This document shows, piece after piece, positions 1 through 37,816 of a stretch of DNA of 37,816 bases. The translations under genes and the position numbers were made by a program. The notes under the pieces were generated by a model, which was not told the origin of the DNA, ran no database searches, and saw only the letters and a list, made by a program, of their open reading frames with translations. The first letter of the stretch is position 1, and each line of letters starts with the position of its first letter. This stretch comes from Lachnospiraceae bacterium (GTDB lineage: Bacteria > Bacillota > Clostridia > Lachnospirales > Lachnospiraceae): positions 1 through 37,816 of the forward strand of contig CAJTDN010000024.1 in NCBI GenBank assembly GCA_910574865.1, given 5' to 3'.

Positions 1-1
1 T

Positions 2-150
2 TCCTCCATTACCGACTTGAAATTCAAGGCGCTGCTCTGCCTGATGTTTTCTTCCGGCCTGCGCATCGGCGAGGCACGGCATTTGAAATGCCCGGACATC
101 GAACATTCAAAGAACCGTATCCTGGTCCGTGCCTCCAAGAACCGTTCTTC
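2..150 (+). pseudogene. Tyrosine recombinase fragment of an IS91-type element
   Basis: The frame is open from the left edge and encodes part of a tyrosine recombinase catalytic domain. The segment SSGLRIGEA carries the first catalytic arginine of that family. It is followed by a stretch resembling the beta-sheet that carries the conserved lysine (SKNRSSR). The family-like sequence stops near 145-150, where the neighbouring frame becomes IS91 transposase. The remaining catalytic His-x-x-Arg and Tyr regions are absent. In several IS91 elements a small integrase gene precedes the transposase, so this is best read as the front part of such a pair fused to the transposase by an internal deletion. 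It is surely non-functional. The N-terminal part lies outside the window. Confidence 0.7.
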
Positions 151-708
151 CAGGTCCTCCACACATGGAACCAGGAACTGCCCTACCACGTGCACATGCA
201 CTGCATCGTGTCCGGCGGGAGACTGATGCCGGACCGCAAGATACGGAAGGCGGGAGGCCGCTTCTTCATCCCGGTAAGGGTGCTCCGGGACAAGTTCAAG
301 GGGAAGTACCTTGCCGGCCTTGACTCCCTTTACAAAGGCGGAAAGCTGGCGTTTTCTTCCACTTGTGAAGGGTTGCGCGACACCCGCGGATGGGCAGGGT
401 TCCGTGACGGCCTTTACAAGAAGGAATGGTGTCCCTACATAAAGGAAACCTTCAACGGGTTCGGCAACGCCATGGAATATCTGGGAAGGTACACCCACAA
501 GATCGCGATATCGAACAGCCGAATCCTGTCCGTTGACGAACGGCGGGTGACCTTTTCCGTCCAGGGACGCCGGCGTTTCAAGGAACGGTATGCCAACCTT
601 TCCATGGCCGAACTGCTGAAGGCGGCCTGGGACGTTGACATCCATGTCTGCCCAGAATGTGGCTGCCGGAACATGCAACACTTGGGAAGGACTTATGGCG
701 CTTCCTAG
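148..708 (+). pseudogene. IS91-family HUH transposase, N-terminally truncated
   Basis: The reading frame shows the IS91/Y2 transposase core. It starts with LHTWNQELPYHVHMHCIVSG, whose HVHMH is the HUH metal-binding motif of rolling-circle transposases, followed by an SGG loop. Further on, the conserved YLGRYTHKIAISNSRI block is present, and the C-terminus ends in a cysteine motif (CPECGC) followed by HLGRTYG. About 100 or more N-terminal residues, including the usual zinc-finger segment, are missing because the frame joins an integrase remnant around 145-150. There is no start codon with a ribosome site in front of the family-like part. This is a dead element; the sequence to about 900 is probably its far end. 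Confidence 0.85.
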
Positions 709-937
709 GGCGGGACGTCGTCTCACTGAACACCGTTTTTTTCAAAGGCCTCCGCAAGAAGGTCCGCGAAGCATGCACTTTTCTAAAAAGCACTCATGAA
801 ACACATGCAAAAACAAGTTTCATGCCGACGGTTCCGTACAAAAATTTCCGCATTTTCACCAAACGGAAGGAATACAATCCCCATACACGGGTCGGCTAAA
901 CGTCCGGGGCTTGGTACAATTGGAAAGAATCATATCC

Positions 938-972
938 AGAGCAGTTCTTGTTTAAATCAGAACTGCTCTTTT
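938..972 (+). terminator. Rho-independent terminator-like hairpin
   Basis: An 11-bp perfect stem (AGAGCAGTTCT, 938-948, with AGAACTGCTCT, 959-969) encloses a 10-nt loop and runs into TTTT. It lies downstream of the IS91 remnant and would stop rightward transcription from it. IS91 elements also carry a hairpin at their terminus, so it may mark the end of that element. Confidence 0.7.
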
Positions 973-1283
973 GTCGGCTCTAGATATGATACTTTCCTAA
1001 TGAATTATAGCACTTCAAGTGTTGCCTTGCCCAGAACCATGACTTCAAGGGTGCGGACGATTATAAGGAAAGCGATATGCGCATTATAGTTTGGACAGTT
1101 ACATGCTCTCATAAGGAAATTCTCCCTTTTTGATTTTGCATGTAGAACTTATCAAATAAATCAATTGCACTTTTGTGCAATCAATTCGCTTGAAGAATTG
1201 ATACTATTTTTCCAGATGATTTTGGTTCGGGGGATAAAGGAAAGGGGGAAATGAAAATTTGTTGAAAATTTAAAAAAAGAGTA
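973..1283. other. Intergenic stretch with two palindromes, no gene
   Basis: I see no supportable gene between the IS91 remnant and the promoter at 1284. The stretch holds a perfect palindrome ATTGCAC-TTTT-GTGCAAT (1164-1181) and directly beside it TCAATTC-7 nt-GAATTGA (1181-1201). Neither is followed by a T-tract, so they look more like protein-binding or structured sites than terminators. The ATTGCAC half-site recurs near the XRE gene (2416-2455). Confidence 0.5.
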
Positions 1284-1314
1284 TTGACTTGTCCCCGGGG
1301 GCAGGTTGTAAAGT
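1284..1314 (+). promoter_or_regulatory. MerR-type promoter/operator
   Basis: TTGACT (1284-1289) and TAAAGT (1309-1314) are separated by 19 bp. The spacer and its edges contain a dyad, ACTTGTCCCC-GGGGGCAGGT (1287-1306), matching at 8 of 10 paired positions. A dyad filling an over-long 19-bp spacer is the hallmark of promoters controlled by MerR-family regulators. A 17-bp alternative with -10 TGTAAA (1307-1312) exists. No MerR gene is visible nearby. The site precedes the 203-aa gene by 25 bp. Confidence 0.6.
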
Positions 1315-1338
1315 AGTAGTCAAGAGGAGGCGATATAA

Positions 1339-1950
1339 ATGGGATACAGTAGAGGTTGGATTGAGAAAAACATGGAAACAAATCCAAAGTTTGCCAAATT
1401 GTCTCAAGCGCAGGAACAGCTTGCCACAGAGCCAATGGGACAGGAAGAAGTAGAAAGGATAAGAGAGGCTCTTGGATGTTCTTTTTCAAAGCCGATGAAC
1501 AAGTGGGAAAAAGAGGATGTCGAATTGGCGGTGGAAGTGGTTAGGAATATGGCAGGGTGCGTTTTATGCTTTGACAGGATGGCATCACTTTTTGACAATG
1601 ATGCGCCTTTTCATCCAACTGTTCAGGCTTGGGTGGAAGAATTGTACTGTTATTTTTCCAGAGGGGGCAAAAGCCATGATTGGGAAGCAAATACCACGGA
1701 AATGGTTTGCAGGCCATATACCATTTTTTTCAAGGATGGCGATTTGACGGAACCCGTTATAGAGATGTATGGGGAAGAAAAGGGTCGTTTTTTATTCATG
1801 GCCATCTTCTACTTTGGATACCATGATGAAATAAAGGAGCGGGGGCTGATGCCGGAATGGAGCCGCTTGTTTTCAAGCGGCGATACGAGCGATAAGCGGA
1901 GCGTTTGTGAGCCGGATTGCGTTAGCAAACCGGGGGTTTCGGAGGAATAA
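1339..1950 (+). CDS. Hypothetical protein, 203 aa
   Basis: I do not recognise this protein. The start is supported by an AGAGGAGG ribosome site ending 8 nt upstream (1323-1330). The product is acidic, soluble and mostly helical in appearance, rich in Glu, Trp and aromatic residues, with no signal peptide or membrane segment. The last 30 or so residues differ in character (SSGDTSDKRS onward) and are encoded by a dispersed repeat that occurs again at 12219-12276. The original C-terminus may therefore have been replaced or extended by repeat sequence. The gene stands alone behind a MerR-type promoter, suggesting induction by a small molecule. Its function is unknown. Confidence 0.75.
   Translation: MGYSRGWIEKNMETNPKFAKLSQAQEQLATEPMGQEEVERIREALGCSFSKPMNKWEKEDVELAVEVVRNMAGCVLCFDRMASLFDNDAPFHPTVQAWVEELYCYFSRGGKSHDWEANTTEMVCRPYTIFFKDGDLTEPVIEMYGEEKGRFLFMAIFYFGYHDEIKERGLMPEWSRLFSSGDTSDKRSVCEPDCVSKPGVSEE
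1860..1915 (+). repeat. REP-like dispersed repeat, copy A
   Basis: About 56 bp, containing a hairpin GCCGCTTG-TTTT-CAAGCGGC (1862-1881) followed by a conserved tail GATACGAGC...AAGCGGAGCG. An inverted copy with roughly eight mismatches lies at 12219-12276. Here it overlaps the 3' end of the 203-aa gene. Confidence 0.7.
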
Positions 1951-2079
1951 TATCGTCCGACATGCCGTCTGTCTATGGAATGGCCATGCCGTGGTTTATG
2001 TGACCGTGTACTTTATCGTCCGGCAAGCATTCTACAAAGAAAGGTATCGGCGGCATGTCGGGGCGTTGTTTCTGGATTG

Positions 2080-2346
2080 CTATGCAAAGCTATTAAAACC
2101 GAACAGCATGTTCATGTCGCAGTCCAGGATATGGCAGCAGGCATACAAAAGCGACACGGTGGGATTTTGCGTACCTCTTTCTATCCGGTTATAGGAATAG
2201 ATGGAAACGTCAACGCCGTTTGTCTGCAGTTTCGCGACCATGTCCGTCTGCTTGATGTTCATGGATTTTCGCAAGCGCGCGATATTTTGGCCGATGTCTA
2301 TGTTGTCTACTTGGATGATTCTGTCGATGCTACTTTCGCTTTTCAT
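2080..2346 (-). CDS. XRE-family helix-turn-helix repressor, 88 aa
   Basis: A small DNA-binding protein of the Cro/C1-XRE type. The sequence DIGQNIARLRKSMNIKQTDM begins the first helices. The family's recognition-helix pattern follows, with a YNRIERG segment (SxxSxxExG-like) and a PTVSLLYACCHIL dimer/packing helix. The start at 2346 is chosen because GGAGGTG stands 7 nt upstream; a longer frame from 2421 lacks a ribosome site. The gene is divergent from the DUF4230 gene at 2586 and the intergenic region contains two dyads (2390-2455), so autoregulation and control of that neighbour are likely. The opposite strand is open in places here, but those frames show no family resemblance. Confidence 0.8.
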   Translation of the reverse strand: MKSESSIDRIIQVDNIDIGQNIARLRKSMNIKQTDMVAKLQTNGVDVSIYSYNRIERGTQNPTVSLLYACCHILDCDMNMLFGFNSFA

Positions 2347-2389
2347 GGTGTCGCACCTCCATGTGATAATGTTTGCTTCAAATGTGTTG

Positions 2390-2455
2390 ACTGCACGCAG
2401 CGTGCAGTTATATCTGTGCAATATTTTATGGTTATTTATGCAAAAATAATTGCAC
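2390..2455. promoter_or_regulatory. Candidate operator dyads between XRE and DUF4230 genes
   Basis: ACTGCACG-CAG-CGTGCAGT (2390-2408) is a perfect 8+3+8 palindrome. A second pair of half-sites, GTGCAAT (2416-2422) and ATTGCAC (2449-2455), is spaced 26 bp apart and overlaps the -35 box of the rightward promoter. The location between divergent genes, one of them a repressor, suggests operators. Binding is inferred. Confidence 0.55.
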
Positions 2456-2478
2456 GAGAGCGCAATGAGTGATATAAT
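2450..2478 (+). promoter_or_regulatory. SigA-type promoter for the DUF4230 gene
   Basis: TTGCAC (2450-2455) and a perfect TATAAT (2473-2478) with a 17-bp spacer, about 108 bp upstream of the start codon at 2586. Confidence 0.75.
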
Positions 2479-2585
2479 GTACGAAGCGTATGGGGATATA
2501 CGGACAAGGAAATGATGTTCTGTCCGTCAGGAACAAGGCATATGTTTTATCGCAAAGGAAAATATGAATCTGGAGGAACGAGAAG

Positions 2586-3251
2586 ATGAAGAAAAAGCTG
2601 ATTATTGGCGCGGTGGCCGTCCTTGCCGTGATGCTTGCCTTGGCAGGGCTTGTCTTTTTTGTGCGTGACGTGGGAGGCAAGAATGACGAGATTAAGGAAC
2701 TGGAGGCAAAGCTGGAGGAGATGGAGCGAAAGCAAATCGCGACGGATGCCATCAAGGAAGAAATAAAGCAGATATCCAAATACTCCGCCTATGAGTTTGA
2801 TTATACTTCCATCCTATGCTTTTCGGATCAGAGCAAGCTTTTGGGTATCAAAATCCCGTTGACGGGGAGCCAGTTTATCGCGACGCTTGACGGAAAGATG
2901 AACATTGGTATAGACGGGGAAAAGATACAATTTACGGAGACGAAGGATTCCGAAGGGAGAGTCACACAAGTCACGCTCATGGTTCCGCACTCGGAAGTCC
3001 TGGACAATTACACGATTACTGACTCGCTGAAAATATATGATGAGAGAAGTAATATTTTTAACCCGGTCAAGGTGGAGGATTATAATAATCTGAGGGCCGA
3101 GGCCGAGCAAAAGGAAGCGGAAAAAGTGCAGGGGAGCGATATCCTGCAGAAGTCGGATGAATCCGTGAAATATTTGCTCATGTCACATTTCCAGGCGGTG
3201 TACGGAGATGGCGTGGAAATCAGGTATGAGTATCTGGAGGAAAAGGAATAA
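2586..3251 (+). CDS. DUF4230 domain-containing membrane-anchored protein
   Basis: A 221-aa protein with a hydrophobic N-terminal anchor (residues about 4-27, VLAVMLALAGLVFFV) and then a short charged coiled coil (residues about 33-63). A DUF4230 domain follows, shown by the patterns KIPLTGSQFIATLDGK, GIDGEKIQF, VTLMVPHSEVLDNYTI and FNPVKVEDYNN. The C-terminal domain should face outside the membrane. The role of DUF4230 proteins is not established. A GGAGG site (2573-2577) supports the start. The gene has its own promoter and is followed by a terminator hairpin, so it is a single-gene unit under probable XRE control. The last codons and the sequence just after the stop are duplicated at 3662. 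Confidence 0.85.
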   Translation: MKKKLIIGAVAVLAVMLALAGLVFFVRDVGGKNDEIKELEAKLEEMERKQIATDAIKEEIKQISKYSAYEFDYTSILCFSDQSKLLGIKIPLTGSQFIATLDGKMNIGIDGEKIQFTETKDSEGRVTQVTLMVPHSEVLDNYTITDSLKIYDERSNIFNPVKVEDYNNLRAEAEQKEAEKVQGSDILQKSDESVKYLLMSHFQAVYGDGVEIRYEYLEEKE

Positions 3252-3290
3252 GAAGCGCGTGGCAGGCGCAAGAAAGGATTTGCCAGGAAT
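3225..3290 (+). repeat. Direct repeat, copy 1 (3' end of DUF4230 gene)
   Basis: About 65 bp covering the codons for YEYLE plus the sequence after the stop. It recurs with roughly a dozen mismatches at 3662-3727. Confidence 0.75.
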
Positions 3291-3301
3291 ACCACACGCC
3301 T

Positions 3302-3339
3302 AAAAGAGATTTTGGTTAAAACAAACCGAAATCTCTTTT
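3302..3339 (+). terminator. Terminator hairpin after the DUF4230 gene
   Basis: AAAAGAGATTTTGGTT (3302-3317) pairs with AACCGAAATCTCTTTT (3324-3339) with a single G-T wobble and a 6-nt loop. Flanking A and T runs allow termination on either strand. Confidence 0.75.
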
Positions 3340-3393
3340 ATAGTGCCTTGAAAAAAGTGTGAGAAGAGGTATGCTAAAAGAAATTCAGGGATA

Positions 3394-3666
3394 AAGTATC
3401 CGTTGAGTTTCTCGGAGTTTATGACCGTGTATGAGGGAAACTGCTATGCCGGGTGGAACGAATACATTACTTATGGTGGCATTCCTCTCGTGGTACTGGC
3501 GGAAACAGAAGAACAGAAGATGGCGATGCTAGATAATTTGCCGAATGAAACCTATATCCGTGACATTGTGAAACGGAACAAGATTAAGAATATTGGCGAG
3601 ATGGAAGCCTTGTTGGACGTGTTGTCATCGGCAATAGCCGGTGAATGTGGTACGTTGAAAATATGA
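3394..3666 (+). pseudogene. DUF4143-type AAA ATPase, internal fragment
   Basis: The frame KYPLSFSEFMTVYEG, then NEYITYGGIPLVV and ETYIRDIVKRNKIKN, matches the centre of the large family of ATP-binding proteins with a DUF4143-type C-terminal half. Such proteins are about 400 residues; only about 90 remain. The Walker A and B regions are missing upstream and the nuclease-like C-terminal part is missing downstream. The sequence ends abruptly where a copy of the DUF4230 gene tail begins (3662). The TTG at 3403 lacks a ribosome site. This is a relic left by recombination. Confidence 0.75.
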
Positions 3667-3727
3667 GTATCTGGAGGGAGATGAATAAGAAGCGCATGGC
3701 AGGTATAAGAAAAGATTAGCCAGTAAC
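3662..3727 (+). repeat. Direct repeat, copy 2 (detached DUF4230 gene tail)
   Basis: It encodes YEYLEGDE and a stop in one frame, parallel to YEYLEEKE at the end of the intact DUF4230 gene, then continues into the same post-stop sequence. It is the tail of a second, lost DUF4230 gene or a partial duplication enclosing the ATPase fragment. Confidence 0.7.
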
Positions 3728-3757
3728 ACCAGAGACAAATCGTCAAGGACTTTTTGA

Positions 3758-3955
3758 TTGATTTCACAAAAAATTCACATTTCACGAATGTTTTACCAAA
3801 AGCAGGACGGAGAGGTGGTTTTATGTAATGCCTCCGCACAGGCAATCCGTAAAGCACAGTCTGCTTTTTCGGGTACTGTCGAAGCTATGGGTATTTCCAG
3901 TGAAGATGATGTGCAGACTCTTGTAAACGAAGTGCGATACGGAAAGAGCCGGTAA
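3758..3955 (+). pseudogene. AbrB/MazE-like antitoxin, N-terminal DNA-binding part missing
   Basis: The sequence from FYQKQDGEVVLCNASAQAIR through SEDDVQTLVNEVRYGK resembles the C-terminal half of antitoxins annotated as AbrB/MazE/SpoVT family partners of COG1569-type PIN toxins. The swapped-hairpin DNA-binding N-terminus normally found in front is absent. No good ribosome site precedes the TTG (3758) or ATG (3788). It ends one base before the start of the PIN toxin gene, the usual antitoxin-toxin order. A truncated remnant. Confidence 0.65.
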
Positions 3956-3956
3956 A

Positions 3957-4154
3957 ATGCGGGTATTGGTTGATACAAACATTCTTTTTTCCGCATTGGT
4001 TTTCCCAAGGTCAAGACCGGCGCAGGATCTGCTCCATGTGGCCGATAACCATGAGATGGTTCTGTGTGACCGCAATATCACGGAGCTGCGGGATATTTTG
4101 GGGCGGAAAGCACCCAAGTTCCTGCCAGATGCGGAAGTTCTGCTGGCGGAATAA
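3957..4154 (+). pseudogene. PIN-domain toxin (COG1569 type), C-terminally truncated
   Basis: The N-terminus MRVLVDTNILFSALVFP contains the first acidic residue of the PIN active site (Asp in VDTN). The second acidic region, CDRNITELRDIL, is also present. Full-length members are about 140 residues; this frame stops after 65, immediately after LPDAEVLLAE, so the remaining catalytic acidic residues are lost. It directly follows the antitoxin remnant. The pair was once a toxin-antitoxin system and is now inactive. Confidence 0.75.
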
Positions 4155-4175
4155 GCCTTACACCTTTTAAAAACG

Positions 4176-4213
4176 GAGAAGCCGGCTGTCTGTTTTCAGA
4201 TTGCCGGTTTCTC
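4176..4213. terminator. Hairpin downstream of the toxin remnant
   Basis: GAGAAGCCGGC (4176-4186) pairs with GCCGGTTTCTC (4203-4213), an 11-bp stem with one wobble. Only a weak T-run follows, so it may be a terminator remnant. Confidence 0.45.
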
Positions 4214-4305
4214 ATTTCGGTGCGCCCGGCGGCGCGCGTTTTTAACCAGTGAAAATCAGGAGATATTGATGAGGAACGTATATGATTTTCTGCTGAATCT
4301 GGATT

Positions 4306-4453
4306 GTTACTATTCACGGGGCTGTGCGCCCCGCCGCATGGCCACCGTCCGATAAAGTGATGGAGCCGGTGGGGCATCCAGCCCATTGCCGCAGGCAATT
4401 ATGAATGGCTGGATGCCGTTACAATCACGGCCGGTTAGGCCGTGAATTGTAAC
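4306..4453 (+). mobile_element. 148-bp MITE-like element, copy 1
   Basis: A non-autonomous element bounded by inverted ends GTTACTATTCACGG and CCGTGAATTGTAAC, and flanked by a perfect 8-bp direct repeat TCTGGATT (4298-4305 and 4454-4461). The interior is full of nested inverted repeats, such as GGGCTGTGCGCCC and GGCATCCAGCC paired with GGCTGGATGCC, and encodes nothing. The same 148-bp sequence occurs inverted at 10383-10530. Removing it and one target copy rejoins the flanks neatly. Confidence 0.9.
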
Positions 4454-4492
4454 TCTGGATTCGTTGGAGCTATAGAATGATGTTTTAGAGGA

Positions 4493-4521
4493 TTGCGTGA
4501 GGCTGGTGAATGTGGTACATT
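4493..4521 (+). promoter_or_regulatory. Promoter of the AAA-ATPase-like gene
   Basis: TTGCGT (4493-4498), 17-bp spacer and TACATT (4516-4521) preceded by TGTGG, an extended -10-like motif. It lies just beyond the MITE and 32 bp before the start codon. Confidence 0.5.
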
Positions 4522-4553
4522 ATATATTACATTAAGAATAGGGGAGGTGCTTT

Positions 4554-6128
4554 ATGGGAATTTATCTGAATCCAGGTAACAAAGGGTTTGAGCAAGCGAT
4601 TCGTTCTAAAATATATGTGGACAAAACGGAGTTGATTGCGTGTACGAACGAACTATTGAACACGGAAGAACGGTTTGTCTGTGTCAGCAGACCAAGGCGT
4701 TTCGGAAAATCCATGGCACTCAAGATGCTGGCGGCCTATTATGGGCGTGGCTATGATTCCAGGGAACTGTTTGCAGGGTTGAAAATAGAAAAAAATCCTT
4801 TTTTTGAGGAAAATTTAAACCAGTATGACGTGATTTATTTAAATATGCAGCAGTTTTTGATTGAGACAAAACCGGGAGCGGTGACGGATTATCTGGAGCG
4901 GGAAGTCGTGGAAGAACTCGGACGGGAATACGGGGGAACCCTTGGAGGGAGGGACTGGGGGCTGGCAGCCGCGTTACGGCGGATTTATGTGGAAACGGGG
5001 AAGCAGTTTGTTTTTCTGATTGACGAGTGGGATTGTGTGATGCGTGAACGTCAGGAATCGGAAGACATGCAAAAGCAATATCTTGATTTTTTGCGTAACC
5101 TTTTAAAGGATCAGGACTTTGTCGCGCTCGCTTACATGACGGGAATTCTGCCCGTCAAAAAGTATGGGAAACATTCGGCTCTTAACATGTTTTGGGAATA
5201 CTCGATGACGGATCAGGGATTTTTTGAGGAGTATACGGGCTTTACGGAGAACGAGGTCAAGGTACTTTGCAAGTGGTTTGACATGGATTTTGACCAGACG
5301 AGCAGTTGGTATGACGGTTACCAACTGACAAGATTTCCACATGTTTATAACCCGAAATCTATCGTGGAAGCAATGCGCCGCCGGAAATTTTTAAATTATT
5401 GGACTTCAACGGAGACCTATGAAGCACTAAAGCCCTATATTGACATGGACTTTGACGGGCTTCGTGCCGACATCGTGAAAATGCTCGGGGGAGGGCGTGT
5501 CAAGGTGAACACACTTACGTTCCAAAATGATATGAGGAATTTTGAAGTAAAGGACGATGTTTTGACGTTGCTTATTCATCTTGGTTATCTTGGATATGAT
5601 TCCGAGAAAGAGGAAGTATTTATTCCGAACAAGGAAATCGTCCGGGAATTTGAAAATGCGATGAGCGTCGGTGGCTGGTCGGAGGTTATGAAGGTTTTGA
5701 AGGCCTCTGAGCGGTTTCTTGAGGACACGCTCCGTTGCGATGGGGAGAAAGTAGCCGAAGGGCTTGACATGGCGCATATGGAGGTGGCCTCGATATTGAC
5801 CTATAATGACGAAAATTCGCTGGGGTGCGCCATCGGCCTCGCGTATTATAGCGCGAGGAAAGATTACAAGATGGTTCGGGAACTGCCCGCCGGACGGGGC
5901 TTTGCCGATGTCGTATTCTTGCCATTGCCTTTTAGCGATAAGCCTGCCCTCGTGGTCGAATTAAAGTATGACAAGTCTGCCGATACGGCTATCAAGCAGA
6001 TAAAAGAAAGAAGATATACAAAGGCGTTGGAAGGTTATGCGGGGGAAATCCTGCTTGTCGGCGTAAATTATGACAAGGACAATAAGAACAAGCCGCACAG
6101 CTGCGTGATTGAAAAGGTGAAAATTTAG
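4554..6128 (+). CDS. AAA-ATPase-like / PD-(D/E)XK nuclease-like protein
   Basis: A 524-aa protein with the two-part architecture known as AAA-ATPase-like (PF09820) followed by PDDEXK_9 (PF08011). The N-terminal part has a P-loop SRPRRFGKS (residues 45-53) and a Walker B LIDEWD (155-160). The C-terminal part shows the nuclease-fold signature: Asp452 in GFADVV, Glu469 and Lys471 in VVELK, and Gln482 in IKQI with a following Tyr. GGGGAGG (4541-4547) fixes the start. These proteins are abundant and often multi-copy in gut Clostridia and Bacteroidetes; their role is unproven. The gene stands alone between a MITE and a large palindrome. Confidence 0.9.
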   Translation: MGIYLNPGNKGFEQAIRSKIYVDKTELIACTNELLNTEERFVCVSRPRRFGKSMALKMLAAYYGRGYDSRELFAGLKIEKNPFFEENLNQYDVIYLNMQQFLIETKPGAVTDYLEREVVEELGREYGGTLGGRDWGLAAALRRIYVETGKQFVFLIDEWDCVMRERQESEDMQKQYLDFLRNLLKDQDFVALAYMTGILPVKKYGKHSALNMFWEYSMTDQGFFEEYTGFTENEVKVLCKWFDMDFDQTSSWYDGYQLTRFPHVYNPKSIVEAMRRRKFLNYWTSTETYEALKPYIDMDFDGLRADIVKMLGGGRVKVNTLTFQNDMRNFEVKDDVLTLLIHLGYLGYDSEKEEVFIPNKEIVREFENAMSVGGWSEVMKVLKASERFLEDTLRCDGEKVAEGLDMAHMEVASILTYNDENSLGCAIGLAYYSARKDYKMVRELPAGRGFADVVFLPLPFSDKPALVVELKYDKSADTAIKQIKERRYTKALEGYAGEILLVGVNYDKDNKNKPHSCVIEKVKI

Positions 6129-6239
6129 GAACCATGTCAGAAAAACAATGAATTTCTTGTTTGGAATTTTTTGGCTTGGGGGGAGAGCGCGTGACAGCAC
6201 TTTTCGGGCTTGGCGCTATCCTCCCACTTTTGGACGGCG

Positions 6240-6336
6240 GGGCTGTCGGGTAATGCGGAAAACCCACAATATATGGTGGCAAATCCAGATGCGCCACGGC
6301 ATATATTGTGGGCATGCAGTCATTACCCGACAGCCC
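6240..6336. repeat. 97-bp nested palindrome between convergent genes
   Basis: Three arms nest. GGGCTGTCGGGTAATG (6240-6255) pairs perfectly with 6321-6336. CCCACAATATATG (6263-6275) pairs perfectly with 6300-6312. GTGGC (6276-6280) pairs with 6293-6297. The element sits between two convergent genes and could act as a terminator in both directions, or be a small MITE of a second family. I see no clear target duplication. The rest of 6129-6389 holds nothing else I can support. Confidence 0.85.
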
Positions 6337-6389
6337 GGGTTTTTGCGGCAACTGTTTTTGCTTATGCCGTGCCGGAGGTCGCTTTTGGG

Positions 6390-7784
6390 TTATTCTGTGG
6401 CAGTCACCGCTCCTGCCGTGTCTGATTTCGTTTTTTCTTCTAGTTCTTCCGTTATTTTCGGCATCCTCTTTTCCAGGTCATACGCTGACCATAACAGTGC
6501 CTGCAGCGCGGCGGAAATGAGAGGGATTCCGTACATCATGATGCGAAGGCCCCATTCGGTTACCGGCAGCAGCGTGGTCGCCTCGGCATCGTACTGGATG
6601 ACAGTCAGGGCGACACCCAGCAAAAACGTTCCCAGGGCGGAACCGGCGCGTTTCATGAAGCCAAAAATGCTGTTCATCGTGCCTTCCATTCTGTTGAGCC
6701 CCAGATACTCGTTGTAAATGGCCGCGTCGAACAGAATCAGACGGCCGGCGTACACGCCGGGCAGCGTGGCGAACATGCTTGCCACGTAGCAGATTACGAG
6801 AATCGGTATGTTTTTATAAAAAATGAAGCAAAGCAGGCAAAATACAATGGAGGCCAGCTGGCCGACCAGCAGGATTTTCTGCAGGTGGAACCGTTTCATC
6901 AACGGCGGCAACAGTACCAGGGCGAAGACGGCGAGCACGGAGGCAGCGGCAAAGACGCTCTGGATTCCTAAGTTTCCCAGCACCTTGTCAAAGTAATAAA
7001 CGGCCACGCCCATGTTGGACACGACGTTTCCAAGCAGGGTGATGAAGCAGAAGATGCCCCAGTATTTGTTTTTGCCGAGCATGCGGAAAATGTCTTTCAA
7101 GTCGGTTTTGACCTTTTCCTCCACGATTTTGACCGTGTCGTTTTCTTCCTTGACGAAAAGCATGCGGCAAAGCCCGATCAAGGTCAGCGGGATGGCGACC
7201 GTGATGGCCAGCCTCGTCCAGGCGGCCGGGTCTTTTCCTGCGTTGTTGACCAGTTGCGGTAGCACGATGCCACAAGAAAAGCCCAAAAGGCTGGTGGCAA
7301 TGTTACCTTGTGCGGTCATTTTTACGATTTGTGCCTTGTTGAAAGCACGTAGCATGAACACGCCCTCGCCGGCGTTTAAGAACGTGTAAAACACGGAATT
7401 TGCCAGTATGTACCAGAACACGATCCAGGCGGTTTTTACGCCGTTGTCCCAGCCGACCGGGCAGAGGAAAATCATGATGACGGATACCCAAGCGCCAATC
7501 AGGCAGACATCGTACGGCCTGCCGCGCCCCCATTTCGTGTTAGTGCGGTCGACGATATAACCGGCGATGATGTCGGTCACGCCGTCAATTACCTTGCTGA
7601 GCGCGAACAAGGTGCCGACCAGTAACGGATTTACAAGGAGCACGTCCGTGCAGAAGAACACGATGTACCCCATCAAAAAATTGAATCCCGCGTCGGACAA
7701 TTCCCTGGATTCCCATGCCCAGAATTTTTTCGTGCCGACATAACCTTCTTTGCGGACTTTTGGTTGTTTTTCTTTGTTTGGCAT
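6390..7784 (-). CDS. GPH-family (MelB-like) sugar:cation symporter
   Basis: A 464-aa major-facilitator protein of the glycoside-pentoside-hexuronide:cation symporter family, with about 12 hydrophobic segments. Family traits are an early SDAGFNFLMGYIVFF helix, the loop-2 region DGVTDIIAGYIVDRTNTKWGRGRPY with the acidic and basic residues typical of the first cytoplasmic loop, and a long central loop. The start at 7784 is chosen because GGGAGG lies 9 nt upstream; a TTG 18 bp earlier would overlap that site. It is the second gene of a two-gene unit behind the alpha/beta hydrolase (37-bp gap). It probably imports the product or substrate of that enzyme, an oligosaccharide or glycoside. Confidence 0.9.
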   Translation of the reverse strand: MPNKEKQPKVRKEGYVGTKKFWAWESRELSDAGFNFLMGYIVFFCTDVLLVNPLLVGTLFALSKVIDGVTDIIAGYIVDRTNTKWGRGRPYDVCLIGAWVSVIMIFLCPVGWDNGVKTAWIVFWYILANSVFYTFLNAGEGVFMLRAFNKAQIVKMTAQGNIATSLLGFSCGIVLPQLVNNAGKDPAAWTRLAITVAIPLTLIGLCRMLFVKEENDTVKIVEEKVKTDLKDIFRMLGKNKYWGIFCFITLLGNVVSNMGVAVYYFDKVLGNLGIQSVFAAASVLAVFALVLLPPLMKRFHLQKILLVGQLASIVFCLLCFIFYKNIPILVICYVASMFATLPGVYAGRLILFDAAIYNEYLGLNRMEGTMNSIFGFMKRAGSALGTFLLGVALTVIQYDAEATTLLPVTEWGLRIMMYGIPLISAALQALLWSAYDLEKRMPKITEELEEKTKSDTAGAVTATE

Positions 7785-7821
7785 TTTAATTTCCTCCCAC
7801 AATGAGCACTTAGTGCCTGGG

Positions 7822-10026
7822 TTATTTTACGACGACTCTTGCGCGGGCCAGGTTTTTCACTTGCGTAAACATGCTCTTCTCGTTTCCGCTCCGTTCGGAC
7901 TTGACACGCACGGAGGCGAAGTACGTTCCCGGCGCGGTAAACGTGTGCGTGACCGTGGCGGTCGCCTTGTCCTGGCCGTTATAATCCTCGTGCGTTATCT
8001 GTCCGCTGACCGGGAAACAGTCGTCTGCCGGAATCATCCGAATGTCCTCAAACCCGAAATCCATGGCGGTGACGGTGCCGACGCCATGCGGAACGACTGC
8101 TTTCGCGGTAAAGGTGACCTTCTCGCCCACTTTCACTGTTACGCAATCGCTTCCGTTTGCCGTTGCCGCGTGGCTGCCGGTCGCCGCTGCCGTATGGTTG
8201 CCGTTTGCCGTTGCCGCGTGGCTGCCGGTCGCCGCTGCCGCATGGTTGCCGTTTGCCGTTGCCGCGTGGCTGCCGGTCGCAGATGCCGTCAGTTTTACGA
8301 TAGACTGTACGCCGCGGCGTTTCGTGGCGTCCTCTTCCAGGTAAATCTGTCCGTCCTCGTAGCGGTATTCGGAGCTTGCCGGCGGTTCGATTCCGCGCTC
8401 CACCCAGTCGGACAGGTCAAGCAGGGCTTGTTTGTGCGCGCCGAGGTAATTGACGATGATGTTGTTTTCCAACATGGCCACGTCGCCGTGGAGGCATTGT
8501 TCCATGTAGTACACGCGGAAATCCTTCTCGCTGCCGGTCGCCTCGATGACTTTTTTGCGATACCAGTCGGCACACCAGGGACATGTACCCTCGTCCATCA
8601 TGGCTTGCACGACAATGACCTTGCCTTGGATTTGCCCGTCCTGCACGGTTCCGGTGCCGGAGAAGGAGTATCCCATCACATTTTTTCGTTGCGGCAGCGT
8701 GGGGCGGCCGTTTTCATCACGGAACTGATCCCATGCGCGGAAGCTTAAATCATCGGGAACCTGGTGCCGGTAGTAGGACTGCAGGGCGATATAGTCCGAG
8801 TTGTCCAGCGTCAGGGTGTCTCCCGGCTTGATGGAGTCCACCACCGCGGTCAGGTCGGACATGCCGTAGCACATGCCGATTGTCAGTATGCCTCCCCCCG
8901 TCTTTGGGTCGGGAATGATTTGGTCAAGCAGCAGTTGTTTTCCGGAGGCTTCTCCAGAGGTGATGGTGATGGTCACTCCCTTTAGGTACAAGTCATCCCC
9001 TTGCGGGATTTCTTCCAGTTCAATCCAGCCGTCCTTGCCGTTGGCCAGCATTTTTCGCCATGCGTCGTCCACGGAGTTTCCCGCGCCGTTATCGGAAACT
9101 CCGTCCACGGGCGCGTGCACGCTTTTTACGACGCCGCTAAATTGCAATCGGTCACGGGAGGCGGAAGAATTCGGGTTCGCGCCCAGATAGCCTGGAACGT
9201 TCCAAAAATCCTCGAAATATCCGGCGTCCTTGTTTTTTACGTTGGGGTAGAGCACGGGCAGGGAGCCGTCGTCAATCCGCCCCGCGGCTTCTATAAACCA
9301 GGCCATTGGCGGGAATCCCATGCGGAGCATTTCGCGGTACATGAACGCCTCGTTTTCCGTCATGTGCCTGCAGGGGTCGCCGTCGCCGCCGGCATCCATC
9401 GAGTCAATGATTTGTCCGAACACCCTTCGAAGTTCACGCTGGGACTGGACGTGCATGGCTATCGTGTTGGGGAGGCTCACCGGCGAGCCGATGACGTAGG
9501 GAACCGCGCCGTCCCAGGCGTTGGTGTTTTCGATGCAGGCCATGGTCTTGTAGCCGCCGCCGCTGCCGCCGTAGACATAACCGTAGGGACGCTTGCAACC
9601 GTAATATTCCATCGCGACCTGACGGGAATATTCCGCGGCCGCCGCGCTGGCCTTGAAGCACATCGTGGGGTCGGCTTTTGAGCCGAACATGAACTCGGAA
9701 CCCATGTTGCTTTCGACGAAATAGGCCCCGTTTTGCAGGCAGAAGGCGATTTTGTCGTCTTCGCCGGTCTTGTCAAGGGATGCCACCTCCTCGTCCGGTC
9801 CCGGGAATGGCGACAGGTACTGGTAAAATCGGCCCTTGAACTGTTCCTTTGGCGGAAAGCAGAAAATGAATTTTACTTTTTTTTCCTTGAACCCGCCGTG
9901 GACGTAGCGGTAGGGAAGGGCGGTTCCGTCCGGCAAAACGCGCTCGCGCGTTTCGTCCGCGTCGATGTAGCTGTCTTGTAAAGTTGGATCTTGTTTTGCG
10001 TCATAAATTTGTTTTGTTGTTTTCAT
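7822..10026 (-). CDS. Tannase-like alpha/beta hydrolase with tandem repeat linker and PKD-like domain
   Basis: A 734-aa protein. The first 550 residues form an alpha/beta-hydrolase of the tannase/feruloyl-esterase kind. The nucleophile elbow YGGSGGG places Ser155, the DEGTCPWCADWY block gives Asp478, and the QCLHGD block gives His513 as the likely triad. A linker of three 16-residue repeats (ATGSHAATANGNHAAA, residues 583-630) leads to a C-terminal PKD-like beta domain (about 631-734, ending THTFTAPGTYFASVRV). There is no signal peptide although PKD domains are usually extracellular, so a cytoplasmic role is implied. AGAGAGG upstream supports the start. It is co-transcribed with the GPH symporter and divergent from an AraC regulator. 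The substrate is unknown; an ester of a plant glycoside is a reasonable guess. Confidence 0.8.
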   Translation of the reverse strand: MKTTKQIYDAKQDPTLQDSYIDADETRERVLPDGTALPYRYVHGGFKEKKVKFIFCFPPKEQFKGRFYQYLSPFPGPDEEVASLDKTGEDDKIAFCLQNGAYFVESNMGSEFMFGSKADPTMCFKASAAAAEYSRQVAMEYYGCKRPYGYVYGGSGGGYKTMACIENTNAWDGAVPYVIGSPVSLPNTIAMHVQSQRELRRVFGQIIDSMDAGGDGDPCRHMTENEAFMYREMLRMGFPPMAWFIEAAGRIDDGSLPVLYPNVKNKDAGYFEDFWNVPGYLGANPNSSASRDRLQFSGVVKSVHAPVDGVSDNGAGNSVDDAWRKMLANGKDGWIELEEIPQGDDLYLKGVTITITSGEASGKQLLLDQIIPDPKTGGGILTIGMCYGMSDLTAVVDSIKPGDTLTLDNSDYIALQSYYRHQVPDDLSFRAWDQFRDENGRPTLPQRKNVMGYSFSGTGTVQDGQIQGKVIVVQAMMDEGTCPWCADWYRKKVIEATGSEKDFRVYYMEQCLHGDVAMLENNIIVNYLGAHKQALLDLSDWVERGIEPPASSEYRYEDGQIYLEEDATKRRGVQSIVKLTASATGSHAATANGNHAAAATGSHAATANGNHTAAATGSHAATANGSDCVTVKVGEKVTFTAKAVVPHGVGTVTAMDFGFEDIRMIPADDCFPVSGQITHEDYNGQDKATATVTHTFTAPGTYFASVRVKSERSGNEKSMFTQVKNLARARVVVK
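8137..8280 (-). repeat. In-frame 48-bp tandem repeat, three units
   Basis: Three consecutive 48-bp units encode ATGSHAATANGNHAAA and variants; the last is degenerate at its end. Units can be gained or lost without changing frame, so linker length may vary between strains. Confidence 0.85.
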
Positions 10027-10096
10027 GTGATTACCTCTCTTTCAAAGCAGGGCACCCGTGTTTTAGGCGCGTATGTGTGAATGTGGAGCTATTATG

Positions 10097-10127
10097 CCTC
10101 AATCACCGCGTTAATTGAGGGAGTTTT
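10097..10127 (+). promoter_or_regulatory. Hairpin with T-tract in the divergent intergenic region
   Basis: CCTCAAT (10097-10103) pairs with ATTGAGG (10114-10120), followed by GAG and seven T. It resembles a short terminator reading rightward, yet no gene ends here. On the left strand it lies just upstream of the hydrolase gene, so a role as operator or attenuator is possible. The long frame across 10081-10401 shows no family resemblance. Confidence 0.4.
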
Positions 10128-10285
10128 TTTGGAACTGTCGACAGCGCATGTTCTTTGCCCTGAACGAATTATCGCATGGAAATGTCCTTCCGCAGGATAT
10201 CCTGATTTGCTAAACAGGGAAAAAATTCGCTTTTGTTGGAAGAGACTCATGGACGGGTTTTATACCATAAAGGTGGATTTTTGTC

Positions 10286-10314
10286 TTTTCATGGCCGGGA
10301 ATTTTCTATATAAT
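10286..10314 (+). promoter_or_regulatory. Candidate promoter of the AraC-type regulator gene
   Basis: TATAAT (10309-10314) lies within TATATAATAT, with a weak -35 TTTTCA (10286-10291) at 17 bp. It is separated from the gene start at 10562 by MITE copy 2. Confidence 0.45.
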
Positions 10315-10382
10315 ATAAAAAGGTGTTTTGCGGACTCCGGTCAATCACTGCGTTGGCTGGCCGGGATGCGGCGTGGATATTT

Positions 10383-10530
10383 GTTACAATTCACGGCCTA
10401 ACCGGCCGTGGATTGTAACGGCATCCAGCCATCTAAAATTGCCTCCGGCAATGGGCTGGATGCCCACTGGCACCATCACTTTATCGGACGGTGGCTGTGC
10501 GGCGGGGCGCACAGCCCCGTGAATAGTAAC
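10383..10530 (-). mobile_element. 148-bp MITE-like element, copy 2 (inverted)
   Basis: The same element as at 4306-4453, in reverse orientation and exactly the same length. It is bounded by GTTACAATTCACGG and CCGTGAATAGTAAC and flanked by a perfect 8-bp duplication GGATATTT (10375-10382 and 10531-10538). It lies 31 bp before the AraC-type gene, between that gene and its likely promoter. Confidence 0.9.
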
Positions 10531-10561
10531 GGATATTTGCCACGGGAATGGAGGAAACGGC

Positions 10562-11569
10562 ATGAATTTGGAGAATACGGCGGAACGTCTGGCTGGTTTG
10601 GCTTCGTTATTGTATGCAGGATGTGGCCTGCCGGCCTGGTGTTTTGACAAAGAGGGCGGACTGTATTTTACGACCAGCGCTTATGGCAAGGAACTGGGGA
10701 TGTTTTTGGAGATTGGCGGCTGCAAGGAGTTCGCGATGACGAAAGGAACAGAGCATGACAGGCCTTTTGTCATGAGTGACGCGCTGGGAATGGTCTGGGT
10801 GGGGGAGTTTGTCGAGTTGACGGAAGATATCGGCAGGACTCTTGTGCTGATGGGACCCGCGTTTTATTCGGAAACGTCTTTGCAGGTCATCAGGGAGGGG
10901 AACATGGCTTATGAAAATATTGTCGGCGACAATTACCTGCAAAAGCCGCCAAGAAATTACATGACGGGGGACTCCCTGCGGGAGGCGAAGGACATTTTAA
11001 TTATATTTACCTCCCAATGCTGCAATGCCGCCATCGAGGGCAAGATGTCCATCAAGGCGGCGAAGGAACTGGAAGCGGCGTTTATTCATAAAATTGAAAA
11101 AAGCAGGACCGTCACGCAGCTGACCGGCCTGCGCCACCAAATCATGCAGGAGTATATTTCCAAGGTTCATGAGCTTCGCCTCGTGTCGGAGATTTCCCGT
11201 CCGATTCGCCTTTGCTGTGATTACGTGAACGCCCATTTCATGGAACCGATGAAGCTTGGGGACATTGCCAAAGAGGTCGGGTACACGGAATATTATTTGA
11301 CGCGCAAGTTTCAGCGGGAGATGGGAGAGCGGTTGTGGGATTATGTCCGCAATGTCAGGCTGGACTACGCGAAAATATTGCTCATCAGCACGGAATGTAC
11401 CGTCCAGGAAATCAGCGAGCGGTGTCAGTTCGGATCGCGCAATTATTTCACCCGCATGTTCCGGGCGAGGGAGGGCGCAAGCCCAAAGGAATACCGGGAG
11501 CGGGCGAGGAACCTGGACTTGCCGGGAGATGGCACGTGGGTGAAAATGAATTCGGTAAAAAATAAGTGA
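10562..11569 (+). CDS. AraC-family transcriptional regulator
   Basis: A 335-aa regulator. The C-terminal 100 residues form the two helix-turn-helix units of AraC proteins: MKLGDIAKEVGYTEYYLTRK is the first and VQEISERCQFGSRNYFTRMF the second, followed by the family's SPKEYRE ending. The N-terminal 200 residues are a probable sensor domain (CFDKEGGLYFTTS, MVWVGEFVEL) of a type I do not identify further. GGAGG 8 nt before the ATG supports the start. It is divergent from the hydrolase-symporter pair and is its likely activator. The 535-bp intergenic region contains a MITE directly upstream of the gene. Confidence 0.9.
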   Translation: MNLENTAERLAGLASLLYAGCGLPAWCFDKEGGLYFTTSAYGKELGMFLEIGGCKEFAMTKGTEHDRPFVMSDALGMVWVGEFVELTEDIGRTLVLMGPAFYSETSLQVIREGNMAYENIVGDNYLQKPPRNYMTGDSLREAKDILIIFTSQCCNAAIEGKMSIKAAKELEAAFIHKIEKSRTVTQLTGLRHQIMQEYISKVHELRLVSEISRPIRLCCDYVNAHFMEPMKLGDIAKEVGYTEYYLTRKFQREMGERLWDYVRNVRLDYAKILLISTECTVQEISERCQFGSRNYFTRMFRAREGASPKEYRERARNLDLPGDGTWVKMNSVKNK

Positions 11570-11643
11570 CATATACTTAATTTTTGATTGAAATTAAGTG
11601 GAAGCTTTGGGGTGCTAGATAAAATAGAAACATCGCCAGATTG

Positions 11644-11818
11644 ATGAGACAGTATGAGACGTTTGAACTGGCGTTTTCCGGCGCGGCACCGAAGGGCAGC
11701 GAGGCACAAGTAAATCAGGAAGCGGTATTTGAAAACGGGGAGACAAAGGTTCGCGCGAAAGGGTTTTATGCCGGAAACAGTACATACAAGGTACGTTTGT
11801 TATTTTACAGCTGTGTTT
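11644..11818 (+). pseudogene. DUF5060-like N-terminal fragment of a glycoside hydrolase
   Basis: The frame beginning at ATG 11644 (RQYETFELAFSG, then ENGETKVRAKGFYAGNSTYKVR) has the pattern of the DUF5060 beta domain that precedes DUF4038/GH-type catalytic domains: W/YxxFE, then GFYxGxxxYxVRF. After about 58 residues the likeness ends, and the frame simply runs on into the next gene. No catalytic domain follows. It is a short relic of a carbohydrate-active enzyme. Confidence 0.5.
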
Positions 11819-11832
11819 TGCGAATCGCTTCT

Positions 11833-11860
11833 TTGTTTTTGGTGGGAAATGTGGTATACT
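11833..11860 (+). promoter_or_regulatory. Promoter of the TfoX-N gene
   Basis: TTGTTT (11833-11838), a 16-bp spacer and TATACT (11855-11860) preceded by TGTGG, an extended -10. It is 33 bp before the start codon at 11893. Confidence 0.6.
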
Positions 11861-11892
11861 TCATCTGGGAACGTATAAGGAGGAAGTTGGAA

Positions 11893-12231
11893 ATGGCATC
11901 AAAAGTGGAATTTGTGGAGTTCGTGGTGGACCAGCTGCAGGAGGCGGGAACCATCACGTACAAGAAAATGTTTGGGGAATATGGGCTTTACTGCAACGGA
12001 AAGATTTTTTCGCTGATTTGTGACGACCAGTTTTTCGTAAAAATAACCAAGGCGGGGCGGGAGACTTGTCCCGGACTTATGGAAGCGCCACCTTACGAAG
12101 GAGCGAAAAACTATTTCCTCGTCGAGGACGTGGAAGACAGGGAAACGCTGACCAGGCTGGTGGTGGCGACTTGCTCGGAACTTCCCGAGCCGAAACCGAA
12201 GAAACCGAAAACGGTGAAAACCAGCTCGTAA
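11893..12231 (+). CDS. TfoX N-terminal domain protein
   Basis: A 112-aa protein with the TfoX_N fold: FVVDQLQEAGTITYKKMFGEYGLYCNGKIFSLICDDQFFVKIT is the typical core, with the conserved KKMFGEYGLYCNGK motif at residues about 23-36. The start is fixed by AAGGAGG (11877-11883) 9 nt upstream. An in-frame upstream extension belongs to the DUF5060 relic. Stand-alone TfoX-N proteins are common in Clostridia with no proven role; the competence activator TfoX itself is a proteobacterial two-domain protein. The Lys/Pro-rich tail ends inside a dispersed repeat. It has its own promoter. Confidence 0.85.
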   Translation: MASKVEFVEFVVDQLQEAGTITYKKMFGEYGLYCNGKIFSLICDDQFFVKITKAGRETCPGLMEAPPYEGAKNYFLVEDVEDRETLTRLVVATCSELPEPKPKKPKTVKTSS

Positions 12232-12276
12232 ACGCTCCGCTTGTTGCTCGTATCGCCGCTTGAAATGAAGCGGCTC
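12219..12276 (-). repeat. REP-like dispersed repeat, copy B (inverted)
   Basis: An inverted copy of 1860-1915, including the hairpin GCCGCTT-6 nt-AAGCGGC (12255-12274). It overlaps the final codons and stop of the TfoX-N gene. Confidence 0.7.
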
Positions 12277-12374
12277 GATTCTTGTTTTTCCGGGAAAATA
12301 GTGATTCTCGTTTTGTGTCGTGTACTTTTTCAGGCCAAAAGGTTATGATGATTGCGAAAGGAGGACACGGATTA

Positions 12375-12722
12375 ATGGATCAAAAGAAGGTCGGGGCGTT
12401 CATGAAAGAGCTCCGCAATGAGAAACAGTTGACACAAGAACAACTGGCCGAGATGTTTGGCGTGACGAACCGTAGTGTCTCAAGATGGGAGAACGGCGTG
12501 AACATGCCGGATTTCGGCGTGGTCATCGAAATGGCAAATTATTATGACGTCAGCATCGAGGAAATTTTGGACGGGGAAAGGAGAAAGGAAATGGTTGACA
12601 AGGAAGATGTATCATTGGGACTGGTGTTCGGCATGCTACTGGTCGGCGCGTTGTTCACGAGCCGTTACGGGGGTAAGGCTCAGGCGTTCAAGCAGAAGTT
12701 GCTACGCAAGGGTAATGTATGA
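12375..12722 (+). CDS. XRE-family regulator with C-terminal hydrophobic helix
   Basis: A 115-aa protein beginning MDQKKVGAFMKELRNEKQ. A standard XRE helix-turn-helix follows (LTQEQLAEMFGVTNRSVSRWENG, residues about 19-41), then PDFGVVIEMANYYDVSIEEILDGER. After residue 75 a hydrophobic stretch (LGLVFGMLLVGALF) suggests a membrane helix, as in Clostridial XRE regulators with membrane tails. AAAGGAGG upstream of 12375 fixes the start. It is followed 25 bp later by a small membrane-protein gene, with which it probably forms an operon ending at the terminator at 12943. Confidence 0.85.
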   Translation: MDQKKVGAFMKELRNEKQLTQEQLAEMFGVTNRSVSRWENGVNMPDFGVVIEMANYYDVSIEEILDGERRKEMVDKEDVSLGLVFGMLLVGALFTSRYGGKAQAFKQKLLRKGNV

Positions 12723-12747
12723 AAGCGGTGGACGTGGGAGGTTGAGA

Positions 12748-12933
12748 ATGATGGTAAAATGGAACCTGACGATGTGCAAAGTCATAAGCACCGTGTTGCT
12801 TGTGGTGGGAATCCTCTTTCTGGTCGTGGCACTCTTAGGGCATGAGAGCGGATATTCGACGGCCACGGCGTGTCTTGCGGCCGCGGCGTGTACGAGGATG
12901 AGACTAAGGAAAAAATCTGAAGAAGAGCGTTAA
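12748..12933 (+). CDS. Small membrane protein, 61 aa
   Basis: I do not recognise a family. The product has a strong hydrophobic helix (residues about 11-31, KVISTVLLVVGILFLVVALL), a second weaker hydrophobic stretch (40-49) and a basic tail. GGGAGG about 7 nt before ATG 12748 supports translation; the next codon is also ATG. The preceding XRE gene and the following terminator suggest a two-gene operon in which the small protein may be the regulated partner. Confidence 0.65.
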   Translation: MMVKWNLTMCKVISTVLLVVGILFLVVALLGHESGYSTATACLAAAACTRMRLRKKSEEER

Positions 12934-12942
12934 GTGAAACAT

Positions 12943-12983
12943 CAACTGTTTTAGGGAAGAAACACCTAAGACAGTTGTCTTTT
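12943..12983 (+). terminator. Rho-independent terminator
   Basis: CAACTGTTTTAGG (12943-12955) pairs with CCTAAGACAGTTG (12965-12977) with one wobble, then TCTTTTT. It ends the XRE/membrane-protein operon. Confidence 0.85.
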
Positions 12984-12999
12984 TGAAAATAAGCGGTTC

Positions 13000-13094
13000 G
13001 TTACTTTTCACGGGGTGGGGAAATAAGGAACCTGGCATCATGCAAGCAAGCTTGCAGCGCCAATTCCTTATTTCCCCACCCCGTCAACGGTAAC
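13000..13094. mobile_element. 95-bp MITE-like element related by its ends
   Basis: The ends GTTACTTTTCACGGGG and CCCCGTCAACGGTAAC match the GTTAC-type ends of the 148-bp elements. A 20-bp perfect arm (13011-13030 with 13064-13083) makes it a near-continuous hairpin. The flanks AGCGGTTC (12992-12999) and GGCGATTC (13095-13102) agree at 6 of 8 positions, as an aged target duplication would. Confidence 0.75.
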
Positions 13095-13122
13095 GGCGAT
13101 TCTAGGCAAATTAAAAATATTC

Positions 13123-13151
13123 TTGACAAACCGGGGGCAAGTGGGTAGACT
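13123..13151 (+). promoter_or_regulatory. Promoter of the hemerythrin gene
   Basis: TTGACA (13123-13128), 17-bp spacer and TAGACT (13146-13151). The spacer includes GGGGGCAAGT (13133-13142), nearly identical to GGGGGCAGGT in the MerR-type promoter at 1284-1314. It leaves a leader of roughly 125 nt. Confidence 0.65.
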
Positions 13152-13227
13152 GTACTTATATTGAAGGTGATATTTGCCATCGGCATAGGAACTTGTCAGG
13201 CGGTTGTTTTTGGGCCGTGGTATCATT

Positions 13228-13270
13228 GGGGGCAAAATACCTTTTGCCCCCGGTATCATCATTATGATAC
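13228..13270 (+). promoter_or_regulatory. Structured 5' leader of the hemerythrin gene
   Basis: GGGGGCAAAA (13228-13237) and TTTTGCCCCC (13242-13251) form a perfect 10-bp stem with a 4-nt loop. GTATCAT (13253-13259) and ATGATAC (13264-13270) form a second hairpin abutting the GGGAGG ribosome site. No T-tract follows, so control of translation or mRNA stability is more likely than termination. Confidence 0.55.
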
Positions 13271-13283
13271 GGGAGGTAGAAAG

Positions 13284-13706
13284 ATGAGAGCGGAATTTGA
13301 CGAGACATTGGTAACGGGAAACGAGATGATTGATTCCCAGCATAAGGAGCTGATTGGGAAGATTAACAAGCTCCTGGACAGCTGCGAGGCGGGAAATGAC
13401 AAGCTGGCGGCGGTGAAGACGTTGGATTATCTGGCCGACTACACGGATTTTCATTTCTCAGCGGAGGAAAAGCTGCAGGAGGAAATCGAGTATCCGGGAA
13501 TTGCGGAGCATAAAAAGGAGCATGAGAACTTGCGGCAGGTCGTGACGGACCTGCACGACATGCTGGTGGAGGAAGAAGGACCGACAGAGGCGTTCGTGGA
13601 GCAAGTGAACAAGAACGTGATAGAATGGCTGTACCGCCATATCAAGGGCTTCGACCGTTCCGTCGCGGAGTACAAGTACATGCGCGAGAACGGCGGGCGG
13701 CTGTAA
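13284..13706 (+). CDS. Bacteriohemerythrin
   Basis: A 140-aa four-helix di-iron protein. All seven usual ligands are in place: His20 (DSQHKEL), His57 and Glu61 (DFHFSAEE), His76 and His80 (EHKKEH), His119 and Asp124 (YRHIKGFD). It binds oxygen reversibly and in anaerobes is linked to oxygen sensing, storage or scavenging in the cytoplasm. GGGAGG 8 nt upstream fixes the start at 13284; an upstream extension would translate the structured leader. The gene stands alone with its own promoter and long leader. Confidence 0.92.
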   Translation: MRAEFDETLVTGNEMIDSQHKELIGKINKLLDSCEAGNDKLAAVKTLDYLADYTDFHFSAEEKLQEEIEYPGIAEHKKEHENLRQVVTDLHDMLVEEEGPTEAFVEQVNKNVIEWLYRHIKGFDRSVAEYKYMRENGGRL

Positions 13707-14022
13707 AAGGCGGTTGGATGTTACGATTCGGCCTTGGCCGGACTGTCACGGTTAGATACGGCGGTGTTTTGGAGAGGGACATCTGCAGATTATGGAAACA
13801 TGGTTCGCGGATGTCTTTTCGCTATGGGAAGGGCGATAGCCCGGATTGCGTATGCGGATTGCGAACGCGGGAGGCGGTTGCGAGAGCGCTTTGCATGAAG
13901 CGGGCGACTTTTATTCTATAAAAACGAAGTGTGCGCGGATACCTTGCGCGAATGTGGAAAATGTGGCAATATGTGCGGCATGAGCATGCACAAAAATGAG
14001 TCATTTGAAAGGAAAATTTGAA
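13707..14022. other. Intergenic stretch with no supportable gene
   Basis: The 316 bp between the hemerythrin and nitroreductase genes contain GC-rich short repeats (CGGATTGCG twice, 13852-13866 region). A sequence AATGTGGCAATAT near 13960-13972 could be an extended -10 region for the next gene. A frame across 13625-13921 has no family resemblance and no ribosome site. Confidence 0.45.
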
Positions 14023-14682
14023 ATGGACATCATGGAAGCGATTGCGGCGCGCCACTCGGTGCGCGTGTACAAGGAGGAAAAAATTGACGGCGAGATTAGG
14101 GAGAAGCTGGACGTGCTCGTCCGGGAAGTGAACGAGGAGAGCGGGCTTGATATCACAATCGAGTATGACAACCCGGAAGGGTTTGATTCCAAGCTGGCAC
14201 ACTATGGGAATTTTCGAAACGTCGGCAATTTCATCATCCTCAAAGGGAAGGATGTTCCGGATTTTGAAGAGCGATGCGGCTATTACGGGGAAAAAATCGT
14301 GCTAAAGGCGCAGATGCTGGGGCTGAACTCCTGCTGGGCGGCATTGACATTTAACAAGAAGATGGTGAAACGGCTGGTTCCGGACGGCGAGAGATTTGGC
14401 ATGGTCATCGCGCTCGGGTATGGGGAAACTTCGGGAACGTCGAGAAAAAGCAAGGACATGTCCGACGTGGTGGCCACGAAGGGTAACATGCCGGAGTGGT
14501 TTGAAAAGGGCGCGAAGGCAGCGCTATTGGCGCCGACCGCCGTGAACCAGCAGAAGTTCAAGATGGGTCTCATGAACGGCGAGCCGGTCATCAAGGTGGA
14601 CGGCGTGGGATTTTACACCAAGACGGACTTGGGAATCGTGAAATACCATTTCGAGGCGGCATCCGGAAGGAAAGTTCGGTAA
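14023..14682 (+). CDS. Nitroreductase-family protein
   Basis: A 219-aa protein of the TM-type nitroreductase group. The N-terminal MEAIAARHSVRVYKEEKI is the usual FMN-phosphate-binding start, GYYGEKIVLKAQMLGLNSCWAA is the conserved central helix and loop, and PTAVNQQKFKMGL near the C-terminus completes the fold. It likely binds FMN and reduces an unidentified substrate with NAD(P)H. AAAGGA 9 nt before ATG 14023 supports the start, rather than the ATG at 13996, which lacks a site. Its stop codon lies four bases before a MITE copy, so that element supplies the sequence after the gene. Confidence 0.88.
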   Translation: MDIMEAIAARHSVRVYKEEKIDGEIREKLDVLVREVNEESGLDITIEYDNPEGFDSKLAHYGNFRNVGNFIILKGKDVPDFEERCGYYGEKIVLKAQMLGLNSCWAALTFNKKMVKRLVPDGERFGMVIALGYGETSGTSRKSKDMSDVVATKGNMPEWFEKGAKAALLAPTAVNQQKFKMGLMNGEPVIKVDGVGFYTKTDLGIVKYHFEAASGRKVR

Positions 14683-14685
14683 ATA

Positions 14686-14816
14686 GTTACTGTTCACGGG
14701 GCTGTGCGCCCTGCCGCACGGCCGCCGTCCGATAAAGTAATGGGGCCGATAGGACATCCAGACCATTGCCGTAGGCAATTTTAGATGGCTGGATGCTGTT
14801 ACAATCACGGCCGGTT
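14686..14816 (+). mobile_element. MITE-like element copy 3, cut by the ICE
   Basis: Collinear without gaps with the first 131 bp of copy 1 (a constant offset of 10380), though with scattered substitutions. It begins GTTACTGTTCACGG. Similarity stops after CACGGCCGGTT at 14816; the last 17 bp including the right inverted end are missing and ICE sequence follows. Confidence 0.88.
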
Positions 14817-14849
14817 TGCTCATGTGAGATAAAGAAGTAAAAGAAGTGT

Positions 14850-14888
14850 AAAAAATTTTGCCGTTCCCTGTCCGGCTGACTGCCGGAC
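14850..14888 (-). terminator. Terminator of the recombinase gene
   Basis: On the minus strand GTCCGGC-5 nt-GCCGGAC (14888-14870) is followed by AACGGCAAAATTTTTT. It lies 10 bp beyond the recombinase stop codon. Confidence 0.6.
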
Positions 14889-14898
14889 GGGTCGGGCT

Positions 14899-16122
14899 TT
14901 AGTCGGGCAGTTCTACCTTGCCGACAAAAGAATAATAGATTTCGATTTCCTGTCTGCGGAGCTTCCCCCGCCGTTTCCCATCAAGGGCTTCCGATTCGTG
15001 GATTACGATTTTCTCCACAAACTCCCGTAACAGGGTAGGGGTGAGTTCCTCAAAGCTGGTGTACTTGCGTACCACTTTCATAAACTTTTCAGCGTTTGCC
15101 GTGGCTTCCAGCGTCTTAGAAAGCTCGCTCTGCAAGGCGGCGGCTTTCTCTTTCAGTTCCTTTTGCTCGGCTTCATAGTCTGCCGAAAGCTCCGTGAAAC
15201 GCTCGTCCGATATGCGCCCGGTCACGCTGTCCTCATACAGCCGCTTGAAGATAGCGGAGAGTTCCGCAATCCGCTTTTCTGCCGCTTCCAGTTCTTTCTT
15301 CCTTGCGGTGTTCCGGCGTTTGCTCCCGTCCTCGGTCTGCTCGGTCAACAGCTTCATAAACCGGGCTTCATGCTTGGCGGCGTAGCTGGTGACTTTCCGT
15401 AGGTTCTCGGTCACTCCGGCGGTCAAGAGGTCGGTGCGGATAAAGTGCGCCGTACAGTCTGCCGTGCGCTTCTTGTAGCTGCCGCATATGTAGCAGTCCT
15501 GTTTCCGCTTGTCCGTCTGATACCTCTGCTGGTACATGACGCTGCCGCAGTCGGCACAAAACAGTATGCCGGAGAACAAGCCCACTTCATCATAGCGGTT
15601 GGGGCGTTTGCGCTGCTTGCGTAGCTCCTGTACACGCTCCCATATGTCACGGTCTATGATGATTTCGTGGTGGTTCTCAAAAACCGCCTGTTTGTCCTCG
15701 CTGTTGTAGATAATCTTGCTGCATTTGTAGGATTGGGTGGTGGTCTTGAAGTTCACAAGGCAGCCCGTGTATTCCCTGTTTTCAAGGATATGCACCACGG
15801 TATTCGCCGCCCACTTGCACTCATAGCCGGGGTGGTAGCGGCGTGTGCTTCCCGTCCGGCGGTATTCCAGCGTTCCCGGCGTGGGGATTTGCTGCTCTGT
15901 GAGCATACGGGCTATCTTGGTCGGTCCGTTCCCGGCAAGGCAAAGGCTGTAAATCTGCTTCACCACGGGGGCGGCTTCTTCGTCAATGATGAAATTTTCG
16001 TCCTCGTCCATGAGGTAGCCGTACACAGGCTTGCTTGTGACGGGCTTCCCGCTCATGCCTTTTGACCTCTTGACCGCTCTGATTTTCTTGCTCGTATCCC
16101 TCACCAGCCATTCGTTGAACAC
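14899..16122 (-). pseudogene. Large serine recombinase lacking the catalytic domain
   Basis: The frame encodes 407 residues of a large serine recombinase. The recombinase DNA-binding domain begins NEWLVRDTSKKIRAVKRSKG and continues with PVYGYLMDEDENFIIDEEAA. A zinc-ribbon domain follows (CADCGSVMY with CYICGSYKK and a later Cys), then a long coiled coil (KRRNTARKKELEAAEKRIAEL onward) and a C-terminal EFVEKIVIHE block. The N-terminal resolvase domain of about 130 residues with the catalytic serine is absent; a stop codon lies two codons upstream of the GTG at 16122 and foreign sequence follows. It cannot cut DNA by itself. Reading toward the element's left end is usual for an integrase, so a functional one must be elsewhere or the element is immobile. 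Confidence 0.85.
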
Positions 16123-16246
16123 AGGTTATTGGGGAAAGGGAAAGCAAACAGGCAAAAATCCAGTATTCATGCGGGTTTGCGGCGAGATGGCTCTCAAAAG
16201 CTAACCTCACAAAAGACAGATTATTGCACAATCACATATCGTTTCT

Positions 16247-16286
16247 AAGGGAGAATGTTGATTCCGGTCACATTCTCCCTTTTTTC
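16247..16286 (+). terminator. Terminator or attenuator upstream of parA
   Basis: AAGGGAGAATGT (16247-16258) pairs perfectly with ACATTCTCCCTT (16270-16281), followed by a run of T. Placed 30 bp before the parA start, it either shields the ICE operon from outside transcription or works as an attenuator. Confidence 0.8.
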
Positions 16287-16310
16287 ATACCAAGAAACGA
16301 GGTGATTATC

Positions 16311-17132
16311 TTGAACACGCAAATCATCGCCATCGCCAACCAAAAGGGAGGTGTGGGCAAGACCACAACCTGTGTCAACTTAGGGATTGGGCTGGCACAG
16401 GCGGGAAAGAAAGTGCTTCTCATTGACGGGGACCCGCAAGGGAGCCTGACCATCAGCCTGGGCAATCCCCAGCCGGATAAGCTGCCCTTTACCCTCTCTG
16501 ACGCAATGGGCCGCATCCTGACCGATCAGCCGGTCCGCCCCGGCGAGGGGATTCTGCGCCACCCGGAGGGCGTGGACCTGATGCCGGCGGATATTCAGCT
16601 GTCCGGCATGGAGGTGTCGCTGGTAAACGCTATGAGCCGGGAAACGATTCTGCGGCAATATCTGGACAGTGTAAAGGGGCAGTATTCCCATATCCTCATA
16701 GACTGCCAGCCCTCCCTGGGTATGCTCACCGTCAACGCGCTGGCCGCCGCCAACCGGATCATAATCCCCGTCCAGGCGGAGTATCTGCCCGCCAAAGGGC
16801 TGGAACAGCTGCTCTCTACGGTGAACAAGGTCAAGCGGCAGATCAACCCGAAACTGCAAATAGACGGTATTCTGCTGACAATGGTGGACAACCGCACTAA
16901 CTTCGCCAAAGAGATTGCCGCCCTGCTGCGGGAAACCTACGGCAGTAAAATCAAGGTGTTCGGAACCGAGATTCCCCATTCTGTCCGGGCAAAGGAAATC
17001 AGCGCAGAGGGCAAGAGCATTTTCGCCCATGACCCAGGCGGCAAAGTAGCGGAGGGTTACGCAAATCTGACTAAGGAGGTGTTGAAACTTGAAAAGCAGC
17101 GCGAAAAAAGTAGAGCTGGCATCGGTCGATGA
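16311..17132 (+). CDS. parA: ParA/Soj-type partition ATPase
   Basis: A 273-aa ParA-family ATPase. The deviant Walker A box NQKGGVGKTT lies at residues 10-19 and LLIDGDPQGSLT supplies the Walker A' aspartate. The Walker B region ILIDCQPSLGMLT and the VPVQAEYL-like segment (IIIPVQAEYLPAKG) follow. It should polymerise on the nucleoid and position the excised circular element with ParB. The TTG start at 16311 has GAGGTG 8 nt upstream; a longer frame from 16224 would include the terminator hairpin. It overlaps parB by 44 bp, indicating coupled translation. Confidence 0.93.
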   Translation: MNTQIIAIANQKGGVGKTTTCVNLGIGLAQAGKKVLLIDGDPQGSLTISLGNPQPDKLPFTLSDAMGRILTDQPVRPGEGILRHPEGVDLMPADIQLSGMEVSLVNAMSRETILRQYLDSVKGQYSHILIDCQPSLGMLTVNALAAANRIIIPVQAEYLPAKGLEQLLSTVNKVKRQINPKLQIDGILLTMVDNRTNFAKEIAALLRETYGSKIKVFGTEIPHSVRAKEISAEGKSIFAHDPGGKVAEGYANLTKEVLKLEKQREKSRAGIGR

Positions 17133-18024
17133 TCTGTTTTCCACCGAGGAAAGCCGCGCCGATGCAGGGCGGGAAAAGGTGGTAGAAATCTCTTTGAGCG
17201 AGCTGCACCCGTTCAAGGGACACCCCTTCAAGGTCAAAGATGATGATGCCATGATGGAAACAGCGGACAGCATCCGGCAGTACGGCGTTCTGGTTCCGGC
17301 GATTGCCAGACCCGACCCCAGCGGCGGCTATGAGCTGGTAGCCGGACACAGGCGGCATCGGGCCAGCGAACTGGCAGAGAAAGAAACCATGCCAGTAATT
17401 GTCCGGGATTTGGACGATGACGCCGCCACGATTATCATGGTTGACAGCAATTTACAACGGGAAAGCCTGCTCCCCAGCGAAAGGGCCTTTGCCTACAAGA
17501 TGAAATTGGAGGCCATGAAACGGCAAGCAGGTCGGCCCTCCAAAGAAAATTGTTCCCAAGTTGGGAACGATTTTGGGAAGAAGTCCAGCGAGGTTCTGGC
17601 GGAACAGGTCGGCCAGAGTAAAAACCAGATTTTCCGCTACATCCGCCTGACTGAGTTAATCCCCGAACTGCTGAACATGGTAGACGAAAAGAAAATTGCC
17701 CTGAACCCGGCCTATGAGCTGTCCTTTCTCAAAAAAGAAGAACAGACACAGCTTTTGGACGCGATGGACAGCGAACAGGCCACCCCCTCCCTTTCCCAAG
17801 CCCAGCGGCTCAAGAAATTCAGCCAGGAGGGGCGTTTATCCATAGACGTAATGCGGGCGATTATGGGCGAGGAAAAGAAAAGCGATCTGGACAAGGTGAC
17901 GTTTACCTCCGACACCCTGCGGAAGTATTTTCCCAAAAGCTATACCCCTGCCCGGATGCAGGAAACCATCATCAAACTGCTGGAACAGTGGCAGAAAAAG
18001 CGTCAGAGAGATCAGGAACGCTGA
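17089..18024 (+). CDS. parB: ParB-type partition protein
   Basis: A 311-aa ParB/RepB/Spo0J protein. An unstructured N-terminus leads into the ParB/Srx nuclease-like domain (ISLSELHPFKGHPFKV, then YELVAGHRRHRASE with the GHRRHRA CTPase box at residues 86-92, then IMVDSNLQRESLLPSERAFAY). A helix-turn-helix domain follows (SKNQIFRYIRLTELIPELL) and a C-terminal dimer region. It starts with TTG preceded by AAGGAGG inside parA. It should bind parS-like sites on the element; I could not identify these. Confidence 0.93.
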   Translation: MKSSAKKVELASVDDLFSTEESRADAGREKVVEISLSELHPFKGHPFKVKDDDAMMETADSIRQYGVLVPAIARPDPSGGYELVAGHRRHRASELAEKETMPVIVRDLDDDAATIIMVDSNLQRESLLPSERAFAYKMKLEAMKRQAGRPSKENCSQVGNDFGKKSSEVLAEQVGQSKNQIFRYIRLTELIPELLNMVDEKKIALNPAYELSFLKKEEQTQLLDAMDSEQATPSLSQAQRLKKFSQEGRLSIDVMRAIMGEEKKSDLDKVTFTSDTLRKYFPKSYTPARMQETIIKLLEQWQKKRQRDQER

Positions 18025-18035
18025 AAGGAGCGCCT

Positions 18036-18311
18036 ATGAGAGATCACGTTGCCAGGGAGTTAAAGGGCCACAACATACTGGCTGTGGAACGGTTTCAGGA
18101 TAAGACCCGCTGGATGGTGGAGTTTTCCGTCCTGCGGCCCCGTACCGCCTACGGCGCACCCGGCGATGAAACGCGCCTGTTTCTGGACGAGGACGGCTAC
18201 CAGGCCGTTCTCGCCAGCCAGAAACGCCGGGACATCAAAATCAAACGGTATGCCCGCGTCATTGAGGGGCATATCCTGGACTTCAAGCCCAAAAAGAAAC
18301 GCCACCCGTAA
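18036..18311 (+). CDS. Small ICE protein, 91 aa, related to the 103-aa product at 19899
   Basis: It starts at ATG 18036 with AAAGGAG 7 nt upstream, 11 bp after parB. I recognise no named family. The central part (ETRLFLDEDGYQAVLASQKR, then IKIKRYARVIEGHILDF) has the same layout as residues about 55-95 of the product at 19899 (SRAFLTEEGYKKSLERQEQG, then IRIVSHAKVRNGNL). The two are therefore probably diverged paralogues. The protein is basic and soluble with a Lys-rich end. A role in conjugation regulation is possible but not shown. Confidence 0.75.
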   Translation: MRDHVARELKGHNILAVERFQDKTRWMVEFSVLRPRTAYGAPGDETRLFLDEDGYQAVLASQKRRDIKIKRYARVIEGHILDFKPKKKRHP

Positions 18312-18340
18312 ACCCGACAAATTGAGAGGAAGGAATGAAT

Positions 18341-18526
18341 ATGTGTACCGTTAAGGAAATCAGAGAAGCCATCCGGGAGGACTGCCGCTCCCAGCGCAAC
18401 ATGGAAACCATTGAGATTGACCGGATTTTTCAAACCCTGACGTTTCCGCAGTTAGAGAGCCTGTTTGACAAACCGCCCATGCCGCCGTTTTTTCACCGGT
18501 ACAGGCAGAAGTCAGCCAGCAAATGA
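18341..18526 (+). CDS. Small ICE protein, 61 aa
   Basis: Two in-frame ATGs exist (18335 and 18341); the second has the better distance (7 nt) from GGAAGG. The product (MCTVKEIREAIRED to RYRQKSASK) is charged and helical with no signal or membrane segment. Family unknown. It is followed at once by a terminator hairpin, so it closes the parAB transcription unit. Confidence 0.65.
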   Translation: MCTVKEIREAIREDCRSQRNMETIEIDRIFQTLTFPQLESLFDKPPMPPFFHRYRQKSASK

Positions 18527-18528
18527 AC

Positions 18529-18562
18529 GCCGCAATTCTTTTTACGGGATTGTGGCTTTTTT
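18529..18562 (+). terminator. Rho-independent terminator after the parAB unit
   Basis: GCCGCAAT (18529-18536) pairs with ATTGTGGC (18549-18556) with one wobble, followed by six T. It separates the partition genes from the replication-like gene. Confidence 0.75.
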
Positions 18563-18593
18563 CATGCCCTGGGAAACGAAAGGAGTGCAGAAA

Positions 18594-19493
18594 ATGGCCG
18601 TTTTTCGCGTAGAACGCACACAGGGATACACCGTTATGAGCAACTATCATCTGCGGGACAAGAGCCTGAGCCTGAAAGCAAAGGGCCTGCTGTCCCAGAT
18701 GCTCTCACTGCCGGAGGATTGGGACTACACCCTTTCCGGCCTGGCTGTTATCAACCGGGAAAGCAAGGACGCCATCCGCTCCGCAGTCAATGAGCTGGAA
18801 AAGGCGGGGTACATCAAGCGCCGCCAGACCACCGACGCGGGCGGCAAGTTCAGCGCCAACGAGTATGTGATTTATGAGCGTCCGGTAACAGAGGAACCGC
18901 CCGCCCAACCGTTGCCCCCAAAACCGTTGTTGGAAAAACCGTTGTCGGGTTTTCCGACAACGGATAATCCGTCAACGGGAAAACCGTCAACGGAAAATCC
19001 AACGCAAATAAGTATAGAGAAATTAAATACCCAAAAATCAATTACTGACGGATCAATTACCGATTCCCTTCCCTTCCGGGGAACGGCGGCAAAGCCACCG
19101 GAACCGAAGCGAAGGGAAACGATGTCACTGACAGAGATGGAAAGTTATCGGGAGCTGATTTTGGAGAATATCGAGTATGACTGCCTCAAACAGCGGTTTG
19201 GGACCTACCGGGAGGACTTGGACGAGATCGTGGAGCTTCTGGTGGAAACCGTCTGCGCGAAGCGTAAGACCACCCGGATTGCCGGGGCGGACTTCCCCCA
19301 TGAGGTAGTGCGCTCCCGCTTCCTGAAGCTGGACAGCTCCCACATCGAGTTTGTCATGGACTGCCTGCAAAAGAACACCACCGAGGTACGGAACATGAAG
19401 CAGTACCTTTTGACGGTGCTGTTCAACGCGCCCACCACCATGAGCAACCATTACACCTCACAGGTCAACCACGATATGTACGGCGGCTTCTGA
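18594..19493 (+). CDS. Replication-initiator-like protein with winged helix and DUF6017-type C-terminus
   Basis: A 299-aa protein. The N-terminal 95 residues (FRVERTQGYTVMSNYHLRDK, LSLKAKGLLSQMLSLPEDWDY, AVNELEKAGYIKRRQ) form a winged-helix domain of the sort found in replication initiator and phage/ICE replisome-organiser proteins. A Pro/Thr-rich linker with near repeats (KPLL, EKPLSGFP, DNPSTGKPSTENPT; residues about 105-135) joins it to a C-terminal helical domain (MESYRELILENIEYD, ELLVETVC, FVMDCLQKNTTEVRN) seen in DUF6017-type proteins. It probably directs autonomous replication of the circular element. AAGGAG about 9 nt upstream of ATG 18594 sets the start. Confidence 0.75.
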   Translation: MAVFRVERTQGYTVMSNYHLRDKSLSLKAKGLLSQMLSLPEDWDYTLSGLAVINRESKDAIRSAVNELEKAGYIKRRQTTDAGGKFSANEYVIYERPVTEEPPAQPLPPKPLLEKPLSGFPTTDNPSTGKPSTENPTQISIEKLNTQKSITDGSITDSLPFRGTAAKPPEPKRRETMSLTEMESYRELILENIEYDCLKQRFGTYREDLDEIVELLVETVCAKRKTTRIAGADFPHEVVRSRFLKLDSSHIEFVMDCLQKNTTEVRNMKQYLLTVLFNAPTTMSNHYTSQVNHDMYGGF

Positions 19494-19543
19494 AAGCTGG
19501 CCGTTTTTGTCTGCCCGGAACTGCCGGGAGAAAGGAATCTGTT

Positions 19544-19906
19544 ATGAAACGACCGCTTGCGTATATCACCGCTCCCTGGAGCAAGAACCCCCATGAAAAT
19601 GCGGCAAACGCCGCCAGCTACTGCCGCCAGGTGTATGACGCCGGATATTCCCCGGTCTGCCCTGTTTTGTTCCTGCCGCTGTTTTTGAAAGATGAAATCC
19701 CCCAGGAACACAAGGACGGAATCGACATCGCCAGAGATTACCTGCGCCGATCCCATGTGCTGGTGGTCTGTGGACACTCGACCGATGAAACGGTCAAAAA
19801 CGATATTGCCACCGCTGAACGCCTGCGGATCACCGCCACCACGCTGGACGGGATTCTGACGGTGAAAGGCCAGGGCCGGGAGAAAGGGGGCGCACACCAT
19901 GCCTGA
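19544..19906 (+). CDS. Nucleoside 2-deoxyribosyltransferase-like (DUF4406-type) protein
   Basis: A 120-aa protein whose fold-defining pieces are an N-terminal strand AYITAPW, a helix with AASYCRQVYDAGYSPVCP, and a strand-loop LRRSHVLVVCGHSTDETVKNDI. These resemble DUF4406/nucleoside deoxyribosyltransferase-like proteins common in phages and ICEs. The usual catalytic Glu is not obvious (STDETVKNDI lies at the equivalent place), so enzymatic activity is uncertain. AAAGGA 7-8 nt upstream supports ATG 19544. It overlaps the next gene by 8 bp. Confidence 0.65.
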   Translation: MKRPLAYITAPWSKNPHENAANAASYCRQVYDAGYSPVCPVLFLPLFLKDEIPQEHKDGIDIARDYLRRSHVLVVCGHSTDETVKNDIATAERLRITATTLDGILTVKGQGREKGGAHHA

Positions 19907-20210
19907 GCAAAAGACCATCGGCCAGCTGATGGAGGAAATGCGGCTTAAAGCCGGGGCGCGGGAGTATTCCGGCCATAGTTACATGGACTTAAACCGGTTC
20001 GCGGAGGACACCCGGCACATGATTATTTTTGATACCCTGACCGCTGATTCCCCTGTTGGCTGGAAAGGGGAACGCAGCCGCGCCTTTCTCACAGAGGAGG
20101 GATATAAAAAGTCCCTGGAACGCCAGGAACAGGGGCATATCAGGATTGTGAGCCATGCGAAGGTCCGAAACGGAAACCTGCGCTATGACCGGCAAGACCA
20201 GCTCCGATAG
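19899..20210 (+). CDS. Small ICE protein, 103 aa
   Basis: It starts within the end of the preceding gene (GAGAAAGGGGG upstream). The product is soluble and charged; family unknown. The middle (AFLTEEGYKKSLERQEQGHI) resembles that of the 91-aa protein encoded at 18036, suggesting duplication inside the element. The C-terminus, DRQDQLR, ends 42 bp before pcfB. Confidence 0.7.
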   Translation: MPEQKTIGQLMEEMRLKAGAREYSGHSYMDLNRFAEDTRHMIIFDTLTADSPVGWKGERSRAFLTEEGYKKSLERQEQGHIRIVSHAKVRNGNLRYDRQDQLR

Positions 20211-20252
20211 AGAAACCATGCAGAAAATCCATAGAGAGGAGGCGAAACACCC

Positions 20253-20744
20253 ATGCAGGACGAAGTGGAAAGCAAAACCCTGACGCTCATTGTCAGCGGC
20301 ACAAAGTTCACCGGCAGGCTGTTCAAAGCGGCGATTATGAAGTATCTGGCGCACCTGAAAGAGCAAAAGATGCAGAAACAGCGGGAAAAGGGCGCGGAGG
20401 TCAAGCCCCAGGGAAAGCAGACGGTGAAGCAGCTCATCGGGCAGAACCAGGGCGTGTCCAATCTTGAGATCACAGACCCCTCCATCAAGGCGTTTGAACG
20501 GGTTGCCCGGAAGTACGGCGTGGATTACGCGGTAAAGAAGGACCGCAGCTGCTCCCCGCCCAAGTACCTGGTCTTTTTCAAGGCCCGCGACGCGGACGCG
20601 CTGACCTCCGCGTTTACCGAGTACACCCAGAAGAAGGTCCGCAAGGCGTCCCGCCCGTCTGTGCTGGCGAAGCTGAACCAGTTCAAGGAGCTGGTGAAAA
20701 ACGCGGTGGTGGACCGCACCAAGCGAAAGGAGCTGGAACGATGA
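20253..20744 (+). CDS. pcfB: PcfB-family (DUF3801) conjugation protein
   Basis: A 163-aa protein with the PcfB/DUF3801 layout: an N-terminal region GTKFTGRLFKAAIMKYLAHL, a charged Lys/Gln-rich segment, then the AFERVARKYGVDYAVKKD and YLVFFKARDADALTSAFTEY blocks. In the pheromone plasmid pCF10, PcfB? family members assist the VirD4-type receptor in engaging the relaxosome. Its place here, overlapping virD4 by four bases, agrees with that. GAGGAGG upstream supports the start. The assignment rests on these motifs and the context. Confidence 0.85.
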   Translation: MQDEVESKTLTLIVSGTKFTGRLFKAAIMKYLAHLKEQKMQKQREKGAEVKPQGKQTVKQLIGQNQGVSNLEITDPSIKAFERVARKYGVDYAVKKDRSCSPPKYLVFFKARDADALTSAFTEYTQKKVRKASRPSVLAKLNQFKELVKNAVVDRTKRKELER

Positions 20745-22576
20745 AAAGACCATTAAACATCAAGAAGCTCGTTTTGCTGAACCTGCCCTATATCCTGATG
20801 GGGCTGTTCGCCACCAACTTCGGGGAGGCGTGGCGGATGGCCCAGGGCGCGGACGCATCGGAAAAGGTATTATCTTTGATCTCCGTCCTTCCGGCGGCTC
20901 TTGGAAGTTTCTGGCCCAGCTTTCATCCGCTGGACCTGCTGGTCGGGCTGTGCTGCGGCGCGGCGCTCCGGCTGGCTGTTTACCTGAAAGGCAAAAACGC
21001 CAAGAAGTACCGCCCGAATATCGAGTACGGTTCTGCGAGATGGGGAAATTCCCAGGACATCGCCCCTTATGTCGATCCGGTATTCCAGAACAATGTGATC
21101 CTTACCCAGACGGAACGCCTTACCATGAGCAGCCGCCCCAAGGACCCCAAGACCGCCCGCAACAAAAATGTGCTGGTAATCGGCGGTTCCGGCTCCGGCA
21201 AGACCCGGTTCTGGCTCAAGCCCAACCTGATGCAGCTCCATAGCTCGTATGTGGTCACTGATCCGAAAGGCACAATCCTGGTCGAATGTGGAAAGCTGCT
21301 CCAACGGGGCGCGCCGAAGCTGGATAAGGACGGAAAGCCCATGAAGGACAAGAACGGCAAAACCATCTATGAGCCGTACCGGATCAAGGTGCTGAATACC
21401 ATCAACTTCAAAAAATCCATGAAATACAATCCTTTCGCCTATATCCACAGCGAAAAGGACATCTTGAAGCTGGTGACAACCCTGATTGCCAATACCAAGG
21501 GCGAGGGGAAAGCCGGTGACGATTTCTGGGTCAAAGCGGAAACGCTGCTGTACTGCGCCCTGATTGGATATATCCACTACGAGGCCCCGGTGGAGGAACA
21601 GAACTTCTCTACCCTGATTGAGTTTATTAACGCGATGGAGGTCCGGGAGGACGATGAGGAATACAAAAACCCCGTTGACCTGATGTTTGACGCGCTGGAA
21701 TCCGAGAAGCCCAACCATTTTGCGGTGCGGCAGTACAAAAAATATAAGCTGGCGGCGGGCAAAACCGCAAAATCTATACTGATTTCCTGCGGCGCGCGGC
21801 TGGCGGTATTCGATATTGCCGAGCTGCGGGAGGTCACAGCCTACGATGAGCTGGAACTGGACACCCTGGGGGACCGGAAAACCGCCTTATTTCTCATTAT
21901 GAGCGATACCGATGACAGCTTTAACTTCCTGATTTCCATGTGCTACACCCAGCTGTTTAATCTGCTCTGTGAAAAAGCGGATGATGTGTACGGCGGCAGG
22001 CTCCCGGTCCATGTGCGCTGCCTGATTGACGAGTGCGCCAACATCGGGCAGATTCCAAAGCTGGAAAAGCTGGTAGCCACCATCCGAAGCCGGGAGATTT
22101 CCGCCTGTCTGGTATTGCAGGCGCAGTCCCAGCTGAAGGCCATCTACAAGGACAACGCCGACACCATCATCGGAAATATGGACACTTCCATCTTTCTGGG
22201 CGGCAAAGAACCCACCACCTTAAAGGAGTTAGCCGCCGCCCTGGGAAAAGAAACCATTGACACCTACAACACCGGGGAGAGCCGGGGGCGGGAAACCTCC
22301 CACTCTCTCAACTATCAGAAATTGGGGAAAGAGTTGATGAGCCAGGATGAGCTTGCGGTGATGGACGGTGGAAAATGTATCCTCCAGCTGCGGGGCGTCC
22401 GCCCGTTTTTGTCAGATAAATATGACATCACCAAGCACCCCAATTTTCAGTACACCGCCGATGCGGACGATAAGAACGCCTTTGACATTGAAGCGTTTTT
22501 GTCCACCCGGCTCAAACCAAAACCCAACGAGGTCTACGATGTGTTTGAAGTTGACGTAGACACCGAGGGCGAATAA
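20741..22576 (+). CDS. virD4: VirD4-type coupling protein (CD1115 family)
   Basis: A 611-aa T4SS coupling ATPase that brings the relaxase-DNA complex to the channel. Two N-terminal hydrophobic segments (residues about 10-26 and 42-82) anchor it. The P-loop GGSGSGKT is at 148-155, followed by VVTDPKGTI. An all-alpha insertion domain spans roughly 255-345 (YCALIGYIHYEAPVEEQNF). Walker B LIDE is at 428-431, followed by CANIGQIPKLE, and a VLQAQSQLKAIY sensor segment comes after. Its ATG overlaps the pcfB stop. Part of the insertion domain has a free-standing relative at 32876. Confidence 0.95.
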   Translation: MKRPLNIKKLVLLNLPYILMGLFATNFGEAWRMAQGADASEKVLSLISVLPAALGSFWPSFHPLDLLVGLCCGAALRLAVYLKGKNAKKYRPNIEYGSARWGNSQDIAPYVDPVFQNNVILTQTERLTMSSRPKDPKTARNKNVLVIGGSGSGKTRFWLKPNLMQLHSSYVVTDPKGTILVECGKLLQRGAPKLDKDGKPMKDKNGKTIYEPYRIKVLNTINFKKSMKYNPFAYIHSEKDILKLVTTLIANTKGEGKAGDDFWVKAETLLYCALIGYIHYEAPVEEQNFSTLIEFINAMEVREDDEEYKNPVDLMFDALESEKPNHFAVRQYKKYKLAAGKTAKSILISCGARLAVFDIAELREVTAYDELELDTLGDRKTALFLIMSDTDDSFNFLISMCYTQLFNLLCEKADDVYGGRLPVHVRCLIDECANIGQIPKLEKLVATIRSREISACLVLQAQSQLKAIYKDNADTIIGNMDTSIFLGGKEPTTLKELAAALGKETIDTYNTGESRGRETSHSLNYQKLGKELMSQDELAVMDGGKCILQLRGVRPFLSDKYDITKHPNFQYTADADDKNAFDIEAFLSTRLKPKPNEVYDVFEVDVDTEGE

Positions 22577-22686
22577 TCCCGTTCCGCAAGAAAGGAGTGA
22601 TTTTATCTACCCGCCAGGGTCCCTGAAACCTGCCTCGGTTGAGGCCATTGGCGTACAAAGCGGACAGCTCAACAAAAAAATGAAGA

Positions 22687-22797
22687 AGGAGGATAGCCGG
22701 AATCGAGCCGCCCAAAACGCAGGGCGGTTTTGTTGTCCGGCTTTTGTATGCCTATGAACCAACACTAACCACAAAGCGATTCCGGCTAAATTAAAGT
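22687..22797 (+). promoter_or_regulatory. Alternative-pairing RNA leader of maff2
   Basis: TAGCCGGAATCG (22694-22705) pairs perfectly with CGATTCCGGCTA (22777-22788). Part of the same 5' arm (AGCCGGA, 22695-22701) can instead pair with TCCGGCT (22736-22742), which is followed by TTTG. A third hairpin, AGCCGCCC/GGGCGGTT (22706-22713/22722-22729), lies inside both. AGGAGG (22687-22692) stands one base before the outer stem, while maff2 has no ribosome site close to its ATG. Folding the outer stem would place AGGAGG about 10 nt from that ATG. Confidence 0.6.
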
Positions 22798-23013
22798 ATG
22801 GAATTTTTCAACAGCGCAATCGACGTTTTGCAGACCCTCGTTATCGCACTCGGAGCCGGCCTTGGAATCTGGGGCGTCATCAACCTGCTGGAAGGTTACG
22901 GCAATGACAACCCTGGGGCCAAGAGCCAGGGCATGAAACAGCTTATGGCGGGCGGCGGCGTTGCCCTGATCGGCATGGTGCTTGTACCCCTGCTCTCCGG
23001 TCTGTTCGGCTAA
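22798..23013 (+). CDS. Maff2-family small membrane protein (VirB2-like position)
   Basis: A 71-aa protein with two hydrophobic helices (residues about 9-30, LQTLVIALGAGLGIWGVINLL, and 49-70, LMAGGGVALIGMVLVPLLSGLF) separated by a short polar loop. This is the Maff2 family found in Clostridial conjugative elements. Its position before virB6, prgI and virB4 matches that of VirB2-type pilin/channel subunits. That role is inferred, not proven. There is no ordinary ribosome site just upstream, but an AGGAGG lies across the structured leader. A stable hairpin follows the gene. Confidence 0.88.
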   Translation: MEFFNSAIDVLQTLVIALGAGLGIWGVINLLEGYGNDNPGAKSQGMKQLMAGGGVALIGMVLVPLLSGLFG

Positions 23014-23041
23014 TCCCCGCACCAGAAACACCCATACCTTT

Positions 23042-23067
23042 GCCCCTCCCGCAGACGCGGGAGGGGC
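23042..23067 (+). promoter_or_regulatory. Strong intercistronic hairpin between maff2 and virB6-like gene
   Basis: GCCCCTCCCGC (23042-23052) pairs perfectly with GCGGGAGGGGC (23057-23067) around a 4-nt loop. No T-tract follows; the ribosome site of the next gene (AAGGAGG) starts three bases later. Such hairpins protect an upstream mRNA end, which would suit high expression of the small subunit. Confidence 0.7.
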
Positions 23068-23086
23068 GGAAAGGAGGTAGCACCGT

Positions 23087-23956
23087 ATGGATTTTCTGCT
23101 GGATGCAATCACCACCTGGCTGAAAGAAATGCTGGTGGGCGGCATTATGAGCAACCTTTCCAGTATGTTTGATTCGGTCAACAACCAGGTGGCGGACATA
23201 TCGGGGCAGATCGGGCAGACGCCCCAGGGCTGGAACGCGGGTATTTTCAGCATGGTACAAAGCCTTTCGGAAACGGTCATTCTCCCCATAGCAGGCGTGA
23301 TCCTGGCCTTTGTGATGACGCTGGAGCTGATTCAGATCATCACCGACAAGAACAACTTCCACGATATTGAAACCGCTGTGTTTTTCAAGTGGATTTTCAA
23401 GACCGCCTGTGCCATCCTCATTGTCACCAACACCTGGAATATCGTGATGGGCGTATTTGATGTGGCCCAGGGCATCGTGGCCCAGGCTTCCGGCATCATC
23501 GGCGCGGACGCTTCCATCGACATTTCCTCCGCGATGGCGGATTTGGAGCCAAGGCTCATGGAGATGGATTTGGGGCCGCTGTTCGGGCTGTGGTTCCAGT
23601 CCCTGCTTATCGGCCTTACCATGTGGGCGCTGACCATCTGTATTTTTATCGTCATTTATGGCCGTATGCTGGAAATATATCTCGTCACCTCGGTCGCGCC
23701 GGTCCCGATGGCCGCTATGATGGGCAGGGAATGGGGCGGCATGGGGCAGAATTACCTGCGTTCCCTGATGGCGTTAGGCTTTCAGGCGTTCCTCATCATG
23801 GTCTGCGTGGCAATCTACGCGGTCCTGGTGCAGAACATCGCCACCGACGAGGATACGATTGCCGCCATCTGGTCCTGTGTGGGATATACAGTCCTGCTCT
23901 GCCTGACCCTCTTTAAGAGCGGCAGCATGGCAAAGGCAATCTTCCAGGCCCACTGA
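23087..23956 (+). CDS. VirB6/TrbL-like channel protein (CD1112 family)
   Basis: A 289-aa multi-spanning membrane protein. After a short amphipathic N-terminus there are hydrophobic segments at roughly residues 66-86, 100-125, 162-200 (WFQSLLIGLTMWALTICIFIVIYG), 225-250 (ALGFQAFLIMVCVAIYAVLV) and 260-280. The central loop with EIYLVTSVAPVPMAAMMGREW is characteristic of the CD1112/TrbL-type family. It forms part of the inner-membrane channel of the conjugation machine. AAAGGAGG 8 nt upstream supports the start. It is followed by prgI after 18 bp. Confidence 0.9.
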   Translation: MDFLLDAITTWLKEMLVGGIMSNLSSMFDSVNNQVADISGQIGQTPQGWNAGIFSMVQSLSETVILPIAGVILAFVMTLELIQIITDKNNFHDIETAVFFKWIFKTACAILIVTNTWNIVMGVFDVAQGIVAQASGIIGADASIDISSAMADLEPRLMEMDLGPLFGLWFQSLLIGLTMWALTICIFIVIYGRMLEIYLVTSVAPVPMAAMMGREWGGMGQNYLRSLMALGFQAFLIMVCVAIYAVLVQNIATDEDTIAAIWSCVGYTVLLCLTLFKSGSMAKAIFQAH

Positions 23957-23974
23957 CGAAAGGAGTGTGCAAAA

Positions 23975-24460
23975 ATGGCTTATGTACCAGTACCCAAAGA
24001 CTTAACGAAGGTCAAGACAAAGGTGGCCTTCAACCTCACCAAGCGGCAGTTAGTCTGCTTTGGCAGCGGGGCGCTGATTGGCATACCGCTTTTCTTTCTG
24101 ATTCGGGGGCCAGCCGGGAACAGCGCCGCCGCCCTGTGCATGATGCTTGTCATGCTGCCCTTTTTCCTGCTGGCGATGTACGAGAAGAACGGCCAGCCGC
24201 TGGAAAAGATCATCGGCAACATGATCCGGGTATCCTTTCTCCGGCCCCGGCAGCGCCCCTACCAGACCAACAACTTCTATGCCGTATTGGAGCGGCAGGA
24301 CAAACTCGACAAGGAGGTGTATGACATTGTTTACGGCAAAGAAAAACCGGACAAACGGCAGAGCGCCGGAGGGCGAAGGGCCAATGCCGGTGAAAAAGAA
24401 GCTCTCCCGCGCGGATCGGAAGCAGATCGAAGCCGCCATTTCCCGCGCCAGCCGCACTGA
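23975..24460 (+). CDS. PrgI-family (VirB3-like) conjugation membrane protein
   Basis: The product starts MAYVPVPKDLTKVKTKVAFNLTK, the PrgI signature. It has two hydrophobic helices (residues about 28-46 and 50-70), then LEKIIGNMIRVSFLRP and QRPYQTNNFYAVLERQ. PrgI is the small membrane partner of VirB4 in gram-positive T4SSs. The last 45 or so residues are translated from DNA that also encodes the start of virB4 in another frame (140-bp overlap) and have a low-complexity, basic character. The functional protein probably ends its conserved part near residue 115. AAAGGAG upstream supports the start. Confidence 0.88.
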   Translation: MAYVPVPKDLTKVKTKVAFNLTKRQLVCFGSGALIGIPLFFLIRGPAGNSAAALCMMLVMLPFFLLAMYEKNGQPLEKIIGNMIRVSFLRPRQRPYQTNNFYAVLERQDKLDKEVYDIVYGKEKPDKRQSAGGRRANAGEKEALPRGSEADRSRHFPRQPH

Positions 24461-26538
24461 CCAGAAGGGGATTTCCGCGCAGGACAGCATCCCCTATGAA
24501 CGGATGTGGCCGGACGGCATCTGCCGCGTGACCGGCTGCTACTATACCAAGACCATTCAGTTTCAGGACATCAATTACCAGCTGTCCCAAAACGAGGATA
24601 AGACCGCCATCTTCGAGGGCTGGTGCGATTTCCTCAACTACTTTGACAGCTCCATCCGGTTCCAGCTGTCCTTCCTCAACCTGGCCGCGTCCCAGGAAAC
24701 CTTTGCCCGGTCCATCACCATCCCGCCCCAGGGGGACGATTTTGACAATATCCGCGGCGAGTACACCCAGATGCTGCAAAACCAGCTGGCAAAGGGGAAC
24801 AACGGCCTGATTAAGACAAAATACCTGACCTTCGGCATTGACGCGGACAGCATCCGGGCGGCAAAGCCCCGGCTGGAACGGATTGAAACCGACCTGCTCA
24901 ACAACTTCAAGAGGCTGGGCGTAGTGGCGGAGCCGCTGGACGGGCGGGCGCGGCTGTCCCAGCTGCATGGCGTATTCCACATGGATGAACAGGTTCCCTT
25001 TTCCTTTTCGTGGGACTGGCTGGCCCCCTCCGGCCTTTCCACCAAGGACTTCATCGCCCCCACTTCCTTTGAGTTCCGCACCGGCAGGCAGTTCCGCATG
25101 GGGAAAAAGTACGGCGCGGTCAGCTTTGTGCAGATTCTCGCGCCGGAATTGAACGACCGGATGCTGGCGGACTTTCTGGATATGGAAAGCTCCCTGATTG
25201 TCAGCCTCCATGTGCAGTCCTTAGACCAGGTAAAGGCCATCAAGACAGTCAAACGCAAAATCACCGACCTGGACCGGGCCAAGATCGAGGAACAGAAAAA
25301 GGCGGTCCGGTCAGGGTACGATATGGACATCATTCCCAGCGACCTGGCTACCTACGGAAACGAGGCCAAAAAGCTGCTACAGGATTTACAGAGCCGCAAC
25401 GAGCGGATGTTCCTTGTGACCTTTCTGGTGCTGAATACGGCGGACACCGCCAGACAGCTGGGCAACAACGTGTTTCAGGCGTCCAGCATCGCGCAGAAGT
25501 ACAACTGCCAGCTGGCAAGGCTGGACTTCCAGCAGGAGGAGGGGCTGATGAGCTGCCTGCCTTTGGGACAAAACCAGGTGGAAATCCAGCGGGGGCTGAC
25601 CACTTCCAGCACCGCCATCTTTATCCCCTTTACCACCCAGGAGCTTTTCCAGAACGGGAAAGAGGCGCTGTACTACGGCATCAACGCCCTGTCCAACAAC
25701 CTTATCATGGTGGACCGCAAGAAGCTGAAAAACCCCAACGGCCTGATTTTAGGCACTCCCGGCTCCGGCAAGTCCTTTTCCGCCAAGCGGGAAATCGCCA
25801 ACTGTTTTCTGCTCACCACCGATGACATCATCGTGTGCGACCCGGAATCGGAGTACGCGCCCCTTGTGGAGCGGCTGCATGGGCAGGTTATTAAGATTTC
25901 GCCCACCTCCGGGGACTACATTAACCCGATGGACCTAAACCTGGACTACTCGGATGATGAAAGCCCGCTGTCTTTGAAATCCGATTTCATTCTGTCGCTG
26001 TGCGAGCTGATCGTGGGCGGCAAGGAGGGCTTGCAGCCAGTCCAGAAAACCATCATCGACCGTTGTGTACGGCTGGTCTACCATGATTACCTGAACGACC
26101 CCAGGCCGGAAAATATGCCGGTATTGGAGGATTTATACAACCTTCTGCTGACCCAGGAGGAAAAAGAAGCGCAGTACATCGCTACGGCGCTGGAAATCTA
26201 TGTTTCCGGCTCCCTGAATGTGTTCAACCACCGGACCAATGTAAACATCGACAACCGCATTGTCTGCTATGACATCAAGGAGTTAGGCAAGCAGCTGAAA
26301 AAAATCGGTATGCTGGTGGTGCAGGACCAGGTGTGGAACCGCGTCACCATCAACCGCGCCGCCCACAAGTCCACCCGTTACTACATTGACGAGATGCACC
26401 TGCTGCTCAAAGAGGACCAGACCGCCGCCTATACCATTGAAATCTGGAAACGGTTTCGGAAGTGGGGCGGGATTCCCACCGGCATCACCCAGAACATCAA
26501 GGACCTGCTTGCCAGCCGGGAGATCGAGAACATCTTTG
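24321..26538 (+). CDS. virB4: VirB4-type conjugation ATPase (CD1110 family), 5' exon
   Basis: The first 739 codons of the T4SS energising ATPase. The start at 24321 has AGGAGG close by and lies inside the end of prgI. Visible are the N-terminal VirB4 domain (IPYERMWPDGICRVTGCYYTK, SQNEDKTAIFEGWCDFLNYF), a P-loop GTPGSGKS at residues 478-485, the segment VCDPESEY after it, the Walker B-type YYIDEMHLL, and the conserved IPTGITQNIKDLLASREIENIF. Directly after IF plus one base the reading frame is broken by a group II intron. Without splicing, the frame ends five codons later at GATR. Confidence 0.93.
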
Positions 26539-27285
26539 GTGCGACACGTTGACACACAACCACCATCCTATGAAGCCAAAACTTCATGGGCAAATGTCCA
26601 CATGGTGATAAAAGTGTCGGGCCTACTGTAACGGCGGGCAACAACTAATCATCCGAAGGGTGGAATGAAGGGGTAACGTCCTGAAACGCCCTCCCTGATA
26701 CTTCGACTGGCGTTGACTGTAATGGTCAGGGTCGGCAGCTCGGTAAAGTCGGCGGAAGTTTGTCGTAACAGCGTGTGAAAGCACGGCTGACGAAAGCGCG
26801 GCAGAGGTGCCGTGTGCAGATGACACGCCGGGGGTCTATAAAATACCTATGGTGAGAATGTCTACGACGGACTGACGAAAACCGCGAATGTACGGGTCTA
26901 AATGTTTACCGTATAGAAATGTACGGACGCTTAAATGCGGGTTAGTGCGGTAAAGTAAGAATCAAAAATATAAAATACCGTGGCGTGTTACAGGCACGTC
27001 CCAGCTAACAGGACTATAGCGGACACCTAAGGGTATATATGAACAGATAGGATGATTGGAACGTGGAAAGGTACAGAAGTTGCTCATTTGCGACGTGCGG
27101 TCGAATCATATAAGCCGCTTTATCTGTGCTGAAAAGCGAAGCTCGAACCTATGATAGCCCAACGAAAAAGGCGGGCCGGAGGGATGGGCTTTAGTCGGAT
27201 AGAAAAAGTCAATGTTATTCAATCGTATAAGGATTACGAGTATGACCAAAAGGGACACTTTCCCGCGAAAGGAGAGTGATGCCTT

Positions 27286-29172
27286 ATGACCAAAGAGAAC
27301 AAGAAAAAGCTGTTAAGTGAAGAAAGTCTGCGCCATAACGAGTATTACGGAATGCAGGACGTTTTTGATAAACTGTATGCACAAAGCAAAAATGGTGAAG
27401 TATTTGAGGACTTGATGCCCAAAATTCTGAGCCGTGAAAATATTCTTTTGGCATACCGCAACATTAAAGCGAACACAGGAAGTAAAACGGAAGGAACAGA
27501 CGGTCTTACAATCGGGGACATCGGGCGATTGCCGCCTGATGAAGTAGTCACAAAAGTTCGGTTTATTGTAGAAGGCAGTAAACACGGCTACCGCCCCAAA
27601 TCTGTACGGCGCAAAGAAATCCCAAAGCCCTATGATCCAACCAAAACACGGCCTTTAGGGATACCGTGTATCTGGGACAGGTTAATTCAGCAGTGCGTAA
27701 AGCAAATTATGGAGCCAATATGCGAAGCGAAGTTCAGCAGTAACAGCTATGGGTTCCGTCCGAATCATTCTGTGGAAAATGCAATCGCAAGAAGTTACCA
27801 GTTACTTCAAATCGCCAATCTGCATTATGTGATTGAGTTTGATATTAAGGGCTTCTTTGACAATGTGGACCACAGCAAACTGATACGGCAAATATGGGCA
27901 ATGGGAATACACGACAAACATCTTATATACGTCCTACGGAAAATGCTGGCAGCTCCTATCAAATTGGAAAACGGAGTGCAAATCGTTCCTGACAAGGGGA
28001 CGCCACAAGGTGGAATTATTTCACCTCTGTTAGCAAATATCGTGTTGAATGAGCTGGACCACTGGATTGAAAGCCAGTGGCAGTATAGCCCTCTGTGTAC
28101 TCGATGCAGTCGTCCCAACAACGGATACCGGACGGCGAAGAAAACAGGGCTAAAAGAGATGTTTATTGTGCGATACGCTGATGATTTCCGGATATTCTGC
28201 CGAACCAAGAAAGCCGCTGAACGAACAAAAATTGCAGTTACACAATGGCTTGCAGAGCGGCTGAAATTGGAAGTCTCGCAGGAGAAAACGAGAATTGTCA
28301 ATGTCAAGCGTCATTATTCTAACTTCTTGGGTTTCAAAATGAAGGTACATCCCAAGGGAGAGAAGCAGGTTGTTATGTCATATATCGCGGATAAGAATCT
28401 GTTGCACAAACGCCGAAAACTGGTAGAGCAGGCCAAGCACATTGCAAAGCCGCGCAAGAGCTACGGAGAGGCCGGAGAAATCCAACTATACAACAGTATG
28501 GTGACGGGAATGCAGAATTACTATCAGATTGCAACTCATGTCAACTTGGACTGCTCCAAACTGAACCGCGCTGTTATGGTGGTTCTGACAAACAGATTGA
28601 GTACGCGGAGGGGAAATCGGCTGTCAAGGTCGGGAAGAAAACTGACCGACTTTGAACGGAAACGGTATGGCAAATCGAAAATGCTGCGCTATGTGGCAGG
28701 AACGAATGAGCCTATCTATCCTATCGGATACACACAGCACAAAAATCCTTTGTTCAGAAAGCGCGAATGGAATATTTACACGCCAGAGGGACGAGAGGGA
28801 CTGCACGATAATCTTCGTATCAATGTTCCCCTCATGCTTGCGCTGATGCGACAGCCTTTATACAACAGGAGCGCCGAATATGCGGACAACCGCATTTCGC
28901 ACTTCTCCGCACAATGGGGAAGATGTGCTGTGACAGGTCAGGAGTTTACGAATGCGTCGGAAATTCATTGCCACCACATACTGCCGCGCAGTCAGGGCGG
29001 TGATGATTCGTATGAGAATCTGGTGCTGGTATCTGAATCAGTACATAGGCTCATACACGCCACACAGAAGGATACAATCGCAAAATACCTGCGTATCCTG
29101 AATCTTGATAAAGAGCAGCTTAAAAAGCTGAACAAATTCCGAGAAAAAGCAGAATTATTCCCAGTGACTTAA
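27286..29172 (+). CDS. ltrA: Group II intron reverse transcriptase/maturase with HNH endonuclease
   Basis: A 628-aa multifunctional protein. Reverse-transcriptase blocks include KSVRRKEIPKP, RPLGIPCIWDRLIQQ, SYGFRPNHS, VIEFDIKGFFDNVDH, GTPQGGIISPLLANI and the catalytic YADD at residues 297-300. A cysteine pair (CTRCSR) occurs in an insertion before YADD. The maturase/domain X region follows (LYNSMVTGMQNYY). The C-terminal HNH endonuclease has CAVTG, then HCHHILPRSQGG and ENLVLV. All three activities appear intact: splicing assistance, target cleavage and target-primed reverse transcription. GGAG 9-10 nt upstream supports the start. Confidence 0.95.
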   Translation: MTKENKKKLLSEESLRHNEYYGMQDVFDKLYAQSKNGEVFEDLMPKILSRENILLAYRNIKANTGSKTEGTDGLTIGDIGRLPPDEVVTKVRFIVEGSKHGYRPKSVRRKEIPKPYDPTKTRPLGIPCIWDRLIQQCVKQIMEPICEAKFSSNSYGFRPNHSVENAIARSYQLLQIANLHYVIEFDIKGFFDNVDHSKLIRQIWAMGIHDKHLIYVLRKMLAAPIKLENGVQIVPDKGTPQGGIISPLLANIVLNELDHWIESQWQYSPLCTRCSRPNNGYRTAKKTGLKEMFIVRYADDFRIFCRTKKAAERTKIAVTQWLAERLKLEVSQEKTRIVNVKRHYSNFLGFKMKVHPKGEKQVVMSYIADKNLLHKRRKLVEQAKHIAKPRKSYGEAGEIQLYNSMVTGMQNYYQIATHVNLDCSKLNRAVMVVLTNRLSTRRGNRLSRSGRKLTDFERKRYGKSKMLRYVAGTNEPIYPIGYTQHKNPLFRKREWNIYTPEGREGLHDNLRINVPLMLALMRQPLYNRSAEYADNRISHFSAQWGRCAVTGQEFTNASEIHCHHILPRSQGGDDSYENLVLVSESVHRLIHATQKDTIAKYLRILNLDKEQLKKLNKFREKAELFPVT

Positions 29173-29249
29173 CCAATATTTTCACCCAATACAGCTAACA
29201 AAATATCTATGGTTTGATTGAATAAACAGCGTACATTTTCTAACCGATG

Positions 29250-29334
29250 GAACGCCGTGTGCGGTGAAAGTCGCACGCACGGCGTGGGGTGGGGGAAAAG
29301 CCTGAGATTGTATCAGGGGCTTACCTATCACCAT
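29250..29334 (+). ncRNA. Group II intron domains V and VI
   Basis: The segment ACGCCGTG...CACGGCGT encloses GCGGTGAAAGTCGC, the highly conserved catalytic domain V core. Downstream, CCTGA-7 nt-TCAGG and the run ACCTATCACCAT form the domain VI region, which should contain the branch-point adenosine, and the intron's 3' end. Confidence 0.85.
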
Positions 29335-29573
29335 AGAACTCGGACTTTGTGTATATGCTCAACCAGGCAAGCGGGGACCGGCAGATTCTGGCAAGGCAGC
29401 TGGGCATCTCCCCGCACCAGCTGTCCTATGTGACCCACTCCGGCGAGGGCGAAGGGCTGCTGTTCTACGGCAACATCATCCTGCCCTTTATTGACCGGTT
29501 TCCCAAGGATACCGAGCTATACCGCATAATGACCACGAAATTACAGGAATTAAAGGAGGGAAAGCAATCATGA
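29335..29573 (+). CDS. virB4: VirB4-type conjugation ATPase, 3' exon
   Basis: The remaining 79 or so codons of virB4 follow the intron: SDFVYMLNQASGDRQILARQ, then LGISPHQLSYVTHSGEGEGLL, YGNIILPFIDRFP and ELYRIMTTK. This is the normal C-terminal end of the CD1110 family. Exons together give 2457 nt, 819 codons including stop, with no frameshift. The stop codon overlaps the ATG of the next gene. Confidence 0.93.
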
Positions 29574-29941
29574 CTGCACAGAAAATCAAACACAATCCCC
29601 GGCTGTTTTTGCAGCGGGCGATGGAGATTCAGCGCCGCCAGCTGCTTCTGGCGATGGCGGACGCGGTAAGCGAGTGCCGTACTGCGGAGAGCATGGCGGC
29701 AGAACTGAACCGTGACGGGGAAACGGGCCTGCTCCGCCTTGCGGAAATCTGGTGCTGCCTCTCCCCCGGCACCGGCGGCAGGGTTTTGGAGGGCCGGGGC
29801 GCGGAGCTTCTGGCCGATGTGCTGGCACAGGTCTATGCCTGCCTGGTCCTCCGCCCCCTGCACACCCCGGCTGGCATGGCCCTCTATGTGGAGCTGCTCT
29901 ATATGATGGAGGCGCTGATGCTGGGGGAATGGTTTGAATAA
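29570..29941 (+). CDS. ICE protein of unknown function, 123 aa
   Basis: It starts ATGA over the virB4 stop, with AAAGGAGGG upstream. The protein is helical and soluble (FLQRAMEIQRRQLLLAMADAV, GRGAELLADVLAQVYACLVL, YVELLYMMEALMLGEWFE) with no signal peptide. I do not recognise a named family. Its fixed place between virB4 and the CHAP-domain gene, with overlaps at both ends, implies coupled translation and a role near the transfer channel. Confidence 0.75.
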   Translation: MTAQKIKHNPRLFLQRAMEIQRRQLLLAMADAVSECRTAESMAAELNRDGETGLLRLAEIWCCLSPGTGGRVLEGRGAELLADVLAQVYACLVLRPLHTPAGMALYVELLYMMEALMLGEWFE

Positions 29942-31694
29942 GGAGCCGCGCCTGCGCTTCACCGAGGAGGAACGGACCGACCTGGCGCTGGAAAAGCCGA
30001 TCCGCCGCGCGGAGAAAGCGGCTGTCCGGGCAGACAAGGCGCAGGCCAGGATACCCAAAAAGAAGGTCCGGCAGACCGTTATGGACCCCGATACCGGAAA
30101 GAAAACAACGAAACTGACCTTTGAGGAACAGGCAAAGCCGCCCTCCAAGCTGTCCCATGCGGTACGGGGCGCTCCGGCCAATGCGCTGCTTGCCGGGGTG
30201 CATAAGGAAATCCGCAAGTCCGAACAGGACAATGTGGGCGTGGAGGGGGCGCACAAGACCGAGCAGGCTGTTGAAGTCAGCGCGCGGCTGGTGCGGGAGG
30301 GATACCGCAGCCATAAACTGAAACCCTACCGCGAAGCGGCAAAGGCGGAGCAAAAGCTGGAAAAAGCAAACATCAACGCTCTGTACCAAAAGTCCCTGGC
30401 GGAGAATCCCCAGCTTGCCAGTAATCCCCTTTCCCGCTGGCAGCAAAAGCAGGCCATCAAAAAGGAATATGCCGCCGCCAAGCGCGCCGGGCAAACGGCT
30501 GGGCATACGGCCCAGGCCGCAGGCCATACCACCAAAACCGCGCACAAGACCGGCAAGGCGGCAAAGTCTGTCAAAGAAAAAGCGGAACAGGCAGGCCGCT
30601 TTGTCATGCGGCACAAGAAGGGATTCCTGATTGCACTGGCGCTGTTTCTGCTGGTCTGCCTGCTGATGAATACCCTGTCCTCCTGCTCCATGCTGGCCCA
30701 GAGTATCGGCTCGGCGGTGTCCGGTTCCACCTATCCCTCCAATGACGAGGATATGCTGGGGACCGAAGCGGACTATGCGGCAAAGGAGGCGGAACTGCAA
30801 GCCGAACTGGACAACATGGAGAGCCTGCACCCAGGCTATGACGAGTACCGGTACAATCTGGACCCTATCGGCCACAATCCCCATGAGCTGGCGGCTTATT
30901 TAAGCGCCCTGCTCCATGAGTACACGCCCCAGAGCGCGGCGGCACAGTTACAGCGGGTCTTTGACCTCCAATATGTCCTGACACTGACCGAGGAGGTGGA
31001 AATCCGCTACCGCACCGAAACCAGCACCGACCCGGAAACCGGGGAAACGACCAGCGAGGAAGTCCCCTATGAATACTACATCCTCCATGTGGAGCTTGTG
31101 AACACCCAGATTTCCGCTCTTGCGCCGGAACTGCTCACCCCGGATGAATATGAGATGTACCAGGTCTATATCGCCACCAGGGGCAACAAGCCGCTGCTGT
31201 TTGGCGGCGGTTCCCCGGATATGGGAAATTCCGAGGATTTGAGCGGCGTGGAGTTTATAAACGGGACCCGCCCCGGCAATCCGGGACTGGTGGATCTGGC
31301 GAAGCGTCAGGTGGGAAACGTGGGCGGCTATCCGTATTGGAGCTGGTACGGCTTTAACAGCCGGGTGGAATGGTGCGCCTGCTTCGTGAGCTGGTGCTAT
31401 AACCAGGCCGGGAAAAGCGAACCGCGCTTTGCTGGCTGCCAGTCCCAGGGCGTACCCTGGTTCCAGTCGCATGGACAATGGGGCGGGCGCGGATATGCCA
31501 ATATCGCCCCCGGCGACGCCATTTTCTTTGACTGGGATTTGGACGGTTCCGCCGACCATGTCGGCATTGTGATCGGCACAGACGGGAGCCGGGTCTATAC
31601 GGTGGAGGGCAATTCCGGCGACGCCTGCAAAATCAAAAGCTATGATCTGAATTACCAGTGCATCAAGGGCTACGGCCTGATGAACTGGAACTAA
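29934..31694 (+). CDS. CD1108-family membrane-anchored CHAP-domain peptidoglycan hydrolase
   Basis: A 586-aa protein: a long basic cytoplasmic region rich in Ala/Lys/Glu (1-225), one membrane helix (about 230-247), an extracellular helical/linker region, and a C-terminal CHAP (NlpC/P60-like) domain. Likely catalytic residues are Cys481 in EWCACFVSW and His542 in ADHVGIVIG, with Glu558/Asn560 in VEGNSGD. It should cut peptidoglycan locally so that the T4SS can cross the wall (VirB1-like). The TTG start overlaps the previous gene by 8 bp. Confidence 0.92.
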   Translation: MNKEPRLRFTEEERTDLALEKPIRRAEKAAVRADKAQARIPKKKVRQTVMDPDTGKKTTKLTFEEQAKPPSKLSHAVRGAPANALLAGVHKEIRKSEQDNVGVEGAHKTEQAVEVSARLVREGYRSHKLKPYREAAKAEQKLEKANINALYQKSLAENPQLASNPLSRWQQKQAIKKEYAAAKRAGQTAGHTAQAAGHTTKTAHKTGKAAKSVKEKAEQAGRFVMRHKKGFLIALALFLLVCLLMNTLSSCSMLAQSIGSAVSGSTYPSNDEDMLGTEADYAAKEAELQAELDNMESLHPGYDEYRYNLDPIGHNPHELAAYLSALLHEYTPQSAAAQLQRVFDLQYVLTLTEEVEIRYRTETSTDPETGETTSEEVPYEYYILHVELVNTQISALAPELLTPDEYEMYQVYIATRGNKPLLFGGGSPDMGNSEDLSGVEFINGTRPGNPGLVDLAKRQVGNVGGYPYWSWYGFNSRVEWCACFVSWCYNQAGKSEPRFAGCQSQGVPWFQSHGQWGGRGYANIAPGDAIFFDWDLDGSADHVGIVIGTDGSRVYTVEGNSGDACKIKSYDLNYQCIKGYGLMNWN

Positions 31695-31718
31695 ACCATG
31701 TGGGAAGGAGTGTTACAG

Positions 31719-31976
31719 ATGGCAACGAACAAAATCGACCGGATTGACCGGGAGATCGCAAAGACCCGTGAAAAGCTGGCGGAATACCAGAACCGGCTGC
31801 GGGAATTGGAGGCGCAGAAAACCGAGGCGGAGAACCTGCAAATCGTCCAGCTGGTGCGGGCGGTCCGCATGACCCCGCAGGAACTGAACGCGCTGCTGTC
31901 CAGCGGCGGGATTCCCGGCGTGGGAACGCCTGCACCCGATATCCAGGAAAAGGAGGAAAATCACGATGAAATCTAA
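31719..31976 (+). CDS. DUF4315 family protein
   Basis: An 85-aa protein that is mostly one coiled coil (residues about 3-38, IDRIDREIAKTREKLAEYQNR onward), followed by LVRAVRMTPQELNALL and a short acidic tail. This is the DUF4315 pattern found next to DUF4366 in Clostridial ICEs. GGAAGGAG upstream fixes ATG 31719. It overlaps the next gene by 11 bp. The function is unknown; it is probably an accessory of the conjugation complex. Confidence 0.85.
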   Translation: MATNKIDRIDREIAKTREKLAEYQNRLRELEAQKTEAENLQIVQLVRAVRMTPQELNALLSSGGIPGVGTPAPDIQEKEENHDEI

Positions 31977-32688
31977 ACAGTTATTGCGGACACTGGCCGC
32001 ATTTTGCACCGCCCTGGTCCTCATGGGCGGTTTTTCTGTCCCTGCCTATGCGGGCGGCGGCGAGGAACCGGCTGATGGAACCAACGATTCCAACGTACAG
32101 GTGGAGCAGCCGGAGGAAACGCCTCCCCTCACCCCGGATGGCAACGCCACCCTGGTGGACGATTACGGCGGAAACAAGCAGCTGATTACCGTTACCACCA
32201 AAAACGGCAACTACTTTTACATCCTGGTGGACCGGGATGACGAGGGAGAAAACACCGTCCATTTTCTCAACCAGGTGGACGAAGCCGACCTGATGGCGCT
32301 GATGGAGGACGGGGACAGCGAGGAACCTCCCGCCGTTTGCGGCTGCACCGAGAAATGTCAGGCAGGCGCAATCAACCGGAACTGCCCGGTCTGCGCCTTT
32401 ACCATGACAAGCTGCACCGGCAAGGCGGCGGAACCGGAGGAGCCGCCTGCAATGGAGCCGGAACCGGAGAAAAAATCCGGCATGAATCCGGCTGTCCTGC
32501 TTTTGGTTGTGGCCCTGTTAGGCGGCGGGGGCGCGCTCTACTACTTCAAGTTTATGAAGAACAAGCCGAAAACCAAAGGCGCGGACAATCTGGACGATTA
32601 TGACTACGGCGATGAGGAAGATGAGCTGTGGGAATCCGAGGAGGGCGCGGAGGAGGAACCGGTGGAAAGCGAGGAAGAACCGGAATGA
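31966..32688 (+). CDS. DUF4366 domain-containing exported protein
   Basis: A 240-aa secreted and membrane-anchored protein. A clear signal peptide (MKSKQLLRTLAAFCTALVLM, cleavage likely after AYA at residue 29) is followed by an acidic linker, the DUF4366 core (NGNYFYILVDRDDEGENTVHFLNQVDE), and a Cys cluster (CGCTEKCQAG with NCPVCAFTMTSC). A transmembrane helix (about 172-190) and a highly acidic cytoplasmic tail complete it. It probably sits on the outer face of the membrane with the transfer apparatus. AGGAGG upstream of the ATG supports the start. Confidence 0.9.
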   Translation: MKSKQLLRTLAAFCTALVLMGGFSVPAYAGGGEEPADGTNDSNVQVEQPEETPPLTPDGNATLVDDYGGNKQLITVTTKNGNYFYILVDRDDEGENTVHFLNQVDEADLMALMEDGDSEEPPAVCGCTEKCQAGAINRNCPVCAFTMTSCTGKAAEPEEPPAMEPEPEKKSGMNPAVLLLVVALLGGGGALYYFKFMKNKPKTKGADNLDDYDYGDEEDELWESEEGAEEEPVESEEEPE

Positions 32689-32879
32689 CCCGCTTCACTG
32701 ACAGCCCCTTTGAGCGCATGATGACACAGAAACCGGAGGGCAGGAAGAAAACTTCCCGCCCTCCTTCTTTACCCAAAAGCCACCCCTGCTATGGCTGCGG
32801 CAACTACGGGAGGCCCTGTGTGGGATTCTGCCACCGGGAACTGGAAAAGCAGCTGAAAGAAAGGAGAGATCGGAAATGA
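32685..32879 (+). CDS. Small cysteine-rich ICE protein, 64 aa
   Basis: The ATG overlaps the DUF4366 stop (ATGA). The C-terminal half has Cys residues spaced as a possible zinc site (HPCYGCGNYGRPCVGFCHRE) within a basic protein. No family name is known to me. The tight overlaps on both sides support it being translated. Confidence 0.65.
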   Translation: MTRFTDSPFERMMTQKPEGRKKTSRPPSLPKSHPCYGCGNYGRPCVGFCHRELEKQLKERRDRK

Positions 32880-33574
32880 AGTATCTTATTTTATTGATAA
32901 AAGGCATCGCTGTTTTTGACCTGTGCTGTCTGGCGGTGTATCTGGGCGGCGATATTCTGACTGCCCTGACACGCAAACTTCGGAAAAAGCCTGCACAGAG
33001 CGACGACCTTTATGACTTTTCTATGGATGGCGACACAGCCGCCCCGCTGTCCATAGATTCCATCCGCCAGCTGTACTCCGGCGATGTGGAAACTTTTGTA
33101 GAAGAAAGGCTTCTGCCGGACGCCGCAAAGACGATGGAGGCATTAACGGAACGGGAACAGACAGCGGCCCGCCTGCTTTTATGCGCTCTGATCGGCTATC
33201 TGAAAGAAGAAGCCCGTATGGACGAGCAGAGTTTTCCGATGGTGATGGAACTGCTGAAATATATGGAGGGAGAAAAAGAGGAAGGCTGCCAGGACCCGGT
33301 GGACTGGCTGCTGGAGGACGCCAACAGCCGCGCACACCGGCAGGAGTCCTATTACAGCGATTATCAACGCTACCAGCTGATGCAGGTGGATAAAAAACGT
33401 GTCATTCTGGCCTGCCGTATCCTCATCAATGATCTGGTAGGAAAACTGTACCGATATGATTACCGGTTTGGCTATGACCTGATGCTGACAGAGGACAACA
33501 GCATTGAGGAAAAGCTGCGTACATCTATGCGGGAAGAATGGGAGGATGAAGATTATGCGCCTTGTGATTGCTGA
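32876..33574 (+). CDS. Membrane-anchored protein resembling the VirD4 insertion domain
   Basis: A 232-aa protein with an N-terminal membrane helix (residues about 4-30) and a soluble helical body. Residues 99-145 (LLCALIGYLKEEARMDEQSF, then ME and DPVDWLLEDA) align well with residues 269-317 of the VirD4-type coupling protein of this same element (YCALIGYIHYEAPVEEQNF, then ME and NPVDLMFDA). Both continue with a Tyr-rich helix. No P-loop or Walker B is present, so it is not an ATPase. It may be a regulator or assembly partner that mimics part of the coupling protein. The ATG overlaps the previous stop, and its end overlaps topB by 20 bp. Confidence 0.75.
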   Translation: MKYLILLIKGIAVFDLCCLAVYLGGDILTALTRKLRKKPAQSDDLYDFSMDGDTAAPLSIDSIRQLYSGDVETFVEERLLPDAAKTMEALTEREQTAARLLLCALIGYLKEEARMDEQSFPMVMELLKYMEGEKEEGCQDPVDWLLEDANSRAHRQESYYSDYQRYQLMQVDKKRVILACRILINDLVGKLYRYDYRFGYDLMLTEDNSIEEKLRTSMREEWEDEDYAPCDC

Positions 33575-35654
33575 AAAACCGTCGGTGGCCCAAAGCCTGT
33601 CCGCTGTAATCGGGGCCAATGCCCGCAAGGACGGGTATCTGGAAGGGAACGGCTGGCGGGTCAGCTGGTGCGTGGGGCATCTGGCGGGGCTTGCCGACGC
33701 GGACAGCTACGACCCTAAGTACGCCAAGTGGCGCTATGACGATCTGCCGATCCTGCCCTCGGACTGGAAAATGAGCGTGGGGCGGGACAAGAAGAAACAG
33801 TTTGATATTCTCAAAAAGCTGCTGTGCGCCCCGGATGTGACCGAGGTGGTAAACGCTTGTGACGCGGGACGGGAGGGCGAACTGATTTTCCGCAACGTCT
33901 ATGAGCTGGCGGGGTGCAAAAAGCCCATGAAACGGCTCTGGATTTCCAGCATGGAGGATTCGGCAATCCGGGAGGGCTTTGAAAACCTCCGCCCCGGCGC
34001 GGACTATGACGGTCTGCATCAGGCGGCACTCTGCCGCGCCAAAGCCGACTGGCTGGTGGGCATCAACGCCACCCGGCTGTTTTCGGTGCTGTACCGCCGG
34101 ACCCTCAACATCGGGCGGGTTATGTCCCCTACACTGGCCCTTATCGTCCAGCGGGAAGCAGAGATTGAAGCCTTCCAGCCGGAGCCGTTCTATACGGTGG
34201 CGCTGGAACTGCCCGGATTTACCGCTGTGGGGGCGCGGATGAAAGACAAAACCGCCGCGAAAGAGCTGCAAACCGCCTGCCGGGGCGGTTCTGCGGTGGT
34301 GAAACAGGCGCAGCGGAAAGAGAAGTCCGAAAAGCCGCCCGCCCTTTATGACCTGACCACCTTACAGCGGGACGCCAACCGCCTGCTGGGGTTTACCGCC
34401 CAGCAAACGCTTGATTATCTGCAAAACCTCTATGAGAAAAAGTTGTGTACTTATCCCCGGACGGACAGCCGGTATCTGACCTCGGATATGGCGGAGGGCC
34501 TGCCGGTGCTGGTCAACCTCACCGCCAATGCCATGCCGTTCCGAAAGGGGATCGGCATTACCTGCAACCCGGAGGCGGTCATCAACGATAAGAAAGTGAC
34601 CGACCACCATGCGGTGATCCCCACCCGCAATCTTCGGGATGCGGATTTGTCTGCCCTCCCTGTGGGGGAAAAAGCGGTGTTGGAGCTGGTGGCCGCAAGG
34701 CTGCTGTGCGCGGTGGCGGAACCCCATCTCTACGAGGAAACCGCCGCCACGCTGGTCTGCGCCGGTCAGGAGTTTGCCGCAAAAGGGAAAACCATTCAGC
34801 GCCCCGGCTGGCGCAGGCTGGATTCCGCTTATCACGCCGGTCTGAAAAATGCCCCGGAGCCGGAGGAAAGACCAGAGGAAAAGACACTGCCGGAACTCTC
34901 CGAGGGACAATCTTTGTCCGTTTCCAATGCCTCCGTCAAGGAGGGGAAAACCAGCCCGCCAAAGCATTTCACCGAAGATACTCTGCTGTCGGCTATGGAG
35001 AACGCCGGTAAAGAAGATATGCCGGATACCGCCGAGCGCAAGGGATTGGGTACGCCTGCCACCCGCGCCGGGATTCTGGAAAAGCTGGCCTCCACCGGTT
35101 TTCTGGAACGGAAAAAGAGCAAAAAGACGGTCCAGCTGATGCCCTCCCGCGACGCGCGTTCCCTCATTACGGTTCTGCCGGAGCAGCTGCAATCCCCGCT
35201 GCTCACCGCCGAGTGGGAGTACCGGCTGGGCGAGATTGAGCGCGGCGAGCTTTCCCCGGAGGAGTTTCTGTCCGGGATTTACGCCATGCTGCGGGAGCTG
35301 GCGGCAACCTATCAGGTGGTTAAGGGGACCGAGTACCTGTTCTCCCCGCCCCGCGAAGCAGTAGGCAGATGCCCCCGGTGCGGCGGTGAGGTTACAGAAT
35401 CGCAAAAGGGATTTTTCTGCCAAAGTGAAACTTGCAGATTTGCCATCTGGAAAGACAGCAAGTGGTGGAGCGCCAAGAAGAAACAGCCCACCAAGGCCAT
35501 TGTCGCGGCCCTCTTAAAAGACGGGCGGGCAAGGCTCACCGGCTGCTACTCGGAAAAAACCGGAAAAACCTATGACGCGGATGTGCTTTTGGAGGATACC
35601 GGCGAGTATGTGAACTTCAAGCTGGACTTTGGCCAGCGGAAAGGAGGCTCGTGA
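33555..35654 (+). CDS. topB: DNA topoisomerase III
   Basis: A 699-aa type IA topoisomerase. The TOPRIM domain has Glu7 (VIAEKPS) and the acidic set in NACDAGREGE (Asp103, Glu107, Glu109). The catalytic tyrosine is Tyr300 in LCTYPRTDSRYL. RKGLGTPATRAGILEKL marks the conserved C-terminal core. A cysteine motif (CPRCGG, then CQSETC) with a topo-C/zinc-type repeat domain closes the protein. It resolves tangled single strands during transfer or replication of the element. ATG 33555 is 9 nt from GGAGG; the earlier in-frame ATG at 33546 is too close to it. Confidence 0.95.
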   Translation: MRLVIAEKPSVAQSLSAVIGANARKDGYLEGNGWRVSWCVGHLAGLADADSYDPKYAKWRYDDLPILPSDWKMSVGRDKKKQFDILKKLLCAPDVTEVVNACDAGREGELIFRNVYELAGCKKPMKRLWISSMEDSAIREGFENLRPGADYDGLHQAALCRAKADWLVGINATRLFSVLYRRTLNIGRVMSPTLALIVQREAEIEAFQPEPFYTVALELPGFTAVGARMKDKTAAKELQTACRGGSAVVKQAQRKEKSEKPPALYDLTTLQRDANRLLGFTAQQTLDYLQNLYEKKLCTYPRTDSRYLTSDMAEGLPVLVNLTANAMPFRKGIGITCNPEAVINDKKVTDHHAVIPTRNLRDADLSALPVGEKAVLELVAARLLCAVAEPHLYEETAATLVCAGQEFAAKGKTIQRPGWRRLDSAYHAGLKNAPEPEERPEEKTLPELSEGQSLSVSNASVKEGKTSPPKHFTEDTLLSAMENAGKEDMPDTAERKGLGTPATRAGILEKLASTGFLERKKSKKTVQLMPSRDARSLITVLPEQLQSPLLTAEWEYRLGEIERGELSPEEFLSGIYAMLRELAATYQVVKGTEYLFSPPREAVGRCPRCGGEVTESQKGFFCQSETCRFAIWKDSKWWSAKKKQPTKAIVAALLKDGRARLTGCYSEKTGKTYDADVLLEDTGEYVNFKLDFGQRKGGS

Positions 35655-35935
35655 TGAAGCTGTCGCTGCTGGAACAGGAAACGGTTCTCCTTTATAACCA
35701 GGCCGAGTCTGCGGCAGAGGTCTATACCCATGACCCCAAGCTGATGAAGAAGCTGGAGCAGCTGGCGGAAAAATACCCGGAGCAGATCATCAAGAAGGAC
35801 GCCCACAACTTCATTGTCCCCAAACGCTGTGTATCGGTCCGGGAGCCGTACAGCGAAAAGCGGCGCAAAGCCGCCAGTGAGCGGGCCAGGGCCGCAGGCT
35901 ATAAGCCGCCGTTGAAATCCTCCTCCGGTCAATAA
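35654..35935 (+). CDS. Small ICE protein, 93 aa
   Basis: ATG 35654 overlaps the topB stop, with GGAGG upstream. The product (KLSLLEQETVLLYNQAESAAEVYTHD split by helices, KKLEQLAEKYPEQI, then VPKRCVSVREPYSEKRRKAASERARAAGY) is basic, helical and common next to topB in such elements. No function is established. The next gene begins 3 bp after its stop. Confidence 0.75.
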   Translation: MKLSLLEQETVLLYNQAESAAEVYTHDPKLMKKLEQLAEKYPEQIIKKDAHNFIVPKRCVSVREPYSEKRRKAASERARAAGYKPPLKSSSGQ

Positions 35936-35937
35936 GC

Positions 35938-37816
35938 ATGGGCGGGAATGTCTTTGAAACGGTAAAGCAGTCCATCAGTACCAGAGAAGCGGCGGAACAC
36001 TATGGAATCGAGGTAAAGCGGAACGGCATGGCCTGCTGTCCTTTCCACGATGACAGGACGCCCAGCCTGAAATTAGACCGCCGCTTTCACTGTTTCGGCT
36101 GCGGGGCGGACGGTGATGTGATCGACTTTGCCGCCAGACTGTATAACCTCTCCCCCAAAGAGGCTGCGGAAAAACTGGCCCAGGATTTTGGACTGCTCTA
36201 TGACAGCCAGGCGCCCCCGAAGAAAACCTATATCCGTCAAAAGTCCGAGGCGCAGAAATTCAGGGAATCCAAGCAGCGGTGTTTCCGCGCTCTGGCAGAC
36301 TACGCCCATCTGCTGCGGGGCTGGGAAACCGGCCTTGCGCCCCTGACCCCGGATGCGGAGCCGCACCCCCTTTTTGTGGAGGCGCTGCACCAAAAGGACT
36401 ATGTGGAGTATCTTCTGGACTTTCTGATGGAGGATGGCATCGAGGAACAAAAAACATGGATTGCAGAACACCTAACAAAAATCATAGATTTGGAAAGGAG
36501 AAACAAGGAAATGGCAGAGAAACCCACCAACCGGGAGCGATTGCGGGAAATCACCGAGGGCATTGAGCAGAACATCAAGGAACTGTTTGAGAGCGAAAAG
36601 TATATGCGCTATCTGTCGGTGATGTCCCGGTTCCACCGCTACTCGGTCAATAATACCATGCTGATCTATATGCAGAAGCCGGACGCGACCCTTGTGGCTG
36701 GCTATAACAAGTGGAAGAACCAGTTTGAGCGCCATGTGAAGAAGGGCGAGCGCGGCATCACCATCATCGCGCCCACCCCCTATAAGAAGAAAATCGAGGA
36801 ACAGAAGCTGGACCCGGACACCCATGCGCCAATGCTGGACGCAAACGGCAGGGTGGTCATGGAGGAAAAAGAGGTGGAAATCCCGCTGTTCCGTCCGGTC
36901 AAGGTCTTTGATGTGAGCCAGACGGACGGAAAGCCCCTGCCCTCCCTGGCGGCGGACCTGTTCGGGAATGTCCGGCACTTTGAGGCGTTTATGGAGGCGC
37001 TGAAACGCTCCGCCCCGGTTCCCCTTGCGTTTGAGGAAATGGACGCGGATACGGACGGATATTTTTCTTCCAGCCAGCAGCGCATTGCCATCCGCCAGGG
37101 CATGAGCGAGGTGCAGACGGTTTCCGCCGCTGTCCATGAGATCGCCCACAGCAAGCTGCACAACTTTGATGTGCCGGACAACCCGGACGCGCCCTTGTAT
37201 CAGGAAGTGGAGCTGTTTGGACAGCCAGCCCTGTTCTCCAATGGGCGGATTGCCGCAGACGATCTGCCGGACGGACTGTTTTGTTATGACCTGCGCGGTT
37301 CCGATGATGACCCCGGTGCGCCGGTTGCGGTAGAGGAACGGGTTATGGTCAACCATGCCGGTTCCGTCATAACCGCAAAGCCGCTGGAACTGCCGGAGCA
37401 AGGGTATCTCCCCCTGACCGATGAATCCGGCCTGGACTTTAACGGCGGCGAAAAGACCGCCCAGCGGTTTTTGCAGGACCATAAAAAGGACCGGCGCACC
37501 GAGGAGGTGGAGGCCGAGAGCATCTCTTACGCGGTCTGCCAATATTTTGGGATTCAGACCGGCGCAAACAGCTTTGGGTACATTGCGAACTGGAGCCAGG
37601 GCAAGGAGCTGAAGGAACTGCGGGACAGCTTGGAAACCATCAACAAGACCGCCGGTACTCTGATTGCCGATATTGACCGCCATTTTCAGGAGGTCTGCAA
37701 GGAGCGCGGCATTGATCTGGAATCCGGGCCGGAGCAGGACGCCGGAAAAGAAACCATGCAGCCGGAAAACCCGCAGGCCGATACGGAGAATCAAGAGGTT
37801 TCCCCTGAACCGGAAC
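35938..37816 (+). CDS. CHC2 zinc-finger/ArdC-like zincin open frame (partial)
   Basis: One uninterrupted frame runs off the right edge. Codons 1-191 encode a primase-type CHC2 zinc finger (CPFHDD with Cys34 and His37, FHCFGCG with Cys52 and Cys55) and a helical extension. Codon 192 is ATG 36511, preceded by GGAAAGGAG (36492-36500). From there it is an ArdC-like protein: an N-terminal ssDNA-binding region (RYSVNNTMLIYMQKPDATLV, KKGERGITIIAPTPYKK), then a zincin motif HEIAH at residues 400-404. An inserted segment resembling large-polyvalent-protein domain LPD28 (ELFGQPALFSNGRIAADDLP, RGSDDDPGAPVAV) comes next, then EEVEAESISYAVC. In related elements these are usually two genes. It may be expressed as a fusion, as a separate ArdC-like protein from 36511, or both. 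Confidence 0.85.
   Translation, partial: MGGNVFETVKQSISTREAAEHYGIEVKRNGMACCPFHDDRTPSLKLDRRFHCFGCGADGDVIDFAARLYNLSPKEAAEKLAQDFGLLYDSQAPPKKTYIRQKSEAQKFRESKQRCFRALADYAHLLRGWETGLAPLTPDAEPHPLFVEALHQKDYVEYLLDFLMEDGIEEQKTWIAEHLTKIIDLERRNKEMAEKPTNRERLREITEGIEQNIKELFESEKYMRYLSVMSRFHRYSVNNTMLIYMQKPDATLVAGYNKWKNQFERHVKKGERGITIIAPTPYKKKIEEQKLDPDTHAPMLDANGRVVMEEKEVEIPLFRPVKVFDVSQTDGKPLPSLAADLFGNVRHFEAFMEALKRSAPVPLAFEEMDADTDGYFSSSQQRIAIRQGMSEVQTVSAAVHEIAHSKLHNFDVPDNPDAPLYQEVELFGQPALFSNGRIAADDLPDGLFCYDLRGSDDDPGAPVAVEERVMVNHAGSVITAKPLELPEQGYLPLTDESGLDFNGGEKTAQRFLQDHKKDRRTEEVEAESISYAVCQYFGIQTGANSFGYIANWSQGKELKELRDSLETINKTAGTLIADIDRHFQEVCKERGIDLESGPEQDAGKETMQPENPQADTENQEVSPEPE

Follow-up and report, generated by a model that had tools for sequence, protein, structure and literature searches.

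A three-hairpin MITE family of Lachnospiraceae with 8 bp target duplications, and candidate IS66-like partner transposases

Bacterial MITEs are usually regarded as derivatives of one insertion sequence. In the passages of a review devoted to prokaryotic MITEs (PMC10969869) these are described as elements of less than 500 bp with short inverted ends and target duplications, which form hairpins, lie between genes and are typically AT-rich, with QMITE2 of Coxiella burnetii having duplications of 7–9 bp; the words IS66, Clostridi- and Lachnospir- are absent from the main text of that review. The element presented here is likewise short, inverted-ended, duplication-flanked, hairpin-forming and intergenic, but it differs in its GC content (37–63%) and in a fold that covaries across genera, with duplication-supported copies in 20 of 25 genera besides that of the host. 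To our knowledge, a conserved fold of this kind is unusual among MITEs. REP/RAYT palindromic repeats are also short hairpins with many intergenic copies; REPs are not known to make a target duplication, whereas the Lachnospiraceae element does. With the structured RNAs of Rfam the element shares covarying helices and conserved loops, but it is mobile, makes target duplications and, in the window and in 14 loci, matches no Rfam family at gathering score. For the IS66 family, the pertinent passages of PMC11946415 give a target duplication of 8 bp and ends of the form GTAAGCG; the candidate transposases discussed below resemble this family in their DDE_Tnp_IS66 domain and in the 8 bp duplications of their transposons, but differ from it in ends, profile scores and position in a protein tree. 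Literature searches returned, as judged by title, nothing on bacterial transposons for five 12-base forms of the ends, no MITE derived from IS66, and unrelated matches only for Lachnospiraceae together with MITE; the combination of IS66, MITE and 8 bp led to work on Paracoccus.

The window, that is, the whole stretch of 37,816 nucleotides analysed, is contig C24 of a 5.33 Mb host assembly of 82 contigs, and the host is congeneric with Schaedlerella arabinosiphila. The original prediction described two complete copies of a MITE in opposite orientation, with shared inverted ends and with perfect 8 bp flanks that differ between the copies, and each of these particulars was verified in the sequence (Table 1), both copies being exactly 148 bp. 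The element is short and without coding capacity, and 13 of the 14 bases of its inverted ends match; copies 1 and 2 are 93% identical, and the copy 2 sequence is identical in six genomic copies of the host. The reading of both window copies as copies of a MITE is supported and holds. A third copy and a second hairpin element, both overlooked at first, were found in the same window, the flanks of the latter (AGCGGTTC/GGCGATTC) agreeing at 6 of 8 bases. Longer elements with ends similar to those of this second hairpin element occur elsewhere in the host (L032, L047).

Table 1. Copies of the element, their target-site duplications and a related hairpin element in the window
Feature	Position	Strand	Remarks
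MITE copy 1	4306..4453	+	148 bp, ends GTTACTATTCACGG / GTTACAATTCACGG
Target-site duplication, left of copy 1	4298..4305	n/a	TCTGGATT
Target-site duplication, right of copy 1	4454..4461	n/a	TCTGGATT
MITE copy 2	10383..10530	-	148 bp, ends GTTACTATTCACGG / GTTACAATTCACGG
Target-site duplication, left of copy 2	10375..10382	n/a	GGATATTT
Target-site duplication, right of copy 2	10531..10538	n/a	GGATATTT
MITE copy 3	14686..14816	+	Right end degraded; model match extends to 14830
Second hairpin element	13000..13094	+	End type as in the MITE (GTTACTTTTCACGG), interior different

If the original prediction was right, many copies with 8 bp duplications were to be expected, and the host was found to hold at least 40 copies of the element (45 matching places, or about 41 loci once split matches are merged by eye), a lower bound, with 40 of 139 first-look candidates scored. 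Among 30 copies fetched, the 8 bp flanks match at 8/8 bases in 23 and at 7/8 in four, while of the remaining copies one has a perfect 7 bp repeat, one a perfect 9 bp repeat and one none; at offset control positions the corresponding counts were 0/1113 (8/8) and 3/1113 (7/8). These figures include an element edge that was corrected by hand after a first tabulation in 4 of the 30 copies (L003, L017, L023 and L027), and likewise in two 199 bp copies, the 8/8 count before correction being 19/30. Long flanking homology is absent among the 30 copies (at most four shared 14-mers per pair, over 400 bp on each side), and the claim of real, separate insertions withstood this check. Since six of the 28 copies compared are identical, movement in the host is recent: the element has inserted recurrently and independently, with 8 bp duplications, and has lately spread through this genome.

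The insertion of copy 1 is also documented by an empty site. In the same-genus genome G001 the surroundings of copy 1 are kept without the element and with a single target copy (TCCGAATT), the match stopping at window base 4305 and resuming past the second duplication; the expectation of empty sites in relatives was borne out here, and for the copy 2 site the flanks in G001 and G002 are too divergent to compare. The empty site sits inside a 16-codon open frame of G001; a strict pattern search for similar peptides, run over nine loci that carry relatives of the following gene, was negative.

With ≤1 mismatch allowed, the host has 270 occurrences of the 14-base end, compared with 31 of a reversed control, and many of the unpaired end matches are short palindromes or relics. 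Free-standing palindromes of about 36–37 bp (L037, L040, L044 and L046 in the host) consist of two inverted end sequences and resemble an isolated right terminal hairpin of the MITE. A 199 bp subfamily (L022, L028, L066) carries an additional hairpin within the left stem, and both of its host copies have perfect 8 bp duplications. The 148 bp sequence had no match in phage and plasmid collections.

By BLAST the element was found in 8 of 116 genomes, host included, all of the same genus (8 of the 12 sampled from it), and its length stays near 148 bp even in matches of 74–76% identity. A covariance model built from 23 same-genus copies reached much further: among 250 Lachnospiraceae genomes, one per genus, 26 had matches, the host included. 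Against 291 class-wide genomes the same model matched the host only, and at least nine fellow family members listed there were without a match, as would be expected if the element is missing from most genera. From the 25 other genera 79 loci were fetched, yielding 82 hits at E ≤ 1e-4; at their predicted edges the duplication is 8/8 in 34 and 7/8 in 21 (together 55/82), compared with 0/2227 and 2/2227 at offset controls, the 82 including weak rows without ends or duplication, such as L250, L284, L290 and L291. Since the model is blind to the flanks, duplications at its edges confirm homology and mobility independently. The ends read GTTAC/GTTAC in 39/82 hits and GTAAC/GTAAC in 13/82, and the length is 130–149 bp in 78/82. 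In 20 of the 25 genera one or more hits have a duplication of at least 7/8; the five below this mark are G030, which has one perfect 9 bp repeat, G223, G250, G164 and G205, and the single hits in G164 and G205, which have neither ends nor duplication, may be false. Comparison of 13 genomes gave 83–100% identity among the copies of any one genome, whereas representatives of different genomes, one each, have a median identity of 67%, and the element has therefore been amplified genome by genome.

The predicted fold is a chain of three hairpins. The first is a left stem; the central one carries an apical stem and, in its 3' strand, a T-rich bulge of roughly 7–9 bases; the third, a right terminal stem, includes both the element end and an inner inverted copy of that end. 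These three hairpins covary and are retained across genera of Lachnospiraceae. In particular, among 80 distinct rows, whose alignment was fitted to the covariance model and so favours the model's pairing, 94.2% of stem cells are paired (65.7% when shuffled), 36 of 37 stem pairs have changes on both sides, and the covariation score is 0.583 (0.153 when shuffled); when the partner is slid by 1–3 columns, pairing falls to 28–52%. Independently of the model-fitted alignment, a MAFFT alignment of the genus contains compensatory change in 11 of 37 pairs. Moreover, elements folded singly, from 26 genomes of which three belong to the host's genus, give a mean z of -6.3, the weakest being -1.0, and flank pieces taken as a folding control range from -2.7 to 1.7. 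Conservation of the fold across genera is well supported. Constancy in the central hairpin is 0.96–0.99 for three columns of the bulge and 0.62–0.84 for its other columns, while in the 5' stem arm it is 0.37–0.69 for the seven outer columns and 0.85 for the two inner ones; this contrast between bulge and stem is limited to the central hairpin, because over the whole element the mean conservation of paired (0.68) and unpaired (0.69) columns is about equal.

As to genomic context, 2 of 108 elements (four of 112 having been excluded as too near a contig end) are flanked left and right by compatible 80-codon open frames, compared with 601 of 851 control positions taken from these loci. In tandem gene contexts the element lies in the same orientation as the genes 23 times and in the opposite orientation 27 times, which amounts to no preference in a set of 82 of which 9 had no usable context and 52 were non-host elements picked by hand from the 82 model hits, mostly for good duplications. 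The avoidance of open frames and the lack of orientation bias fit a role in cis at the DNA level better than a fixed place in mRNA. Considering that a non-coding element is selectable mainly in cis, we lean towards a function in cis, either in transposition or in tolerance by the host.

Within the genus, searches covered the transposase families ISL3, IS256 and IS66, of which one, IS66-like, has matching ends. S. arabinosiphila DSM 106076 (G007), a member of the Lachnospiraceae, carries divergent DDE_Tnp_IS66 proteins within 2176 bp and 2458 bp elements, intact copies included, which are flanked by perfect 8 bp duplications and end not in GTAAGCG but in GTTACTATTCACAG, that is, in 13 of the 14 bases of the MITE left end. 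Three identical copies of a GTTAC-ended element in this genome have three different 8 bp duplications. A larger element with nearly the same ends around a transposase, which the original prediction led one to look for, was accordingly found in S. arabinosiphila and in other genomes. Public genomes contain 73 related transposase loci; an end pair with an 8/8 duplication is present in 17 and a pair of 12/16 or better in 38, the pairs having been picked by a score that includes the duplication and many loci being cut by contig ends, and GTTACTATTCACGG itself lies at one end in six of the 73. Among carriers of the MITE, G159 has a second transposase clade, whose ends are GTTACTGTTCACACCC and whose duplication is 8/8, and in G049 the left end alone of such an element was observed.

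The candidate proteins match PF03050 above its cut-off (E 4e-15 to 1e-10 for three proteins of clade 1, 2e-25 and 5e-11 for two of clade 2), but they do not reach the curated score of 180 for NCBIfam NF033517, with 151–154 bits in clade 1 and 162 and 102 bits in clade 2, the 102-bit protein being truncated at a contig end. A tree of 26 proteins, one canonical IS66 row of which sits on a very long branch, separates the GTTAC proteins by a 100/100 branch from 12 canonical IS66 proteins of these genomes, and both canonical groups that were delimited (in G159 and G007) have GTAAGCG as their right end; the GTTAC-ended clade is in these respects set apart from canonical IS66. Three small upstream ORFs tested gave no match to the Pfam families of IS66 accessory proteins.

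No transposase of the GTTAC-ended lineage was found in the host assembly, where the sole IS66 remnant is a fragment in a 77-aa open frame. Likewise, no longer element between paired ends was seen in the host stretches scanned, which are part of the genome, the listed end matches running as far as contig C16, so that such an element may yet lie elsewhere in the host; 36 small host contigs, taken whole, contain none of these ends at ≤1 mismatch. Any IS66-like match was found in 9 of the 25 other carriers and none in 16, and a GTTAC-type transposase at E ≤ 1e-20 in 2 of the 26 carriers (one being G049). Further, a search for the MITE interior in 76 loci harbouring such transposases or remnants of them was negative (best E 0.45): in the autonomous elements seen it is unrecognisable, and the ends alone are common to both. 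Either the GTTAC transposase is transient, lost or unassembled in carriers, or another enzyme does the work.

Several other partners were considered and rejected. The ISL3 element of the host has ends of its own (GAATCTTTCC) and a second ISL3 match lacks an end pair; IS256 is absent from the host; canonical IS66 has the right ends given above; and an IS6-like element of S. arabinosiphila ends in GGTAGTGTCAAG, differing from the MITE. The last element (L080 and copies) has these ends in five nearly identical copies compared, has direct repeats of roughly 8 bp at its borders and contains a 538 aa open frame with an ATG ORF of 512 aa. From comparison of sequences we propose, with moderate confidence, that the best partner for the MITE would be the sister clade of IS66 transposases; mobilization in trans is suggested because the ends of the candidate transposons match those of the MITE.

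Taken together, we give a probability of roughly two in three to the reading that the element is a non-autonomous DNA transposon of about 130–149 bp, moved by the GTTAC-ended sister clade of IS66 and carrying a fold that is useful in cis. A DDE transposase of this clade would bind the 14 bp ends of the MITE in trans and then excise or copy it, and the MITE would be joined to a target cut with an 8 bp stagger. Less surely, the fold may be retained for a benefit in cis, either because transposition makes use of a hairpin or cruciform or because the structure makes insertion beside genes tolerable; we know of no such cis-acting fold, in a transposition substrate or in host tolerance, for IS66-type elements. 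That a different transposase using GTTAC/GTAAC ends and 8 bp staggers moves the MITE, the IS66-like clade being a bystander, seems to us unlikely. The host, in which six identical copies speak of recent movement, is without an IS66-like transposase, as are, by our searches, 16 of the 25 other carriers, among them G277 and G148 with four copies each at a median identity of 0.98. On the other hand, end sequence and duplication length both agree in the IS66-like clade, also within the same genus; no other transposon that we delimited had such ends, the scanned part of the host genome showed no longer element framed by an end pair, and an IS66-like element may be missed by draft assemblies, lost or transient. 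Segmental duplication or an assembly artefact in place of transposition can practically be dismissed, and is refuted for the window copies by their differing flanks, their differing duplications and the empty site. One instance of duplication does exist elsewhere: in S. arabinosiphila two MITE copies (L053, L060) lie 2.75 kb apart with near flanks alike and similar ORFs after each, and these are not independent insertions because a tandem duplication encloses the element.

The fold itself admits two further explanations, both of which we regard as rather improbable. It is conceivable that the element is a structured RNA (a regulator, terminator or processing site) that turned mobile, with selection acting on transcripts of neighbouring genes, given the RNA-like covariation, the conservation of the unpaired T-rich bulge and loop, and, in the alignment of the whole family, an excess of G–U cells (101) over A–C cells (32), a count biased by model fitting. 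However, distinct events within the genus number 21 vs 13, with no clear excess, the orientation to tandem genes is unbiased, no Rfam family matches, and amplification has proceeded genome by genome. To a similarly small degree we credit the idea that the hairpins are kept without selection, template-switch correction of palindromes holding the arms complementary during drift. All four base pairs are found at single arm positions, as repeated re-templating would yield, and, taken over its full length, the element shows no clear excess of constancy in unpaired over paired columns; yet plain correction predicts neither the near-constancy of the three bulge columns beside the variable outer stem of the central hairpin nor the narrow range of length. 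Pairing could nevertheless be kept partly by such correction rather than by selection.

Returning to the reading of a non-autonomous transposon with a fold useful in cis, we put forward, tentatively and at a little short of even odds, a broader proposal: that these elements form a family-wide, gene-less transposon lineage defined by selected secondary structure, which amplifies via borrowed GTTAC-ended IS66-like transposases and whose fold acts in cis. If so, the lineage would persist independently of any single autonomous parent, and three hairpins, a conserved unpaired bulge and a nearly fixed length would be its hallmarks. Unlike the usual view of MITEs, the interior is unrecognisable in the candidate parents, and the fold is kept despite wholesale replacement of the stems. 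Selected structure in a non-coding mobile element thereby becomes a testable question, and the structural model may be used to annotate these repeats in gut genomes.

Some neighbouring features of the window are worth recording. Just downstream of copy 1, at 4554–6128, lies a gene for a predicted 524-aa AAA-ATPase with a PD-(D/E)XK domain, several diverged relatives of which are present in G001, G002, G003 and G007. A 734-aa ORF (7822–10026, minus strand) contains 24 bp tandem repeats at 8122–8318 and a weak match to a PKD domain, below cut-off and outside the repeat region. The degraded copy 3 adjoins a serine recombinase gene (14899–16122, minus strand; Recombinase, zinc ribbon and DUF4368 domains), and a group II intron with two Rfam matches occupies 26640–29334, its reverse transcriptase/HNH ORF lying at 27286–29172.
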